Of a DNA stretch of 64,000 nucleotides, positions 1-64,000 are shown piece by piece. A model generated the notes under the pieces. It had not been told where the DNA came from, made no database searches, and saw only the letters and a list, made by a program, of their open reading frames with translations. The stretch is from Nitrospira sp. CG24D (lineage in GTDB: Bacteria > Nitrospirota > Nitrospiria > Nitrospirales > Nitrospiraceae). Every line of letters begins with the position of its first letter. The first letter of the stretch is position 1. The stretch lies in contig NEWQ02000013.1 of NCBI GenBank assembly GCA_002869855.2, forward strand, positions 1-64,000. The letters run 5' to 3'. A program made the translations under genes and the position numbers.

Positions 1-569
1 TGGGTCTGTCGGCGGCCCAGGTGACGGTGGATGCCGGTCGTGTGGTCGTGGATGCCGGAATGCGGACATCGCAGCCCCACATCTTTGCCGTCGGAGACGT
101 CACGAATCTCTACAATGTTGTGCACATTGCCATCCAACAGGGAGAGCTGGCCGGGTGGAATGCGTGCCATCCGGACGATCCTCCCAGACATTTCGACGAT
201 CGGTTAGTGGCGGAAGTCATCTTTACCGAGCCCCAAGTCGCTGCGGTGGGTCTGACGGAAAAAGCCTGCCGTGCTCGCGGCCTCTCCTATCTCACCGGGA
301 CCTATCCGTTTGCCGACCACGGAAAGGCCATGTGTCTCGGGAGCACGCAAGGGTTTGTGAAATTGATGGCAGATCGCGCAAGCGGTACCTTACTGGGCGC
401 CGAGATTGTCGGGCCAGAATCCGGGGAGCTGATTCATGAGATGATAGCGGTGATGTACTATCACGGGACCGTGCACGATCTTCTTCGAATCCCGCACTAC
501 CATCCGACGCTGGCCGAGATTGTGACCTATCCGGCCGAATCCATTGTTGAGCAGATGCGAAGGTCATGA
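1..569 (+). CDS. Pyridine nucleotide-disulfide oxidoreductase (dihydrolipoyl dehydrogenase-like), C-terminal part
   Basis: The gene is cut by the window edge; the reading frame is open from base 3. The visible part holds the end of the second FAD-binding stretch (FAVGDVTN, the Gly-Asp that contacts the flavin ribityl chain) followed by the complete dimerisation domain (TEPQVAAVGLTE ... HYHPTLAEIV). In lipoamide dehydrogenases and mercuric reductases the HP(T) histidine near the C-terminus is the acid/base of the partner active site, and it is present here. The redox cysteine pair lies outside the window, so the exact substrate (dihydrolipoamide, a metal, or another disulfide) cannot be decided. 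The stop overlaps the start of the next gene (ATGA), suggesting translational coupling. Confidence 0.9.
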   Translation, partial: GLSAAQVTVDAGRVVVDAGMRTSQPHIFAVGDVTNLYNVVHIAIQQGELAGWNACHPDDPPRHFDDRLVAEVIFTEPQVAAVGLTEKACRARGLSYLTGTYPFADHGKAMCLGSTQGFVKLMADRASGTLLGAEIVGPESGELIHEMIAVMYYHGTVHDLLRIPHYHPTLAEIVTYPAESIVEQMRRS

Positions 570-1255
570 GTCGTCGATTCTCAATAAGTGCCTGCATGCT
601 GGCCTTTGCACTGACCTTGATGATCTCCTGTGAACAGCAAACCTGGGAATCGGCGATGGCGGCCGGACAGCGGGCGTTGCAGAAGGGGGACTACTCTGAG
701 GCGGAGCATATCTTTGCCGCGGCTGTGAAAAAAGCCGAGTCCCAGTACGGACTGAAAGATCGGCATGTGGCCGTCGCGCTGTCGAGTGAGGCGCAAGCCT
801 TCACGGCGCAGGGCAAGTATGTGGAAGCGGAACCGGCCTATCTTCAGGCCTTGAAGATTTACCAGGAGGCGCATGGAGAGAATCATGTCGATGTGGCGGC
901 GACGTTGAATAACCTTGGCGTCCTGCATCGGATGCATGGGCAATATACGGAGGCGGAACCATTACTCATGCGGGCGCTTGCGATTAAAGAGCGTCTCCAT
1001 GGTCCGGACCATCCCGATGTCGCCCTCACCTTGCACAACCTGGGGTTGGTCTATGTGTCGCAAGGGGTTCTGGAGAAGGCGGAGCCGCTCTATCGGCGCG
1101 CGTTGGCCATTCGGGAGAAGGCGCTTGGAGAGACGCATCGGGATGTGGAGAAGAGTCTGGGCGAGCTCGTCAGCGTATTGCAGAAATTGCATCGCGAGGC
1201 CGACGCGGCGCCGCTGGAGGAACGGTTGTCGGCGATCAAACAACGGCGGAGTTGA
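566..1255 (+). CDS. Tetratricopeptide-repeat lipoprotein
   Basis: A 229-residue protein with a lipoprotein signal peptide (hydrophobic run ending LMISC, Cys at about residue 22), so it is probably anchored to a membrane facing the periplasm. The rest is four or so kinesin-light-chain-type TPR units, seen as repeated ALxIxExxxG..HxDVAxTLNNLGxLyxxxGxYxEAEPLYxRAL blocks between about residues 45 and 210. Such repeats are protein-protein scaffolds; no catalytic domain is visible. It starts inside the stop codon of the preceding oxidoreductase and is followed by two further small envelope proteins, forming a small operon. Confidence 0.85.
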   Translation: MSRRFSISACMLAFALTLMISCEQQTWESAMAAGQRALQKGDYSEAEHIFAAAVKKAESQYGLKDRHVAVALSSEAQAFTAQGKYVEAEPAYLQALKIYQEAHGENHVDVAATLNNLGVLHRMHGQYTEAEPLLMRALAIKERLHGPDHPDVALTLHNLGLVYVSQGVLEKAEPLYRRALAIREKALGETHRDVEKSLGELVSVLQKLHREADAAPLEERLSAIKQRRS

Positions 1256-1287
1256 AGTCCTCTTCCCCTCCAGTGTAGCGTATACCC

Positions 1288-1524
1288 ATGATCGAGCCGG
1301 CACACAAGACGGAGATCAATTGGCGGATGCAGGGCATGATCGCACGAGCGGTCGGTATCGTGGCCATTGCCCTCGGATTTGTGTTTGGGATGGATGGGCT
1401 CGACGATCCCGCTTCCCATTGGCTGCACACGGCGTTGGGCCTCCTGACCACCGGCATGCTGGCGCAGGGTTATGCCCTCTATTGCTCGATCAAACGCATG
1501 CAACAACTGAATTCCCAATCATGA
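1288..1524 (+). CDS. Small two-helix membrane protein
   Basis: A 78-residue protein with two predicted transmembrane helices (about residues 17-37 and 45-65) separated by a short DGLDDPASHW loop. I do not recognise a family. It lies 32 bases after the TPR lipoprotein and its stop overlaps the next start (ATGA), so it is probably co-transcribed and translated with them. No Shine-Dalgarno is obvious. Confidence 0.65.
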   Translation: MIEPAHKTEINWRMQGMIARAVGIVAIALGFVFGMDGLDDPASHWLHTALGLLTTGMLAQGYALYCSIKRMQQLNSQS

Positions 1525-1952
1525 TTCGTTACCGGTCAGCTTTTCGCACCACTACCTGGGGGCTTGTCGTGGCTCTGGCTCTCATGTGTACGGCCTGCGG
1601 AGGCCCCTGGCGTGACACCTACTTCAAGAAGGGCGTGGATCGACTGACCCAGGACGATGTGCGCGAGAAGTTGGGCACCCCGCATACAGCCAAGACGCCG
1701 GCGTTGGGAGGAGACAGTGTCTGGACGTACCGGGTCTCAATGGGAGACAAAGAGCTGGAGTCCATGGCCTCTCCTGGGCTCAGCGGCGCGGGTGAATCGG
1801 TCGGCGCGCTCTTGGGAAAACCGGGAGAGGGGCCGAAACCGACGCTGTATTGTTTTCGGTATACGCTGACGTTCAACGAGCAGAAAGTCTTGAAGTCCTG
1901 GAAGCGTGAAGAGTGTGTGCCAGGGACCCGCGAAACGCTGATGGCGCAATAA
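1521..1952 (+). CDS. Small lipoprotein, SmpA/BamE-like architecture
   Basis: A 143-residue protein with a lipoprotein signal peptide ending in the lipobox LMCTAC (Cys at about residue 24). The mature part begins KKGVDRLTQDDVREKLGTPHTA and continues to a W-x-Y strand (DSVWTYRV), the pattern of small outer-membrane lipoproteins of the SmpA/OmlA fold in which a helix-turn 'G.t.eeV...lG.P' is followed by beta strands. The family link is by pattern only. Its ATG overlaps the stop of the preceding membrane protein, and it converges on the HDOD gene. A longer open frame upstream in the same phase is not used; the ATG at 1521 gives a proper signal peptide. Confidence 0.75.
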   Translation: MIRYRSAFRTTTWGLVVALALMCTACGGPWRDTYFKKGVDRLTQDDVREKLGTPHTAKTPALGGDSVWTYRVSMGDKELESMASPGLSGAGESVGALLGKPGEGPKPTLYCFRYTLTFNEQKVLKSWKREECVPGTRETLMAQ

Positions 1953-1974
1953 CTGTTCGGGTTCACGCCACGGT

Positions 1975-3522
1975 CTAGAGTACTCCCGCCAATCGATTGA
2001 TACTCAGTGTCGTCTGGCCGAAAAATAGCTGGAAGGCGTGGTAATCCTTTTGCTGCACTTGTCGGGGGAGTGGGCCGTTGTCGCAATACAACATGCCAAT
2101 AGGCCGCGTTCCAACGCGGAGGGGTGCGATAATGGCCGATCCGGTGTTCCACGTTCGGAGAAATTTTGGATTGATGGGGTCACCTAGAGGGACGGTGAAA
2201 TCTTCGATCCAGACAGCATCGGACCGTTTCATGAGTTGCAAGAAGTGCGGATGCTCTTTGGTCAGCGAGCCGGACAAGCTTTCAATATATGGAGCCGGCT
2301 CCTCCACTCCGAGTAACAGGCGCCCCACCAAATGATCGGTATTGTTCGGGTTCAGCAAGGCCAGGGCGACCCGGGCAAAGCCGCCGTCCCGGTGCAGGGC
2401 ATGCACGAGCGTGCTCAGGAGCGTGTTGATATCTTTCGCTTCGCGCAAGGCAGTTTGCAGGATTTGCAGCGTCTCAAGGGGATTCGTCTCAATCGCACTC
2501 GGCCCTCGCTTCTGTGGCGTCGCCGTGACGGTGGGAACTTCCGCCGGAGGCGGCACGGGAATCCGACAGCCGGTTTCATGTCCGACGGGATCTCCCCAGA
2601 GATCGAACGAGAGGCCTGCTGAATGGACCAATTGCTTACCCCGATCCAGTGCGCGCGCAAGGGTTTCGCCGAACAGGTGTGACGGCAGGCCGCTTCCTGT
2701 AAGGAGCCCCCGCTTGGCGGCCTCCATTGTGGCCGGGGAGGGCGGGCCGGTCATGGCGTCGACCAATGAAGAGCAGCCGATGACGAGCCCCTTAAACATC
2801 TCCTGACCGGAGCCCCACCGCTCCTGGCTCTGATGCCCTTCGATTGAAAACAGCTCCACGACAAAAGGCGGCAGCGCCCACATCTGCCCGAGAGCTTGCG
2901 CAATCCGTAGGCGTGGGACTCCATAGAGTTGTGTTTCTTCGATGATACGTGCCGCAGGTGTCTTGGCTGTCAGAGGGATTCTGCGGTACGAGACGTAGAG
3001 ATCCTGGGCTTGACTGGCGATGGCGAGGTCCCCGATTGAATAGAGCAAGGTGGCGCTAAAGAGCTGGCTCAACGATGGATACTCGAGTGCCATGCCCAGT
3101 TCATTGGCATGCACAGCGGCGACGAGGGCCCGCGCGATGACTCCGCTGACGATTTGCTGCTGATTCGGCCACTGACTGAGTTGTTCGACAAGCTGGGAGG
3201 CGGTGACAATAGAGCGGACCGTATCCAGCCCGAGCCAACTGACGGCGTGGGGAATCGACGTGATGACTTGTTGCGGGCTGTAGGCAATGCTATTCGAAAT
3301 CTGCAGGACCCGGCAGGACAGGGCCGGATCACGACTGATAATCTGAGCGAGGCGATCGGCTCCGGTGAGTCCTCCGGTCAGACTGAGAATTTTCTGGCAG
3401 GTTTTCTCCAGGGCTGGTAAGCAAGGGCTAGCCTGATTGAGCAGTGGCTGCAACGTACTGTGCAGACGGGGACGAAGGGATTCGGCAAGGGCCGACTCCG
3501 ACGTTGTGGGTGACGATGACAT
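1975..3522 (-). CDS. HDOD and GAF domain signalling protein
   Basis: A 515-residue cytoplasmic protein. Residues about 30-230 match the HDOD fold, a catalytically degenerate HD relative used in bacterial signalling (LPALEKTCQKIL, ISRDPALSCRVLQISNS, HAVSWLGLDTVRSIV). After a linker, about residues 350-510 form a GAF-like sensor (TALREAKDINTLLSTLVHAL ... FARVALALLN ... APLRVGTRPIGMLYCDN). This HDOD-GAF layout is common in proteins tied to cyclic-nucleotide or motility signalling, but the ligand is unknown. The start is taken at 3522 because a GGAAGGAG site lies five bases upstream; an ATG 24 bases earlier is in frame but lacks one. Confidence 0.85.
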   Translation of the reverse strand: MSSSPTTSESALAESLRPRLHSTLQPLLNQASPCLPALEKTCQKILSLTGGLTGADRLAQIISRDPALSCRVLQISNSIAYSPQQVITSIPHAVSWLGLDTVRSIVTASQLVEQLSQWPNQQQIVSGVIARALVAAVHANELGMALEYPSLSQLFSATLLYSIGDLAIASQAQDLYVSYRRIPLTAKTPAARIIEETQLYGVPRLRIAQALGQMWALPPFVVELFSIEGHQSQERWGSGQEMFKGLVIGCSSLVDAMTGPPSPATMEAAKRGLLTGSGLPSHLFGETLARALDRGKQLVHSAGLSFDLWGDPVGHETGCRIPVPPPAEVPTVTATPQKRGPSAIETNPLETLQILQTALREAKDINTLLSTLVHALHRDGGFARVALALLNPNNTDHLVGRLLLGVEEPAPYIESLSGSLTKEHPHFLQLMKRSDAVWIEDFTVPLGDPINPKFLRTWNTGSAIIAPLRVGTRPIGMLYCDNGPLPRQVQQKDYHAFQLFFGQTTLSINRLAGVL

Positions 3523-3603
3523 GGAACTCCTTCCCAAAAATCCCACAAGTTGTATCGGATGAATGGCGATGAATCTTAACCGGTACAGAAGAAGAGACTG
3601 AGG

Positions 3604-4440
3604 ATGACTGGTATGCAGTTTGGCTGGATGACGGTTGATAGTTCCGTCTTCTTGGATGGGCTCAAGTCATTGATTCTGCTGGTGTCGGTCATTCTGATCC
3701 GGACGCTGGTCGTGCGGGGGATCTCGCGCAACCATGCCTTGTCGATGGAGGACAAGCGTCGCTGGGTCGTGACGACCAGAAACTCGATGGTTTTTGTCAT
3801 CCTGATCGGTTTTATCGTCATCTGGGCGCATGAACTTGAAGCCTTCGCCGTCTCTATTGTGGCGTTGGCGGCTGCGTTGGTCTTGGCGACGAAGGAGTTG
3901 ATTCTCTGCTTGAGCGGAGCGGCATTACGCATGGGTGGCAAGGTGTACGGCGTTGGTGACCGTATTCAGATTGCCGGACACCGAGGAGTCGTGCTGGATC
4001 ACGATATGTTTGCCACAAAATTGTTGGAGATCGGCCCCGGCCAATCTTCGCACTTGTATACCGGACGAGTGACCGTGTTTCCGAATAGTCTTCTGTTTAC
4101 AAATGGGCTCGTCAAAGAAAACCCGGGACAGGAATATGGCCTCTACACACTCGTTGTGCCCTTGAGGTCGGAGGGAGAATGGCAGCGAGCTGAGCAGGCG
4201 TTGCTGGCTGCCGCGAAGGCCGAGTGCGGCCCGTTTATGGAAGAAGCTGCGCGCCAGATGAAACTGCTGGAGCAGACCAATCTCTTGGAAGCTCCTTCGC
4301 CGGAACCCCGTATCACCATTCAGCTTCCCGAGCCGGGGAAGATTCAGTTGGTGCTTCGATTCCCGGCACCCGATCGAGGTCGCTCGCGAGTGGAACAAGC
4401 CATTCTTCGCCGATATCTAGTCGAAATGAATCAGGCGTAG
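3604..4440 (+). CDS. MscS-like mechanosensitive channel family protein
   Basis: A 278-residue inner-membrane protein. Three hydrophobic helices occupy about residues 15-35, 58-78 and 82-105; the last is Ala/Gly-rich (VSIVALAAALVLATKELILCLSGAALR) like the pore helix of MscS. A small beta domain follows (YGVGDRIQIAGHRGVVLDHDMFATKLLEI), matching the MscS 'vGD.v.i.g..G.Ve.i....T.l' segment, and then a mixed alpha/beta C-terminal domain. It is shorter than most MscS homologues. It probably releases small solutes or ions on membrane tension. It is monocistronic, divergent from the HDOD gene. Confidence 0.85.
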   Translation: MTGMQFGWMTVDSSVFLDGLKSLILLVSVILIRTLVVRGISRNHALSMEDKRRWVVTTRNSMVFVILIGFIVIWAHELEAFAVSIVALAAALVLATKELILCLSGAALRMGGKVYGVGDRIQIAGHRGVVLDHDMFATKLLEIGPGQSSHLYTGRVTVFPNSLLFTNGLVKENPGQEYGLYTLVVPLRSEGEWQRAEQALLAAAKAECGPFMEEAARQMKLLEQTNLLEAPSPEPRITIQLPEPGKIQLVLRFPAPDRGRSRVEQAILRRYLVEMNQA

Positions 4441-4459
4441 TCTGAAATATCTGAATAAT

Positions 4460-4497
4460 GGAAGGGCCCCGGCGATGGAGCCTCGCGAGGCCCTTCC
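4460..4497. terminator. Inverted repeat after the channel gene
   Basis: GGAAGGGCC at 4460-4468 pairs perfectly with GGCCCTTCC at 4489-4497 around a 20-base loop that itself contains the palindrome CCTCGCGAGG. It lies 20 bases after the channel stop codon. There is no U-run on the plus strand, so it may be a weak or factor-dependent terminator or simply an RNA-stabilising hairpin. The rest of the 331-base gap (4441-4771) holds no gene I can support, only the promoter-like element near its right end. Confidence 0.4.
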
Positions 4498-4678
4498 GAG
4501 TCAGCACCGGTCTGCGGATTACTTCGGGAAGGTCTTCGGGGCTATGATCTGCAGCCAGCTTTCGCCGTTCATTTATTTCTGCTCGGTCAGTGCCCTCCAA
4601 TATCCTGAACCGGCCATCGTGCACACAGGGCGTCGTGCGGGCGATCGACTAGGCGTGTTCGCTTCATGATATCTGCGT

Positions 4679-4707
4679 TTGACACCCATTTCATTCCAGG
4701 GCAGGAT
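4679..4707 (+). promoter_or_regulatory. Possible sigma-70 promoter for the Lys/Met-rich protein
   Basis: A perfect -35 hexamer TTGACA (4679-4684) is followed after 17 bases by CAGGAT (4702-4707), which matches only three of six -10 positions. It lies 65 bases upstream of the gene at 4772, in an otherwise empty gap. The -35 box is the main support. Confidence 0.35.
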
Positions 4708-4771
4708 GTGAAGAGCCTCGCCTAGGTAACTTCCCTTTTATTCACTTATTTGAACGTGTAGGAGGAATGTG

Positions 4772-5182
4772 ATGCGAAACATAGTATTGGCTGCAATTGC
4801 GGCAGTGTATTTGATCGGTGCCGGTTCGTTGGCCCTCGCCGACGATGCGATGAAGAATGAGCTGGGGGCGATGAAAGACCAGGTGAAAGCCGATATGAAG
4901 GCGGCTCCTGAAAAAATGAAGGCCGAGAAGGATCAGATGAAGGCTGACATGAAGGCCAAAAAAGACGACATGAAGAGCAAGATGAAGGCGCATCGTGAAG
5001 AGGCCAAGGCCAAGCGAGCAGCCATGAAAGATAAGATGAAGGCGAAGCACGAAGAAGTAAAAGGTCAAGGCGATGCGGTGAAAGCCCAAGCGCAGGATAT
5101 GAAAGCTGCCGGACAGCAAGTGGGTAGCGATGCCAAATCCGCCGGGCAGGAGATGAAGGACGCCGTCGGTGCGGGTAAATAG
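4772..5182 (+). CDS. Lys/Met/Ala-rich periplasmic coiled-coil protein
   Basis: A 136-residue protein with a clear Sec signal peptide (MRNIVLAAIAAVYLIGAGSLALA, cleavage after ALA-D). The mature part is almost entirely Lys, Met, Ala, Asp and Glu in a loose repeat of MKxDxKA/MKAKxxE units with about twenty methionines and no aromatic residue, so it should be one long amphipathic helix or coiled coil. I do not recognise a family with known function. A GGAGGA site sits five bases before the ATG at 4772; the GTG one codon earlier is an alternative start. A strong hairpin terminator follows, so the gene stands alone and is likely well expressed. Confidence 0.8.
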   Translation: MRNIVLAAIAAVYLIGAGSLALADDAMKNELGAMKDQVKADMKAAPEKMKAEKDQMKADMKAKKDDMKSKMKAHREEAKAKRAAMKDKMKAKHEEVKGQGDAVKAQAQDMKAAGQQVGSDAKSAGQEMKDAVGAGK

Positions 5183-5207
5183 CCCTCGCTGAAAGCTTCC
5201 TGGCCAC

Positions 5208-5237
5208 GACGGCCCCTGGCAACTGCCAGGGGCCGTC
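5208..5237 (+). terminator. Strong hairpin terminator
   Basis: A perfect 13-base-pair GC-rich stem (5208-5220 with 5225-5237) closes a four-base AACT loop, 25 bases after the stop of the Lys/Met-rich gene, and is followed by TTAGTT. It is the best intrinsic-terminator candidate in the window, although the U-tract is short. Confidence 0.75.
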
Positions 5238-5319
5238 TTAGTTCGAGCTCCTTCCAAATCATTCATTGACTCCTCGGATGATGAACGCCCGCGTCCTGTG
5301 ACTTGGAAGATGGGCCCGC

Positions 5320-5349
5320 TTGTTCCAGCCCCCCTGCTTCTGCTAGCAT
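5320..5349 (+). promoter_or_regulatory. Possible promoter of xthA
   Basis: TTGTTC (5320-5325) and TAGCAT (5344-5349) are separated by 18 bases, and lie 25 bases before the xthA start codon, after the upstream terminator. The -35 match is partial. Confidence 0.35.
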
Positions 5350-5374
5350 CCCCGCCGGTCAATCGATCCATACT

Positions 5375-6148
5375 ATGAAAATCGCAACATTCAACGTGAA
5401 CTCGCTTCGCAAACGGCTGCCGATCGTGCTGGATTGGCTTGCACAGCAGAAGCCCGACGTGTTGTGTTTACAAGAAACCAAAGTGCAAGACAGCGAGTTT
5501 CCGCTGTTGGCTCTGGCCTCCTCTGGTTATCACATCACGTTTCGCGGAATGAAATCCTATAACGGTGTGGCCATCTTGAGCCGGAAACAGCCGGAAGCGG
5601 TATTCCACGGATTCGACGATGGCGGTGAATCGGAAGATGCCCGGCTGCTCAGAGTCGTCATCGACGGGATTCCTATCGTCAACACCTATGTGCCGCAGGG
5701 CTTTGAAATCGATTCACCCAAGTATCAATACAAGCTGGGGTGGTATGAACGGTTGAGAAAGTATTTCGAGAAACATCTCTCTCCCGGCAAGCCGGCCATC
5801 TGGTGCGGCGACATGAACGTGGCGCCACGCCCCATGGACGTGCACAGTCCGGAGAAGCACCTCAAGCATGTCTGTTATCACGAGGATGCGCGGAAGGCCT
5901 ACGAGAGAACACTGGCGTGGGGATTTCAGGACGTGTTTGTGAAGCTCTATCCGGATCGGCAGCAATATACGTTTTGGGATTACCGGGCGCCGAGTTCGTT
6001 AGAGGCGAATAAAGGCTGGCGCATCGATCATATTCTGGCAACGGCATCGTTGGCGGAGAAATGTAAGAGGGTTGACGTGGACGTCGAGCCGCGGCGAGCG
6101 AAAGACCCATCAGATCATACGTTTCTCTGGGCAGAGTTTTCGGTCTAA
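5375..6148 (+). CDS. xthA: Exodeoxyribonuclease III
   Basis: A 257-residue cytoplasmic DNA-repair nuclease of the exonuclease III/AP endonuclease family, which cuts at abasic sites and removes 3' blocking groups. Family motifs are complete: MKIATFNVNSLRKRL at the N-terminus (metal-binding Asn), LCLQETKVQD (catalytic Glu), NTYVPQG, GDMNVAP (Asp and Asn of the active site), WRIDHIL and SDHTFLWAEF (the C-terminal Asp-His pair). Length is normal for the family. The ATG at 5375 aligns with the usual MKIATFN start; an open extension upstream is not part of the family. Confidence 0.95.
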   Translation: MKIATFNVNSLRKRLPIVLDWLAQQKPDVLCLQETKVQDSEFPLLALASSGYHITFRGMKSYNGVAILSRKQPEAVFHGFDDGGESEDARLLRVVIDGIPIVNTYVPQGFEIDSPKYQYKLGWYERLRKYFEKHLSPGKPAIWCGDMNVAPRPMDVHSPEKHLKHVCYHEDARKAYERTLAWGFQDVFVKLYPDRQQYTFWDYRAPSSLEANKGWRIDHILATASLAEKCKRVDVDVEPRRAKDPSDHTFLWAEFSV

Positions 6149-6236
6149 CCACATGCGCGACGTCCACACCCGCCCGATCCGGTAGCAGGGCAAGTCCTCC
6201 CTACCGCCAGATGGGAGCAGATCAACAGCTCTCGCC

Positions 6237-6407
6237 TCAAGCAGCCTGCATCAACGAGTCTTTTCTTGGTCGGCTGCTGAGCCGATTTCGTTGTATCAAC
6301 GGATCCAAGACCAAACCACAATTGATGCACCGATGGACAACGGATTCGGGTGCAAGCTCAGGTCGCTGTTCTTCGATCATCAATCCTTTGCACTTTTGAC
6401 AATTCAT
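6237..6407 (-). CDS. 56-residue zinc-ribbon protein
   Basis: A short gene encoding 56 residues. Two cysteine pairs, CQKC at residues 3-6 and CINC at 27-30, should bind one zinc as a zinc ribbon; a basic tail (LSSRPRKDS) follows. Support for it being real: a strong GGAGGA ribosome-binding site eight bases before the ATG, and the well-formed CxxC-x20-CxxC spacing. Proteins of this size and shape may bind RNA or protein partners; the function is unknown. It faces the converging xthA gene. Confidence 0.75.
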   Translation of the reverse strand: MNCQKCKGLMIEEQRPELAPESVVHRCINCGLVLDPLIQRNRLSSRPRKDSLMQAA

Positions 6408-6523
6408 CAATGTGTCCTCCTCTTACTCTTGATAACTCCGAGGGCGAGTGTTTAATCAACGTTCGGGAGGAAACTTAACACCCTCAGATTAATCCCGCGT
6501 TAACAGGTAGTTAAAGATGTCTA

Positions 6524-6775
6524 ATCTTTGACAGTAAGTCCTGGAACGAGTTTGCCGCCCAACCCCTTGATCTTGTCATTACGGTCTGTGATCAGGCGGC
6601 CGGTGAGGCCTGTCCCATTTTCCCCGGCAAGCCGACCAAACTTCATTGGGGCACGCCCGATCCTGCAAAGGTGCTGGGGAACGAAGCAGACACGCAAGCC
6701 GCGTTCGACCGTGCATTCTACTTTCTCAAAGAGCGGATAGAGCAGCTGGTTGCGAGTACAGAGCGTTCAGAATAG
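6524..6775 (+). pseudogene. arsC: 5'-truncated arsenate reductase (ArsC, low-molecular-weight phosphatase type)
   Basis: In the frame of bases 6524-6775 the translation reads FDSKSWNEF, then DLVITVCDQAAGEACP, FPGKPTKLHWGTPDPA and a helix ending FLKERIEQLV before a TAG. This is the C-terminal half of the thioredoxin-coupled arsenate reductase family (D.V.TVCD.AaGE.CP.fPG.p...HWG.PDPA). The N-terminal half, with the CX5R phosphate-binding loop, is missing: a TAA lies just upstream in frame and nothing similar is found in the preceding 120 bases. There is no start codon or ribosome-binding site. It is therefore a gene remnant, with the surviving reading frame still open. Confidence 0.8.
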
Positions 6776-6947
6776 GTCCCGGGTCCTTAGCACTCCGGGT
6801 TGCGGATTTATTGGCGGCAGCCCGGTGCGCGTACCCGACAGGGTCTCCTCCCGGTCGCTCGACCGGTGTCGTCAATCCTGTTAGAGTTGCCACGCGTGAC
6901 GATTCCCCTTTGAAATCCATCGGTACTAACCGGTCTACAATATTTCC

Positions 6948-8231
6948 ATGTCCAGTCCAGAAATTAATCCAATGGCCAGGGCCGATATTGCCATCGTCGG
7001 CGCCGGCGCAGCCGGTCTCGCCGCCGCAATCTTTTCCGGAGAAGCGGTCGGACCATCCGGCTCACAATCGATCGTCCTCCTTGATGGGGCCAAGACCATC
7101 GGAGCAAAAATTCTTGTGTCCGGCGGGGGCCGCTGCAACGTCACGCATGAAGTAGTGGCACCGACCGACTTCTTCGGCAATCGCCGCATGATCAAGAATG
7201 TGCTGGCAGCGTTTACTGTTGACTCTACGATCACGTGGTTTGCCTCGATGGGTGTTGAACTCAAGCGAGAAGAGACCGGAAAGTTGTTTCCCGTCACTGA
7301 TAGGTCACGAACCGTACTGAACGCGCTCGTTGAGCGTTGTCGCGAACTAGGCGTGGCCATTCTTCCAGACCATCGAGTGACCAAGATCGCCCGCATTTCT
7401 GATTCGTCGGCGGGATTTGTTGTCCACCATAGTCATGGAGTTCTGAGGGCGAGTCGGGTGATTTTGGCCACTGGAGGCCGATCGATTCCCAAGTCAGGGA
7501 GCGACGGGTTTGGCTATGAATTGGCCCGGCGGCTGGGACACCACGTCACACCGACGGTCCCAGCGCTTGCGCCACTCGTGCTGGATGACCGCATGTTTCA
7601 CAAGAATCTCTCGGGTCTCTCGCAGGAGGTCGAACTCACCACGGTTGCGAAGGGTAAAACGCTCGATGCGCGGACGGGCAGCTTGCTCTGGACGCATTTC
7701 GGGATCAGCGGGCCGGTCGTGATGGATGCCAGTCGGTTTTGGTGTTTGGCGCAGGAGCAGGGAGAGCCGGCCGAGGTCTATGGCAACTTTTTGCCTGGGC
7801 AGAATCAGGAGCAGGTACGGCGGTGGTTTATGGATCAGACGAGAGAGCATCCCCGTCGCTCACTCGGAAAGACACTTGCCCAGCGGCTACCTCAGCGATT
7901 CACCGAATCTCTTATTCAGCATGCCGGTTGCGATAGCCAGACCGCCATTGCGCAACTGCCGAAAAAGGATCGGGACCAGCTTCTGTCTCTACTGACGAAG
8001 TTCCTGTTTCCCATCGTACAGGATCGGGGGTGGAACTATGCAGAGGTGACGGCCGGCGGGGTGCCTTTGGAAGAAGTGAATTTTCGCACGATGGAATCGA
8101 AGCTGGTGCCGGGTCTCTATCTGGCTGGAGAAATCCTCGATTGCGATGGCCGTATCGGCGGCTTCAACTTTCAATGGGCTTGGGTCACGGGACATCTCGC
8201 CGGGCAGGCAGTCTGGCGTCCACAGGTCTAG
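6948..8231 (+). CDS. NAD(P)/FAD-dependent oxidoreductase, YhiN/HI0933 family
   Basis: A 427-residue flavoprotein. The N-terminus has the dinucleotide-binding fingerprint IAIVGAGAAGLAAA, followed by the family motif SGGGRCNVTH (about residues 58-67); ATGGRSIPKSGSDG and the C-terminal flavin site GLYLAGEILDCDGRIGGFNFQWAW are also typical of the HI0933 (YhiN, BaiN-like) family. Some members reduce bile acids or tRNA-linked substrates, but most, including this one, have no proven role. A TACAAT box ends six bases before the ATG with no Shine-Dalgarno, so the mRNA may be leaderless. Confidence 0.88.
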   Translation: MSSPEINPMARADIAIVGAGAAGLAAAIFSGEAVGPSGSQSIVLLDGAKTIGAKILVSGGGRCNVTHEVVAPTDFFGNRRMIKNVLAAFTVDSTITWFASMGVELKREETGKLFPVTDRSRTVLNALVERCRELGVAILPDHRVTKIARISDSSAGFVVHHSHGVLRASRVILATGGRSIPKSGSDGFGYELARRLGHHVTPTVPALAPLVLDDRMFHKNLSGLSQEVELTTVAKGKTLDARTGSLLWTHFGISGPVVMDASRFWCLAQEQGEPAEVYGNFLPGQNQEQVRRWFMDQTREHPRRSLGKTLAQRLPQRFTESLIQHAGCDSQTAIAQLPKKDRDQLLSLLTKFLFPIVQDRGWNYAEVTAGGVPLEEVNFRTMESKLVPGLYLAGEILDCDGRIGGFNFQWAWVTGHLAGQAVWRPQV

Positions 8232-8253
8232 GAGACCGATATCACCCAACCAA

Positions 8254-8273
8254 ACCGCTATGCGTGAAGCGGT
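8254..8273. terminator. Small hairpin between convergent genes
   Basis: ACCGCT (8254-8259) pairs with AGCGGT (8268-8273) around an eight-base loop, 22 bases past the flavoprotein stop and 29 bases before the end of the converging TPR gene; CTGTTTGG follows. The stem is short, so it is a weak bidirectional terminator at best. Confidence 0.3.
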
Positions 8274-8302
8274 CTGTTTGGAATGTTAGCAGGGTGACAC
8301 GG

Positions 8303-9223
8303 TCAGGGTGCGGTCTCAGCCGGAGCGGGAACCGGTAGGGACGCGTCACTCGCAGGATCGGCAGGAGGCAACTGTTCCGCAACGGGGGCAGGTCCTTCGT
8401 GTTCCATGGAAGATGGCGTAGGGGATTCCGCCTGAGGCGGAAGGAGTTTTTGCACCGGAGATTGTTTGGCCGGTTTCGTTGTTGGAACAAGAGTCTTCGC
8501 CTGTTGCGCTCTGAGAGCAGCCTTCGCAGTTTTGCCTTCCAACTTCTCGAGAAGCGCTGTGAGATTGGAATCACGGTGAATTCGTGCTCTTGCCCGCTTC
8601 AGATGCGGAACGGCATCCAGGTGACGTCCCTTGTCTATCAGCAGTTCGGCCAGCGCGAGATGAGGGAACGGGTCATCCGGTACGATCTGCGTGACCCCTT
8701 CAAGGAATTGGAGCGTGAGGGATGGATGTCGGAGTCCCCAATAGGCCTGCGTGAGATTCAAGAGGGCGGTTGGATTGCGCGGTGCCAGTGCCACCGCTTG
8801 TTTAAAGGCTTTGACTGAGACCACGATCCCGCCGAGTTTTTCCTGTTGCACGCCAAGATTGTTCCACAAGGCCGCCACATAGGCTTTGTCCCGTGCTGGT
8901 GCATGCGGCTTTTCGCTCAGTGTGCGCAAGGCCGACTCTCCCAGCTTGTACTCGCCCCGATCAAGGTCATCACGAATCTGTTGGTGGGCGGCACTTGGAG
9001 CCTCGCCAAATTCGATGAGCCGGGTCCGAGGGATGTCTTGCGGCGGAGCCGGCTCAACCAGCGCCGGAGGGAAATTGGGCGTGGCATCGATATTCGTCGC
9101 GGGCAACGATGCGGGGACGGGCACCGGTGTCGTCGGGGGCTGTGTCCAGATGTGGTAGAAGACAAACGCTCCTAACAGCACAGCCAGGATCCGCAATGTG
9201 GATGAAATATCGCGACGGTACAC
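8303..9223 (-). CDS. Membrane-anchored TPR protein
   Basis: A 306-residue protein with one N-terminal transmembrane helix (ILAVLLGAFVFYHIW, about residues 12-27), a Pro-rich linker, and TPR-like helices from about residue 80 to 230 (AALWNNLGVQQEKLGGIVVSVKAF, NPTALLNLTQAYW, PFPHLALAELLIDKGRHLDAVPHL). The C-terminus is Pro/Ala-rich and low-complexity. It probably sits in the inner membrane with its repeats in the periplasm as an assembly scaffold. The start is GTG with an AAGGAGG site five bases upstream. No enzymatic domain is seen. Confidence 0.8.
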   Translation of the reverse strand: MYRRDISSTLRILAVLLGAFVFYHIWTQPPTTPVPVPASLPATNIDATPNFPPALVEPAPPQDIPRTRLIEFGEAPSAAHQQIRDDLDRGEYKLGESALRTLSEKPHAPARDKAYVAALWNNLGVQQEKLGGIVVSVKAFKQAVALAPRNPTALLNLTQAYWGLRHPSLTLQFLEGVTQIVPDDPFPHLALAELLIDKGRHLDAVPHLKRARARIHRDSNLTALLEKLEGKTAKAALRAQQAKTLVPTTKPAKQSPVQKLLPPQAESPTPSSMEHEGPAPVAEQLPPADPASDASLPVPAPAETAP

Positions 9224-9254
9224 AAACCCTCCTTAGCACGTCTACAATATTTGC

Positions 9255-9398
9255 ATGGGGTATGAAATCGTCCAAGAGTATTTACGATTGTTGATCTCTC
9301 TCACCAAAGGGAGGACGAGGGAGGATACCGAACGCGATACAGAGGGGCGGAGGTCAGAGTATGACCCGGCTGTGGAACTTGGCATTCAGCTTGACTGA
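9255..9398 (+). CDS. Possible 47-residue leaderless ORF
   Basis: An ATG at 9255 opens a 47-codon frame encoding a charged peptide (MGYEIVQEYLRLL ... GIQLD). It lies in the 322-base gap between divergent genes. The upstream sequence GTCTACAATATTTGC-ATG is nearly identical to that before the flavoprotein gene at 6948, with a TACAAT box six bases before the ATG. There is no known domain and no Shine-Dalgarno, so the call rests on promoter likeness and the open frame only. Confidence 0.35.
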   Translation: MGYEIVQEYLRLLISLTKGRTREDTERDTEGRRSEYDPAVELGIQLD

Positions 9399-9418
9399 CG
9401 ACCAAACACATTTATAGT
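9391..9418 (+). promoter_or_regulatory. Probable promoter of the PilZ gene
   Basis: TTGACT (9391-9396) and TATAGT (9413-9418) are separated by 16 bases, each matching five of six consensus positions. Transcription would start near 9425, leaving a 5' leader of roughly 120 bases before the PilZ-domain gene at 9546. Confidence 0.55.
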
Positions 9419-9545
9419 GAGTTGCGAGAGCCTGTGTCTGTTGACGGAGGCCTTCGGGGCAGATGTGATGAGGCGAATGCAGTAAGACGCGCACGCGTTG
9501 TCCTCGCTCATATGGCCTCGCACTGTGGGGAAGGGATCGTTTACG

Positions 9546-10070
9546 ATGGCTCGCCAACTCACTTGTCCACAATGCCAGAAGGATACGGTCTTGCGGTTAC
9601 GCCCACAGTCGCCGCGGGAACATGTCGCGTCATGGATTTGGATTTCGCCTTTTCACTGCCAGGAATGCAGCTATCGGTTCCTAGCGTGCCGGATCGGGCT
9701 TGTGGAGCCAAAGCATGCCATCGATCGCCGTGAGCATCTCCGGATTCCGGTACGGCTGTTTCTCTCTTTTTCAGGGGGCAAGGTTCGGGGCGAAGGGATT
9801 GTGATGGACCTGTCGATGGGCGGCTGTATCATCAAGAGCGACGCCCAGGTTCACGTCGATGATATCTTCTATCTCGAAATTGCGATCTCGGATCAGGAAT
9901 CTCCGATCGAAGTAGCGGCGATGGTCCGATCGATCAGTTCCCGCGGCATTGCCTTCAAATTTCTGCGGAAGGCGCAAGACAACAAACTGCTGCTCGCATT
10001 CATTCAATCCAACGCCGGGGCGACCTCGACGGTTTTGTCCAAAGCGGTGGCATCTTCGGTCGCTCGCTAA
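9546..10070 (+). CDS. PilZ domain protein with N-terminal zinc-ribbon-like segment
   Basis: A 174-residue cytoplasmic protein. Residues 1-50 carry two cysteine pairs (CPQC and CQEC) typical of a zinc ribbon. Residues about 60-165 form a PilZ domain, the c-di-GMP receptor: the RR/H-x-R signature appears as DRREHLRIPVRL, followed by the DLSMGGC (D/NxSxxG) motif, both needed for ligand binding. Binding of c-di-GMP is therefore expected. The ATG at 9546 is chosen because it begins the ribbon; a longer open frame precedes it without a good start site. Confidence 0.85.
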   Translation: MARQLTCPQCQKDTVLRLRPQSPREHVASWIWISPFHCQECSYRFLACRIGLVEPKHAIDRREHLRIPVRLFLSFSGGKVRGEGIVMDLSMGGCIIKSDAQVHVDDIFYLEIAISDQESPIEVAAMVRSISSRGIAFKFLRKAQDNKLLLAFIQSNAGATSTVLSKAVASSVAR

Positions 10071-10126
10071 CGAATCTCTCCAGCACACCATTATCCAACC
10101 GAAGCGTGAGACAGGGAGTGCCTGCT

Positions 10127-10432
10127 CTACATCGGCGTTTCCCAGGCTGAGGGGAGCGGGTGTTCGTCGACCAACCGGTTGTGTTCGGTGAGATCGTAGG
10201 GTTCGACGGCCAGGTCACCTCGATCCATTGGTTCCCCGCACATCGGCGAGCAGAGAAAATCGACAAGAGCCTGGGCCTTCGTTTCCGTAGAAAACCGGCA
10301 CAGGCCGTATTCTGGCATTCCTGAGGAGGGGTGCCAGAACGCCAACTCGATCGCACTGCCTTGATAGATGCCCAGCGAGCGGTGCCGCACTTGAAACCCG
10401 CCCGGTAGATGTGACGACGACTCCAGCGACAT
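10127..10432 (-). CDS. Conserved hypothetical protein
   Basis: A 101-residue soluble protein of no recognised family. It has a mid-protein strand-rich part (FQVRHRSLGIYQGSAIELAFWHP) and an acidic C-terminus (NRLVDEHPLPSAWE). The ATG at 10432 has an AAGAGG site six bases upstream, better than the in-frame GTG at 10450. It converges on the PilZ gene and is divergent from lemA. Confidence 0.6.
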   Translation of the reverse strand: MSLESSSHLPGGFQVRHRSLGIYQGSAIELAFWHPSSGMPEYGLCRFSTETKAQALVDFLCSPMCGEPMDRGDLAVEPYDLTEHNRLVDEHPLPSAWETPM

Positions 10433-10531
10433 CGAAACCTCTTGACTCACATATCTTAATGACTATTGCCATGGTAGCATGATCGCCAGACTGGACTACA
10501 GTCCGGACTGAGCCGGGAAAAGGAGGAGCGT

Positions 10532-11137
10532 ATGAGACGTGCGTCTGTGATGAATCTGGCCGTCGGCCTCGTGATTGTGTTCGCAGGATTGACGGCCGGC
10601 TGCGGCTATAACGATCTCCAAGGGTCGGACGAAGATACGAAAGCAGCCTGGAGCGAGGTCATCAATCAGTATCAACGCCGGGCCGATCTGATTCCCAACT
10701 TGGTCGCGACGGTGAAGGGCTATGCCGAGCATGAAAAAGAGACGCTCGAAGGGGTCGTGAAGGCGCGGGCCCAAGCAACCGGCATCCAGGTCACGCCTGA
10801 GACCTTGAAGGATCCGGCCGCATTCGAACAGTTCCAGAAGGCTCAGGCGGGACTCACCACAGCGTTGGGACGGCTCATTGCAATCGCTGAGAACTATCCG
10901 AACTTGAAAGCCGATCAAAGTTTCCGGGATTTGCAGAGTCAGTTGGAGGGGACGGAGAACCGCATTACCGTCGCACGCAAGCGTTATATCGATCGGGTGG
11001 CGGAGTACAACAAAATGGTCCGCTTTTTCCCGACTAACTTAACGGCGAAGTTCCTTCTCCACATGGAAGAGAAGCCGAATTTCACTGTGGCGGACGAAAA
11101 GGCTGTGGCAAAGCCGCCAGAGGTGAAGTTTAACTGA
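10532..11137 (+). CDS. lemA: LemA family protein
   Basis: A 201-residue protein. A signal peptide ends in a lipobox-like LTAGC (Cys at about residue 24), then the LemA core follows: YNDLQGSDEDTKAAWSEVINQYQRRADLIPNLVATVKGYAEHEKETLEGVVKAR, with a long helical bundle and the C-terminal RYIDRVAEYNKMVRFFPTNL motif. LemA proteins are membrane-attached with the helical domain outside; their role is unclear. GGAGG lies upstream of the ATG. The two TPM-domain genes downstream form the usual lemA-ygcG-type operon. Confidence 0.92.
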   Translation: MRRASVMNLAVGLVIVFAGLTAGCGYNDLQGSDEDTKAAWSEVINQYQRRADLIPNLVATVKGYAEHEKETLEGVVKARAQATGIQVTPETLKDPAAFEQFQKAQAGLTTALGRLIAIAENYPNLKADQSFRDLQSQLEGTENRITVARKRYIDRVAEYNKMVRFFPTNLTAKFLLHMEEKPNFTVADEKAVAKPPEVKFN

Positions 11138-11151
11138 ACCCGATCAAAGCG

Positions 11152-12042
11152 ATGAATCTCATCAACATGAGCCGTGTCTGGCGCAAGCCGGCGCGGCTCT
11201 TTGTCTTTCTTGCGATGCTCTTGAGCCCCGGGCTGGCCTGGTCGATTGAAGTGCCGCCGCTGATCGGGCGCGTGATGGACCTGGCGCATATCTTATCGGC
11301 AAGTGATGTAGATCGGCTGACGGCTGATCTCCAGGCACACGAGACGAGCAGCGGCAATCAAGTCGTCGTGCTTACGCTGCCGTCGCTCGAAGGCGAACCG
11401 CTCGAGCCCTTTGCTCACCGAATCGCCACGATGTGGAAACTCGGTCAGAAGGGGACGGACAACGGGGCGTTGCTGCTGGTGGCGTTGAAGGAGCGCAAAG
11501 TCCGGATCGAAGTGGGCTATGGACTTGAGGGGACCTTGACTGACGCCAAGTCGGCGCAGATCATTCGCAACGAGATCGTCCCACGTTTTCGTGCCGGGGA
11601 TCTGCCGGGCGGGATTGTCGCCGGGGTCGCCGCGATTCTGAAGACCATCGAAGGCACCTATCAGGCGCCGGAGAGGCCGCCGGTTCCTGTCAGCGGCGGT
11701 GAAGTTGGCCAGATTCTCATGGCCCTGATCGTCGGAGTTGTCTTCGGTCTGGCTTTGTCGAATGTGAATCGCGTGGTCGGCGCCCTAGCTGGTACTGGTC
11801 TCTCATTGTGGTTGTCCCCCTGGCTGATCCCGGCCATCGTCACGGGCCTGGTCACCTTGCTGCTTGTGCTGGTGTTAGGAAGCGCAATGTCGGGCCGCCG
11901 GGGCCATGGATTTGATGACTGGACATCGTACAGCAGTCGAGGCGGGGGCTGGGGTGGCGGCTCGTTCGGGGGTGATGGTGGCGGGGGATTCAGCGGCGGG
12001 GGCGGAGACTTTGGAGGAGGAGGCGCGAGTGGCGACTGGTAA
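11152..12042 (+). CDS. TPM-domain membrane protein (YgcG-like)
   Basis: A 296-residue protein with a signal peptide (LFVFLAMLLSPGLAWS), a TPM domain from about residue 38 to 165 (GRVMDLAHILSASDVDRL, VVVLTLPSLEGEPLEPFAHRIA, GALLLVALKERKVRIEVGYGLEGTLTDA), then two transmembrane helices and a C-terminal tail of almost pure Gly, Ser, Phe and Asp (GGGGFSGGGGDFGGGGASGDW). This layout is the partner of LemA in many bacteria. The Gly-rich tail is a family trait. Its last 14 bases overlap the next gene. Confidence 0.88.
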   Translation: MNLINMSRVWRKPARLFVFLAMLLSPGLAWSIEVPPLIGRVMDLAHILSASDVDRLTADLQAHETSSGNQVVVLTLPSLEGEPLEPFAHRIATMWKLGQKGTDNGALLLVALKERKVRIEVGYGLEGTLTDAKSAQIIRNEIVPRFRAGDLPGGIVAGVAAILKTIEGTYQAPERPPVPVSGGEVGQILMALIVGVVFGLALSNVNRVVGALAGTGLSLWLSPWLIPAIVTGLVTLLLVLVLGSAMSGRRGHGFDDWTSYSSRGGGWGGGSFGGDGGGGFSGGGGDFGGGGASGDW

Positions 12043-12691
12043 AGAGGCGGCATTGTCCGAAGGAGATCGAGAACGAGTCCGGCAGGCGGTTCATGCAGCC
12101 GAGCAGCAGACCAGAGCTGAAATTGTGCCGATGATCGTCGCGCGATCCGGCCTTTATCGCGATGCCCAACATTGGGCGGGGCTGATCACCGCGCTCACGA
12201 CATTGACCGTGTTACTGACCATCGAGGCTTCCTGGCTTTCCTGGGGATGGCATGCCTCAAATGCTGGGTGGCTGGTTCTTGCCGTCACGCTCGCCTATGT
12301 GGGGGGGAGCTGGATCGGAATGTTACCGCCGGTCCTTCGCCTGCTCACCTCGCCCACTCGCATGCGGCACAAGGTCGCGTTACGAGCCGAACGGGCCTTT
12401 GCTCAACATGCGATCTCACAGACGCGGGAGCGTACGGGTGTGCTGATCCTGCTGTCGATGTTAGAGAGGCAGATCTACGTCTTACCGGATCGTTCATTAG
12501 CGGGGCTGGTGTCGGCAGACCGATGGAAGCAGGTGGTGCAAGCGGCGATTGAGCGCCTGCGAGGCGGCGATATTGCCGAGGGCCTCTCACATGCCATTGC
12601 GGCTTGCGGAGCGGTGCTGGCAGATGCCTGCCCAGCAGGCCCTGGCGATAACCCCAACGAATTGCCCGATCAAGTTATCGAAGAACAGTAA
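12029..12691 (+). CDS. Second TPM-domain protein, no signal peptide
   Basis: A 220-residue protein read from a GTG at 12029 that sits inside the end of the preceding gene, behind a run of GGAGGAGGAGG. The domain begins ALSEGDRERVRQAVHAAEQQTRAEIVPMIV, then two hydrophobic helices (about residues 45-90), then the conserved half RERTGVLILLSMLERQIYVLPDRSL and a helical end. Such short TPM proteins commonly follow lemA and the longer TPM gene, and the three probably form one membrane complex. The function is not established. Confidence 0.82.
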   Translation: MATGKEAALSEGDRERVRQAVHAAEQQTRAEIVPMIVARSGLYRDAQHWAGLITALTTLTVLLTIEASWLSWGWHASNAGWLVLAVTLAYVGGSWIGMLPPVLRLLTSPTRMRHKVALRAERAFAQHAISQTRERTGVLILLSMLERQIYVLPDRSLAGLVSADRWKQVVQAAIERLRGGDIAEGLSHAIAACGAVLADACPAGPGDNPNELPDQVIEEQ

Positions 12692-12726
12692 TTGTTCCCT
12701 TGATAGACGCCTTGCCATTGTTCGGC

Positions 12727-12732
12727 TAGAAT
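12727..12732 (+). promoter_or_regulatory. Extended -10-like box directly before murJ
   Basis: TAGAAT ends eight bases before the murJ ATG, in the context GCTAGAATCCGCATCC-ATG. No good -35 box at standard spacing is seen (TTGATA at 12700 is 21 bases away) and there is no Shine-Dalgarno, so transcription could start at or next to the start codon. Confidence 0.3.
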
Positions 12733-12740
12733 CCGCATCC

Positions 12741-14357
12741 ATGTCCGAATCGAGCACACCCGCGACTTCCGCACAATCAGCCTCAAGCGATCAACGCTCG
12801 GTGGTGAAAGCCGCCGGTATCATCGGCATCGGCACCTTCGCCAGCCGGATTCTCGGATTTATCCGGGACATGGTCATGGCCCGCCTTTTCGGCGCGACTG
12901 CGGCAGCCGATGCCTTTTATGTCGCGTTCCGGGTTCCCAGTCTGTTGCGCGAGCTGTTTGCCGAAGGCTCCATGTCGGCGGCGTTCATTCCCGTCTTCAC
13001 CGAGTATCACCAACAGAAGACCAAGCGTGAGGCATGGGAATTGGCCAGTGCCGTCTTCACGACGCTCCTGACGATCGTGACGGGGACTGTGCTCATCGGC
13101 ATTGCAGTAACCCCCGTCATCGTCTGGTATCTCGCGCCGGGGTTTCATAACGATCCGGCCAAACTCACCTTGGCCGTCGTCCTCTCACGCGTGATGTTTC
13201 CCTATCTGCTGTTTATCAGTCTCGCTGCGCTGGCCATGGGGATCCTGAATTCGCTGCGGGCTTTCGCGGCTCCCGCGTTCTCGCCGCTGTTTCTGAATGT
13301 GTTCATGATCGGATGCGCGCTCTTTCTGTCGCCGCAGCTGCCGGAGCCGATTATCGGCGTGGCCATCGGCGTGGTCGCGGGCGGCGCGGCGCAGTTCGCG
13401 ATGCAACTACCGGGATTAGCTCGCCGGGGTTTTCTGTTCGGCTGGCGTTTCGAACCGGGACATCCCGGTGTCAGGCGGATCGGTCGCCTGATGATTCCCT
13501 CGCTCCTGGGTTTGTCGGTGACGCAAATCAATCTGACCGTGAGCACGATTCTCGCCTCGTTCTTTGTGGGGGGACCCACCTATCTGTTTTATGGGATGAG
13601 GTTGATCCAGTTCCCACTCGGCATCTTTAGCGTGGCCCTGGCGACGGCGATTCTTCCGACTCTCTCCGCCCAGGCGGCGCGGGGTGCGATGGACGAATTA
13701 CGGACGACGTTCGGATTCGGGTTACGGATGATTCTCTTCATTATCCTACCGGCGATGGCCGGCTTGATCCTTTTACGCACCCCGATCGTGCAATTGTTTT
13801 TCGAGCATGGGACATTCACGGCCCATGATACGGCGGAGACGGCGCTGGCAGTATTGTGTTATGCCGTCGGCCTTTGGGCGTTCGGCGGGGTGCGAATCAT
13901 TGTGGCGGCATTCTACTCCATGCAGGATACGAAGCTTCCCGCGATTTCTGCAGCGGTCGCCGTGGCGGCGAACATCCTGCTCTCGCTGGCGCTGATGCCG
14001 ATGCTGGGCGCGGCAGGCTTGGCTCTGGCGACGGCACTCGCGGCCATGATCAACGGGGGTATTTTGATCATCGTCTTGAATCGCCGGCTGGGCGGCGTGG
14101 AGTGGGGATCAGTGGGACGATCGTCTCTCAGAGTTGTGCTGGCCTGTCTTCCGTTGATCGTGGCATGTTTCTGGGCCGCGAGCGCCTCGCTCTGGACCCA
14201 TCCCGGTGACTGGATTGAAAAGTCGGTGTTACTGACCGTTGCGATCGGGTGCAGCGTGGGAGGCTATTTGGGGGTTCATATCCTGTTGAAGTCCGACGAA
14301 TTGGATGTGGTGTGGGGAATGGTCCGAAGAAAACTCGGTCGAGTGACCGGCCAGTGA
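12741..14357 (+). CDS. murJ: Lipid II flippase MurJ
   Basis: A 538-residue inner-membrane protein with about 14 hydrophobic helices. The N-terminus carries the MurJ/MviN hallmark SVVKAAGIIGIGTFASRILG-FIRD, followed by ADAFYVAFRVPSLLRELFAEGSMSAAFIPVF, both conserved across the family. MurJ flips lipid II for peptidoglycan synthesis. The ATG at 12741 gives the family N-terminus; a longer open extension overlaps the TPM gene and is not used. The ogt-like gene begins two bases after its stop. Confidence 0.95.
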   Translation: MSESSTPATSAQSASSDQRSVVKAAGIIGIGTFASRILGFIRDMVMARLFGATAAADAFYVAFRVPSLLRELFAEGSMSAAFIPVFTEYHQQKTKREAWELASAVFTTLLTIVTGTVLIGIAVTPVIVWYLAPGFHNDPAKLTLAVVLSRVMFPYLLFISLAALAMGILNSLRAFAAPAFSPLFLNVFMIGCALFLSPQLPEPIIGVAIGVVAGGAAQFAMQLPGLARRGFLFGWRFEPGHPGVRRIGRLMIPSLLGLSVTQINLTVSTILASFFVGGPTYLFYGMRLIQFPLGIFSVALATAILPTLSAQAARGAMDELRTTFGFGLRMILFIILPAMAGLILLRTPIVQLFFEHGTFTAHDTAETALAVLCYAVGLWAFGGVRIIVAAFYSMQDTKLPAISAAVAVAANILLSLALMPMLGAAGLALATALAAMINGGILIIVLNRRLGGVEWGSVGRSSLRVVLACLPLIVACFWAASASLWTHPGDWIEKSVLLTVAIGCSVGGYLGVHILLKSDELDVVWGMVRRKLGRVTGQ

Positions 14358-14359
14358 GG

Positions 14360-14890
14360 ATGCGCATGCGACGAACGACCTTGTTCAAATCACGCTGGGG
14401 TTGGATGGGGATTACTGAAACCGGCAAAGGGATCGACGGCATCGCGTTGCCGCAGACATCGAAGCAGCGGGCGATCGCCGTTCTCCGCGAGCAGGCTCCC
14501 GATGTTCTTGTCATGGAACCGTCTCCACAGCTGGATATGGCGCAGGCGCAGTTGCTTGACTACATCGCAGGCAAACGGCGGACCTTTGATGTGCCATTGG
14601 ACCTCTCACGGGGTACCACATTTCAACGACAGGTGTGGCGGGCACTCTTGCGGGTCCCCTACGGCAAGCTCCGGTCCTATCAATGGGTCGCGTTGCGCGT
14701 CGGGGGCCGGCAGTATGCCCGCGCAGTCGGCAACGCGGTGGGAGCCAACCCCTTGCCTATTATCGTTCCGTGTCATCGCATTGTGGCCCACGACGCGTCG
14801 CTGGGCGGGTTCTCCGGCGGACTGCCGACCAAGCGCAAGCTCCTGACCCTTGAAGGAACGCTGGCTCAACTGCAACGCGGGCGGACCTGA
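14360..14890 (+). CDS. ogt: Methylated-DNA--protein-cysteine methyltransferase
   Basis: A 176-residue DNA-repair protein that removes O6-alkyl groups from guanine in a suicide reaction. The C-terminal domain is complete: TTFQRQVWRALLRVPYGKLRSY, GNAVGANPLPIIVPCHRIVA with the acceptor Cys at about residue 138, and the helix-turn-helix region before it. The N-terminal domain is shortened compared with E. coli Ada/Ogt and diverges. It begins two bases after murJ, so it is probably co-transcribed with murJ and dtd. Confidence 0.9.
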   Translation: MRMRRTTLFKSRWGWMGITETGKGIDGIALPQTSKQRAIAVLREQAPDVLVMEPSPQLDMAQAQLLDYIAGKRRTFDVPLDLSRGTTFQRQVWRALLRVPYGKLRSYQWVALRVGGRQYARAVGNAVGANPLPIIVPCHRIVAHDASLGGFSGGLPTKRKLLTLEGTLAQLQRGRT

Positions 14891-14893
14891 TCG

Positions 14894-15346
14894 ATGAAGG
14901 CGATTGTGCAGCGGGTCACCAGTGCGTCAGTTGAGGTGGACGGGACGGTGGTCGGACAGATCGGAACGGGATTGTTGGTGTTAGTGGGTGTGGCCAAAGG
15001 CGATGAGAAAGCGGATTGCCGCTATCTCGTTGAGAAGCTCCGTACGTTTCGGATTTTCTCCGATGAGCAGGGTAAAATGAACCGGTCGCTGGTGGATGTC
15101 GGAGGCGCCGTGCTCCTTGTCTCGCAATTTACATTGCTGGGAAGCACCGTCAACGGCCGCCGTCCCAGCTTTGACGGTGCGGCGCCTCCGGACGTTGCGA
15201 AGCGCCTGTATGAGCAGGTGGCCGCCGATCTGCGGGCGGCGGGTACTCCGGTCGAAACCGGGGTGTTCGCCGCGCACATGCAGGTGGCCTTGGTGAATGA
15301 CGGGCCGGTGACTTTCGTGTTGGATAGCTGCGACAAACCTTCTTGA
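14894..15346 (+). CDS. dtd: D-aminoacyl-tRNA deacylase
   Basis: A 150-residue cytoplasmic enzyme that hydrolyses D-amino acids, and glycine mis-charged on tRNA-Ala, from tRNA. The family motifs are intact: [15 protein letters not shown] start, [11 protein letters not shown] (SQxTL motif, about residues 77-82) and the [12 protein letters not shown]-terminal NxGPVT motif. Length is exactly that of the family. It starts three bases after the ogt-like stop codon. Confidence 0.95.
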
Positions 15347-15420
15347 TGACGGACACTCAAGTCTGGTACGGCGAAACCGATAGAACAGACAGAAAGCGAT
15401 CCAGGCAACGACAACTCTGC

Positions 15421-15426
15421 TATACT
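15421..15426 (+). promoter_or_regulatory. -10-like box TATACT
   Basis: TATACT matches five of six consensus positions and lies 37 bases upstream of the ATG at 15464, in the only sizeable gap between dtd and the next gene. No convincing -35 hexamer is present at 16-18 bases upstream. Confidence 0.3.
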
Positions 15427-15463
15427 GAATTTATGCGTCTTTAGATTGCTCAATGAGGTGGAG

Positions 15464-16030
15464 ATGGGGACGGCGGTTCCTCCACAACATCCTCTCCGAC
15501 AGCTCTTCGGAGCACTGACCGAGCGGAGCTTCACCGAACGCCTTGGATGGCCCGACATCAACGTGGCCGGTTACGTGTCCAATCTCCTCGTCGATTTCAC
15601 GCACACTGATAATCTGTATAAAATTCGCACCAGCCAGGATCAGCCGGTTGACACGGTTGTCGATCTGTTATTTGAGTCTGAGGTGATGCTGGATGCCCAA
15701 TCATTCGACCGCGAGCGGGAGGTGCATCGACATATCGGGGACTTCACCTTGTTTATGGCCGGACTGTTTCCGGAATATTTGCGGCGGCTGAAAACGGCCG
15801 GGTTGATCTATCACAAGGATTTTCTCGTGGATTATATGAAAACCGGCAAGCGTTCGTACGGCATCGTAGCCGAATTCGGCGATCACGGGGCCGAGATCGA
15901 CCCTCCCTTGTTCCGAAAGCTCTCCGATAATTTTGAGCTCTGCGTCACCGGGCTGGGATTTGTCCGGTCCGATCTCGAGCGCATGAGCGATCCCGCCTAC
16001 CAGCGCGTGAAGGGCCTGTTGCTCAATTGA
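15464..16030 (+). CDS. Conserved hypothetical protein
   Basis: A 188-residue soluble, mainly helical protein with no signal peptide. It starts with a short N-terminal stretch then LGWPDINVAGYVSNLLVDFTHTDNLYKI, and ends LCVTGLGFVRSDLERMSD. I do not recognise the family. Histidines and acidic residues cluster in REVHRHIGDFTLFMAGLFPEYL. GAGGTGG precedes the ATG at 15464; a TTG 18 bases earlier is possible. Its stop overlaps the start of the peptidase gene, so they are likely co-translated. Confidence 0.7.
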   Translation: MGTAVPPQHPLRQLFGALTERSFTERLGWPDINVAGYVSNLLVDFTHTDNLYKIRTSQDQPVDTVVDLLFESEVMLDAQSFDREREVHRHIGDFTLFMAGLFPEYLRRLKTAGLIYHKDFLVDYMKTGKRSYGIVAEFGDHGAEIDPPLFRKLSDNFELCVTGLGFVRSDLERMSDPAYQRVKGLLLN

Positions 16031-16962
16031 AACCGTCCCGTCCCGTTCTCCTCGTCCATGGCGGCGCCGGTCTTCGTCGTATGACGTCAGCTCAGGCCGG
16101 CTGTCTCACGGCGGCATTGGAAATCGGCTACCATCTTCTCGATCGCGGCGCGCCGGCGCTTACGGTGGTGGAACAGGTCATTGGCCTCCTGGAGCAGAGC
16201 GGGCTGTTCAATGCGGGACGCGGCGCGCATGTGCAGCTCGATGGGGTGCGTCGGATGGATGCATCGATCATGGAAGGGCATGAACTACAGGCCGGGGCGG
16301 TTGCATCGATTGAAGGGATTGTTCATCCCATTTCAGCGGCGCGATTGGTGATGGAGCAGACGACGCACGTCTTACTCGTCGGGAAGCCTGCATCGGCCTT
16401 TGCCCGGCATTGCAAGTTGGAGCGACAGCCGATTCGGCCTTCAGGTCATGCCTTACGCAAAGCGACGATGACGAAGGCCTGGTCCCTGAAAACTTTAGCA
16501 CTGTATCGGGCGATGATGTCGAGCGGGCCGACGTTGCGGAAGCGAGCCGGGAAAGAAACCGTCGGTGCGGTGGCGCTCGATCAAGCCGGGACGGTCGCGG
16601 CCGGCGCATCCACCGGCGGGATCGACCTCATGTTGCCGGGGCGTGTCGGCGACACGCCAATCATCGGCTGCGGAGTCTATGCCGATAACGAGAGCGGCGC
16701 CGTATCCATGACCGGGTTGGGTGAGGGTATTATCCGAATCGCGGTGGCAAAAGAAATCTGTGGTCGCCTGGAGCAGGGCGAGCGTCCGGTTTTCGCGGCG
16801 ACTTATGTCTTGCAGAAACTGGTTCGACGGATCAATGGCGCCGCCGGCTCTCTCGTCCTGGCTCCGAACGGGCGATTCGCCATCACCCATGTCACTCCGC
16901 GCATGGCTGCCGGCTGGTGGGATGGGAAGGGGCAGCCCACGGTAAGGGATTGTTTCCGATGA
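16027..16962 (+). CDS. Isoaspartyl peptidase/L-asparaginase (Ntn-hydrolase)
   Basis: A 311-residue enzyme of the plant-type asparaginase family, which self-cleaves and hydrolyses beta-aspartyl dipeptides and asparagine. The opening LLVHGGAGLRR, FNAGRGAHVQLDG and MDASIMEG motifs lie in the alpha part. The autocleavage site is in GKETVGAVALD, giving Thr178 as the new N-terminal nucleophile; GASTGGIDLMLPGRVGDTPIIGCGVYAD and MTGLGEGIIR form the substrate pocket. It begins with TTG, overlapping the previous stop, and ends in an ATGA overlap with the VOC gene. Confidence 0.9.
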   Translation: MKPSRPVLLVHGGAGLRRMTSAQAGCLTAALEIGYHLLDRGAPALTVVEQVIGLLEQSGLFNAGRGAHVQLDGVRRMDASIMEGHELQAGAVASIEGIVHPISAARLVMEQTTHVLLVGKPASAFARHCKLERQPIRPSGHALRKATMTKAWSLKTLALYRAMMSSGPTLRKRAGKETVGAVALDQAGTVAAGASTGGIDLMLPGRVGDTPIIGCGVYADNESGAVSMTGLGEGIIRIAVAKEICGRLEQGERPVFAATYVLQKLVRRINGAAGSLVLAPNGRFAITHVTPRMAAGWWDGKGQPTVRDCFR

Positions 16963-17390
16963 GCCGCAGCCTCTTTCACCTTGCATTTCCCGTTCACGAT
17001 CTGGTCGCCACCAAACAGTTCTATGTCGAAGGGCTGGGCTGCACGCTCGGGCGCGAATCGGCGAACGCCGTCACGTTGGGGTTGGCCGGGAACCAGCTGA
17101 TCGGGCATCGTGAGCCGGAGGAGGCTCCGGTGCAGCGAGGGATCTATCCGCGCCATTTTGGACTGGTCTTCCTCGAACAATCAGACTGGGAGGCAGTGGC
17201 CGAACGAGCTCGACAGCATGGCCTGTCGTTCTATCAACAGCCGCGCGTGCGATTTCCCGGCACGCGCATCGAGCATCGCACCTTCTTTCTTGAAGACCCC
17301 TCGCGGAATTTGCTCGAATTCAAACACTACACCCATGAGTCGGCGATTTTCGGTGAGCGAGATGTCACCGCCGTCGGCGATTCCGAGTAA
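16959..17390 (+). CDS. VOC (glyoxalase/dioxygenase fold) family protein
   Basis: A 143-residue protein with the paired beta-alpha-beta-beta-beta pattern of the vicinal oxygen chelate fold: FHLAFPVHDLVATKQFYVEGLGC at the start, HFGLVF in the middle and FFLEDPSRNLLEFKHY at the end. His7, His63 and Glu126 or nearby residues are placed to bind a divalent metal. This subgroup is often annotated as glyoxalase/bleomycin-resistance-like; the substrate is unknown. Its ATG overlaps the stop of the peptidase gene. Confidence 0.85.
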   Translation: MSRSLFHLAFPVHDLVATKQFYVEGLGCTLGRESANAVTLGLAGNQLIGHREPEEAPVQRGIYPRHFGLVFLEQSDWEAVAERARQHGLSFYQQPRVRFPGTRIEHRTFFLEDPSRNLLEFKHYTHESAIFGERDVTAVGDSE

Positions 17391-17424
17391 AGAAGATCTT
17401 CACCGGACCCGTCTCAGCCTCGCG

Positions 17425-18159
17425 TCAGTGCGCCGGGGAAGCGGTGGGAATTCTGTTCATGCTTTTCAGGATTCGTTGATGGCGCTTGCTAAGGAACGCC
17501 GTCTTTCGGAGTGGGTCGTAACGGCGCGGAGAAGGCAGGATGGCCGCCAGCCAGGCCGCTTCTTCTGCGGTGAGATCATGAGCTGATTTCCCGAAGTGGT
17601 GGCGCGCAGCCGCTTCAGCGCCGTACACGCCGTTTCCCCATTCTGCGACATTGAGATACAGTTCGAGAATCCGCTCCTTGGTCAGGCGGTGTTCCAGTGA
17701 CCTGGTGATCAGGGCCTCGCGGGCCTTCCGTATGAGTGAGCGCTCGGTCGACAGATACAGATTCTTCGCCAGTTGCTGCGTGATCGTACTGCCGCCCCGT
17801 TTCAGTTCTCCGGCTTCGAGGTTGTGGATTGCGGCATCCTTGATCCCTTCCCAGTCAAATCCTTCGTGAATAAAGAAAGACGCATCTTCCGCCGCGATGG
17901 CCGCATGTTGCAGATGGCGGGACATGCGGGAGAGGGGAACCCAGGTCCACTGCCGCGGGGCCGGGTATCGTTGATTGTGTGCAAGAGTCTGTCGATGTTC
18001 CATCAACGCGGTCGGGCCCGGATTGGTCTTGGCGAGGAGCGCCACATCCGGCAAGGTCAGCAGCCAGGTCAAGGCGAGCAGGCCCAGTGGAATGCCGAGG
18101 AGCAAGGCCGTCCAGAGCAGTACCCGGGCGACGGTCTGTTGTTTCTTGGCTTTGGGCAT
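17425..18159 (-). CDS. mtgA: Monofunctional peptidoglycan glycosyltransferase
   Basis: A 244-residue inner-membrane enzyme that polymerises lipid II into glycan strands. One N-terminal helix (VLLWTALLLGIPLGLLALTWL) anchors the GT51 domain. The family motifs follow in order: EDASFFIHEGFDWEGI (with the catalytic Glu), RGGSTITQQLAKNLYL, EHRLTKERILELYLNVAEWG and GVYGAEAAARHHFGK. The second catalytic Glu lies in the ELYLN motif. No transpeptidase domain is present, matching MtgA rather than a class A PBP. Confidence 0.95.
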   Translation of the reverse strand: MPKAKKQQTVARVLLWTALLLGIPLGLLALTWLLTLPDVALLAKTNPGPTALMEHRQTLAHNQRYPAPRQWTWVPLSRMSRHLQHAAIAAEDASFFIHEGFDWEGIKDAAIHNLEAGELKRGGSTITQQLAKNLYLSTERSLIRKAREALITRSLEHRLTKERILELYLNVAEWGNGVYGAEAAARHHFGKSAHDLTAEEAAWLAAILPSPRRYDPLRKTAFLSKRHQRILKSMNRIPTASPAH

Positions 18160-18239
18160 AAGAAGGGGGTGTTACTCGCCCGTCATTCTGCTACTGTGTA
18201 GAGGTTAACGTTGGTTGAGTCACGGGGTGCGTCATCACT

Positions 18240-18842
18240 ATGAAAATTCTTTCATCTGAGTTTATCAAAAGTTGCGCGTCGGCAGAACAATTTCCTCAGG
18301 GGGAGTTGCTGGAGATTGCCGTCGCGGGACGATCGAATGTCGGGAAGTCCTCGCTGATTAATTCACTGCTCAACAGGAGAGGGCTTGCCAAAGTCAGTCG
18401 AACGCCCGGGAAGACGAGGGCGGTGAACCTCTTTCAGATTGCCACCTCAGATCCGGGGTTGGCGAAGTTTTATCTGGTGGATCTTCCGGGCTATGGATTT
18501 GCGAAGGTCTCGAAGTCCATTCGCGCGGAATGGGGGCCTCTGATTGAATCCTATGTGGCAGAGCAGCCCTCATTAATCACGGTTGTCTTGTTAGTGGAAT
18601 GCCGGGTCGTCACGGAACAGGATCGCCAGACGGTGGCCTGGTTGCAATCAATCGGACGTGACCCGGTCATTGTGGCGACCAAGGTCGACAAGCTCAAGCC
18701 GAGTGAACGGGTACGAACACTTCGTCAAACCCACCGCGATCTCGGATTACCGGAAGGACAGCAGCTCATTCCCTATTCAGTGGTCACCGGGGAGGGGCGG
18801 GATCATCTCTGGGGGGTCTTACGGGATCTCGTCAAAACTTAA
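18240..18842 (+). CDS. engB: Ribosome biogenesis GTPase YsxC/EngB
   Basis: A 200-residue GTPase needed for large-subunit assembly. G1 is GRSNVGKSSLIN, G2 lies around SRTPGKTRAVN, G3 is DLPGYGFA and G4 is ATKVDK, all intact. Length is standard. It is divergent from mtgA, and its last 11 bases overlap tail-to-tail with the SurA-like gene on the other strand. Confidence 0.95.
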   Translation: MKILSSEFIKSCASAEQFPQGELLEIAVAGRSNVGKSSLINSLLNRRGLAKVSRTPGKTRAVNLFQIATSDPGLAKFYLVDLPGYGFAKVSKSIRAEWGPLIESYVAEQPSLITVVLLVECRVVTEQDRQTVAWLQSIGRDPVIVATKVDKLKPSERVRTLRQTHRDLGLPEGQQLIPYSVVTGEGRDHLWGVLRDLVKT

Positions 18843-19797
18843 TTTCGATGTAGGCCTTGTTCTTCAAGTCGACCAGCCAGGATTGAAAAACGTCTTCGCT
18901 CTTTTGCTGAAACACCAGCGACTGGATTTCGAATTTTACTTCATCAAATGGACGAAACTGTTTCGGCGTCCGCTCATCGACGCGGACGATATGATAGCCC
19001 TCGGAGGTTTCGACGATCTCGGAGATCCCGCCCGGCACCAGCGGTGCGATCGCGCGCTCAATGGCGGGCAGAAGTTCTCCCTGCCTGACCAGCCCGAGCC
19101 GGCCGCCGCGCGATGCGTTCGGCCCATCTGAATAGCGCAAGGCGGCATCCTCAAACTTTTCCCCCCGCTTCAATTCCGTCATCACGATCCGGGCTTTTTC
19201 CAACGCTTCCGCGGTCCCGTCGGCCGAGCGGGGCTGAATCAAGATCTGACTCAGCGTGTATTCCTCCGGAAGCGCGAAGCGCGTCTGGTGCTCCTTGTAA
19301 TACCGTTTCATTTCCGCGTCCCCGACCATGACGCCGCTCCGCACTTCCCGGTCGACGACTTTGAGAAGAGTGAGCTGATCGCGTACGTTTCTCAGGCTGA
19401 GCGGGTCCTTCTCATTGACCTTCTCGCCCTGTTGCTTCATCTGCTGGATGGCTTGCTTCACTTCCTGATCCGAGACATCCACGCTTTTGGCTTTGGCTTC
19501 TTGCAGTTGCAGTCGTCGCTCGATCATTTTCGTCAGCGCCATGTATTCGGCTGTTCTCAGTCGCTGGCCCAATTCCTCGCCGCGATATTGCTGGCGAATT
19601 CGTTCTTGTTCGGGGGCCAGCTCGTGTCTGACGTCGGATTGCATGATGAGGTCGGTATTCACCACCGCCACAATTCGATCCTCCAGCTGAGTGGCAGAGA
19701 AGGCCGAAGGGGCTGGTCTGAACCAGAGCAGAGAGATCAGCAGTCCGAACGCGACAGAGACGATTGTGCGGGAAACCGGATTGAGATGCACGGGCAC
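18832..19797 (-). CDS. SurA-like periplasmic peptidyl-prolyl isomerase
   Basis: A 321-residue exported chaperone. A signal peptide (IVSVAFGLLISLLWFRPAPSAFSA) is followed by the SurA N-domain (DRIVAVVNTDLIMQSDV ... QLQEAKAKSVDVSDQEVKQAIQQ) and a parvulin domain (about residues 190-290: YTLSQILIQP, AALRYSDGPNASRGGRLGLVRQGELLPAIERAI, GYHIVRVDER). It folds outer-membrane proteins. The GTG at 19797 (or 19791) sits four to ten bases after AGGAG and begins just before the signal peptide; an upstream extension of 53 codons would overlap the preceding gene and lacks signal-peptide logic. Confidence 0.85.
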   Translation of the reverse strand: MPVHLNPVSRTIVSVAFGLLISLLWFRPAPSAFSATQLEDRIVAVVNTDLIMQSDVRHELAPEQERIRQQYRGEELGQRLRTAEYMALTKMIERRLQLQEAKAKSVDVSDQEVKQAIQQMKQQGEKVNEKDPLSLRNVRDQLTLLKVVDREVRSGVMVGDAEMKRYYKEHQTRFALPEEYTLSQILIQPRSADGTAEALEKARIVMTELKRGEKFEDAALRYSDGPNASRGGRLGLVRQGELLPAIERAIAPLVPGGISEIVETSEGYHIVRVDERTPKQFRPFDEVKFEIQSLVFQQKSEDVFQSWLVDLKNKAYIEIKF

Positions 19798-19876
19798 GAT
19801 GCTCCTGGTGAGTGCGGGGCAGACCAGCGGATTGTACACGAAATGAAGGGGTCTTGAGGAGAAGGACGCGTGAGCC

Positions 19877-20746
19877 CTACGGTTTTCCGGTGTCTTCGGT
19901 AATGTAGCGTGACGCATCCGCCAGGCGGACCGTTGCCTTGGTTCGGATATCCGCAATTACTTCTTCGAACTGTTTTCGGCGTTTGTCCGCCAGCAACTCT
20001 TGACGCAGCCGCTCCCGGGTGGCGAGATCCGCCTGGATGGTCTCTTTTTCCAGCGGACTGACCTTGACGAGGTAGTAGCCCGCGTCGGTCTTGATGGGTT
20101 CACTGATCACGCCGTGCCTGAGGGTCTGGACGATGGCATCGACGTCGGGATTGAGGAGGCCTTTCCGATAGGGGCCGAGGTCGCCGCCTTTGGATTTGGT
20201 CTTATCATCGATGGAATACCGCTGGGCGAACTTGGCGAAATCGCCGCCGGCATCGATCTGCTTCTTCAAATCCTTGGCCGCCGGATAATTATTCAGCAAC
20301 ATCTGCGAGACTTGGACTTTGAGCGGAGCCAGCAGCTGGTGGGCGTGCTTTTCGTAGTAGGCATCCAACTCGGCCTGGGAGAGCTCGACTTTTGCCCGGA
20401 GACGATCTTTCAGGAGTTCGTCCAGGACAAGCTGTTCTTTGTAGCGTTGTGCGCGATCACGAATCGCGTCGCTCTGATCCAGCCCCTGGCGACGGGCCTC
20501 CTGCATCAGCAGTTCGCGGGTGATTAATTCATCAAGAAACCGTCGCTTGCCGCCTTCTTTGTCATACTTGACCCGGGTAGCCTCGGAGAGCTCGTTCCAA
20601 CGGACATCGAACTCATATTGGGTGATGGCACGCCCGTTGACGAGCGCCAGGACCGGCTCTTCCTGCGGTGGCGTGCAGCCGGGCATGACCCACAGGGAAG
20701 CGGACAGCAGGGCGGCAAGGGCGAGTGCAGAGCGAAAGTTGCGCAT
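19877..20746 (-). CDS. Parvulin-type peptidyl-prolyl isomerase lipoprotein
   Basis: A 289-residue protein with a lipoprotein signal peptide ending VMPGC (Cys at about residue 24). Residues 30-150 form the SurA/PpiC-type helical N-domain (ALVNGRAITQYEFDVRWNEL, LDELITRELLMQEARRQGLD) and residues 160-255 the parvulin domain (KVQVSQMLLNNYPAAKDLKKQI, FAKFAQRYSIDDKTKSKGGDLGPYRKG). It is a second folding factor placed between mfd and the SurA-like gene, in the same direction. The ATG at 20746 gives the signal peptide and clears the mfd stop by 43 bases. Confidence 0.87.
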   Translation of the reverse strand: MRNFRSALALAALLSASLWVMPGCTPPQEEPVLALVNGRAITQYEFDVRWNELSEATRVKYDKEGGKRRFLDELITRELLMQEARRQGLDQSDAIRDRAQRYKEQLVLDELLKDRLRAKVELSQAELDAYYEKHAHQLLAPLKVQVSQMLLNNYPAAKDLKKQIDAGGDFAKFAQRYSIDDKTKSKGGDLGPYRKGLLNPDVDAIVQTLRHGVISEPIKTDAGYYLVKVSPLEKETIQADLATRERLRQELLADKRRKQFEEVIADIRTKATVRLADASRYITEDTGKP

Positions 20747-20789
20747 GAGCGATGTTCTATTTCCAGTCAGTACGAGAGCGCGGCGTGGT

Positions 20790-24263
<3,474 letters not shown>

Positions 24264-24266
24264 GGA

Positions 24267-24749
24267 TTACGCTGAGGCCGAGCGAATACGGTGAATCAAT
24301 GCCGTTGTGGAGAAACCGGGGACCAGGGGAATGGTTTGCACCCTGCCCCCGCGCGCTTCCACAACGTCCCGACCGATAATGCGATCCAGGGACCAATCCC
24401 CGCCTTTGACCAGGACGTCAGGCTGCACGGCCGTGATGAGCGCCTTGGGATCGGATTCGGAGAATACCACGACAAAATCAACGCATCCCAACGCGGCCAG
24501 CACTTCCGCCCGTTGCGCCTCCGGCACAATCGGCCGGTCCGGGGCTTTGTCTAAGCTACGGACAGACTGGTCACTATTGACCCCCACCACCAGGAGATCG
24601 CCCAGGGCCTTAGCAGCCTGTAAATAGCGGGTATGGCCGACATGCATGAGATCGAAACAGCCGTTCGTGAAGACGATACGGGAACTCCCTGCTCGCAGGG
24701 GCTGAAGCAGCTCAACCAGTTGTTCTTTGGTCACAATCTTGTTCGGCAT
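24267..24749 (-). CDS. rfaE2: D-glycero-beta-D-manno-heptose 1-phosphate adenylyltransferase
   Basis: A 160-residue cytoplasmic nucleotidyltransferase of LPS heptose synthesis; it makes ADP-heptose from heptose-1-phosphate and ATP. The signature TNGCFDLMHVGHTRYL with the HxGH motif and VGVNSDQSVRSLDK, RAEVLAALGCVDFVV and DVLVKGGDW are those of the HldE C-terminal domain, here encoded alone. gmhA lies 9 kb away in the same window, consistent with a full heptose route. It heads a minus-strand run rfaE2-mfd-PpiC-SurA. Confidence 0.93.
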   Translation of the reverse strand: MPNKIVTKEQLVELLQPLRAGSSRIVFTNGCFDLMHVGHTRYLQAAKALGDLLVVGVNSDQSVRSLDKAPDRPIVPEAQRAEVLAALGCVDFVVVFSESDPKALITAVQPDVLVKGGDWSLDRIIGRDVVEARGGRVQTIPLVPGFSTTALIHRIRSASA

Positions 24750-24881
24750 GGGGTCCCATCATACCTGTCGCGTCAGCCGATGGGAAGCCGGACTATCGGG
24801 CGCATGGATTTTCCACAGGATTCCTTAAGTTCGTGAAAGAACGACCCGATACAGACGCTAACCAGGAGCAGGGGGAGGTCT

Positions 24882-27800
24882 GTGCAGAGTAGGCCGCCCC
24901 CCCCCAGATATGCGCGACAGTTTGGACACGTGAAGAGGATATCAAGAGGCGCGGGATTGGGAGTGATCGATCACACCACATCGTCCGGCACCGGACCCCA
25001 AACGTTTACGCATCGGCACCAGTTCGCGCTGATCGGACTCATTACGTTCGTAACGCTGATCTCGGCCATGGTGGGGGGCCTGTGGTTGGAGCGGAGAACG
25101 GTGGCCACGTCCGGGGAAATGGTGTCCATCATGGCGGCAGAAGTAGCCGCGAAACTCGATTTGCTCTTGAACGAACGGGTCGGCGACGTCCAGTTCCTCG
25201 CAAACTCCCTGGCCATGAACGGGGGGACATCCACGGCACGAACCCATATCCTCTCCACCTTTCACCAGGCCTACCCCCTGTATCTCTGGATCGGCATTGT
25301 CGATCAGGCGGGCCGGATCACGGAAGCCACCATTCCTCAAGCCCGCAGGCTTGATGTCCGGACGACCGGTTGGTTCCAGGCTGTCCAGCAAGGTTCAGGT
25401 GGCCTCTACATTGGCGACATCGCGGTCGATGAGGCAGATCGCGGTGCGCAGGTCGTCTCCTTCACGGCTCCGATCGTGGATTATCGGGTTGACGTGGCTC
25501 GCCGGTCGTTTCGCGGGGTGGTGACGACCCGGGTGAGCGCCAAGCAGCTGGAGCACCGGGTGACCGATGCGATTCGTTTGTTCCAACAGCAGACGTCGTT
25601 CTTTCACACGGTCGAATTCAAGGTGCTGCGGGAAGACGGGGCGGTGTTCATTGACTCGGATCCGGTACGCAAGGGGCAATTGAATCTCGCGCAAGGGAAT
25701 CTGCCCTCGGTTCACCTTGCAGCCTCGGGAGCGTCCGGCTTCGTCGAAGAACGGCATTTCGTCCGTCAGGTGCCGGTCTTAACGGGCTATGCCCGCACAC
25801 AGGGATCTGGGAGGCTGGGGGGGCCCAAATGGACGGTCCTGTTACGGGTGGACCGGTCGGAGGTGGCTGAACCGATCTATCGCTTTTTCTGGACCGTCGT
25901 GGCCGCCAGCCTTGTGATTGTCGGGCCTCTCATCGGGTTGCTGATCAATGCGACTCGCCGTACCCAGTTGGAGTGGAAGGATACGCTGGAGGAGCGGAGG
26001 CATGCGCGAGCGAATGAGCGCAGGTTGCAGACCATCCTCGAAGTGGAGCCGGAGGGGGTGCTGGTGACCGACGCCGGCCGTCGCGTCCTCCAGATCAATC
26101 CTGCCGGGTGCGCGCTCTTCGATGCCGGATTTCCGGAGGAGATTCTGGGCCGGGACATCGGCCACTGGGTGCACGAAGACGATCGTCAGGTCTACGAGGA
26201 TGCTCATGCTGCGGCGCTGCAAGGGCGGAGCGTCTTAAGCAGCGGACGGTTACAGGCACTTTCCGGGCAGTCGCGCTGGTTTGAGATGACGTCGGTGTTG
26301 TTGCCGGGAGAGCCCGGCATCCAGCCGTCAGTGTTAAGTGTGACGCGGGACATTACGGATCAGAAACATGCGCAGCGCCGCCAGGCCCTCCAGCATGTCG
26401 TGGCGAAAGTTCTCGCCGAAGCCTCGACGGTTGAGCAGGCGATTCCTGAACTGTTGCGAGTCATTGGATCGAGTCTGGAATGGCAGGTCGGCATCTTTTG
26501 GCGGGTCCAGGAGAAGACCCGAATCCTCCGCTGTATGAACACGTGGGGCGCCCATCCGTATCCGGTGGAAGAATTCTTGGAAGTCAGTCGCCGCGAGACC
26601 TTTTCATCCGGTGTGGGATTTCCCGGTCGCTGTTGGGCGCGGGGCGAGCCGTTATGGGACCCGGATGTCATGCGGGATCATGAATTCGTGAGATCCACCG
26701 CGGCGGCGCAGAGCGGGCTGCATGCCGGCTGCGTGTTTCCCGTATGGCTGCGGGCGAGCGTGTTCGGCATCATGGAGTTCTTCAGCCGGGACATCCATCC
26801 TCGTGACCCGGATCTCTTGCGAACGCTCGCGACGATCGGGAGCCAGATCGGGCTCTTCCTGGAACGGGCGGAGGTTGAAGCCGCGCTGCGAGAAAATGAG
26901 AGCCGGACGCGCCTCATCATCGATACGGCTCTGGATGCGATCGTCACGATGGATCCGGACGGGATGATCACTGAGTGGAACGCGCAAGCGGAGTTGCTTT
27001 TCGGATGGCAGGCTCACGAAGCGATCGGCAAAGATCTCGCCGACACCATCATTCCAGCCGACCAGCGAGCCGCGCATCGGACCGGGCTTGCGCGGTATCT
27101 GAAGACTGGCCAGGTGAGCATTCTCGGGAAGCTGGTGGAGGTTCAGGCCTGCCATCGTGACGGACGGGTATTCCCGGCTGAGGTCTCCATTGCGCATCTG
27201 CGTTTGAATGACACGGTGGTGTTCAGCGCGTTCATTCGGGATATCTCCCGGCGCAAGGAATCGGAGCAAGCCCTGTCGTCCTATGCGCAGCAGTTGGAGC
27301 GCAGTAATCACGATCTCGACGAAGCGCTGGGACAGGCGCGCGCCGCCACCGAGGCCAAGTCCTCGTTTCTGGCCACGATGAGTCACGAAATTCGGACGCC
27401 GATGAATGGCGTCATCGGTATGACGGGACTGCTGCTGGATACGGATTTGACTTCCGAGCAGCAGGAATACGCCGAGACGGTCCGCAACTGCGGCGACCAT
27501 CTCCTCACGATCATTAACGATATTCTGGACTTCTCTAAGATCGAAGCAGGGAAGCTGAATCTCGAGATCATCGAATTCGACCTGCGTCATGCCGTCGAAG
27601 ATTCGTTGGATCTGTTTGCGGAACGGGCCTCATCCAAACAGTTGAATCTGGCCTGCCTGTTTCACGCCGACGTGCCCACGGCGTTGCGCGGCGATCCCGG
27701 GCGTATCCGGCAAGTGGTGACTAATCTGGTGGGCAACGCGATCAAGTTTACGGATCGTGGGGATGTCGTGGTTCAGGTGCGACTGATGGCTCAGGAGGAC

Positions 27801-29312
27801 GGAGCGGCGGTGATACGGTTCGATGTGAGGGACAGCGGCATTGGCATCTCAGAGGAGCAGCAGGCCCGGCTGTTCCAAGCCTTTAGTCAGGCCGATGGTT
27901 CGACGACGCGGAAGTACGGCGGTACTGGGCTGGGGCTGGCGATCTGTCGGCGGCTGATTGAGATGATGGGGGGCGAGATTGGCGTCACCAGTCAGCCCGG
28001 AGCGGGGAGCTGCTTTTGGTTCACGGCTCGTTTTGAACAGGTCCCGGTGCAACCAAGTCTGTCGACCGGTGAAGAGACGGCGTTGCAAGGAGTTCGGGTA
28101 TTGATCGTGGACGACAAGCCGATCAACTGCCGCATCTTGGAATCGCTGGTGAAGAAGTGGGGCATGAGGGCGACGGTGTTGGGCGGGAGCGCGGCGGTCC
28201 TCGATCACCTCTATGAAGAGGCCAGCCGGGGGGACAGGTATGAGCTGGCGATCCTTGATTTCGACATGGCCACTCTTGATGGATTGCAACTGGCGCAGGC
28301 GATCATCACTGCGGTATCGCTTCAGCCACCGCAGATTGTCTTGCTGACGTCAGTGGGCCGCCGCGGCGATGCGAAGCTTGCGCAAGCGATGGGCGTCTCC
28401 GCCTATTTGACCAAGCCGGTTCGAGAAAGTCAGTTGTCCCGCTGCCTCAGCACGGTGCTCGATCAGCGTCGAATGTCGGATGCCGGACAGATGGTGCGCA
28501 GAGAGCAGGAGTTGATCACGCGGCATCGGCTGGCAGAAGCAACCGTTTCAACCGGAATGAAAATTCTGCTCGCCGAAGACAACATCATTAATCAAAAAGT
28601 TGCGGTCCGGATGTTCGAGCGACTGGGGCATCGTGTGGATGTCGTGGCCAACGGTCTTGAGGCTGTTGAGGCTCTCTCGCGTATTGCGTATGACCTGGTG
28701 TTCATGGATTGCCAGATGCCGGAAATGGACGGCTTCGAAGCGACAGCGGACATTCGTCGGCGCGAGACCGGGGCTCGGCATACCATCGTCATTGCCATGA
28801 CCGCGAACGCCATGCAAGGCGATCGGGAGCGATGCCTGCAGGCGGGGATGGATGACTATGTGACCAAACCGATCACGACCGAATCGTTGGCGGCGGTGTT
28901 TGAGCGCTGGCGGCGGCCGGCTATTCCGGTCCGTGCCCCGGAGGCGTCGACGCATGAGGGCTCCTCGATTGATCCGCTGGTGTTCGACGGGCTCCGCGTC
29001 TTGAGCGATGAGGATGACCCGGGATTCTTGACCAGGCTGATCCGTGACTTCCTGGTCGACACCCCGGCCAAACTGGCCCTGCTGGGGACGGCCTGTCGCA
29101 AGGGAAGAGCTGAGGACGTGCAGCGTATCGCCCATAGTTTGAAGGGCAGTGCGTCGAATCTGGGCGCGTTGGGCATGGCAAGGATTTGTGACCAGGTCGT
29201 TCTGATCGCGCGCGATGAACTGGAGACGGTTCCCGCCCTCTTGGCCGAACTGGAGCTTGAGTTCCAGCGAGTCCGGGGAGAGTTGGAACAGGATCTCAAG
29301 GAGGCGGCCTGA
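24882..29312 (+). CDS. Hybrid sensor histidine kinase, BarA-like, with Cache, PAS, GAF, two receivers and HPt
   Basis: A 1476-residue inner-membrane signalling protein. Order: TM1 (about residues 45-70), a double-Cache-type periplasmic sensor (about 75-320), TM2 (about 330-355), PAS (380-490), GAF (510-670), PAS (680-800), a coiled coil, HisKA with the phospho-acceptor His835 in SHEIRTPMNGVIG, an HATPase domain (NLVGNAIKFT, DSGIGI, GGTGLGL), a first receiver with Asp1126, a second with Asp1276 (FMDCQMPEMDG), and an HPt with His1418 (IAHSLKGSASNLG). All phosphorelay residues are present. The GTG at 24882 follows GGGGGAGG, but a start nearer TM1 is possible. Its stop overlaps the next sensor gene by one base. 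Confidence 0.92.
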   Translation: MQSRPPPPRYARQFGHVKRISRGAGLGVIDHTTSSGTGPQTFTHRHQFALIGLITFVTLISAMVGGLWLERRTVATSGEMVSIMAAEVAAKLDLLLNERVGDVQFLANSLAMNGGTSTARTHILSTFHQAYPLYLWIGIVDQAGRITEATIPQARRLDVRTTGWFQAVQQGSGGLYIGDIAVDEADRGAQVVSFTAPIVDYRVDVARRSFRGVVTTRVSAKQLEHRVTDAIRLFQQQTSFFHTVEFKVLREDGAVFIDSDPVRKGQLNLAQGNLPSVHLAASGASGFVEERHFVRQVPVLTGYARTQGSGRLGGPKWTVLLRVDRSEVAEPIYRFFWTVVAASLVIVGPLIGLLINATRRTQLEWKDTLEERRHARANERRLQTILEVEPEGVLVTDAGRRVLQINPAGCALFDAGFPEEILGRDIGHWVHEDDRQVYEDAHAAALQGRSVLSSGRLQALSGQSRWFEMTSVLLPGEPGIQPSVLSVTRDITDQKHAQRRQALQHVVAKVLAEASTVEQAIPELLRVIGSSLEWQVGIFWRVQEKTRILRCMNTWGAHPYPVEEFLEVSRRETFSSGVGFPGRCWARGEPLWDPDVMRDHEFVRSTAAAQSGLHAGCVFPVWLRASVFGIMEFFSRDIHPRDPDLLRTLATIGSQIGLFLERAEVEAALRENESRTRLIIDTALDAIVTMDPDGMITEWNAQAELLFGWQAHEAIGKDLADTIIPADQRAAHRTGLARYLKTGQVSILGKLVEVQACHRDGRVFPAEVSIAHLRLNDTVVFSAFIRDISRRKESEQALSSYAQQLERSNHDLDEALGQARAATEAKSSFLATMSHEIRTPMNGVIGMTGLLLDTDLTSEQQEYAETVRNCGDHLLTIINDILDFSKIEAGKLNLEIIEFDLRHAVEDSLDLFAERASSKQLNLACLFHADVPTALRGDPGRIRQVVTNLVGNAIKFTDRGDVVVQVRLMAQEDGAAVIRFDVRDSGIGISEEQQARLFQAFSQADGSTTRKYGGTGLGLAICRRLIEMMGGEIGVTSQPGAGSCFWFTARFEQVPVQPSLSTGEETALQGVRVLIVDDKPINCRILESLVKKWGMRATVLGGSAAVLDHLYEEASRGDRYELAILDFDMATLDGLQLAQAIITAVSLQPPQIVLLTSVGRRGDAKLAQAMGVSAYLTKPVRESQLSRCLSTVLDQRRMSDAGQMVRREQELITRHRLAEATVSTGMKILLAEDNIINQKVAVRMFERLGHRVDVVANGLEAVEALSRIAYDLVFMDCQMPEMDGFEATADIRRRETGARHTIVIAMTANAMQGDRERCLQAGMDDYVTKPITTESLAAVFERWRRPAIPVRAPEASTHEGSSIDPLVFDGLRVLSDEDDPGFLTRLIRDFLVDTPAKLALLGTACRKGRAEDVQRIAHSLKGSASNLGALGMARICDQVVLIARDELETVPALLAELELEFQRVRGELEQDLKEAA

Positions 29313-31615
29313 TGTCGTGTCTTCGGAAGATACGGACGATGGTCTCGAAGGGACCGTTCGCCCTTCTGGCCGTCGTTCTGGGAGCGGCCTTCGTTGGTGC
29401 TGTGAGCTTACAGTTGGTGGAGCGGGAGCTCATTACACGGACGGGAGTCAGCTTGGCACTTGGGGCGGCTGAGGTCGCAGGGAAGCTTGAGGTGATGTTT
29501 CTCGAACGGGATGGAGATATCCAAGTCCTCGCAGCAGCTCCCCAGGTGCGGGGCGCTGATCCCGTGACGATCCGTGCCCATCTGGAAGCGGTTCAACGAG
29601 CCTATCCGGTCTATTCGAGGCTTGCGGTCGTGGACCGGTCGGGACATGTTGTGGCCTCCACGGATGAAGGATTGATCGGCATGGATTTGCACCAGGCCTC
29701 GTGGTTCCAGTCGGTATGGCATGTGCCACGAGTGCATGCGGAGACCATCAGCGACTCAGGTCGAAGGGGGGGAGCATTGATGGCGGTGGTGTTTTCAGCT
29801 CCGATCAAAGGGGCGGATGGCACATTCCTCGGCGCCGTCATGACCGAGGTTGACCGTGCCCTCTGGTATCGGCTTGTGGAGGAGACGGTCAACCAATTTT
29901 CCATGCAGGCGAAAAATTTCGGGACGGTGCACTACCAAGTGTTGAACGCCGAGGGCAGCCTCTTGCTGACGTCGGAACAGGGTGATAGAGGAGAAAATCT
30001 TCAGATGGCCGGACTGCAGTCGGCGCTCAAGGTGACCACGGGTCGGTCCGGTTATGTTGAAGAGGAGCATCCGATCAGAAAAGTTCCAATCATTAGCGGC
30101 TATGCGCGGATGAGCGGGGCCCGGTCCGTCACTGCCTTACAATGGGGGCTGCTGGTGCGGGCCGACCATGAGGATGTGCTCGCCAGTGTTCGAAGCCTGC
30201 TGATAAAGCTAGGGCTTGGCGGGATGGTGGGTTTTCTCCTCATGCTTACCGCGATCTTTTGGGCCGGGGTTAGCCAGCGGAAGGAGCACGAGCGATCAAT
30301 GCAAGCGGAACGGTCACTTCGTGAAAGCGAGATGCGGGCTGGAAGCGTCATCGAGAGCGCGTTGGATGCCGTGGTGATGATGGATCGGGAGGGACGCATC
30401 ATCGAATGGAACCGGCCTGCTGAACTGATCTTCGGCTGGTCCCGCCAGGAGGCCCTGGGACGCAACCTTGGTGAGACGATCGTTCCGCCGACTCTGCGTG
30501 AAGCCCACGCCAAGGGCGTCAAACATTACCTGGCAACTGGCGAGGGGCCGGTCTTGAATAAGCGGATCGAAATCACCGGATTACGGAAAAACGGTTCGGA
30601 GTTTCCGGTGGAATTGACGATCATTCCGATCAAACTCGAAGGAACCACGATTTTCAGCGCTTTTCTTCGTGATATTACCGAGCGCAAGGCGATGGTAAAA
30701 CAACTGGAGGAAGGGGCTGTCTATTTCCGAATGTTATCCGAGCTGTTGCCGTTGAGCCTCTTCGAGCTGGATGCCCAAGGGCGGTGTCTATACCGCAATC
30801 GGGCGTTGCAACGCTTGCTCGGTGAATGGCACGAGGACAGCCTGATAACCGCGGACGGATCGGTGGTCGCTTCTTCCTGGACGGAGTGGATTTGCGATGA
30901 TGACCGGAAGTCCGTCGCTGAAGCCTGGTCATTTATGCTGGGGACTATGGCGCCGATCCATCTAGAAAGCCGCCTGGCCCTACCTGGATCAGAGCCCTGT
31001 TGGGTGCAGCTGTCGGTCTGGCCGCTCGCGACCGATAGTGGTCTGCGCTATTTGGGCGTGATGGAAGATATTACGGTGCGAAAGAAGACCATTGCACATA
31101 CGATGCAGTTGATGCACCACGGACGGTTTGAATTGAGGACTCTTGGCGAGGCCAGACATCTCGCAGAATTGCTGGCCTATGCTTTCCCGGATCCTTCACG
31201 GACGCAACTGGGATTGACAGAACTCCTCGTCAACGGAGTTGAGCACGGGAGCCTGAAACTTTCCTATACGGAGAAGTCGGCGTTGCTCAAAGCTGGCACA
31301 CTGGATCATGAGATAGCGTCTCGCCTGGCGTTGGCCGACTACGCGCAGAAGCGGGTACGAGTCTCACTGGATCGGACCGAGACAGCCTTGCGGATGTCCA
31401 TCACCGACGACGGGGAGGGATTTGATTGGAATCAGTATCTCGATCTCGATAGCGCCCGGTCTACCGACCTTCATGGACGTGGGATCGCGATGGCCAAAGC
31501 CATCAGTTTTGACAAGCTGGATTTTCAGGGGTGCGGCAATCAGGTGGTGGCATCTGTCTCACTAAAGGGGATCAATGCCGACGCGTGGCCGGAAGGGGTA
31601 CGCAAGGTCGCCTAG
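29312..31615 (+). CDS. Cache-PAS-PAS sensor protein with RsbW-like ATPase domain
   Basis: A 767-residue membrane protein. TM1 (FALLAVVLGAAFVGAVSLQLV), a Cache sensor clearly paralogous to that of the upstream kinase (AEVAGKLEVMFLERDGDIQVLA; YVEEEHPIRKVPIISGYARM), TM2 (about 295-318), one strong PAS (345-470, EWNRPAELIFGWSRQEALG), a second divergent PAS (480-600), then an ATP-binding domain with N-box ELLVNGVEHG and G-box TDDGEGFDW...LHGRGI. The last domain is the anti-sigma-factor/serine-kinase (HATPase_c_2) kind; no HisKA or phospho-acceptor His is seen. It therefore probably acts by ATPase or serine-kinase output or as a non-phosphorylating partner. Its ATG shares one base with the preceding stop. 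Confidence 0.87.
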   Translation: MSCLRKIRTMVSKGPFALLAVVLGAAFVGAVSLQLVERELITRTGVSLALGAAEVAGKLEVMFLERDGDIQVLAAAPQVRGADPVTIRAHLEAVQRAYPVYSRLAVVDRSGHVVASTDEGLIGMDLHQASWFQSVWHVPRVHAETISDSGRRGGALMAVVFSAPIKGADGTFLGAVMTEVDRALWYRLVEETVNQFSMQAKNFGTVHYQVLNAEGSLLLTSEQGDRGENLQMAGLQSALKVTTGRSGYVEEEHPIRKVPIISGYARMSGARSVTALQWGLLVRADHEDVLASVRSLLIKLGLGGMVGFLLMLTAIFWAGVSQRKEHERSMQAERSLRESEMRAGSVIESALDAVVMMDREGRIIEWNRPAELIFGWSRQEALGRNLGETIVPPTLREAHAKGVKHYLATGEGPVLNKRIEITGLRKNGSEFPVELTIIPIKLEGTTIFSAFLRDITERKAMVKQLEEGAVYFRMLSELLPLSLFELDAQGRCLYRNRALQRLLGEWHEDSLITADGSVVASSWTEWICDDDRKSVAEAWSFMLGTMAPIHLESRLALPGSEPCWVQLSVWPLATDSGLRYLGVMEDITVRKKTIAHTMQLMHHGRFELRTLGEARHLAELLAYAFPDPSRTQLGLTELLVNGVEHGSLKLSYTEKSALLKAGTLDHEIASRLALADYAQKRVRVSLDRTETALRMSITDDGEGFDWNQYLDLDSARSTDLHGRGIAMAKAISFDKLDFQGCGNQVVASVSLKGINADAWPEGVRKVA

Positions 31616-32289
31616 CGGCCGGAGAAGTGCGCGCGAATCGATGCTCCCCAGCCGAGTGAGAGTTGCCCGTTCTCGGACGGCAAGGGCGCAGATGGCAGCG
31701 GAGTGATACAGGGGGCCAGCGGCGCGGCCACTGTCCCACGATGTACCACCGGCAATTCCTGCAATGCTCCCCTGCAGGTTCCGCAGAGATGCCGTCGTGG
31801 TTGAATGGTCTTGCGTTGACGGCGATAGATCCTTCCGCAGTCTGTGCAGCGCCACGCAAACTGAGCCAGCGCCAGCACTTCTTTGTGCAGCGAGTGGTAG
31901 ATTGTAATCGCGACCAGCCCGCTCCGGTTCATGTCCGTCATTTTCCGCACAAAATCAGAGCCATGGTTCGGCTTCCGCTTCAGGATGTCGAACTGCCATT
32001 GATGAATCATTTCATGGGCCAGGGTGTTCAGCAGTTCCTGCTCGGCGTAGGGGGTTCGTTCAGTTAGGCATGCCATCAGGGGCTCGGACAAGCGTATTTC
32101 CCGTTTGGTTCGATTTGGATTCGATTCATCGAATTGCCGCAGGCGGGGGCCTCCACGGCTGGCGAACATGCCGGCCGACGAGGTGAGCCGGCGGCTCCAC
32201 ACCACAGGGATCGGCGGCAGGAGCCCCTCAAAGTAGCGCTCATTCAAGAGGCGCCACTCGGTCTGTAATTGTTCAGCAGAGAGCGTCAT
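31612..32289 (-). CDS. SprT-like zinc metalloprotease domain protein
   Basis: A 225-residue cytoplasmic protein. The SprT domain shows LQTEWRLLNERYFEGLLPPIPVVW and the catalytic LAHEMIHQWQFD (HExxH, Glu as the base). A zinc ribbon follows (WRCTDCGRIYRR ... HLCGTCRGAL). In eukaryotes SPRTN with this domain digests DNA-protein crosslinks; bacterial members are mostly untested. The tail (LGWGASIRAHFSGR) overlaps the end of the sensor gene by four bases on the other strand. Confidence 0.85.
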   Translation of the reverse strand: MTLSAEQLQTEWRLLNERYFEGLLPPIPVVWSRRLTSSAGMFASRGGPRLRQFDESNPNRTKREIRLSEPLMACLTERTPYAEQELLNTLAHEMIHQWQFDILKRKPNHGSDFVRKMTDMNRSGLVAITIYHSLHKEVLALAQFAWRCTDCGRIYRRQRKTIQPRRHLCGTCRGALQELPVVHRGTVAAPLAPCITPLPSAPLPSENGQLSLGWGASIRAHFSGR

Positions 32290-32345
32290 GACGATGCGGC
32301 TCCGTACGTCGCATGCGAGCCGGTGACGGCTCCGGAAAACCGGTG

Positions 32346-33338
32346 CTAGCGGATCTGCTCCAGCACCGCCGCGGCCAGTAGCGGCAGCATGATTTCATGG
32401 TGACCGGTCAGTGTATACCCCTTGCCGCCTTTTTGAGTCGGGCGTCTCACCACATTCGTCAGGGGCCGGTAGTGCGAGAGAAAATCCATATTCACCGTGG
32501 TGATCTTGGTGAGCGGATGACCGAGATTACGCCCCAAGGACACCGTTTTCAAAAACACTTCCGGCAGAATGACGGCCGAGCCCACATTCAGATAGACCCC
32601 GCCTTCCATGCCGGCGACCACCGCGGCGAGCCGGCGAAAATCCAATAGAGAAGTGGCTCCGATAGCGGCGCCATCTGCGGCGGGATGCATGTGGATGATA
32701 TCCGTCCCGATCGCCACGTGTACGGTGACGGGAATGCCGAGCTTTGCGCCGGTGGCGAGAATACTCGTCGCGCGGTTGGGAAACTGGCCTTGATAGCGAT
32801 TGATGTAGTGCCCGACGGCTTCCCCGAGTCCCTGGCCGTGTTGTGCGCCGAGTGTGATGGCCTCGTTCAAAATGCGTCCGGTGTCTTCGGCCATGCCGAA
32901 GCGGCCTTCGTCGATCTCGGCGTCCACTTCTTCCGACGTGTGCCCCATGAGCGCCAGCTCGAAATCGTGAATAATTCCGGCTCCGTTCATGGCCACGGCG
33001 GTGACGATGCCGCGTTCCATGAGATCGACGAGGAGCGGCGCGAGGCCCACCTTGATTACATGGGCGCCGATGCCAATGATGACCGGGCGTCGCTGGCGAT
33101 GGGCCGTCGCGATCGCGGTCGCTACGGCGCGCATTGTCTTCACCGCGAGCAGATCAGGCAGCGATGCGAAGAATTGCTCGAACGACCCTCCGCGTTTCCA
33201 CGGCCGGGCGAAGTCGGACACCCGCACTTTGCTGTGACGCTTCCTCAGCGGATAGGTCGTCAGATCCGAGACATCGATCGGAGGAATCAGCGGACGCGCG
33301 GGGCGTTGAGGGGGAGTCCGGTTAGGACGCGGTGCCAA
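32346..33338 (-). CDS. Deoxyhypusine-synthase-like uncharacterised protein
   Basis: A 330-residue cytoplasmic protein. After a Pro/Arg-rich N-terminus, the core has GIGAHVIKVGLAPLLVDLMERGIVTAVAMNGAGIIHDFELALMG, VTVHVAIGTDIIHMHP, AGMEGGVYLNVGSAVILPEVFLK and GYTLTGHHEIMLPLLAAA. The pattern resembles a bacterial branch of the deoxyhypusine synthase fold, which in eukaryotes and archaea modifies eIF5A; bacteria lack that pathway, so a different NAD-dependent role is likely. The family name is by recollection of pattern, not a search. It overlaps gmhA by 17 bases on the same strand. Confidence 0.6.
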   Translation of the reverse strand: MAPRPNRTPPQRPARPLIPPIDVSDLTTYPLRKRHSKVRVSDFARPWKRGGSFEQFFASLPDLLAVKTMRAVATAIATAHRQRRPVIIGIGAHVIKVGLAPLLVDLMERGIVTAVAMNGAGIIHDFELALMGHTSEEVDAEIDEGRFGMAEDTGRILNEAITLGAQHGQGLGEAVGHYINRYQGQFPNRATSILATGAKLGIPVTVHVAIGTDIIHMHPAADGAAIGATSLLDFRRLAAVVAGMEGGVYLNVGSAVILPEVFLKTVSLGRNLGHPLTKITTVNMDFLSHYRPLTNVVRRPTQKGGKGYTLTGHHEIMLPLLAAAVLEQIR

Positions 33339-33900
33339 GGAGTGTTTCCTCTACGAGTTCGCACAGGACATGGCCGAGCGTGATATGGCTTTCCTGGATG
33401 CGCGCCGTCACCGTCGAAGGGACAACGAAAGGATGATCGACGAGGCCGGCGAGTTTGCCGCCGGTGCCGCCGGTCCAGGCGATGGTGATCATGCCACATT
33501 CGCGGGCGGCCGCGACGCCCTTCAACACGTTCGGCGAATTGCCGCTGGTGCTGATGGCGATGGCGATGTCGCCCTTCTGGCCATGGGCGAGGACTTGCCG
33601 GGCGAAGAGTTCGTCGAAGCCATAGTCGTTGGCGATGCAGGTGATGGCGGCGATGTCAGTGGCGAGGGCGATGGCCGGCAACGGCTTGCGCTCGCGTTTA
33701 TAGCGGCCGACGAATTCTGCTGCGATATGCGCGGCGTCGGTGGCGCTGCCGCCGTTGCCGAACAGCAGGACTTTGCGGCCTTCGCGGAACGCCGTCACCA
33801 TCAGTGCGGCGACTTGGGTGATGCGGTCGGCGTGGTCGCGCGCAAACTGCTGCTTTACGGTCGCGCTGTCGGAAAAAGCCTTGAGGACAAAATCTTTCAT
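33322..33900 (-). CDS. gmhA: Phosphoheptose isomerase
   Basis: A 192-residue SIS-domain enzyme that converts sedoheptulose 7-phosphate to D-glycero-D-manno-heptose 7-phosphate, the first step of LPS heptose synthesis. Motifs: LFGNGGSATDAAHIAAEFVGRY, IAITCIANDYGFDELFARQV, DIAIAISTSGNSPNVLKG and the C-terminal IQESHITLGHVLCELVE, including the Glu and His of the active site. Length is standard. rfaE2 for a later step is in the window. It shares 17 bases with the deoxyhypusine-synthase-like gene downstream. Confidence 0.94.
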   Translation of the reverse strand: MKDFVLKAFSDSATVKQQFARDHADRITQVAALMVTAFREGRKVLLFGNGGSATDAAHIAAEFVGRYKRERKPLPAIALATDIAAITCIANDYGFDELFARQVLAHGQKGDIAIAISTSGNSPNVLKGVAAARECGMITIAWTGGTGGKLAGLVDHPFVVPSTVTARIQESHITLGHVLCELVEETLLGTAS

Positions 33901-33955
33901 CAGTCGGCGATTCTAGGCAAGCGCGGTGAGACTGTCAAACGCGGCGGCTGTGACG

Positions 33956-34906
33956 CTAGGCCTTCGGTGTCGGGGTCGGCGAGCCCTGCTTGATGGCGCT
34001 CATCGCCAGTGCGATCATCGAGCCCACGTCGGAGACGGTTGCCGGGAGAATGAGCGTATTGTTGGTCCTGGCCAACTCGCCGAATTTGGAGATGTATTGT
34101 TCTGCCACACGCAGCTGGACCGCTTCCTGTCCGCCGGGCACTTGAATGGTTTCGGCCACCTTGCGGAGTCCTTCGGCGGTGGCTTGGGCGATCGCGAGAA
34201 TGGCCGAGGCGGCGCCTTCGGCTTCATTGATCTGCTGCTGCTTCTTCGCTTCCGAGGCCTTGATCACTTGTTGCTTTTCACCCTCGGCTTGATTGATGGC
34301 AGCGTCGCGTTCGCCTTCCGATGTGAGGATGACGGCGCGCTTTTCCCGCTCTGCCCGCATCTGCTTTTCCATCGCATTGAGCACGTCTTTCGGCGGCGTG
34401 ATGTTCTTGATCTCGTAGCGTAGGACTTTGACTCCCCAGGGGTCTGAGGCCTTGTCGAGCTCGTTGACGACCTGGATATTAATGTTGGTCCGTTCCTCGA
34501 ACGTGCGGTCGAGTTCGATCTTCCCGATCTCGCTTCGCAGAGTGGTTTGGGCCAGCTGGATCAAGGCGAATCCGTAGTCGCTGATGCCATAGGACGCGCG
34601 CTGTGGATGCAAGACTTTGAGGTACAGGATGCCGTCCACCGAGACCTGAACGTTGTCGCGGGTGATACAAACCTGCTCGGGGATATCGATCGCGGTTTCT
34701 TTGAGCGAATGCTTGTAGCGGATGTTGTCGATGAAGGGGAGCAGGATGTGGAAGCCGGCGTCCAAGGTGGCCGAATACTTTCCCAGCCGCTCGACGACAT
34801 AGGCGCTTTGCTGCGGGACGACGACCGCCGTCTTTGCGAAGACGTAGATGACGAACAGGGCCAGCAACAGTGTGACCAGGAATCCGCCGCTCATACCACC
34901 ATCCAT
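33956..34906 (-). CDS. SPFH/stomatin-like membrane protease-associated protein (QmcA type)
   Basis: A 316-residue inner-membrane protein. One N-terminal helix (FLVTLLLALFVIYVFAKTAVVVPQQ) precedes a PHB/SPFH domain (AYVVERLGKYSATLDAGFHILLPFIDNIRYKHSLKETAIDIPEQ, ISDYGFALIQLAQTTLRSEIGKIELDRTFEER) and a helical coiled region rich in Ala/Gln/Glu (RAEREKRAVILTSEGERDAAINQAEGEKQQVI). It matches QmcA/YbbK proteins, which form large membrane rings and work with NfeD. The neighbouring gene is nfeD-like, as usual. GAGGACAAC precedes the ATG. Confidence 0.92.
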   Translation of the reverse strand: MDGGMSGGFLVTLLLALFVIYVFAKTAVVVPQQSAYVVERLGKYSATLDAGFHILLPFIDNIRYKHSLKETAIDIPEQVCITRDNVQVSVDGILYLKVLHPQRASYGISDYGFALIQLAQTTLRSEIGKIELDRTFEERTNINIQVVNELDKASDPWGVKVLRYEIKNITPPKDVLNAMEKQMRAEREKRAVILTSEGERDAAINQAEGEKQQVIKASEAKKQQQINEAEGAASAILAIAQATAEGLRKVAETIQVPGGQEAVQLRVAEQYISKFGELARTNNTLILPATVSDVGSMIALAMSAIKQGSPTPTPKA

Positions 34907-34934
34907 AATGTTGTCCTCACGTGAAAGGTTCCTG

Positions 34935-35369
34935 CTATTCGCCGGTAATCAATAGCGTCAGACCGTCTATGCCGGTGACTTTGCTTCGCTGTCCCTTCAT
35001 TAACGGGGTGAGGCCGGCATTCTTCGCTGACCAGGTGGTGCCTCTGAGCTCGACTTTTCCGATGGCTCCGACGGCCAGCGTTTCTACGGGAATGGCGATT
35101 TCGCCCATCATCGAATCAACGTCGGGATGTTTCACTTCTGCGGCATTGATACGGGCCAGCAGAGGTCCGCGAAACACCAGCAATGACGCGATGGCGATGC
35201 CGGAGAAGAGCAGCCATTGGGCGGACTCTCCCGGGACGAGTTCCAGCCACGCGATGGCTCCGACCACCAGGGCGGCAAGGCCGAAGAAGAGAATATAGAA
35301 CCCGCCGGGGGTCATCATCTCGGCGCCCGACAGGAGCAACCCGAGCAAAAGCCAGTACCACCAGGTCAT
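34935..35369 (-). CDS. NfeD family membrane protein
   Basis: A 144-residue inner-membrane protein. Two or three hydrophobic segments (WWYWLLLGLLLSGAEMM, FYILFFGLAALVVGAIAWL, LLFSGIAIASLLVF) are followed by a C-terminal OB-fold-like domain (MGEIAIPVETLAVGAIGKVELRGTTWSAKN). It is the short NfeD form (NfeD1b) that normally pairs with an SPFH protein, here its immediate downstream neighbour. The ATG at 35369 has GAGG seven bases upstream; the longer frame is not used. Confidence 0.88.
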   Translation of the reverse strand: MTWWYWLLLGLLLSGAEMMTPGGFYILFFGLAALVVGAIAWLELVPGESAQWLLFSGIAIASLLVFRGPLLARINAAEVKHPDVDSMMGEIAIPVETLAVGAIGKVELRGTTWSAKNAGLTPLMKGQRSKVTGIDGLTLLITGE

Positions 35370-35480
35370 TGTAGAACCTCGCCTTGTGTGGTGAGCGAGC
35401 ACAGAGGCATGGATAATGGAGGAAAGTCTAAGCCGGTTTCCGGAGACCGTCAAGCAGAACGGACATTACCCGGCTGAGAA

Positions 35481-35509
35481 TTGATCACCTCTCCGGCCGA
35501 TGCTATAGT
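35481..35509 (+). promoter_or_regulatory. Promoter placed for a leaderless transcript (CARF gene)
   Basis: TTGATC (35481-35486) and TATAGT (35504-35509) are 17 bases apart, and the -10 box ends nine bases before the ATG at 35519. Transcription would begin at or within a few bases of the start codon. There is no Shine-Dalgarno. Confidence 0.55.
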
Positions 35510-35518
35510 CCGCGCGCA

Positions 35519-36775
35519 ATGGCTCACGAACAACCCACGAAGGTGTTGCTGGTCGCGTTTACCGACAATGCGGCGGCGGCGGTCTATGCCATCAATCGGC
35601 TCCAGCCGGAGGCGCTCTGCTTTGTGTTGCCGGAATCCGCGAAGGCATTAGTGGAGTCGGCCGTTCAACCGAACATTGAGCATATGCCCAGGCGCTGGGA
35701 TTGGGTCGTACTGGCCGATACGATCAATGTGGCAGTCTGCCATCACGCGCTGGCTGGTGCGCTGCCGGACTTGCTGAAGACGTGGGATGTCCACTCCGGC
35801 GATCTGGTGCTCGATCTCACCGGCGCCACTCCGGCCATGGCCGGGGCGCTGACGCTGGTGACGCTCCCGATTAGTTCACGAACGGTGGCGCTGCTGCCGT
35901 GGAGCGAGGGGGAGGAGAGTGAACCGATTCCCCTCAATGGCCGGTCAATGCGCTGGGCACAGGGCAATCTTTGGGACGATGTGGCGCTGGTCTCACGGCA
36001 TGAGGCCGCCGAGCTGTTTAATCGAGGAATGTATCAGGCCTCGGCCAGACTGTTTCGCGAGATTGAGGCCAGGGTGAGCGGGGGACAGAAGCCGACCTAT
36101 CGCGCCTTTGCCGATCTCGCCGAGGGCTATGAATTCTGGGAGCGATTTCACTATCGGCAGGCCTGGGACAAATTGAAGACCGCCACGAAAGCATTAGAAA
36201 TGGCGTCGCTCTGGGGCGGCCCGCCGGGATTGAAAGCCGTCCTGCCGGGGATCAAAGCCAACGCCGGCTTCCTCGAACGCCTCGTGCTCGATCCCGCTGC
36301 GGTCAAAGATTCGCTGAGTCTCGATCTGTTCGCGCACGTGAGTCGTCGCCTCCATATGGCTCATGATCCTGAAGCGGCGATGATCGCTCTGGTGCGCGCA
36401 CTCGAAGCGTTTGCCCAGCGGCAGCTGTTTAAACAATACAAGATCAAGACGTGGGATGTGCAGCCGGAGCAGCTCCCGCAGATACTTCAAGAAGCCTGCC
36501 GGACATCCTGGTTGAACGATGTCGACGGGAAGTACAACATGCCGCGGCAGAGTCAGTTCCGTGCACTCGCGGAACTGGGCGATCCACTGGGCCACGCGTT
36601 TGTGCGCGAGTGGCCGACCATGAAACCGCTGCTCGACGCCGCCAATCAGAGCGTGCTCGGCCACGGTTTTGAGCCGGTCAAGGCCGAACGGGTGCAACAG
36701 TTATACGACATCGTCTTGAAGTTGACCGGGGTCTCCGAGAGTTCCTTGCCGAAGTTCCCGACGCTCGCGCTCTAA
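35519..36775 (+). CDS. Orphan CARF-type protein, Cas02710-like (TIGR02710)
   Basis: A 418-residue cytoplasmic protein. Residues 1-130 form a Rossmann-like CARF domain: a first strand VLLVAFTDNAAAAVYAI and the family motif DLVLDLTGATPAMAGALT (residues 95-112), which resembles the D-x-TGGT-x-xM loop that contacts cyclic oligoadenylate in CRISPR ring-nucleotide sensors. Residues 160-235 are helical. The C-terminal half matches the Cas02710 second domain (HDPEAAMIALVRALEAFAQRQL, FRALAELGDPLG, AANQSVLGHGFEPV). In relatives the last motif is commonly RNxSILAHG, the HEPN RNase arginine; here Ala replaces Arg. No CRISPR array or cas gene is present. The family call is by pattern; no ligand is proven. 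Confidence 0.75.
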   Translation: MAHEQPTKVLLVAFTDNAAAAVYAINRLQPEALCFVLPESAKALVESAVQPNIEHMPRRWDWVVLADTINVAVCHHALAGALPDLLKTWDVHSGDLVLDLTGATPAMAGALTLVTLPISSRTVALLPWSEGEESEPIPLNGRSMRWAQGNLWDDVALVSRHEAAELFNRGMYQASARLFREIEARVSGGQKPTYRAFADLAEGYEFWERFHYRQAWDKLKTATKALEMASLWGGPPGLKAVLPGIKANAGFLERLVLDPAAVKDSLSLDLFAHVSRRLHMAHDPEAAMIALVRALEAFAQRQLFKQYKIKTWDVQPEQLPQILQEACRTSWLNDVDGKYNMPRQSQFRALAELGDPLGHAFVREWPTMKPLLDAANQSVLGHGFEPVKAERVQQLYDIVLKLTGVSESSLPKFPTLAL

Positions 36776-36780
36776 TCTAC

Positions 36781-37191
36781 ATGGAAGTCAAAATTTACTA
36801 CGAAGACACAGACTGTGGCGGGGTGGTGTACTACGCCAACTATCTGAAATATTTTGAACGGGCGCGGACGCACTATCTTGAAGAGCGGGGGCTGTCGGTG
36901 TCCGGCCTGATGAACCAAGGGACGGTGTTCGTGGTCGTGCATGCGGAGTTAGACTATCGGTCCCCCGCGCGCTATGGCGACACCTTGTTTATCGACACAG
37001 TTTTGTCAGACATGAGCGCCGCCTCTTTCACGTTTACACATGTCGTGAAAGAGAAAAGGAGCGGGCGCGTGATCGTGGAAGGGTCTGCTCGACTGGCCTC
37101 GACGGATGGCAACGGCAAGGTAAAGCGTCTCGACAAGGCGGTCGTCGCCGTACTACAGTCCGGAGCCGATAAGGAGTCATTGAATGGATAA
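36781..37191 (+). CDS. ybgC: Acyl-CoA thioesterase YbgC
   Basis: A 136-residue hotdog-fold thioesterase usually linked to the Tol-Pal envelope system. The start YYEDTDCGGVVYYANYLKYFERARTHYLEERG carries the catalytic Asp and the family signature. Length is standard. It begins five bases after the CARF-type gene, so the two are probably co-transcribed. No tol-pal genes are nearby in the window. Confidence 0.93.
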   Translation: MEVKIYYEDTDCGGVVYYANYLKYFERARTHYLEERGLSVSGLMNQGTVFVVVHAELDYRSPARYGDTLFIDTVLSDMSAASFTFTHVVKEKRSGRVIVEGSARLASTDGNGKVKRLDKAVVAVLQSGADKESLNG

Positions 37192-37297
37192 GCTCGGAAC
37201 CTGGCTCGCCGTCACCGGCGTCGCCATCGGATTTATCGTCCTCGGCTGGCTGCTGTTTTCAGAGAATCCGTCGGATAAGCATAAAAAGAAGCCGTAA
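37184..37297 (+). CDS. 37-residue single-helix membrane protein
   Basis: A tiny gene overlapping the end of ybgC by eight bases in another frame. The product has one transmembrane helix (WLAVTGVAIGFIVLGWLLF) and a basic C-terminal tail (SDKHKKKP), so the tail is probably cytoplasmic. AAGGAG lies seven bases before the ATG, a strong site that argues it is real. I do not recognise a family; Tol-Pal accessory or a stress-related role is a guess only. Confidence 0.7.
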   Translation: MDKLGTWLAVTGVAIGFIVLGWLLFSENPSDKHKKKP

Positions 37298-37298
37298 C

Positions 37299-38171
37299 TC
37301 AGCGAAGCCGCGCGCTTCTTTGTCCAGCGCCTTCCGCATCACGATTCACGGGTTTGTCTTCCGTAGCAAGAGAAGCACGTTGCTGGGATTCCTGGGGCCA
37401 TTCGTCCTGGCTCCGTGATGGTCCTAATTTATGCGTTAGGAAGCGGATTTCAGGATACTGTTCGGCCAGATAGCGAAGCAGTGCGTGAATGAAAAGGATG
37501 ACTCCCGCCATCTCCAGGCTTTCTTCGAGATGGGCGAACAATTGATAGGTCAGATTTTCAAAGCTATGTAATTCGGCCTGTCGCCCGCCAAGCATTTCGA
37601 TGCCTATGGCCCCACCAAGGTAGAGCGAACCGGCGATCATGAAGGACCACCGTGTGGATGACGGAAGGCGGGAAAGGAATCCCAGGAACAGCAATCCCAG
37701 GAGCACCACACCAGCCATCGCAGGAATAATCCAGGCGAAATAGAAAATCCCCAGGTCGCCGTGCCCCAGCAGGCCGCGCACCGGTTCAATCAGCCTCTCA
37801 TGAAGTGACCAGCCCTCATCCGTTGCCAAGTAGAAAAATCCCCCGGCGAGGATCATCCACTTCGAGACATCAGGGTCTTGACGGTGCCGTTTCAGTAGGG
37901 CAATCAGGACCAGCAGGGCGCCTGAGCAGAGCAGGAGCGTCACGGAAAACAGGGTGGAGATGTTCTGTTCGAGATCGACGTGAAAGAGTTGTTCTGTTAT
38001 GGGTAGCAACCCGTACACGTAGTCATGGCCTAGTCCATATCGGAGGAATTGGCTTGTGAGGCTCAATAACACCAAGCTGGAAGCCACGCTCGCGAGGATG
38101 AAAGTGATGCGGCTCGGCTGTAGAAGGATCGAGGCTGGTATCTTGTTGTTGGAAGGATTCTGATTGTCCAT
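37299..38171 (-). CDS. Polytopic membrane protein of unknown function
   Basis: A 290-residue protein with six or seven predicted helices, including SSLVLLSLTSQFLRYGLG, LFSVTLLLCSGALLVLIALL and IIPAMAGVVLLGLLFLGFL. Two motifs stand out: ATDEGWSLHERL between helices, and FAHLEESLEMAGVILFIHALL near the end. The pairing of Asp/Glu and His in or next to membrane helices could bind a metal. I do not recognise a named family. The final 50 residues are polar. It converges tail-to-tail with the small membrane protein and ends one base from it. Confidence 0.75.
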   Translation of the reverse strand: MDNQNPSNNKIPASILLQPSRITFILASVASSLVLLSLTSQFLRYGLGHDYVYGLLPITEQLFHVDLEQNISTLFSVTLLLCSGALLVLIALLKRHRQDPDVSKWMILAGGFFYLATDEGWSLHERLIEPVRGLLGHGDLGIFYFAWIIPAMAGVVLLGLLFLGFLSRLPSSTRWSFMIAGSLYLGGAIGIEMLGGRQAELHSFENLTYQLFAHLEESLEMAGVILFIHALLRYLAEQYPEIRFLTHKLGPSRSQDEWPQESQQRASLATEDKPVNRDAEGAGQRSARLR

Positions 38172-38519
38172 CGTGGTTTAGGGAACCTGTTTCACTGATC
38201 TCCGTGCGGGGGAAATCAATGTAGGTTTCGATCAAGAAGTGCTTGAAGACGACTGTCTCGTGTGAAGCATAATAAGTCAAGGATAGGCGCAGTTCGTGTT
38301 CCTGCGAGACAATGACGGATGAGATTGATTGCGCGAGGCTTCGAGAAGAGAATTTGATCGACAACTATCATATTGCAACAGGCGTTGGAGTTTTCAGAAA
38401 GTCTCTCTGATAAGAGGCTCGAAGCCTCCTCATCCACGCTCCCATGAATCTTATGCCATCCGCTCGATGCGCTGGCTAGCGAGTCGCTCCGGTTCCTATA
38501 AGTGACGGATTAGCAGCAG
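38172..38519. other. 348-base gap with no supported gene
   Basis: Short open frames on the minus strand in this stretch (for example one running into the flanking membrane gene) lack start sites and recognisable domains. The only structure I see is a GAGGCT-CGA-AGCCTC hairpin at 38414-38428. The promoter of the minus-strand membrane gene starting at 38171 should be here, but I could not pick a convincing -35/-10 pair. Confidence 0.5.
38414..38428 (-). terminator. Small hairpin downstream of the minus-strand membrane gene
   Basis: GAGGCT (38414-38419) pairs with AGCCTC (38423-38428) around three bases. On the minus strand it lies 92 bases beyond the stop at 38520 and is followed by TTATCAG. 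Stem of six pairs; a weak terminator candidate. Confidence 0.3.
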
Positions 38520-38867
38520 TCATCTGAGGACGCCGGCCCAGCGCAGCGTCAATAGCACTAGCCCAAGCACCATCAGGCCACTAAAGAATCTGAACGTAAG
38601 TCGTATCGTCCGTTCAGTCAGAATTGTGTCGAAGGCATAGCCGGTCGTAGCGCCATAGCGGACGGCCAGCGCTGTCAACGGACACTTCAGTCCGTTGACG
38701 GCGAAGACTGCTGCCTCAACAGCGAGGAGCCCCAGGGCAACCCACAGCCACGAGCCGACGTATCCCGTCGCACCGGCATAGAGCAGGAGAAAGATCGCAG
38801 CGACCATGATGATATAGACAGCCGAGTGAACGCCACGGACGACCGCAAGAATCCGGGCATCACTCAT
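38520..38867 (-). CDS. Small polytopic membrane protein
   Basis: A 115-residue protein with three or four helices (VYIIMVAAIFLLLYAG, WLWVALGLLAVEAAVFAVNG, FFSGLMVLGLVLLTLRWAGV). The mid-loop KCPLTALAVRYGA is a small family-like motif seen in DUF-type membrane proteins, but I cannot name the family with confidence. It stands alone on the minus strand. Confidence 0.65.
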   Translation of the reverse strand: MSDARILAVVRGVHSAVYIIMVAAIFLLLYAGATGYVGSWLWVALGLLAVEAAVFAVNGLKCPLTALAVRYGATTGYAFDTILTERTIRLTFRFFSGLMVLGLVLLTLRWAGVLR

Positions 38868-39140
38868 GTTGTCTCCGCATTATCATCCGCCCGCCAGTGT
38901 CTTCATCATGAGCGATGCGCAAGATGGCAAGACGACACGAAACCGTTGCTCTGTTCTCTACACCGGTGAATGGCCATGGCCTTCCGTTGTCATGGCGATC
39001 TTTGTTCATGCGGAATAAGTATTCTAGGAACTGGTTCCGTAAAAGATGACAGGAGCCGTAAGGGGCTGGAGAAGACCCTTGTGGCATCCTGCCAGGATTG
39101 GGACCTGAGTCCAAGTGATTTCTTGCGGAGATGAAGTCAT

Positions 39141-39737
39141 CTAGAACTGCGGCTTTGCGAACCCTTCCTGTTTCAGCACCTCCGCCAAGTTCTTCCCATT
39201 CACAAACACATCGGCGACGGTGCGGCCGTAGACATCCTGTCCGTGGGGCACGATCCGTATCGGTCCTTCATTGAGGAGTTGCTCCAGCCGCTGCCGGGCT
39301 TCTGCCCCGCGTGGCTCGCTCAATTCCGGTGTGTCGATGCCGCGGAGTCTGATGCGTTCCGGTCCCATGCGCAGCGTATCGCCGTCGATGGTGTGGATGG
39401 GTTGGCTGGTGGGAATTCTTCTTCCGGAGATCCGGCCCAAGGCCGAGGACTGCGCCTGTTTCTGGTACGGCGCGATTTTGTACCGGCCTTTGGGCAATCG
39501 ATGGGGTCGGCTCCCTGATGGACGGTGTTGGCGGTGCGGCTGTAGCCTCGAAGGAGGAGATGATTCGTTGATCGAGGGAGACCAGCAGAGATCACAATTC
39601 TTCTGGATGGTCGATTCTCCATGGGACGCGGTGAGTCGTGAGGCATGAGCCGGGGTCCACCAGGCAGTTGTTTCACTGAGAACCAAGACCATCATGATGG
39701 AAGGTATGATCAGATGCATGGTTCTGTGCTGAAGCAT
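39141..39737 (-). CDS. Exported thermonuclease-like (SNase) protein
   Basis: A 198-residue protein. The N-terminus is hydrophobic (MHLIIPSIMMVLVLSETTAWW, a probable signal peptide), then a low-complexity Pro/Arg/Ser linker of about 70 residues, then a shortened staphylococcal-nuclease fold: VIDGDTLRM-like TIDGDTLRM, RIRLRGIDTPE, and YGRTVADVFVNGKNLAEVLKQEGFA. The Arg and Asp/Glu of the metal and phosphate sites are present in RLRGIDTPEL and YGRT. Other nuclease members are extracellular or periplasmic. Start sites are weak: 39737 or 39719. Confidence 0.8.
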   Translation of the reverse strand: MLQHRTMHLIIPSIMMVLVLSETTAWWTPAHASRLTASHGESTIQKNCDLCWSPSINESSPPSRLQPHRQHRPSGSRPHRLPKGRYKIAPYQKQAQSSALGRISGRRIPTSQPIHTIDGDTLRMGPERIRLRGIDTPELSEPRGAEARQRLEQLLNEGPIRIVPHGQDVYGRTVADVFVNGKNLAEVLKQEGFAKPQF

Positions 39738-39822
39738 GGCTCATGCCACTCGGTTGACAATGATCAAAACGGCGTGCTGGAATGCCCGCGTTTCACGAAC
39801 CACGAATCACGGAGGTTTTACG

Positions 39823-40053
39823 ATGGATATGATGGGACGGGTGGGGCTGATCGAGCTTCCAATCTTGATCGCGCCGGATCAAAAAATCTGGTTGGATCGC
39901 ATGATTAAGGAAAACAAAATCGCCATTCCTCCAGGAGGGACCTTGGAAAAAGGCTCGCTCTATTCGATGTTTATCCGGATGCTCCTGCATAACGCGATGG
40001 AAGAGCAGAAGCGGCAGGAAGTGTTGGATATGGAGGACGAGGACGACGAATAG
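39823..40053 (+). CDS. 76-residue acidic hypothetical protein
   Basis: A small soluble protein reading MDMMGRVGLIELPILIAPDQ, a central helix with basic and Met residues (LYSMFIRMLLHNAMEE) and a strongly acidic C-terminus (DMEDEDDE). GGAGG lies seven bases before the ATG. I know no family; an acidic tail of this kind can bind cations or basic partners. Confidence 0.65.
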   Translation: MDMMGRVGLIELPILIAPDQKIWLDRMIKENKIAIPPGGTLEKGSLYSMFIRMLLHNAMEEQKRQEVLDMEDEDDE

Positions 40054-40097
40054 GCGGGTCGATGAAAACAATCGCCGGCGGCGTTCTCACGTCGCTC

Positions 40098-40182
40098 AAG
40101 ACTTCAACGTACTAGGAAGTACGCCTCAGTCTTTCGCTCGCTGCGGCCTTGCCGGACGATCGTTTTGATCAACCCGCAAGGC
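40098..40182. repeat. Nested palindromic repeat with 3' arms
   Basis: In the gap between the acidic protein and hemL. AAGACT (40098-40103) pairs with AGTCTT (40128-40133) and, inside it, CGTACT (40108-40113) pairs with AGTACG (40118-40123), leaving symmetrical four-base internal loops. Adjacent, GGCCTTG (40145-40151) pairs with CAAGGCC in TCAACCCGCAAGGCC (40169-40183). The last 14 bases recur at 57735-57748. The structure resembles a dispersed intergenic palindrome of the kind found repeatedly in some Nitrospira genomes, but I cannot count copies here. Confidence 0.55.
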
Positions 40183-40250
40183 CGTAGCTGTATCGAACCG
40201 GTCCGGTTCGTATCCCGCGAGATACGAGCTGATGCTTCACGAGAGAGGGA

Positions 40251-41534
40251 CTATAAGCTCTTGAAGGAGGAATGTGCGGCGCGGATGGTCTTTTCGATGT
40301 CTTGGGCTGTGTGGGCGGTGGAGAGAAACGAGGCTTCGAATTGCGACGGAGCGAGATAGATGCCCTGGTCCAGCATCTTGTGAAAGTACTTTCCGTAGCG
40401 CGCCGTATCCGCCAGCTTTACGGTATTCCAATCACTGACAGGCGTGGAAGAAAAGAATGCAGTGAGCATGGAGCCCACGCGGGTTTGGATGAGCGGAACG
40501 CCCGCTTTCTTCGCCGCTTCGCCGATACCTTTCGCCAGGGCCGCAGATTGCGCCTCGAGTTTCTTGTAGACCCCTTTTTTCTTCAGCTGCTTCAACGTTT
40601 CGATCCCTGCAGAGACGGCCAAGGGATTACCTGAGAGGGTGCCTGCTTGATAGACAGGCCCTGACGGGGCGATCAAATCCATAATGTCTTTCCGTCCGCC
40701 GTAGGCGCCGACCGGCAGCCCTCCACCGATGATTTTCCCGAGGATCGTGAGATCCGGCGTAATGCCATAGAGCGCCTGCGCGCCTCCGTAGTTCACGCGA
40801 AATCCTGAAATCACTTCGTCAAACACGAGAAGGATGTCATTCTCTGCCGTCAGCCGGCGAAGAGCGGAGAGAAATTCCGGCGCCGGAGGCACGACGCCCA
40901 TATTGCCTGCGATCGGTTCTAGAATAATGCAGGCCAGGTCCTTGCGATGTGCAGCCACCAATCGCCGCACGGCGTCGATGTCATTGTAGGGGGCCGTCAG
41001 GGTGTGTTTGGCAAAGTCAGCCGGCACGCCGGGTGAATCGGGAATGCCTAATGTCGCCAGGCCCGAACCGGCTTTGGCGAGCAGATAGTCGCTGTGCCCG
41101 TGGTAGCAGCCTTCGAATTTGAGGATGCTGTCCCGCTTGGTGAAGCCGCGGGCGACACGAATGGCGCTCATCACGGCTTCGGTTCCGGAACTGACCAGAC
41201 GCACTTTCTCCATTGACGGGAAAGCGTCGCGGATCATGCGGGCGAGGGTGATTTCCAATTCCGTGGGTGCGCCATAGCTGGTGCCGTTGTCGGCGGCTTT
41301 CTTAATGACCCGGATCACGGCCGGCGCGGCGTGCCCCAGGATCATGGGGCCCCAGGAGAGGACATAGTCGAGATAGGTGTTGCCGTCGACGTCGTAGAGC
41401 TTGGCTCCTTTGGCGCGCTTGATAAATCTGGGCTGACCCCCGACGGAGCGGAAGGCTCGAACGGGGCTATTGACCCCACCGGGAATGAGCTGTTGCGCTG
41501 CGGCGAAGAGTCGGGCTGATCGAGTGATTTTCAT
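40251..41534 (-). CDS. hemL: Glutamate-1-semialdehyde 2,1-aminomutase
   Basis: A 427-residue PLP enzyme that makes 5-aminolevulinate for heme by the C5 pathway. Motifs: SARLFAAAQQLIPGGVNSPVRAFRSVGG, FIKRAKGAKLYDVDGNTYLDYVLSWGPMILGH, VSSGTEAVMSAIRVARG, VFDEVISGFRVNYGGAQ and LTILGKIIGGGLPVGAYGG with the catalytic PLP Lys in GKIIGGG. Length is exactly standard. The ATG at 41534 aligns with the family N-terminus. Confidence 0.96.
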   Translation of the reverse strand: MKITRSARLFAAAQQLIPGGVNSPVRAFRSVGGQPRFIKRAKGAKLYDVDGNTYLDYVLSWGPMILGHAAPAVIRVIKKAADNGTSYGAPTELEITLARMIRDAFPSMEKVRLVSSGTEAVMSAIRVARGFTKRDSILKFEGCYHGHSDYLLAKAGSGLATLGIPDSPGVPADFAKHTLTAPYNDIDAVRRLVAAHRKDLACIILEPIAGNMGVVPPAPEFLSALRRLTAENDILLVFDEVISGFRVNYGGAQALYGITPDLTILGKIIGGGLPVGAYGGRKDIMDLIAPSGPVYQAGTLSGNPLAVSAGIETLKQLKKKGVYKKLEAQSAALAKGIGEAAKKAGVPLIQTRVGSMLTAFFSSTPVSDWNTVKLADTARYGKYFHKMLDQGIYLAPSQFEASFLSTAHTAQDIEKTIRAAHSSFKSL

Positions 41535-41799
41535 GACGGGGGCGCACCCTAGCATGCTCCTCTGCACCGGTCAAGAAAGCCCTATTGGAGAAGTGGGGCT
41601 GCCTTCATCGCCTCATCGAAGGACAAAAAGTGTCTCATGAGATACGGCCCTATCGATTTAGATACGATCGGCCCCGTTCGGTCATAGCCGGAGTGGGGCG
41701 AATTACTGGGAAATTCAATAAATAATGGCACGGGACATTCCGGTCCAACTTTTGCTGTTTATTTTGAGTAACGGTGTATCAGAGTAATGAGGAGTGATT

Positions 41800-42063
41800 A
41801 TGACGGTGGTGTGTTCGTGGTGCCGGCATGAAGGATTAGCCGGAGTCTTTGGAGAAAAAGCTCCCTTTGAGGATCGGCGTGAGACCCATGGGATCTGTCC
41901 GTCACATCGGATCCAGGTTCGTGCCGGGTGGATGGAGGCACGATTCGGCCTGGTCAACGGCACTCAGGAATCAACGGCTCAAGAAGTCGGCGGGTACGTC
42001 GTGCGTTCCGCAGCCCACCTCTGGGGCGGACTGCGGAATCTCTCGCGGAAGGCCGGGTTGTAG
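41800..42063 (+). CDS. 87-residue cysteine-bearing hypothetical protein
   Basis: A small protein starting MTVVCSWCRHEGL and later THGICPSHRIQVRAGW; the first CSWC and the later Cys-His could bind one zinc as a short ribbon. The C-terminus is helical (GGYVVRSAAHLWGGLRNLSRKAGL). GAGGAG lies five bases before the ATG at 41800. I do not recognise the family. It converges on the DUF937 gene. Confidence 0.65.
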   Translation: MTVVCSWCRHEGLAGVFGEKAPFEDRRETHGICPSHRIQVRAGWMEARFGLVNGTQESTAQEVGGYVVRSAAHLWGGLRNLSRKAGL

Positions 42064-42094
42064 TTTCCCCAGTCTTAGGTTTTCCACTCGTTTT

Positions 42095-42496
42095 CTATTT
42101 TCCCTGAAACAGCTTCAGCAGTTGATCGAGTCCGCCGACTTCAATCTTTCCGGTCGGCGTCAGTTTGTCGACGAGGTCCGGTAACAGGCCGGCGAGTTGC
42201 GCACCGGCTGCCTCGGTCGAGATCCCGGCTTTTGTCGCCAGTTGTTTGAGCAGGTCGCCGCCGAGGCCCTGTTGAATCTGCTGGGGCGTCACAGGAAGAT
42301 TCTTGCCGGTGCTCACCCAGGAGTTCACGATGTCCCCCAGGCCGTTCTTTTGGAAGGTTTGGACCAGTCCTGCAAGCCCTCCGACCGAACTGTTCTGACC
42401 AAGCAACCCGGTCAAAGCCTGCATCAAAGGATTTTGGTTGCTGCTTCCGCCGAGCATGCCGCCGACCGCTTGTCCTAATTGATCCATGAGACTCAT
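42095..42496 (-). CDS. DUF937/YidB family protein
   Basis: A 133-residue protein with the DUF937 pattern: MSLMDQLGQAVGGMLGG, PLMQALTGLLGQN, GLAGLVQTFQKNGLGDIVNSWVSTGKN-LPVTPQQIQQGLG, and a C-terminal helix GGLDQLLKLFQGK. Members such as YidB are common but of unknown role. It is the last gene of the RNase-barstar operon; its start overlaps the barstar stop by four bases (ATGA), implying coupled translation. Confidence 0.88.
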   Translation of the reverse strand: MSLMDQLGQAVGGMLGGSSNQNPLMQALTGLLGQNSSVGGLAGLVQTFQKNGLGDIVNSWVSTGKNLPVTPQQIQQGLGGDLLKQLATKAGISTEAAGAQLAGLLPDLVDKLTPTGKIEVGGLDQLLKLFQGK

Positions 42497-43047
42497 TGCG
42501 GTGTCCTCCCGTTCTTTGAGGGACGAGACGATCGTCCTTTCGTCGGGGGGTGGAGCTCCGGCATCGGTGCCGGCTCAATCCCCCAATGTTTTCTCTTAGG
42601 TGCTTCCTGGTGTGATACCGCGAAGAGCGTATGAAAGGCAATGGCCTTGGGCCCCCCGCCGGCCTGGCCTTTGCTCCAGGCTTCCCCGGCATCGCTCAGA
42701 ATCTCGAGCAGCGTTTCGTACTCGTCCTCGTTGTCGGCCAAGACGGCTTGTGCATCGGTGAGGAGCAGCACATAGCCCTTGGCCGGCAGCCATTCCAAAT
42801 CTGCGAGACACTCTTCCATTGCGTCCCAGTTGTGACCGAAATAGTCGGGGAAGCCCAAGGCGCGCGCGAATTCCGTGAACAGACCGGCCGGGGTCGAGCA
42901 TTTTTTGCCGTGGACCACGCGCAGCGCGAATCCGGCCGGCGCTTTGACCAGAGCGGTGGCTGTCGTGCCGGCCGGAACAACGAGCAAGGACGACCAGGGG
43001 GCTATCGGAGTCTGGAGATAACTCATCAAGGTACGTGGTGGTGTCAT
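42493..43047 (-). CDS. Barstar family ribonuclease inhibitor, extended
   Basis: A 184-residue cytoplasmic protein. The barstar fold covers roughly residues 40-125: VVHGKKCSTPAGLFTEFARALGFPDYFGHNWDAMEECLADLEWL, where the YFGHNWDAMEECL helix aligns with the Asp-bearing loop of barstar that plugs the barnase active site. The protein is about twice normal length, with an N-terminal beta-rich addition and a Pro/Lys-rich tail (PPTKGRSSRPSKNGR). It lies 15 bases after the RNase gene and overlaps the DUF937 gene, so the three should be one operon giving immunity to the secreted RNase. Confidence 0.85.
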   Translation of the reverse strand: MTPPRTLMSYLQTPIAPWSSLLVVPAGTTATALVKAPAGFALRVVHGKKCSTPAGLFTEFARALGFPDYFGHNWDAMEECLADLEWLPAKGYVLLLTDAQAVLADNEDEYETLLEILSDAGEAWSKGQAGGGPKAIAFHTLFAVSHQEAPKRKHWGIEPAPMPELHPPTKGRSSRPSKNGRTPQ

Positions 43048-43062
43048 GGAATTATCAGTGTC

Positions 43063-43473
43063 CTAGTTGAGAGGTGTGAAGGTTCGGTAATGATCGCCCG
43101 TATAGTACGCTTTGCCGGTGCGTTGTTCGATCACCAGCCGCTCTGCATCACGGGACCGACCCCGAATTTTGGGGTTCACGTCATACTCGCGATAGCGGCC
43201 GCGCGGCAACCGGCGCTCCCGGTTCTGAAAGTCCCGCCCGCCGATATATCCGGGCAGTGGGGCTCCGTCTCGCTGCTGCAGATGCTTGAGTAGGTCCTGC
43301 GCTTTGAGCGGCGCCACTGAGACGGCGCCGTGATCCTGCGTTACCGCTGGCGGTGATTGAATGAGAGGTTCTGCCAGGCCGGTTCCGGCGCTCAGCCAGG
43401 CACAGACCACCAGTCCGAGCAGGAGGGCAGCCACAAGACACTGTGAGAAACGCCGGATCAGGGGGAAGGGCAT
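43063..43473 (-). CDS. Secreted RNase Sa-like guanyl-specific ribonuclease
   Basis: A 136-residue exported protein. A signal peptide (FPLIRRFSQCLVAALLLGLVVCAWLSAGTG) precedes a microbial RNase (N1/T1/Sa) domain: GRDFQNRERRLPRGRYREYDVNP, then RLVIE, then YYTGDHYRTF. These line up with RNase Sa: FQNRE, the catalytic Glu in YxEY, the Arg before a beta strand and the catalytic His in TGDHY. All three catalytic residues are present, so it should cleave RNA after guanine. The ATG at 43473 has AGGA eight bases upstream; an earlier frame is open but lacks a site. Barstar follows directly. Confidence 0.88.
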   Translation of the reverse strand: MPFPLIRRFSQCLVAALLLGLVVCAWLSAGTGLAEPLIQSPPAVTQDHGAVSVAPLKAQDLLKHLQQRDGAPLPGYIGGRDFQNRERRLPRGRYREYDVNPKIRGRSRDAERLVIEQRTGKAYYTGDHYRTFTPLN

Positions 43474-43569
43474 CGCGCGAGTCCTGTTGGTCTGTCGCAA
43501 AGATAAATCGACGGTAGCATGCGCATTTCGGGAGGTCAAACCTCCTTCAGCAGGAGAGGGGTGATCGCT

Positions 43570-43616
43570 TTGCGGTCGCTCTGTGCGTAGGTTAGAATGT
43601 GAGCGGATTGTTCACA
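43570..43616 (+). promoter_or_regulatory. Promoter with overlapping inverted repeat
   Basis: TTGCGG (43570-43575) and TAGAAT (43593-43598) are 17 bases apart. Immediately downstream, TGTGA (43598-43602) and TCACA (43612-43616) form an inverted repeat over the expected start of transcription, where a repressor would act. It faces the exported protein at 43769. The 295-base gap holds nothing else I can name. Confidence 0.4.
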
Positions 43617-43768
43617 GCATGAATCCGGGGCAGGTTGTCGTCCGATCGCGATATCAAATCAGAACGATCCGATCCCATTGTGATGCCCATGAGTGACGCA
43701 TGACAAGCGCCATGCGAGGAGCGAACATTGTGTTGAACCCGCGCGCCATCCGAGAGGAACGCCCGCTC

Positions 43769-44314
43769 ATGCGACGATCATCTGCACTCATCGCTCTGCT
43801 TGTCCTGCTCTGTGGTCCCGCGCTGGCGCTCGCCCAGAGCGGATCGCTCGATCAATCTCCGACCGCCATTGTGAAGCGATATGTGGGGCTCGACAAGAAA
43901 GGCGCCCGCATGGACGCCATGTCGTTCGAAACGCTGGTGCCCTACATTGACTGGACGGAGGAACCGCTGTGGGGGCGGGTCGTGGTGATTCAAGACGTCA
44001 CGGTGCCGGAAGATTACAGGAAATGGGACGTGGTGAACCAGCTCGAAGTGGTGATTCCGGCCACGTTTACGGTTCTTGGCTCGGTGTATTTGGAAACGGC
44101 GGCGTTTGTGCCTGACGCGATCACCGAGGAAGTCCGGTTTCGCGTGAAGGCCGTTCGAAACAAGTGGCGGATCGTGGAGCCCGTGATTCCCCCGCATATC
44201 GGGTTAAAGCGGATGATCGATCTGGTGCGCGAAGCGGAGGTCAAAGAAACCGATGCCGAGAAGCGCGGCATTCTGGCGGCCCTGGGAGAGACATTGCGAA
44301 AGGTCAAACCATGA
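43769..44314 (+). CDS. Exported hypothetical protein
   Basis: A 181-residue protein with a signal peptide (SSALIALLVLLCGPALALAQS). The mature domain has a helix-strand pattern (AIVKRYVGLDKKGARMDAMSFETLVPYIDW, VVVIQDVTVPEDYRKWDVVNQLEVVIPATFTVLG) and ends in a helix with Lys/Glu. Basic and aromatic residues suggest binding of an acidic ligand, but I know no family. GAGAGGAA lies near the ATG at 43769; an ATG 69 bases earlier is in frame. The phosphatase gene overlaps its stop (ATGA). Confidence 0.72.
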   Translation: MRRSSALIALLVLLCGPALALAQSGSLDQSPTAIVKRYVGLDKKGARMDAMSFETLVPYIDWTEEPLWGRVVVIQDVTVPEDYRKWDVVNQLEVVIPATFTVLGSVYLETAAFVPDAITEEVRFRVKAVRNKWRIVEPVIPPHIGLKRMIDLVREAEVKETDAEKRGILAALGETLRKVKP

Positions 44315-44958
44315 CGAAGACCCCGGTTGATTTGTTGATTTTTGATTTGGACGGTACGTTGATCGAGTCGAAGTGGGACATCGCCCACTCGGTGAACCTC
44401 ACGCTGGTCGAGTTGGGGCTGCCGGAACGGCCGCTTGAAGAAATTTTCGGATTCGTCGGCGACGGAGTCAAGAAACTCCTGCGTCTGGCCGTCGGTGAGA
44501 GCAACCGGGTGAGTTTTGACGAGGCCCTCGCCGTCTTCCGCGGCCATTACCTCGAACATTGTCTGGACCGCACGGTCTTCTTTCCCGGGATCGAGCCGAT
44601 GTTGCAGCATTTTTCCGACAAGCACAAAGCCGTGGCGACGAATAAATCGATTGAATACACGCGTGTCATTCTCAATGGGTTGGGCGCGGAGCATTTCCCC
44701 TGGGTCGTCGGGGGAGACAACGGGTTTGGCCTGAAGCCGGAGCCTGGTATGCTGTTGCATCTGCTTGAGCAGGTGCAGGTCCCCAAGGAGCGGGCCATTT
44801 TGGTAGGCGACAGCACCAACGACATCAATGGCGGACACAACGCCGGCATTCGGGTTTGCGCCGTCGGCTACGGGATGGGAAATCGGGAGAAGATGGCGGC
44901 GTGCCAGCCTGATTGGTTCATCGAACGACCGGAACAACTGATGGAGATATTTACATGA
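44311..44958 (+). CDS. HAD-family phosphatase (phosphoglycolate phosphatase-like)
   Basis: A 215-residue cytoplasmic phosphatase. HAD motif I is FDLDGTLIES (nucleophile Asp), motif II is ATNKS (Thr), motif III includes Lys in GLKPEPGML and motif IV is VGDSTNDINGG. The helical cap begins SVNLTLVELGLPERPLEEIFGFVGDGVKKLL, as in Gph. Substrate could be 2-phosphoglycolate or another small phosphate. It overlaps the previous and next genes by four bases each. Confidence 0.88.
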   Translation: MTKTPVDLLIFDLDGTLIESKWDIAHSVNLTLVELGLPERPLEEIFGFVGDGVKKLLRLAVGESNRVSFDEALAVFRGHYLEHCLDRTVFFPGIEPMLQHFSDKHKAVATNKSIEYTRVILNGLGAEHFPWVVGGDNGFGLKPEPGMLLHLLEQVQVPKERAILVGDSTNDINGGHNAGIRVCAVGYGMGNREKMAACQPDWFIERPEQLMEIFT

Positions 44959-46571
44959 AGACAAGGTCAAGGTTGAGGCTGAGGTTCAGATTGAAAGAGA
45001 ATGGGAGACACACGCCATGGTGGAGGCCGGCATTCTATATTGCTGTCATCCTCGGCTTTAACCTGAACCTTGACCTGGTGTTCGCCGAGGGACCGAGTCT
45101 TGCCGACCGTGTAATCGAACACAAACTGGCGAACGGCCTGACCGTCCTCATGGTTGAGCGCCATCAAACGCCGGTGGTCTCGATCAACATTACATTCGGG
45201 GTGGGCGGGGTGAATGAGCAGGTCGGCCAGACCGGCTTGGCCCACCTGTATGAGCACATGGCGTTCAAAGGCACGCGGACCGTCGGGACGAAGGACTATG
45301 ACAAAGAGAAACTGACGCTCGACGAGCTGTCCCGCGTGGGGACTCTCCTCGATCAGCGGCAGCGCGAGTTGGCCAAGAAAAGCTCTGCGGTGACGCCGGA
45401 TGAGCAGGCCGCGCTTGACGCCTTGCAGAAGCAGGTCACGGACCTGCAAGCGCAAGCAGGCCAGTATGTGGTCGGCAACGAGATGGCCTTGCTCTATCAG
45501 CGCCATGGCGGTGTGGGGCTCAACGCCTCCACCGGAAAAGATCTCACCCGCTATACGATCAACCTCCCGGCCAACCGGTTGCCGGTCTGGGCGGCGATCG
45601 AGGCAGACCGGATGGCGAATCCGGTCCTCCGCGAATTCTACAAAGAGCGCGGTGTGGTGATGGAAGAACGCCGCCTGCGCAACGACGACAGTCCGAACGG
45701 ACTCCTGTTTGAAACCTTCACCTCGGCGGCCTTTCGGGCGCATCCCTATGGCGTGCCGACCATTGGATGGGGATCGGACATCTTGTCGCTGACTCCGGCG
45801 GCGACTGAGGCCTTCTTCAAAACCTATTACGGTCCGAATAACGCGACGATCGCCCTCGTGGGGGATATCAACCCGAAAGAGGTCATTGTCTTGATCGAGC
45901 GGACGTTCGGGAAAATTCCGGCAGCGAGTGCCACGCCCGAGATCATGACGGTGGAGCCTGAGCAGCGGGGCGAGCGCCGTGTCGAGGTCGAATTCGATGC
46001 CGAACCGATTGTCGCGATCGGGTATCACAAACCGGGCCTAGGCCATCCCGACGACGATGTGTTCGACGTGATCGACGAAGTCCTGACCGACGGGCTGACG
46101 TCCCGCCTGCAGACCATCCTCGTCAGGGAGAAACGGCTGGCCGCGTCGGTCGGATCCGATGCCAACTACCCCGGCGTCCGCGCCCCGAATCTCTTTATTC
46201 TCACCGCCACTCCGCTGGCGCCGCATACGACGGTGGAGGTGGAAGCCGCGATCTATGCGGAATTGGAACGGCTCAAGACCGAGCCGGTGCCGGCGAAAGA
46301 GCTACAGAAGATCGTCAACAATCTCGACGCAGATCTGGTGCGGGCCCTGCGCTCGAACAGCGGACTCGCGTCGCAGCTGGCATTGTTTCAGACAGTGGCA
46401 GGTGATTGGCGGCATGTCTTGAAATCTCGAGACCGGATCGCCGCAGTCACGCCGGCGGATATTCAGCGGATCGCCAGGCAGTATTTCACGAAGTCCAACC
46501 GAACCGTCGGCACGCTCGTCAAGCACGCGCGCGAAAAGAATCTGACGGCAGGGAATGAGGTGGCACGATGA
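44955..46571 (+). CDS. M16 family zinc protease, catalytic subunit
   Basis: A 538-residue exported protein. The zinc motif is GLAHLYEHMAFKGT, containing HxxEH; the third ligand lies in GVVMEERR. The second M16 domain follows (ATIALVGDINPKEVIVLIERTFGKIP, GYHKPGLGHPDDDVFDVIDEVL). Between HxxEH and the third ligand is an extended helical insert (LGTLLDQRQRELAKKSSAVTPDEQAALDALQKQVTDLQ) that may be a coiled coil. The signal-peptide region is built partly of hexamer repeats (see 44964). The stop overlaps the next M16 gene by four bases; the pair should form a heterodimer. Confidence 0.9.
   Translation: MKTRSRLRLRFRLKENGRHTPWWRPAFYIAVILGFNLNLDLVFAEGPSLADRVIEHKLANGLTVLMVERHQTPVVSINITFGVGGVNEQVGQTGLAHLYEHMAFKGTRTVGTKDYDKEKLTLDELSRVGTLLDQRQRELAKKSSAVTPDEQAALDALQKQVTDLQAQAGQYVVGNEMALLYQRHGGVGLNASTGKDLTRYTINLPANRLPVWAAIEADRMANPVLREFYKERGVVMEERRLRNDDSPNGLLFETFTSAAFRAHPYGVPTIGWGSDILSLTPAATEAFFKTYYGPNNATIALVGDINPKEVIVLIERTFGKIPAASATPEIMTVEPEQRGERRVEVEFDAEPIVAIGYHKPGLGHPDDDVFDVIDEVLTDGLTSRLQTILVREKRLAASVGSDANYPGVRAPNLFILTATPLAPHTTVEVEAAIYAELERLKTEPVPAKELQKIVNNLDADLVRALRSNSGLASQLALFQTVAGDWRHVLKSRDRIAAVTPADIQRIARQYFTKSNRTVGTLVKHAREKNLTAGNEVAR
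44964..45075. repeat. Inverted hexamer repeat arrays in the M16 signal-peptide region
   Basis: Five AGG-pyrimidine hexamers run from 44964 to 44993 (AGGTCA, AGGTTG, AGGCTG, AGGTTC, AGATTG). At 45058-45075 three reverse-complement hexamers appear (TTAACC, TGAACC, TTGACC). GGTCAAGGTT at 44965-44974 is a perfect inverted match of AACCTTGACC at 45066-45075. Both arrays lie inside the reading frame and encode RLRLRFRL and FNLNLDL. Confidence 0.65.
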
Positions 46572-48043
46572 ACGGGGCAGGAATCGAGAGACAAGGGACG
46601 AGAGGGACAGGAGTGTTGGGGCTTTTCAGCGTGGCGGTATTGCTCGCCTGTTCGGTTACCACCGCCTGCGCTGCCGGTCCGTCTATGAGCGATCCGCGTA
46701 CGATGACCTTCAAGCCGGTCGAGTTTACCCCGCCGGAGCCGAATCGCGTGGTGCTCGACAACGGCATGGTCGTCTATCTCCTGGAAGACCATGAGCTGCC
46801 GCTCATTACGGTGACGGCCACGATGAAAACCGGCACCTGGCTTGATCCGGCAGATAAGATCGGCCTTGCAGCCCTCACGGGCGCCCTCATGCGGACGGGC
46901 GGTGGCGGCGGGCTCACGCCGGAACAAGTGGATGAAGAATTAGAGCATTTCGCCGGGGATGTCGGTGTGTCGATCGGGCACGAGTCCGGCTCTGCGTCAC
47001 TCGATGTGCTGAAGAAGGATCTGAAGCGCGGACTCCAGATTTTCTCCGGTCTGCTCCGGACGCCGGCCTTCGAACCGGCGCGGGTCGAGATTGCAAAATT
47101 GCAGGCGCTTGAAGGCATCCGGCGACGGCAGGACAATCCCGGCTCCGTGGTGGGGCGAGAGTTCATGAAGTTGTTGTACGGCCCCGAGCATCCGTCTGCC
47201 CGTGAGACATCCATCGCGTCGATCACCGGCATCACCCGTAACGATCTCCTGGCGTTCCATCGAAACACGATTCATCCCAACGGCATCATCCTGGGGGTGA
47301 CCGGGGATTTCCAGACCGATGACATGCTGGCGGCCTTACGCGAGGTGTTCGGAGATTGGGCCAAGGGAGCCGTGCCGGAACTGAAGATTGCCGATGTGCC
47401 GGATAGTCAGAGCGCGACGCCGGCCATCCGGTTCGTCAACAAAGAGACCTCGCAGACGCATATGCGGGTCGGTCATCTCACGATTCGGGAAAATGATCCG
47501 GACTACGTGGCCTTGGCAATTGCCAACGATATCCTGGGAGGGAGTTCTTTCCGGAGTCGGCTTTTCAACGACGTGCGCACGAAGCGCGGGCTGGCCTACT
47601 CGGTCGGCAGCCGTTTGATGGCGGGCGTGCATGATCAAGGCGTCTGGCTTATGCGGGCGGAGACGAAGCTGGTCTCCACGCAGGAAGTGGTGAGCCGGTT
47701 CATCGCCAACATCGAACGGATGCGGACGGAACTGGTCACTGATCAGGAGTTGGCTGAGGCGAAAGAGGCCTACGTGAATTCGTTCGTCTTTTCGTTCAGC
47801 AGCCCCTCGGCTGTCGTCAGCCGGTTAGTGGAGCTGGAGAACGATGGATTGCCCAAGGATTTTCTTCAGCAGGTCCGAGAGAAAGTGGTCAAGCTGACCA
47901 AGGAAGACGTGCTGGCGGCGGCGAAGAAGCATCTGCATCCCGACCGATTGAAGATCATCGCCGTCGGATCCGGCGAGACGCTGCCGAAAGTGCTCTCGAC
48001 CTTTGGGGACGTGAAAGAGATCAAGCTGAGCCCTGAAGGGTGA
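46568..48043 (+). CDS. M16 family protein, non-catalytic subunit
   Basis: A 491-residue exported protein of the same family, whose zinc site is lost: where HxxEH should be, the sequence reads GLAALTGALMRTGG. The rest of the fold is intact (LDNGMVVYLLEDHELPLITVTATMKTGTW, GREFMKLLYGPEHPSA, NDILGGSSFRSRLFNDVRTKRGLAYSVGS, the last being the substrate-binding segment of the inactive subunit). It should pair with the catalytic partner next door. A purine-rich low-complexity stretch encodes residues 4-15 before the signal peptide (LLACSVTTACA). Confidence 0.9.
   Translation: MNGAGIERQGTRGTGVLGLFSVAVLLACSVTTACAAGPSMSDPRTMTFKPVEFTPPEPNRVVLDNGMVVYLLEDHELPLITVTATMKTGTWLDPADKIGLAALTGALMRTGGGGGLTPEQVDEELEHFAGDVGVSIGHESGSASLDVLKKDLKRGLQIFSGLLRTPAFEPARVEIAKLQALEGIRRRQDNPGSVVGREFMKLLYGPEHPSARETSIASITGITRNDLLAFHRNTIHPNGIILGVTGDFQTDDMLAALREVFGDWAKGAVPELKIADVPDSQSATPAIRFVNKETSQTHMRVGHLTIRENDPDYVALAIANDILGGSSFRSRLFNDVRTKRGLAYSVGSRLMAGVHDQGVWLMRAETKLVSTQEVVSRFIANIERMRTELVTDQELAEAKEAYVNSFVFSFSSPSAVVSRLVELENDGLPKDFLQQVREKVVKLTKEDVLAAAKKHLHPDRLKIIAVGSGETLPKVLSTFGDVKEIKLSPEG
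46578..46612. repeat. Purine-rich low-complexity stretch at the second M16 start
   Basis: A run of GGGACGAGAGGGACAGGAG-type purine repeats lies between the ATG and the signal peptide, encoding a hydrophilic N-terminal extension. It has the look of a simple-sequence insert and sits at the same position (gene start) as the hexamer array in the neighbouring M16 gene. Confidence 0.4.
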
Positions 48044-48052
48044 AGAAGGAGT

Positions 48053-48075
48053 GGTCGGTGGTCGGTGCTCGGTGC
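48053..48075. repeat. Heptamer tandem repeat downstream of the M16 pair
   Basis: GGTCGGT, GGTCGGT and GCTCGGT follow one another at 48053-48073, ten bases after the second M16 stop codon, and continue as GC. This is a three-copy heptamer in the 114-base gap before the HTH-metallo-beta-lactamase gene. Confidence 0.5.
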
Positions 48076-48157
48076 ATGCGCGGAGTAAGAACGCTCCCCA
48101 ACACCGGCTTTGGGAGAAATTGGGTGAGAAGGTCTGCAGACGGAGTGATAATTCGAC

Positions 48158-49000
48158 ATGCCGCTTGAAGACGAACTCTGCGACATTCTGAAAAAGTCCC
48201 GCATCGGCCAGGGAATATCCGTGGTTGATCTGGCGAAGATGACGGGTTTGCCGGGTGGCGATATCACCGCACTGGAGCGCGGGGATCGCCCGCGCGATCG
48301 CACGGAAGTGCGGGCTCTGGCTAAGGCCTTAGGCCTGCGGGCCGAACCGCTCGCACAGATTGCGATCGAGCAATGGGAGCCGGTTGGCCGGCGCCAGCCC
48401 GTCTGGGTGGAGACAATCCACGGCTCGATCAACGGGTATGGCGTGCAGGGCTATGTCATCCATGACGAAGACGAGGCGCTGCTGATCGATACGGCCTACA
48501 ATGCGCCGGCGATGATCGAGTTTTTGTCCAAGCATCGCTTGAGTCTCGCTGGGATTTGCCTCACCCATGGGCATGCGGATCATGCCGATGGCATCGAGCA
48601 GATTCTCCAGTTCCATCCGGCGCCGGTCTATCTGGGAGCCGAGGATGTCGAGCTTCTCAGCTGGCGGCCGCCTCAGTCGCAGCTGATGACGCCGGTTCAC
48701 GGTCAGACCATTGCCGTCGGCCGCCTGGGGGTCCATTGTCTGATGACGCCGGGCCATACCGCCGGCGGGATCTGCTACCGGGTGGATGATTCACAGACGC
48801 CGGTGTGTTTTGTGGGTGATACGTTGTTCGCGGGCTCGATCGGCCGCTCGAATCCCAGCGAGCTTTATCAGGCCCATCTGGCATCCGTCCGGACCACCGT
48901 GCTCGGCCTCCCGCCGGAGTATCGCTTGTTGCCGGGACATGGTCCCGCGACCACCGTCGAAGAAGAATTGGTTCATAACCCCTTCTACGCATCCGCCTAG
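48158..49000 (+). CDS. HTH-XRE and metallo-beta-lactamase fold fusion
   Basis: A 280-residue protein. Residues 1-70 form an XRE-type helix-turn-helix (ILKKSRIGQGISVVDLAKMTGLPGGDITALERGDRPR). Residues 75-280 form a metallo-beta-lactamase domain of the glyoxalase II type: LTHGHADHADG, PGHTAGGICY, FVGDTLFAGSIGR and LLPGHGPATTV, with all metal-binding His and Asp residues. The combination suggests an enzyme that binds DNA or is self-regulating, but many XRE-like domains act as protein-binding modules. ACGGAG lies upstream of the ATG. The M50 protease starts nine bases after it. Confidence 0.85.
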   Translation: MPLEDELCDILKKSRIGQGISVVDLAKMTGLPGGDITALERGDRPRDRTEVRALAKALGLRAEPLAQIAIEQWEPVGRRQPVWVETIHGSINGYGVQGYVIHDEDEALLIDTAYNAPAMIEFLSKHRLSLAGICLTHGHADHADGIEQILQFHPAPVYLGAEDVELLSWRPPQSQLMTPVHGQTIAVGRLGVHCLMTPGHTAGGICYRVDDSQTPVCFVGDTLFAGSIGRSNPSELYQAHLASVRTTVLGLPPEYRLLPGHGPATTVEEELVHNPFYASA

Positions 49001-49008
49001 GAGAACGC

Positions 49009-49935
49009 ATGAACGGCGACCGGCAGGATGTGGACGCCGATGATGCAGATGAATTCGAAGAGTCGACGTTTTCGCGCTACCTCCTTCCGATAGGCCTGTT
49101 CTGCCTGACGATTTTTACCACGCTATGGGCCGGCGCCTATCAAGACCATCCCAATCTGTTTCACCCGTTTCGCGGAGCCTGGGAGTTGCTCACCGAGCGG
49201 CCCGGTGAACTGGTCAACGGGATTCCCTTTGCGGCCACGCTGCTCCTGATTCTCGTCACCCATGAACTGGCACACTATGTCTACTCGAAGCGGCATCGTG
49301 TTCCGGCGTCGCTTCCGTTGTTCATTCCGGGGTTGCCGCTGTTAGTGGGAACCTTTGGAGCGATCATTCGTGTGCGTGGTCAAATCGTAGAGCGGAAGGC
49401 CCTCTTCGATATCGGGATCTCCGGACCATTGGCCGGATTTGCCGTCGCGCTTGTGGCGCTCGTCGTCGGATTGCACTGGTCGCAGGTGGAGGTGGGGATC
49501 AGTTCGGCCAGTCCCTTCTATGTCGGTCGATCCATCCTCATTGATTGGTGCATCTCCCTTGTCTTAGGGGACCTGCCGAGAGGGGCGAGCGTCAATCTGC
49601 ACCCGATCGCAGAGGCGGCCTGGTTCGGGCTCTTCGTGACCTGTTTAAACCTGATTCCTATCGGACAACTTGACGGGGGCCATGTTGCCTACGCGCTTTG
49701 GGGCGGAAGGCAGCGGACCATCGCCTTATGGGTCATTCCCGTCCTTCTGGTGCTTGGCTATCTCGGCTGGCAGGGCTGGTGGTTGTGGGTATTTCTCTCG
49801 ACGCTCCTTGGAGTCGGCCATCCGCCGATCCCAGATCCGGCTTCGCCGCTGGGCTCGACGCGAACCTGGCTTGGGCGCGCGACCGTCCTTCTCTTCATCC
49901 TCATCTTCACACCGTTCCCCATCGTTGTCCGCTGA
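49009..49935 (+). CDS. Site-2 protease family membrane metalloprotease (M50)
   Basis: A 308-residue inner-membrane protein with about six helices. The active-site helix reads ATLLLILVTHELAHYVYSK (HExxH-like HELAH), and the second metal ligand is in LNLIPIGQLDGGHVAYALWG (the NxxPxxxLDGGH motif, Asp). Both are intact, so cleavage of a membrane substrate inside the bilayer is likely. No PDZ domain is evident. The gene follows the HTH fusion closely and may share its transcript. Confidence 0.9.
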   Translation: MNGDRQDVDADDADEFEESTFSRYLLPIGLFCLTIFTTLWAGAYQDHPNLFHPFRGAWELLTERPGELVNGIPFAATLLLILVTHELAHYVYSKRHRVPASLPLFIPGLPLLVGTFGAIIRVRGQIVERKALFDIGISGPLAGFAVALVALVVGLHWSQVEVGISSASPFYVGRSILIDWCISLVLGDLPRGASVNLHPIAEAAWFGLFVTCLNLIPIGQLDGGHVAYALWGGRQRTIALWVIPVLLVLGYLGWQGWWLWVFLSTLLGVGHPPIPDPASPLGSTRTWLGRATVLLFILIFTPFPIVVR

Positions 49936-49987
49936 GGGAAGGCCGGAATTGGGATCTGGCCTCACGCTGGCGATTTACGGCAAAGTC

Positions 49988-50016
49988 TTGTCGGATGGTC
50001 TGGTTGGCCCTAGCAT
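49988..50016 (+). promoter_or_regulatory. Promoter placed for a leaderless transcript (HEAGH membrane gene)
   Basis: TTGTCG (49988-49993) and TAGCAT (50011-50016) are 17 bases apart, and the -10 box ends six bases before the ATG at 50023. No Shine-Dalgarno lies upstream. This is the same spacing as for the CARF-type gene and the flavoprotein at 6948. Confidence 0.45.
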
Positions 50017-50022
50017 GCAGAC

Positions 50023-50787
50023 ATGGAGTCGATAGAGGCACAGACCGAAGTCTGCCCCAAGTGTCACGCCGATCGATCGGAAGACGAGATGGAGTGTGCC
50101 AGGTGCGGAATCATTTTCGCAAAGTACCGCCCTCTGCCCGTTCGTCTATCCGATGCACTTGCCGGCGCGCGTGCCAAACCGGCTGGTTCAGAGTCTACCT
50201 GGTGGGTAACGGCCAAACAGTGGTTGATCGAAACCGATGGGGCAGACGATTCCATGACCTTGTACGGGCGGGCGGTCGTCTTTCTGGGGCTACTCTGGTG
50301 GGGACGGGTCTTCATCATGACGCCGCTGGAAACCAACTACACCGGCGAATCGTTTCTCCATTTGATCAATCTGCCCTTTCACGAAGCCGGACATCTGATC
50401 TTTAGTCCGTTCGGCCGCTTCATGATGATTCTCGGCGGGAGCCTCGGTCAGGTGCTCATGCCGCTGATCTGCCTGGGTACCTTCCTCATCAAGACGCGCG
50501 ATCCCTTCGGCGCCTCGGTCGCGCTCTGGTGGACGGCCGAAAGCCTTATGGACCTGGCGCCCTATATCAACGATGCGCGTGATTTGGAGCTGATGCTGTT
50601 GGGAGGCGTGACCGGCAAAGAAACCGACGGCCACGATTGGAATAATCTGCTGACGATGACGGGTCTGCTGAATTGGGACCACCGCTTGGCCCATCTTGCC
50701 TACAACATTGGAATTCTGCTGATGCTCGCGTCTTTTGCCTGGGGTGGCGTCCTATTGGCGCGCCACTATCAGCGACAACGTGGATGA
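50023..50787 (+). CDS. Zinc-ribbon and HEAGH-containing membrane protein
   Basis: A 254-residue protein. Residues 10-35 form a zinc ribbon (CPKCHADRSEDEMECARC). After a linker, several hydrophobic segments follow, one with LPFHEAGHLIFSPFGRFMMILGGSLGQ, a zinc-protease-like HExxH helix reminiscent of M50 but with no obvious second metal motif of the LDGG type. Acidic candidates for a third ligand are in TAESLMDLAPYINDARDLEL and DGHDWNNLLT. A soluble ribbon fused to a membrane metalloprotease-like fold is uncommon. It may be an orphan family; function unknown. Confidence 0.75.
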   Translation: MESIEAQTEVCPKCHADRSEDEMECARCGIIFAKYRPLPVRLSDALAGARAKPAGSESTWWVTAKQWLIETDGADDSMTLYGRAVVFLGLLWWGRVFIMTPLETNYTGESFLHLINLPFHEAGHLIFSPFGRFMMILGGSLGQVLMPLICLGTFLIKTRDPFGASVALWWTAESLMDLAPYINDARDLELMLLGGVTGKETDGHDWNNLLTMTGLLNWDHRLAHLAYNIGILLMLASFAWGGVLLARHYQRQRG

Positions 50788-50842
50788 GGCGCGCGTCGTC
50801 CTTCCTCACGCGTCTCCATCGTCTTGCGTCTTGCCCGATCAG

Positions 50843-51442
50843 CTATTTGGCCTTCAGTCTGGACTGATGGAGAAACGGCGGACCCAACGGCACGAGTTGA
50901 TGGCCGGTGAAGGCCTGCGTCAGGCTGGCGACGGCATGATAGAAGGCCATGAATCCGACCACGATGTGAAGCACTCCCGGAATAGTTTCACCGATGATGT
51001 CCAGCCGGGCCAACACGGTCGAGGAAAACGTGATCGTGATGATGACATGGAGGATGCAGAGTGTGGCATTGCGATAGGCGGTGAGATAGGTCATCACTAA
51101 GGAGAAGGCCGCATACACAAAATTAATCGGGGCAAAGAGCACCATGTCGAGGTGGAAGGACGTGCCTTCGCTGACCAGTTTGACGATGGAGACCGTGAGC
51201 CAGAAGAATCCGTACATCGTCAGCGCGGTGCCGCCGAGTTGCTCGTGATAGCGAATATCGGTAATACCCGCCAGGATCTGCACGATCCCTCCGAAGATCA
51301 ACGCGATGACCAGTGTGCCGACTTTATTTGAATCGGGGATGCCGCCCAATTGAGCGACACCCAGTGTGAGGGCTCCGACCGCAAGGCCGAACAGGCCGAT
51401 CGCCAACACGTCGATTCGCCGGTGATGCTCCACGTCGCTCAT
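50843..51442 (-). CDS. Acetate/succinate transporter-like protein (GPR1/FUN34/YaaH)
   Basis: A 199-residue inner-membrane protein with six helices: VLAIGLFGLAVGALTLGVAQLGG, VGTLVIALIFGGIVQILAGI, LGGTALTMYGFFWLTVSIVKL, MVLFAPINFVYAAFSLVMTYL, ILHVIITITFSSTVLA and VLHIVVGFMAFYHAVASL. The helix order and the LGGxxQxxAGxxxxxxxxxxGxTALTxYGxFW pattern are those of the SatP family of acetate-proton symporters. The usual N-terminal NPAPLGL motif is reduced to DVLAIGLFGL. It is a single gene, convergent with the HEAGH gene. Confidence 0.82.
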   Translation of the reverse strand: MSDVEHHRRIDVLAIGLFGLAVGALTLGVAQLGGIPDSNKVGTLVIALIFGGIVQILAGITDIRYHEQLGGTALTMYGFFWLTVSIVKLVSEGTSFHLDMVLFAPINFVYAAFSLVMTYLTAYRNATLCILHVIITITFSSTVLARLDIIGETIPGVLHIVVGFMAFYHAVASLTQAFTGHQLVPLGPPFLHQSRLKAK

Positions 51443-51597
51443 AGACCGCCTCCTTCGATAGGTTCAACGTCTGACGATCGCTCCGACCGTTCAAAGCGGC
51501 CCCCAGCATGCAACAGGGGCTATTGAAAAGACAAGCAGGCTCCGGCAGACTGCTGGAGTCCATGCTATTGAAGTGCCGGGAATTGCGGAGACCTACC

Positions 51598-52083
51598 ATG
51601 ACGAAGCACGGATCCGTTCCTGCAAGATTGTGGCTCATCGGAGTCGGACTGTCGCTGGCACTCGTGACGGATCAGGGTCTTGCTGAGCAGCGAGAGGCTC
51701 GATTTTCACTGGCCCTTGGTGGGGCCGCCGTCAAAGATAGTCAGACCGGATTGATCTGGGAGCAGGAGCCGGATCGGGAGCACGATGTGTGGAGCCGTTC
51801 GAACGAACGCTGCCGCACGAAAACCGTCGGCGGACAATCGGGCTGGCGTGGGCCTACGATCGATGAGCTCAAGACCTTGATTGATCTCACCCAGCATGAC
51901 CCGGCCTTACCGGCCGGACATCCCTTCACCAACATCAAGTCTGGGATCTATTGGACCTCGACTCCGCACCCGACTGAGGACATTGTGGCCTGGCAGGTCA
52001 GTTTCTTCAGCGGCGAACCGGTCACCGACCAAAAGTCCGGCACCCGACGCATGTGGTGTGTACTGGGTGAGCCCCGCGGGTAG
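51598..52083 (+). CDS. DUF1566-type exported protein
   Basis: A 161-residue exported protein. A signal peptide (LWLIGVGLSLALVTDQGLA) precedes the DUF1566 pattern: VKDSQTGLIWEQEPDRE, CRTKTVGGQSGWRGPTIDELKTLID and IYWTSTPHP with FFSGEPVTDQKS. DUF1566 (Lcl C-terminal) domains are surface-associated, sometimes sugar-binding. A GGAG site lies eight bases upstream of the ATG at 51598; a longer frame is open but lacks a site. It stands alone before the kdp locus. Confidence 0.82.
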   Translation: MTKHGSVPARLWLIGVGLSLALVTDQGLAEQREARFSLALGGAAVKDSQTGLIWEQEPDREHDVWSRSNERCRTKTVGGQSGWRGPTIDELKTLIDLTQHDPALPAGHPFTNIKSGIYWTSTPHPTEDIVAWQVSFFSGEPVTDQKSGTRRMWCVLGEPRG

Positions 52084-52288
52084 TGAATCCTGGCCCGATC
52101 TCCTTTGGTTCTTCGGGATTCTACGCGGTGTTACAGCCCAGCCTTGATTGGCTAGCCCTATTTTTCTCCGGCCTCCGCTCCAAGCGAATTTTGATCCATT
52201 CTTGACGCCCCGCCCCTTGGTTTTAACACCATTTTTACTCGGTCGGTGCTACATCAATCACGAGAAAACACTAGTGGAGAGGTGCGCG

Positions 52289-52369
52289 TTGGATTTTCTG
52301 TATCTCAGCATCATGCTGCTCTTCTTTGCCGTCTCAGGTTGGCTGTTGCACAGCCTGGATCGTCTGTAA
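52289..52369 (+). CDS. 26-residue membrane microprotein upstream of kdpF
   Basis: A TTG at 52289 opens a 26-codon frame encoding one hydrophobic helix (MDFLYLSIMLLFFAVSGWLL ... SLDRL). GAGAGG lies six bases upstream. Similar small helices with an aromatic-rich start are found before kdpF in many bacteria. A GTG start 15 bases earlier is also possible. It may belong to the Kdp complex. Confidence 0.6.
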   Translation: MDFLYLSIMLLFFAVSGWLLHSLDRL

Positions 52370-52382
52370 GAAGGAGGATGAC

Positions 52383-52472
52383 ATGGCAGGGTTTTATCTT
52401 CTCGGTGGCATCCTCGCGTTCGGCTTATTGGTCTATCTCATGGTTGCGTTGCTGAAACCGGAGTGGTTCTGA
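52383..52472 (+). CDS. kdpF: Potassium-transporting ATPase subunit KdpF
   Basis: A 29-residue single-helix protein ending in LLKPEWF, the family's signature C-terminus. KdpF is a small lipid-like stabiliser of the KdpFABC potassium pump. The stop codon TGA overlaps the ATG of kdpA at 52472 by one base, as expected. Confidence 0.85.
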   Translation: MAGFYLLGGILAFGLLVYLMVALLKPEWF

Positions 52473-54160
52473 TGACGATCAGCGGACTGGTTCAGATCGG
52501 ACTCTACTTTGTCGTGCTGCTCGCGCTGGTCAAGCCGCTGGGGTGGTATATGGCCCGAGTGTATGAAGGCCAACCCTGCGGGCTCGACCGGGTGGTGAGC
52601 CCTCTTGAGCGGCTTATCTATCGCCTCTGCGGAGTGCGTGAAACCGAGGAGATGGACTGGAAGACGTACGGGATCGCGATGCTGTTATTCAACGCGCTAG
52701 GACTGGTTGCCTTGCACGCGTTGCAGCGAATCCAAGGATTTCTACCCCTGAATCCGGCGGGGCTAGGAGCCGTCACGAGCGATCTTGCCTTCAACACAGC
52801 TGTGAGCTTCGCGACCAATACCAATTGGCAGGCCTACGGAGGCGAAACGACGCTGAGCTATCTGACTCAGATGCTTGGACTCACCGTGCAAAATTTCGTG
52901 TCCGCTGCGACCGGGATGGCGATCCTGGTCGCATTGATCAGAGGCCTGGCGCGGCGAAGCGCCATGACCATCGGAAACTTTTGGACGGACCTCGTCCGCG
53001 GCACACTCTATATTCTCACGCCGCTGGCCTTGCTCTTGTCTCTGCTGTTGGTGTCGCAAGGCGTCGTCCAGACGTTCGCCTCATACCAGACCGCCACATT
53101 GCTCCAGCCGGCCGGGTACGCCAAGCATGTAATGGATGAGAACGGCCAGCCGGTGCTGGATGAACAGGGTCGGCCAAAAACAGAGCCCACGACGGCAGTC
53201 GAGCAGATCCTTGCAGTCGGACCGGTAGCCTCTCAGCTTGCGATCAAGCAGCTCGGGACCAATGGCGGAGGTTTCTTCAACGTCAATTCTGCGCATCCGT
53301 TCGAGAACCCGACGCCGTTGTCGAACTTCCTCGAGCTTCTCGCGATTCTACTCATTCCGGCGGCGCTCTGTTACACGTTCGGGATGATGGTCGGAGATAC
53401 GCGCCAGGGTTGGACGTTCCTTGCTGCAATGACGATTCTCCTGCTCTGTGTTATTCCGCTGGGGCTGTGGGCTGAGCAAAGCGGAAATCCGGCTTTCACC
53501 GGTCTGGGGATCGATCAGGCTTCCAGCGCAGGACAATCCGGCGGAAACATGGAGGGCAAAGAGACGCGATTCGGTATCGCCAACTCCGTCCTGTGGGCTG
53601 CCGCCACCACGGCGGCTTCGAACGGATCGGTAAATTCGATGCACGACTCCTACATGCCCCTGGGAGGGCTGATGCCGCTGGTCCTGATGCAGTTCGGGGA
53701 GGTAGTGTTTGGCGGGGTCGGCTCGGGTCTCTATGGCATGATCGTATTCGCCATCATTGCCGTGTTCGTCGCAGGACTGATGGTCGGGAGAACCCCTGAA
53801 TATCTTGGGAAGAAAATTGAGCCCTATGAAATGAAGATGGTCTCGTTGCTGATCTTGATCATGCCCATGGCCGTGCTTGGGCTGACGGCACTCGCGGTCG
53901 GCACCGATGCCGGCACGTCTTCGGTATTGAATCCGGGGGCGCACGGCTTCAGCGAAATACTGTACGCGTACACGTCGATGGGGAATAACAACGGCAGCGC
54001 CTTCGGCGGCCTGAACGCCAACACACCCTTCTACAATGTTGAGCGGCCGTCCAATTGTGGAAGGTCCAGCGTGATGACTGGGCAGGAGACTGCGGGTAAA
54101 ACCGGCGCCCCAAACGATACGATGGCGAGGGGAGTGTCGGCGGAGGTGGTCAGCCAATGA
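52472..54160 (+). pseudogene. kdpA: kdpA, 3'-truncated by a junction
   Basis: Residues 1-522 are a good KdpA: start GLVQIGLYFVVLLALVKPLGWYMARVYEGQ, FNTAVSFATNTNWQAYGGE (selectivity filter region), LGTNGGGFFNVNSAHPFENPTPLSN, and the end of the conserved part GNNNGSAFGGLNANTPFYN. Homology stops at Asn522 (base 54037). KdpA should continue with a further 70 or so residues covering the last two transmembrane helices; here 40 unrelated polar residues follow to a stop at 54160. kdpB, kdpC and the sensor kinase are absent. It would not make a working pump alone. The loss is either a genomic deletion or an assembly chimera. Confidence 0.85.
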
Positions 54161-54261
54161 GAGAGGTCGGAAGCTTCGACATAGTCCACCCGCAGGTGGC
54201 CGGCGGCTTCGAGCACCCGTTGGTTCGATCGATGTATTCGCAGGGTGTGGCGCTGTCTCAT
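54038..54261 (-). pseudogene. 3'-truncated chorismatase-like (FkbO/XanB2-type) gene start
   Basis: On the minus strand an ATG at 54261, 18 bases after the halogenase stop, opens a frame reading LRVDYVEASDLSHWL, LAIVSFGAP and ITLDLPQLDG. This fits the N-terminus of the chorismatase/pteridine-dependent-deoxygenase-like family (for example XanB2, which releases 3- or 4-hydroxybenzoate from chorismate). The similarity ends at the kdpA junction near 54038, where a TAG follows within a few codons, so at least three quarters of the protein are missing. The family is inferred from a short match. Confidence 0.5.
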
Positions 54262-54278
54262 GTCGGCGTCCCGATTGG

Positions 54279-55640
54279 CTAATTCGGCGCGTTGGCTTGA
54301 TTGACCGCGTAATCTTTGACTTCGGTGACGGTCGTTCTTGTGCCCTGCTTGCGGCGGCGGGCCACGGCCCAATTTTCTTTCCAATTCAATACGAAAACGA
54401 TGTAGTACACAACTTTAAAGCAGAAAAGAGGGATGCGCGCTTGCGATTGAGCGAACACATCCCCGGCCAGCAAGGACAGCACCGCCCGCTCGATCTTTGG
54501 AGGCCGCCTGGTTGAAACAAACATGGACTGAAAGGCCGGCTGGTTGAATCGATGGATAAACCAGGAAAAGGTCTTGATGCCCCGGCGGACCATGCGCTCG
54601 AATTCCTGAAGGTGCGCGGTATATTCAGGCGACTTCCGAAGATAGGCGTCGACGACTTTGGCCCCTCGTGTGCCGCTATTGAGCGCCAGGTGGACTCCGC
54701 TGGAGAAGACCGGGTCGATAAAGGCGAACGCATCACCGACCATGAGATAGCCGTCGCCCGACATCGTGTCCCGCCGATAGGAAAAATTCGCGGCGGCATA
54801 GGTTTGTGTCAGGGGCTTGGCCCTTTCCATGCGTTGAGCAATCGGAGGGGATTGGCGAAGGGTATCCAGGAGAAATTGATCCAGAGGAACCGTTCTCGAT
54901 TTAATATAGTCCGGAGGGCAGACGACTCCCACGCTGGTGGTCCCATCCTTGAAAGGAATCAGCCAGCACCAGCCATCATTCAGCCAGCCGGCGGTGATAT
55001 TGCCTTCATCCTTGCCGGGGAGCCGTCCGACCCCTTCAAAATGGCCGAAGATTGCCGCGCTGCTATGCTGCTGGCTTCGGCGCTTGCCGCCGAGCTGGTT
55101 CGAGAGAAAGGTGTCGCGGCCGCTGGCGTCGACGACAAACTTGGCGTTCCAGATTCCCGGCCGGCCTTCGCGATCTTCCGTGTGGATCAGTGAACTCTGA
55201 CCGGGGCGAAATTCAACCCGCTGGGCTTTGACCCCCTCGTGGACCGTCACGCCTTTGCTGATCGCATTCTTCAAGAGAATGGCATCGAACTCGGACCGCT
55301 TCACTTCGAACGCATAGGGCTGGGATTCATCGAAGGCTTTGGAAAAATAATACATATGGGATCGCCCATAACGGTGCGAAATCATCTCGGCGCCGTATTT
55401 GATAATGCCGATCTGTTCGACTTCCGTGAGCACTCCCAGTTGTTTCAAGATGGGAAGCGATTGAGGCAGGAGCGACTCCCCGATATGGAAGCGTGGGTGG
55501 GGATCTTTCTCGAGAATGTGCACATTCCAGCCTTGCTCTGTCAGCAGCGAGGAGATGGTGGATCCGGCCGGCCCTCCCCCGACCACCAGCACGTCGCAGG
55601 TGATGAGAGTCTGTACAGATTCCTTCGTAGTGTGACCCAA
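54279..55640 (-). CDS. Flavin-dependent halogenase-like monooxygenase
   Basis: A 453-residue flavoprotein. The FAD-binding GxGxxG is in VLVVGGGPAGSTISSLL, and halogenase traits include FHIGESLLPQSLPIL and the halogenase motif WCWLIP in GWCWLIPFKDG (WxWxIP). The GD motif is in GDGYLMVGDAFAFIDPVFSSGVHLAL. A C-terminal helix looks membrane-associated (FKVVYYIVFVLNW). Such enzymes occur with aryl-polyene or xanthomonadin gene sets, which also hold XanB2-like chorismatases; the truncated gene beside it supports that reading. Whether it chlorinates or only oxidises is untested. Confidence 0.85.
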   Translation of the reverse strand: MGHTTKESVQTLITCDVLVVGGGPAGSTISSLLTEQGWNVHILEKDPHPRFHIGESLLPQSLPILKQLGVLTEVEQIGIIKYGAEMISHRYGRSHMYYFSKAFDESQPYAFEVKRSEFDAILLKNAISKGVTVHEGVKAQRVEFRPGQSSLIHTEDREGRPGIWNAKFVVDASGRDTFLSNQLGGKRRSQQHSSAAIFGHFEGVGRLPGKDEGNITAGWLNDGWCWLIPFKDGTTSVGVVCPPDYIKSRTVPLDQFLLDTLRQSPPIAQRMERAKPLTQTYAAANFSYRRDTMSGDGYLMVGDAFAFIDPVFSSGVHLALNSGTRGAKVVDAYLRKSPEYTAHLQEFERMVRRGIKTFSWFIHRFNQPAFQSMFVSTRRPPKIERAVLSLLAGDVFAQSQARIPLFCFKVVYYIVFVLNWKENWAVARRRKQGTRTTVTEVKDYAVNQANAPN

Positions 55641-55790
55641 AGAAGCACTCCTTCAGCTAGAGACGAATCAGTCGGAGTATACCCAAGATATCAGTGCGTT
55701 GCTAGGTTGCACGGCAGTACTCGTGGGAACCGGATTCATTGTCTGTCCCTCGAGTACATGCTAGGTTGAACACATAATTTCTCTGGAATA

Positions 55791-56570
55791 TTGCTACGCG
55801 AGGTCCCTATCAGCATCCTCGACCAATTCTTTGTCTACCATCCTGAACCATGGGAAGATCGCGACTGGAGAGGCGCGAGCGGCCTTCCGCTGGAAGACGT
55901 GTGGTTTCAGTCGGCTGACGGCACCAAGCTTTTCGGCTGGTATGTCGAAGCGCGCGCGGATACCGGCGTGCTGCTCTGGTGCCATGGCAACGCCGGGAGT
56001 GTGATCCACCGTCTTGAAAACCTTCGTGAACTCTATCGGTTGGGACTGTCAATTTTTATCTTCGACTATCGCGGGTATGGACGGAGCCAGGGCAAGCCGT
56101 CGGAAGACGGTCTCTATCAAGATGCGATCGGCGCCTACGATTATCTTACTCGGGTGCGGCAGATTCGATCGGAGCGAATTGTCGTCTTCGGCCGGTCGTT
56201 GGGCGCCGCCATCGCCGCTGATCTTGTCTCGCAGAAGCCGGCAGCAGGATTGATTCTGGAATCGCCGTTCCCGTCGATTGCCGCAGTCGCGCAGTACCAC
56301 TATGGCGGAATGCCGGTGCATTGGCTGCTCGGGGCGGAATTCAAACTCATCGATCGTCTTCCGCAGCTGTCCCTCCCCACGCTCGTGATCCATGGCGATC
56401 GGGACGATATTATCCCGATCGAGTTCGGCCGTCAGGTGTTTGAGGCCGCCAAGCCGCCGAAATGGTGGTATGCAATAGCCGGTGCGGATCACAACAATAC
56501 CTATCAAGTCGGCGGGAGTGTGTACTTTCGTCAGTTCGCTGATTTTATTCGGCGCGCCATTACAGCCTAG
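55791..56570 (+). CDS. Alpha/beta hydrolase
   Basis: A 259-residue hydrolase. The oxyanion HG is in VLLWCHGNAGS, the nucleophile Ser in VFGRSLGAAIAADL (GxSxG), the acid in VIHGDRDDIIPIEFG and the His in AGADHNNTY. No signal peptide is clear, though the start is a TTG at 55791 with a poor site, and the true start may differ by a few codons. It resembles the BEM46/FrsA-like group of small serine hydrolases. Substrate unknown. Confidence 0.87.
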   Translation: MLREVPISILDQFFVYHPEPWEDRDWRGASGLPLEDVWFQSADGTKLFGWYVEARADTGVLLWCHGNAGSVIHRLENLRELYRLGLSIFIFDYRGYGRSQGKPSEDGLYQDAIGAYDYLTRVRQIRSERIVVFGRSLGAAIAADLVSQKPAAGLILESPFPSIAAVAQYHYGGMPVHWLLGAEFKLIDRLPQLSLPTLVIHGDRDDIIPIEFGRQVFEAAKPPKWWYAIAGADHNNTYQVGGSVYFRQFADFIRRAITA

Positions 56571-56602
56571 CCGAACAGCGAGTGCATCCCTGAAATATGC
56601 AT

Positions 56603-56632
56603 TTGGTGATTGGTCCCTATATTTGGTACAGT
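56603..56632 (+). promoter_or_regulatory. Possible promoter of mlaA
   Basis: TTGGTG (56603-56608) and TACAGT (56627-56632) are 18 bases apart and lie about 58 bases before the mlaA start. Match to consensus is moderate. Confidence 0.35.
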
Positions 56633-56689
56633 GCGCCGGGCATTGTGCGCGAGGCTAATTCTGGGGCAGTTGAAACGGGGCAACAGGGA

Positions 56690-57610
56690 ATGACGATCAA
56701 GATCGACCACAAAACGACCGATCAGAGAGCTATGCAATTTGGTGTTCCCATCGCCGTTGCCTTGCTGTTGCTTTCAGGCTGCGCCGGCCGAACCGGCCCC
56801 GCGACTGTGCCGATTGCCATGTCCGAGCGACCCACAGCGCCGGTTCTTCTCGCTGATGCCTCGGCGAAATCGAGTCAGGTCTCTGATGCTACGGAGAAGC
56901 CGTCTGATGATCCCTTCGATCCCTTCGCGAAGGCCGGCGAAGAAAGCATCGAGGAATACGATCCGTGGGAGCCCCTCAATACCAAAGTTTTCGAATTCAA
57001 TCGGCAGGTCGATCGCTGGGTTTTGAAGCCGGTGGCGCAGGGCTACAACTTTGTGGTGCCGAATCCGGTCCAGATCGGGATCAGTAACTTTTTCTACAAC
57101 CTCCGGTTTCCGCCACGATTCTTCAATAATGTTTTTCAAGGGAAGGCGAAGGGTGCGGGCATTGAGGTGGGCCGCTTTCTGGTCAACTCCACGGCGGGGG
57201 TCGGCGGGCTCTTTGATGTGGCTCAACATCTTGATCTGAAAACGCCCGAAGAAGACACCGGCCAGACCCTCGGGTTCTATGGAGTGAAGCCAGGGCCGTA
57301 TGTGGTCCTCCCGCTGTTGCCTCCGTTCAACCTCCGCGATCTGGTTGGCTATGTGGGCGACATCGCGCTCAATCCGATCAACTGGTTGGTGGCACCGATC
57401 ATTGAAATCGATGGAGTCCCCTCGGTGATTGCTCATAAGAATCGCATGACCAGCTCGATGGTGCAGCTTGGGGGCCGGGTATTTGAGATAGTGAATGACC
57501 GTTCGTTGAACCTCGAAAAATTCCAGGGTGTTGAAGAAGCCACGCTGGATCTGTACGCCGCCGTCCGCAACGCCTATCTCCAGAAGCGGGCCCGCGCGAT
57601 TCGCGAGTAA
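56690..57610 (+). CDS. mlaA: Outer-membrane lipoprotein MlaA (VacJ)
   Basis: A 306-residue lipoprotein of the Mla system, which moves phospholipids out of the outer leaflet. A lipobox (LLLLSGC, Cys at about residue 26) follows the signal helix. Core motifs: DPWEPLNTKVFEFNRQVDRWVLKPVAQGY, RFPPRFFNNVFQGKAKGAGIEVGRFLVNSTAGVGGLFDVAQ and DTGQTLGFYGVKPGPYVVLPLLPP, the last being the MlaA ring region. The ATG at 56690 is used; ATG at 56732 would shorten the n-region. No other mla genes are in the window. Confidence 0.93.
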   Translation: MTIKIDHKTTDQRAMQFGVPIAVALLLLSGCAGRTGPATVPIAMSERPTAPVLLADASAKSSQVSDATEKPSDDPFDPFAKAGEESIEEYDPWEPLNTKVFEFNRQVDRWVLKPVAQGYNFVVPNPVQIGISNFFYNLRFPPRFFNNVFQGKAKGAGIEVGRFLVNSTAGVGGLFDVAQHLDLKTPEEDTGQTLGFYGVKPGPYVVLPLLPPFNLRDLVGYVGDIALNPINWLVAPIIEIDGVPSVIAHKNRMTSSMVQLGGRVFEIVNDRSLNLEKFQGVEEATLDLYAAVRNAYLQKRARAIRE

Positions 57611-57723
57611 TCGCAAGTAACTACGTTGAACCGCTCTGTTCTCTGCCGTCGGCTGGTCATGTGCGGCTGGCGCTACTCCTTCTGCCCTTCAGTTTTTCGG
57701 CAGATCTCCGACAAGAAGATGCA

Positions 57724-57748
57724 GGCCTTGTGAGTCAACCCGCAAGGC
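57724..57748. repeat. Partial copy of the palindromic repeat
   Basis: GGCCTTG (57724-57730) and TCAACCCGCAAGGC (57735-57748) share the paired GCCTTG/CAAGGC arms with the repeat at 40145-40182; the 14-base TCAACCCGCAAGGC is identical. The middle part is shortened. It sits just before the CBS-domain gene. Confidence 0.45.
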
Positions 57749-57760
57749 GGCATCACTCTT

Positions 57761-58468
57761 ATGAATACCCCTGCATTGAGTCAGAGCCCGGGCTTTCCTG
57801 CAGCCGTCCATACGGCGCCGCCGGAGGTGTCGGTCTATGACGCTGCGAGGATCATGCATTGGCGGAAAGTCGGGGTCGTGGTCGTTGTGCAGCATCATCG
57901 TGCCGTGGGGATCGTCACCGATCGGGATCTGACGACTCGTGTTGTGGCCAACGGACTTGACTCCCGGTCAATCACGCTGGGCCGAATTATGACTGCGCCG
58001 GTGGTGACGGCGGCTGCTGACGCGTCCGATGAGCAGGTGCTCAACGCGTTGGCGCAGAGTCGAGTGCGACAGATTCCGCTGATTGACGACGAGGGGAATG
58101 TGGCCGGGTTGGCCGCCTGGACTCTCACGGAAGCGGGCGACGGATCGCACGCGTTTGGCGCCAGGCTGGTTCGATCGACTGCGATGGTCCCGATGGTGAA
58201 GCGTCGCACGTTCAGGCGGGTGCTCTATGGCGTACAACAAGAGGTCCGTCAGCACGCTGGCTGGATCGGAGCGACGATCGCGCTGGCGGCGATCGGTGCC
58301 GTGATCACTCTGGTCGCAGTGGGCTACTGGAACCCGTGGAGTTCGGCCCCCATTGTGTCGCTGCGCATGAGTGAGTCCGGCCGATCGAGCAAGCCATCGA
58401 CGGTCGCGTTGCCGTCCCCTCATGTGGATCCGAAACCGGCGCCTCCGCCGTTTACCCCGCCCCGATAA
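57761..58468 (+). CDS. CBS-domain protein with a C-terminal membrane helix
   Basis: A 235-residue protein. Two CBS motifs (about residues 15-70 and 75-135): VSVYDAARIMHWRKVGVVVVV with GIVTDRDLTTRVV, and VVTAAADASDEQVLNALAQSRVRQIPLIDD. These pairs bind adenine nucleotides. After a linker, one transmembrane helix (WIGATIALAAIGAVITLVAVGYW) is followed by a Pro/Ser-rich tail. It likely senses nucleotide levels at the membrane. The partner is unknown. Confidence 0.85.
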   Translation: MNTPALSQSPGFPAAVHTAPPEVSVYDAARIMHWRKVGVVVVVQHHRAVGIVTDRDLTTRVVANGLDSRSITLGRIMTAPVVTAAADASDEQVLNALAQSRVRQIPLIDDEGNVAGLAAWTLTEAGDGSHAFGARLVRSTAMVPMVKRRTFRRVLYGVQQEVRQHAGWIGATIALAAIGAVITLVAVGYWNPWSSAPIVSLRMSESGRSSKPSTVALPSPHVDPKPAPPPFTPPR

Positions 58469-58592
58469 TACCAATCTTCCTACCAACCTTTTCAAAGGCC
58501 GACAGAGTCAAATCGAATTGGGCCTTTGTGTGTGCAGCGGACATCTTTTCCCGAATGCGCGCCTGCCCTTTCGGCAAGACCGAACTGATCGG
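58464..58592 (-). pseudogene. Decayed 3' end of a kbl-like gene
   Basis: Reading the minus strand gives [18 protein letters not shown], then AFEKVGR and GII, which matches the C-terminus of the intact Kbl at 62066-63253 ([18 protein letters not shown] ... [12 protein letters not shown]). DNA identity is strong locally: 26 of 28 bases match between 58555-58582 and 62160-62187. Upstream the frame is broken by stops (TAA just upstream of GSRSD) and homology fades, so only about 40 codons survive. It is the remnant of a duplicated or displaced kbl. Confidence 0.75.
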
Positions 58593-58737
58593 ATCGGATC
58601 TACTTCCTTATTCATCGCGAGACATCGTCTGGGGCGAGCCGGGGAACTCGGGACGGATGGATGTGGCCCCCACTGGTATGAACGAGCCGCTGGTAATCGA
58701 ATCTTCTTGATCAAGCAGTCCTTCGAACAATCCTCCG

Positions 58738-58768
58738 TTGGCGTCCTCTGTTCCATTCCTACTATAAT
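58738..58768 (+). promoter_or_regulatory. Probable promoter of the FecR-domain gene
   Basis: TTGGCG (58738-58743) and a perfect TATAAT (58763-58768) are 19 bases apart, one base longer than the usual upper limit. It lies 63 bases before the start at 58832. Apart from the kbl remnant the 363-base gap has nothing else. Confidence 0.45.
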
Positions 58769-58831
58769 GCCGGGTACTTGGTGGTTATAAGAGTTGACGA
58801 CCCTGCCTGATCGATCGACGAGGAGGTCTCG

Positions 58832-59908
58832 ATGCGTCCAGATCTGAGCCTGCGAGGAGCGCTCATCCTGTTATGGACCGGAGCGGTTATCGTGAGCGCT
58901 GCGTTGAGTGTGGCGACCACCTCTCAGGCCGCCGGGCCGCCGGTCGCCTCCGCTGCTGCGACTCTGAATATCGTCGCGGGTGACGTCAAGGTGATTTCTC
59001 CTGAGGGCGGACCGGCTCGCGCCGCGAAAGACGGCATGAACCTGGCCGTCGGGGCGCATGTGGTGACCGGTCAGAAATCCACGGCGCTGGTGACCTTTCT
59101 CGACGGCAGCACGTTGACCGTACAACCCAACTCGGATGCGACGGTCAAGCAGGCCGATCTGGGAAAGAATCAATCGACCGTCAGGATCAAAGTCAATCTG
59201 GGTACCGTGTGGGCTCGTGTCGCCAGGCTGGTGGATTCAGGGTCGAGCTTTTCGCTCGAATCCAACAGCGCGACGGCCACTGTCCATGACGGCCTCATCG
59301 GCGCCCGGCAAGAGGCCGATGGCACCTTTACCTGCTGGACCCGCGCCGGTACTCTTTTTCTCGTCGACCCGAGCGGCCGCATCATCTCGGAATTGAAGCC
59401 CGGTCAAATGGATTCGGTAAAAACAGGGGAGCCGTCCAACCCGCATCCGTTTTTCTCCAATGACAGCGCGTTGCGTGTGACGACGTCGCCGGGGGGATTG
59501 CCACTGATTCTGATGGCAGACAAGGCCAGGTTGGCGGGATTTGTTTCTCCCCGATTCGAGGTGAATCAGGTGTTCGGCTCGTTCACCGGGCTGACGGAAC
59601 AGGGCGGACACATCATCGAAGTCCCGGCCGGTGTCGCGGCGCCTTTCACCCTGATCGTGGAAGGACAAACCAGCGGCCCGTTTGAGGTGACGATTGCAGG
59701 GCTGCACCAGGGAGCGCAGGTTTCCCAACAGCGGCTCTCCGGTACGGTCAAAAAGGGAGAGCGGTTGGTGACCACGATCATGTCGCAACTTGATGACGCG
59801 ACGGCGGGCGATCCGAAGACGGCGAAAATGGTCGGTCTCACGGCGACACCCTTTCAGCCGATGGATGGCCCCCTGCCGGGAATGCTCTTGCTGTCACCCT
59901 GGGAGTGA
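58832..59908 (+). CDS. FecR-domain exported protein
   Basis: A 358-residue exported protein. A signal helix (ALILLWTGAVIVSAALSV) is followed by a FecR domain from about residue 45 to 160 (NIVAGDVKVISPEGG, GAHVVTGQKSTALVTFLDGSTLTVQPNSDATV, VRIKVNLGTVWARVARLVDSGSSFSLES) and a C-terminal beta-rich half. FecR-domain proteins without a sigma partner often bind cell-wall or signal ligands in the periplasm. GGAGG precedes the ATG. The converging CHASE2-cyclase gene ends 25 bases downstream, a pairing found in several genomes. Confidence 0.85.
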   Translation: MRPDLSLRGALILLWTGAVIVSAALSVATTSQAAGPPVASAAATLNIVAGDVKVISPEGGPARAAKDGMNLAVGAHVVTGQKSTALVTFLDGSTLTVQPNSDATVKQADLGKNQSTVRIKVNLGTVWARVARLVDSGSSFSLESNSATATVHDGLIGARQEADGTFTCWTRAGTLFLVDPSGRIISELKPGQMDSVKTGEPSNPHPFFSNDSALRVTTSPGGLPLILMADKARLAGFVSPRFEVNQVFGSFTGLTEQGGHIIEVPAGVAAPFTLIVEGQTSGPFEVTIAGLHQGAQVSQQRLSGTVKKGERLVTTIMSQLDDATAGDPKTAKMVGLTATPFQPMDGPLPGMLLLSPWE

Positions 59909-59933
59909 ACGGTCTGAAGAAGGAAGCCAACGG

Positions 59934-62003
59934 CTATTTGGTTTTCAGGATCGTGACCCCGTTCCAATCAGGCGGGGGAGGAGTCACGGCAAACTCCCGG
60001 CTGCGGCGCAGGTAGAGAGCGCTCGGGCCGTCTCCCGGATGGCTGGCCAGGAGTCTGAGGAAGAGATCGGACGCATCCGTCCATTGCCCGGCGTGATACA
60101 GTTCGATGCCTTTCGCATACAGCTCCAACATCGCCGTCGTTTCAGGATCGAGCTGATTCCGGTAGGACACCACCTCATACACCGCCAGCGGTTCGGTTCG
60201 TCCCTTCACTTGGACTCGATCGAGATACCGATACGTGAACGACCCTCCGGCGGCCTTCATCGTCGCCTCGCTGACCAGCACTCTGGTTCCATAGTCTTTG
60301 TTGACGCCTTGTAACCGGGATGCAATGTTGACGGCGTCCCCGAGGACCGTATACGCGAGCCGGTCACGCGATCCCATATTGCCCACCACCATCGGGCCGG
60401 TGTTGATCCCGATGCCCAGGTCCAGTTGCGGATTCCCCCGTTCTTTCCACTGCGCGCGCAGTTCGTGCAGCCGCTGGACCATATCGAGCGCCGTGGCGCA
60501 GGCCCGCGCGGCATGATCGGGCTGATCCATCGGCGCGTTCCAAAACGCCATGATTTCGTCGCCGATGTATTTATCCAGCACGCCGTCGTGCCGGAACACG
60601 ATCTCCGTCATGGCGCTCATATAGTCGTTCAGGAGCGCCACGAGGGCTTGCGGCTCCATGGCTTGCGAGAGGGTCGTGAATCCGCGAAGGTCGCAGAAGA
60701 AAGCGGTCATCGTGCGGGTTTCGCCTCCCAGCGTGAGACGCTCGGGCCGGTTCAGGACCCACTGGCTGACGGAAGGCGAGAGATAGCGCGCCATGACGTC
60801 CCGCATCGTCCGTTGCTGCGCTTGTTCAAAGAGGAGGCGATAGATCTGGCTGACCGCAAAGCCGAGCGCCAGCGCCGCGGGCGGATAAATCAGATTCAAG
60901 AGCGTCCCCTGATCGAAGAGGATCCCGCCGGCCAGGAGATACAGGAGCAGCAGCCCCAACAATCCCATCGCCGCGCGAATGGGGCGGAGCAGCGCCGCGA
61001 GCCAGGTTCCGATCAACGCGGCCGCGCACACGAGCAGGCTCGTCGCCGGTGCGGAGCTCGGCACGAGATAGCGCTGGCCGAGAATCGTCTCGACGATATT
61101 AGCCTGGACTTCCACGCCCCACATTCTGGTTTCCGCCGTCGTGGGCGTGGCAAACTCGTCCACGCCGCGAATAGTTAACCCCAGGAGCACGATTTTGTCC
61201 CGTACGACGTCGGGTGAGAACGACCCGTTGAGCAGGTCCACAAAGGGAAGAATGGCAAAGGCACCGCCTCGTTCCGGACTCGACGGCGGTCCGAGGAAGT
61301 TGATGAGCATGCGGCCGTTGTCGATCAACGGAATGGTCCGCCCGGCTCCATAGGCGGTCTCGTCTGTGGCGTCGGCGTCGAGCACGGCCGGTCGCCGGAC
61401 ATAGCGTGCCACGGTCGCCAGTGCCAGCGCCGGATGCACCTGCCCCTTCGCTTCCAATAACAGCGGCAGACTGCGGATGACCGTATCGCGATCCGTGGTG
61501 ACGTTGACCGTTCCTTCCGCTACCGCAGCGGACCGGATGGCGGCTGCCGGAGAGACGAATACCTCGAACTCCTGCGCGACACCGGGCCGTGGGTGAAGCG
61601 TTTTGGGCCCTTGAGCTTCGAGCGGCGCAATCACGTTGCCCATCTGTTGCATCGCGGCAATCAGATACGGATCGTCCGGTTTGGCCGCGTCGAAGAAGAT
61701 ATCGAGCACTACTACGCGCGCGCCTGCTGCGCGCAAAGCCTCCAGGGCCTGCGCATAGAGCGTGCGAGGCCAGTTCACCAGCGGCCCATATGTCGGGAGG
61801 AGTTCGCGGTAGCTGCGTTGATCGATGCCGACGATGACGGTGGTTTGGGATTGTTCGCCGGCTCGGGCGGCAAAGAGAAAATCCGTGCTCTGTGCCTGCG
61901 CGGCAGCGAAATACTGTCGATGGTACGCCGTGATCAGCAGTGCGCCGACTACCAGCGCGAGCGCCGTGCTGACGAGGAGTCGCTTCATCAACGTGCCGTT
62001 CAT
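59934..62003 (-). CDS. CHASE2-adenylate/guanylate cyclase, class III
   Basis: A 689-residue inner-membrane protein. TM1 (LLVSTALALVVGALLITAY), a periplasmic CHASE2 sensor (about 40-330: VIVGIDQRSYRELLPTYGP, GARVVVLDIFFD, DKIVLLGLTIRGVDEFATP), three TM helices (about 335-400) and a class III cyclase domain (about 435-620). Metal-binding aspartates are in FFCDLRGF and DKYIGDEIMAF; adenine selectivity is suggested by Lys in DKYIGD and Asp in VLGDAVNIASRL, so cAMP is the expected product. A C-terminal TPR-like helix pair (LYAKGIELYHAGQWTDASDLFLRLL) follows. It may share a transcript with kbl. Confidence 0.9.
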   Translation of the reverse strand: MNGTLMKRLLVSTALALVVGALLITAYHRQYFAAAQAQSTDFLFAARAGEQSQTTVIVGIDQRSYRELLPTYGPLVNWPRTLYAQALEALRAAGARVVVLDIFFDAAKPDDPYLIAAMQQMGNVIAPLEAQGPKTLHPRPGVAQEFEVFVSPAAAIRSAAVAEGTVNVTTDRDTVIRSLPLLLEAKGQVHPALALATVARYVRRPAVLDADATDETAYGAGRTIPLIDNGRMLINFLGPPSSPERGGAFAILPFVDLLNGSFSPDVVRDKIVLLGLTIRGVDEFATPTTAETRMWGVEVQANIVETILGQRYLVPSSAPATSLLVCAAALIGTWLAALLRPIRAAMGLLGLLLLYLLAGGILFDQGTLLNLIYPPAALALGFAVSQIYRLLFEQAQQRTMRDVMARYLSPSVSQWVLNRPERLTLGGETRTMTAFFCDLRGFTTLSQAMEPQALVALLNDYMSAMTEIVFRHDGVLDKYIGDEIMAFWNAPMDQPDHAARACATALDMVQRLHELRAQWKERGNPQLDLGIGINTGPMVVGNMGSRDRLAYTVLGDAVNIASRLQGVNKDYGTRVLVSEATMKAAGGSFTYRYLDRVQVKGRTEPLAVYEVVSYRNQLDPETTAMLELYAKGIELYHAGQWTDASDLFLRLLASHPGDGPSALYLRRSREFAVTPPPPDWNGVTILKTK

Positions 62004-62065
62004 GCGGGGAGGATTCTAACAGGACGGTGCAGGACTGTCTTGAACGATCTCAGCAGTCAGCGCGC

Positions 62066-63253
62066 TTAGATCACGCCAAGTTCTCGACCGACCTTTTGAA
62101 AGGCGCCAACGGCCTGCTTCAGTTGCGCTCTCGTATGTGCGGCAGACATCTGCACGCGGATGCGCGCCTGGCCTTTCGGCACGACCGGAAAGCTGAAGCC
62201 GACCACGTAGACGCCTTCCCGCAGGAGGCGATCAGCCATGCTGGTGGCAAGCGTGGCGTCGCCCAGCATCACCGGAATAATGGGGTGATTGCCCGGGACA
62301 AGCCGGAATCCCAGCGCAGTCAACTGTGAACGAAAGAACGCGGCATTGTCCTGCAGGCGAGTCCGTAAGTCATCGCCTTGTGCGACCAGATTCACCGCCT
62401 GCAATGCGGCGGCGGCGATTACGGGAGGCAGCGCGTTGGAGAACAGATAAGGGCGCGACCGCTGACGCAGGAGTTCGACGATTTCCGCCCGCCCCGAGGT
62501 GAATCCTCCGGCCGCTCCGCCGAGGCTTTTCCCGAGGGTGCTCGTCACGATATCCACTCGATCCACTACCCCGAAATGCGCGGGCGTTCCGCGCCCGTTC
62601 GGACCGAGCACTCCGGTGGCGTGACTGTCGTCGACCATGACAATGGCGTCGTAGCGATCGGCCAGCTCGACGATGTGATCGAGTTTGGCGAGATCACCAT
62701 CCATGGAAAACACCCCGTCCGTGGCGATCAGGCGCAGCCGATTCCCGCGCGATTCCTGTAGCCGGACTTCCAGCTCAGCCATGTCGGCATGGGCGTATCG
62801 AAGGCGTTTCGCCTTACAGAGCCGAATCCCATCGATCACGCTGGCATGATTCAGCGCGTCGCTGATCACGGCGTCCTGTTCATTGAGGAGCACTTCGAAC
62901 AGGCCGCCGTTGGCGTCGAAGCAGGAGCTATAGAGAATCGTGTTTTCAGTGCCGAGGAAGGTACTGATCGCCTGTTCCAGCTCAATGTGCAGGTCCTGGG
63001 TACCGCAAATGAATCGAACCGACGCCATGCCGTATCCGTGCTCGGTGAGTCCGGTGGCGGCGGCCTTTAGGATATCGGGATGATTGGCGAGGCCCAGGTA
63101 GTTGTTCGCGCAGAGATTCAGCGCCGGGCCTTGCGCCACGCGGATGTCGGTCCCTTGCGGGCCGAGGAGTTGTCGCTCCTGCTTATAAAGACCGGCTGCG
63201 CGGATGTCGGCGAGTTGCTGCGTAATAATCGTTTTGAGAGAGGAGTAGGCCAT
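62066..63253 (-). CDS. kbl: Glycine C-acetyltransferase (2-amino-3-ketobutyrate CoA ligase)
   Basis: A 395-residue PLP enzyme that cleaves 2-amino-3-ketobutyrate with CoA to glycine and acetyl-CoA. Motifs: [61 protein letters not shown] and the PLP Lys in [15 protein letters not shown]. Length is standard. It lies 44 bases after tdh on the same strand, as usual for the threonine-to-glycine pathway. Confidence 0.95.
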
Positions 63254-63297
63254 CGTGAGTGCTCACACGTGTCAGCCCGAACCTGCGCCCTGTCAGC

Positions 63298-64000
63298 TCA
63301 AGGGAACAGGACCACCTTGCCGCACTGGCCGGAATTGATCAACTCAAACCCCTGGGCGTAATCGCTCATCGGGAAGGTATGCGTGACGATCGGCTTGATA
63401 TTGAGCCCCGCTTTGAAGAGCCCGGCCAGCCGATACCATGTGCTGAAGAGGCGCCGGCCCGTAATGCCATGTACGCGAATCCCTTTGAAGATAATTTCGT
63501 TGGCCAGGTCGAACGAGATTGGCCCGGTCGGAATGCCGAAGAGGGTCACCCGTCCGCCGTTTTTGACCGCGCCAAACGCCTGGTGCAAGGCGCTGGGATG
63601 ACCGGACATTTCCAACGAGGCATCGACGCCTTCTCCGGCGGTGATCTCGCGAATCGCCGCCGCGATCTGCTCGGACGTCTGAGTCTTGGCGTTCAACACA
63701 TAGTCTGCGCCGACCTGTTTGGCCAGGCCGAGGCGATAGTCACTCACATCTGTGGCAATGATCGTCGCCGCGCCGGCGGTTCGGGCGACGGCGGCCGAGA
63801 ACAATCCGGTCGGTCCGCAGCCGGTGATCAGGACGGTGTGGCCGGTCAGATCTTCCGCGAGGGCGGCATCAACCGCATTGCCGAGCGGTTCCTGGACCGA
63901 GGCGAATTCCGGTGGTATGGACGGGGATGTGTTCCAGAGCACATTGTCGGGCAGCACGACGTATTCGGCAAATGAGCCGTCGCGATCGACTCCGAGAATG
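63298..64000 (-). CDS. tdh: L-threonine 3-dehydrogenase, C-terminal part
   Basis: The gene runs off the window; the frame is open to 64000. The visible part has the end of the catalytic domain (GSFAEYVVLPDNVLWN, DAALAEDL), the Rossmann NAD site (VLITGCGPTGLFSAAVAR) and a C-terminal half (GVDASLEMSGHPSAL, GGRVTLFGIP, NEIIFKGIRVHGITGRRLFSTWYR) that fit zinc-dependent Tdh. It oxidises threonine to 2-amino-3-ketobutyrate, which Kbl then cleaves. The N-terminal zinc ligands lie outside the window. Confidence 0.93.
   Translation of the reverse strand, partial: ILGVDRDGSFAEYVVLPDNVLWNTSPSIPPEFASVQEPLGNAVDAALAEDLTGHTVLITGCGPTGLFSAAVARTAGAATIIATDVSDYRLGLAKQVGADYVLNAKTQTSEQIAAAIREITAGEGVDASLEMSGHPSALHQAFGAVKNGGRVTLFGIPTGPISFDLANEIIFKGIRVHGITGRRLFSTWYRLAGLFKAGLNIKPIVTHTFPMSDYAQGFELINSGQCGKVVLFP

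What the first reader, a model, noticed from the sequence alone, without database searches (positions are those of the whole stretch)
35519..36775. Orphan Cas02710/CARF-like protein outside any CRISPR locus
The sequence shows a Rossmann-like N-terminus with DLVLDLTGATPAM, the pattern of CARF domains that bind cyclic oligoadenylates, and a Cas02710-like C-terminal half, yet no CRISPR repeat or cas gene is seen anywhere in the window and its neighbour is ybgC. It could be a cyclic-nucleotide-controlled effector or a housekeeping sensor that has left CRISPR. The Arg usually found in the RNxSILAHG stretch of relatives is replaced by Ala (AANQSVLGHG, residues 374-383), so if that stretch is a HEPN RNase site, this copy is probably inactive and may act by binding only.
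Basis: partly seen in the sequence, partly recalled or inferred. Interest (0 to 1): 0.68.

Follow-up and report, generated by a model that had tools for sequence, protein, structure and literature searches.

The report
Defused CRISPR alarm protein turned housekeeping
A protein built like Csm6, the RNA-cutting alarm enzyme of type III CRISPR immunity, is a permanent single-copy gene in nearly all genomes sampled from the main families of the bacterial order Nitrospirales; it has lost the residues known to be needed to sense the alarm signal and to cut RNA, so an immune effector appears to have been re-used for an unknown everyday job that databases still label as defence.

Summary
Observation confirmed, interpretation partly supported. 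ORF 35519-36775 encodes a CARF-6H-HEPN protein (TIGR02710, PF09670, PF22205; AlphaFold pLDDT 93.6; best PDB match Thermus Csm6). It is not a stray copy. Orthologs occur once per genome in 61/62 Nitrospiraceae and 15/16 genomes of sister family f3, upstream of ybgC, under purifying selection (dN/dS 0.11-0.19). In 106 distinct Nitrospirales sequences the HEPN Arg is never present and the CARF GTK lysine is never present; the first CARF glycine motif is eroded too. In Thermus Csm6, mutating that Lys abolishes cA4 binding and mutating that Arg abolishes RNase activity. A sister clade in another Nitrospirota class keeps the motifs but sits beside rho or hem genes, and more distant relatives sit in csm operons: a three-step series from CRISPR effector to core gene. 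Cas10 and CD-NTases are absent from the host genome and rare in the order; the host's CRISPR is type I-C. Nitrospirales copies share a fixed extended -10 promoter (TGnTATAGT) about 9 nt before the start codon with no Shine-Dalgarno, implying leaderless mRNA. Best reading: an exapted, catalytically dead, cOA-blind Csm6 relative acting by binding RNA or protein; partner unknown.

The parts
35519..36775 (+). CARF-6H-HEPN protein, 418 aa, degenerate Csm6/TIGR02710 relative
35519..35968 (+). CARF domain (residues 1-150), Rossmann-like
   Evidence: model m8f38ea1940a3; VIA-align Z 15.2, rmsd 2.0, 122 aligned to Can2 CARF over residues 7-150
35813..35839 (+). Degenerate CARF motif II, DLTGATPAM (residues 99-107); GGTK of relatives replaced by GATP
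   Evidence: Lys at residue 105 in 0/106 Nitrospirales, 4/4 f20, 11/11 other relatives
35987..36202 (+). Csm6 6H domain (residues 157-228); this and the following linker are the most constrained part of the gene
   Evidence: PF22205; dN/dS 0.03-0.10 over residues 151-267
36320..36727 (+). HEPN domain (residues 268-403)
   Evidence: PF09670
36638..36667 (+). Degenerate HEPN motif AANQSVLGHG (residues 374-383); catalytic Arg of RNxSILAHG replaced by Ala375, His382 kept
35481..35486 (+). -35-like element TTGATC, 17 bp upstream of the -10
35501..35510 (+). Extended -10 promoter element TGCTATAGTC, 9 nt from TATAGT to the ATG, no Shine-Dalgarno: predicted leaderless transcript
   Evidence: TGnTATAGT upstream of 101/106 orthologs at 6-10 nt from a start codon; single match in the window
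36781..37191 (+). YbgC-like 4HBT acyl-CoA thioesterase, probably co-transcribed; conserved downstream neighbour
34935..35453 (-). NfeD-like protein, divergent neighbour in many Nitrospiraceae
   Evidence: PF01957; synteny
33956..34906 (-). SPFH/Band 7 stomatin-like protein (QmcA type)
   Evidence: PF01145, PF16200; synteny

Best explanation
The gene is a former type III CRISPR effector (Csm6/TIGR02710 type: CARF sensor, 6H linker, HEPN ribonuclease) that became a vertically inherited housekeeping gene of the order Nitrospirales. It probably keeps the Csm6-type fold and, by analogy, a homodimer, but has lost the lysine and glycines of the cyclic-oligoadenylate pocket and the HEPN catalytic arginine. 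So it neither senses cOA nor cuts RNA by the Csm6 mechanism. It is made from its own conserved extended -10 promoter, probably as a leaderless mRNA together with a YbgC-type thioesterase. It most likely acts as a binding protein: the HEPN groove and the highly conserved 6H region hold an RNA or a protein partner. Shown by sequence: ancestry, fold prediction, distribution, synteny, purifying selection, motif loss, promoter conservation. Inferred: loss of both activities (transferred from Thermus Csm6 mutants), dimerisation, leaderless transcription, the binding role. Unknown: the partner.
For: Family and fold: (Thermus Csm6 Z 21.6, 378 residues aligned, rmsd 7.4). Core gene: 48/59 relatives, nearly always single copy; in the phylum draw 61/62 Nitrospiraceae and 15/16 of family f3. 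Conserved synteny with ybgC in f1, f2 and f3. Purifying selection, dN/dS 0.11-0.19, HEPN 0.10-0.26. Motif loss in 106 distinct sequences: Lys105 0, Arg375 0, against 4/4 and 11/11 in relatives. Thermus K137A loses cA4 binding; R415A, N416A or H422A each abolish RNase (PMC10897365; residue mapping). Intermediates: f20 clade keeps the motifs beside rho/prfA/murA or hem genes; L141 and L142 lie in csm operons. Tree: f20 plus Nitrospirales SH-aLRT 100, Nitrospirales 100. No Cas10, mCpol or SMODS in the host genome. Promoter.
Against: No biochemical or expression data. His382 is kept in 102/106 and Asn376 in 73/106, which a purely structural domain need not keep. The protein and its CARF domain are net acidic, no argument for RNA binding overall, although the 6H and HEPN parts are slightly basic. 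Some Nitrospirales do encode Cas10 (G052, G253). Families f2 (mostly) and f4 lack the gene, so it is not indispensable to every lineage. The tree root is a midpoint and long branches make deep joins uncertain.
Confidence: 0.62

Rival explanations
1. The CARF domain has switched ligand: a housekeeping nucleotide (not cOA) binds a remodelled pocket and the HEPN half passes the signal to a partner, so the protein is a metabolic sensor.
For: The CARF fold is predicted intact and under constraint (dN/dS 0.14-0.22). Asp99 and Thr/Ser101 of motif II are kept, and Trp60-Asp61-Trp62, Asn150 and Trp152 are almost invariant in Nitrospirales.
Against: CARF is the least conserved domain (mean identity to the query 57% against 68-73% elsewhere); glycine motif I and the RTKxG loop are gone; no ligand-synthase gene is linked.
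Confidence: 0.2
2. It is still a cOA-activated antiviral RNase working with a variant pocket and active site.
For: Family membership, His382 conserved in 102/106, PADLOC lists it as a defence model.
Against: Lys and Arg equivalents that are each essential in Thermus Csm6 (PMC10897365) are absent in 106/106. Cas10 is absent from the host genome and found in few relatives, mCpol in 1/59, SMODS in 8/59. Near-universal vertical single-copy inheritance is unlike defence genes. Nitrospira G253 keeps this copy and also an intact RNSSWLAHG copy (L144).
Confidence: 0.08
3. It is a non-canonical RNase: HEPN His382 with other conserved residues (Arg276, Arg293) cuts a specific cellular RNA without the motif Arg, as a processing enzyme.
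For: His382 mostly kept; Arg276 and Arg293 near-invariant; HEPN families lacking Arg but keeping His are described (PMC3710099).
Against: Arg276 and Arg293 are equally conserved in active relatives, so not new. Three f3 members have Q, N or Y at the His position and an f1-clade member has R, yet the gene persists. Arg or His mutation abolishes activity in studied Csm6 proteins.
Confidence: 0.08
4. It is a decoy that forms mixed dimers with active Csm6 proteins and dampens type III immunity.
For: Csm6 acts as a dimer (PMC9704534) and this copy looks dead at both sites.
Against: Most Nitrospirales with the gene have neither Cas10 nor another Csm6 to dampen.
Confidence: 0.02

Closest known systems
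TIGR02710 family CRISPR-associated CARF protein (PF09670 + PF22205)
   Same: Full-length match above the NCBIfam cut-off, same CARF-6H-HEPN order, same predicted fold
   Different: Scores 106.8 bits against 177-210 for intact relatives; both functional motifs degenerate; not CRISPR-linked; core gene of an order
Thermus thermophilus Csm6 (PDB 5fsh, 8jbb, 8jh1)
   Same: Best structural match, Z 21.6 over 378 residues at rmsd 7.4; best profile match in the PDB, 4.6e-15
   Different: K137 of Csm6 is Pro105 here and R415 is Ala375; each is required for function in Csm6
PADLOC PDLC01812 CARF1--CARF_HEPN
   Same: Effectively this very family: 737.7 bits here and 832.1 for N. defluvii over 418/418 positions
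   Different: Catalogued as a candidate defence protein, whereas distribution and residues speak for a non-defence core gene
f20 clade orthologs (another class of Nitrospirota; L135-L138)
   Same: Sister group in the tree (SH-aLRT 100), 36-39% identity, also outside CRISPR loci
   Different: Intact GTKPM and RNxSxLAHG; beside rho/prfA/murA/NAD kinase or hem genes instead of ybgC; two of the genomes also hold Csm1 elsewhere
Arg-less HEPN families such as HEPN-T Parep (PMC3710099)
   Same: HEPN that lacks R but keeps H
   Different: Not fused to CARF, archaeal, unrelated context

Membership tests
TIGR02710 / Cas_Cas02710 CARF-HEPN | Score above curated model cut-off over the full length | tested here: met
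   106.8 bits against 83.9, residues 21-403 of the protein to 3-381 of 384; PF09670 and PF22205 above cut-off
Csm6/Csx1 cOA-activated RNase | CARF-6H-HEPN fold | tested here: met
   pLDDT 93.6, pTM 0.85; Thermus Csm6 Z 21.6, rmsd 7.4, aligned 378
Csm6/Csx1 cOA-activated RNase | CARF motif II GTK with ligand-binding lysine, and glycine motif I | tested here: not met
   Lys in 0/106 Nitrospirales; residue 103 never Gly; residue 15 Gly in only 4/106
Csm6/Csx1 cOA-activated RNase | R-X4-6-H catalytic motif in HEPN | tested here: not met
   Arg in 0/106; His kept in 102/106
Csm6/Csx1 cOA-activated RNase | Encoded with, or beside, a Cas10 cyclase | tested here: not met
   Cas10 absent in own genome (assembly 90% complete); csm genes not among its conserved neighbours
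Csm6/Csx1 cOA-activated RNase | Binds cOA and cuts ssRNA | not testable with these tools
   Needs purified protein
Ring nuclease (Crn1 type) | Motif I Ser/Thr and motif II Lys as in Sso2081 and Thermus Csm6 | tested here: not met
   Motif II Lys lost in 106/106 and motif I eroded; roles in PMC10897365
Antiviral defence gene (PADLOC) | Patchy, mobile distribution in defence loci | tested here: not met
   Present in 76/78 genomes of families f1 and f3; conserved synteny; no phage record and only distant plasmid matches, under 30% identity in the rows shown

The most novel reading that the evidence does not exclude
A type III CRISPR effector has been fully domesticated: Nitrospirales re-use a defused Csm6 scaffold as a growth-linked core protein (leaderless, own promoter, coupled to ybgC) that binds RNA or a protein partner, with surviving f20 intermediates showing the order of events (leave the locus first, lose sensing and catalysis later).
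Probability: 0.4. Interest if true: 0.78.

Novelty: new variant of a known kind. Interest (0 to 1): 0.62.

Why it matters
It would be a traceable case of a CRISPR signalling effector becoming a permanent non-immune gene of a whole bacterial order, with intermediates still alive, in nitrifiers that matter for wastewater treatment and soil nitrogen cycling. It also warns that defence-finding databases (PADLOC model PDLC01812, NCBIfam TIGR02710) label a core gene of nearly every Nitrospira as a CRISPR effector. And it makes testable what a Csm6 scaffold is good for once sensing and cutting are removed.

Tried and rejected
CRISPR array in the window: none. Linked cas genes: none in the window; Cas9-Cas1 lies near the ortholog in G052 and G050, absent near other f3 orthologs inspected, so taken as chance. 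phmmer of the single sequence against the PDB gave only noise; the alignment profile was needed. Weak Cas10-palm hits in G001, G032 and G055 (25-28 bits, frames of about 500 aa) are probably not Cas10: TIGR02578 gave only a weak N-terminal hit of about 30 bits there, of the kind seen in nearly every genome. Degenerate copy as a local sequencing error or pseudogene: rejected, same changes in 106 distinct sequences with open frames. Decoy for active Csm6: rejected on co-occurrence. Mobile or phage origin in Nitrospira: no phage match, distant plasmid matches only. The CARF superfamily classification paper (10.1093/nar/gkaa635) is not held, so whether it comments on this group could not be checked. 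Full-text searches found no paper discussing CARF proteins of Nitrospira as core genes. Spread beyond Nitrospirota was not searched systematically; the genome contigs pattern scan for close relatives returned only Nitrospira/Nitrospirota records, plus one labelled uncultured Nitrosospira.

Full report
What is there. The window holds an intact 418-aa ORF at 35519-36775 (+). It matches TIGR02710 (106.8 bits, cut-off 83.9), the Csm6 HEPN and 6H domains of Pfam and several PADLOC CARF-HEPN models, one of them (PDLC01812) over its whole length at 737.7 bits. AlphaFold gives a confident model (mean pLDDT 93.6, pTM 0.85). Its best solved relatives are Thermus thermophilus Csm6 structures (Foldseek 2.4e-13; VIA-align Z 21.6, rmsd 7.4, 378 aligned). 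A profile of the family finds the same Csm6 at 4.6e-15.

It is a core gene, not an orphan copy. Among 59 related genomes 48 carry it. The misses are one Nitrospira, the families labelled f4 (all) and f2 (most). In the phylum-wide draw it is in 61 of 62 Nitrospiraceae and 15 of 16 genomes of family f3, nearly always once (counted). Its neighbour ybgC follows on the same strand in f1, f2 and f3, often 0-30 nt away; the nfeD and stomatin-like genes diverge upstream in many Nitrospiraceae. dN/dS against close relatives is 0.11-0.19 for the gene, 0.03-0.10 for 6H plus linker and 0.10-0.26 for HEPN, comparable to its neighbour nfeD (0.15-0.24) and looser than ybgC (0.05-0.11). So the dead-looking HEPN is still being preserved.

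Sensing and cutting residues are gone. In 106 distinct Nitrospirales sequences the HEPN arginine is Ala in 101 and never Arg; His382 is kept in 102 (exceptions R, Q, N, Y). The CARF motif DYTGGTKxM of relatives has become DxTGATPAM: the lysine is never present, the second glycine never present. The first glycine motif (SVGGTPEP) and the RTKxG loop are also lost. The HMMER alignment to Thermus Csm6 puts K137 opposite residue 105 and R415/N416/H422 opposite 375/376/382. In that enzyme K137A loses cA4 binding and all RNase activity, and R415A, N416A or H422A each abolish RNase activity (PMC10897365). Loss of activity here is inferred from those mutants, not measured.

How it got there. A clade in another class of Nitrospirota (labelled f20; L135-L138) is sister to the Nitrospirales proteins (joint clade SH-aLRT 100, Nitrospirales clade 100; root by midpoint). 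It keeps GGTKPM (the first glycine reads Cys in L138) and RNxSxLAHG, yet sits beside NAD kinase, rho, prfA, murA and hisG, or hem genes, not in a CRISPR locus (NAD kinase and Rho confirmed by model, the others read from the ORFs). Two of those genomes have a type III-A system elsewhere with different CARF effectors nearby. More distant relatives with intact motifs lie inside csm operons, with csm3, csm4, csm5 and cas10 identified by model in L141; L142 looks the same from its ORFs. The simplest order of events is: effector in a csm operon, then relocation to a housekeeping site with active residues, then loss of sensing and catalysis at the base of Nitrospirales. Other orders of the same class lack the gene in the 11 genomes drawn, so transfer between f20 and Nitrospirales cannot be excluded.

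No signal to sense. The host genome (90% complete) has no Cas10 by three models, no mCpol and no SMODS nucleotidyltransferase. Its CRISPR is type I-C on another contig. Across 59 relatives Cas10 palm hits occur in 5; of these, TIGR02578 confirmed G052, did not support G001, G032 or G055, and was not run on G056. Nitrospira G253, outside that set, has Csm1 and an intact TIGR02710 copy besides the degenerate one.

An unexpected conserved promoter. Upstream of the start codon in 101 of 106 orthologs stands TGnTATAGT, usually followed by C, ending 6-10 nt (mostly 9) from the start codon, often with a TTGAAC or TTGATC -35. Shine-Dalgarno-like sequence is nearly absent (4 of 115 sequences; 246 of 1025 among ORFs of the same loci, where the starts were not curated). 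The shuffled control gives about 4 of 115 with a -10-like hexamer, observed 107. In the window TGnTATAGTC occurs once, here; genome-wide TGnTATAGT within 7-10 nt of an ATG occurs 6 times. This geometry predicts a leaderless or nearly leaderless mRNA. The GC-rich stretch after the -10 resembles discriminators of growth-controlled promoters (established knowledge; inference for this gene). Several f20 genes show a similar -10-like sequence close to the start, while many of the other relatives have a Shine-Dalgarno-like purine run (by eye).

Most likely mechanism. The protein is best read as an exapted, cOA-blind, catalytically dead Csm6 scaffold, probably dimeric, that acts by binding. The 6H region and HEPN are the conserved parts and are slightly basic, which fits RNA or protein binding without proving either. 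Residues near-invariant only in Nitrospirales (for example Trp60-Asp61-Trp62, Trp146, Pro192, Asp258-Pro259, Lys310, Trp312) mark where a new function may lie. A ligand switch of the CARF domain is the main rival.

Known or new. The family is catalogued (TIGR02710, PADLOC), but as defence. Full-text searches found no paper treating it as a core gene, and the main CARF classification paper could not be read here. I file it as a new variant of a known kind.

Noticed in passing
32346-33338 (-): Protein with a sub-threshold deoxyhypusine-synthase match (PF01916, 22.2 bits, cut-off 27), conserved next to a SIS-domain gene across Nitrospirales: an odd eukaryote/archaea-like enzyme relative in bacteria.
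   Followed up: no
L096:9401-14046 and L100:1-4201: Cas9-Cas1 genes (with a Cas2-like ORF in L096) lie a few kb from the ortholog in two f3 genomes, absent near the other f3 orthologs inspected; probably chance insertion.
   Followed up: partly
L144:7382-8701 (genome G253): A Nitrospira genome with type III-A Csm1 carries a second, intact TIGR02710-like protein (RNSSWLAHG) besides the degenerate core copy.
   Followed up: partly
L165:10092-13473 (own genome, contig C67): Type I-C CRISPR-Cas locus with only five repeat copies found (GTAGCGCCCGTCCTTCGGGGCGGGCGAGGATTGAAAC).
   Followed up: no
L172:3966-5111 and L173:4613-5740: Csm loci of f20 genomes have other CARF effectors next to them (CARF5-type; CARF4-PDDEXK), while their TIGR02710 protein sits at a housekeeping locus.
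   Followed up: partly
37299-38171 (-): Apparent membrane protein downstream of ybgC without any Pfam match; present in only some close Nitrospira relatives.
   Followed up: no
G021:C77:212-559: One Nitrospira genome has an mCpol (minimal CRISPR polymerase) gene, 75.4 bits.
   Followed up: no
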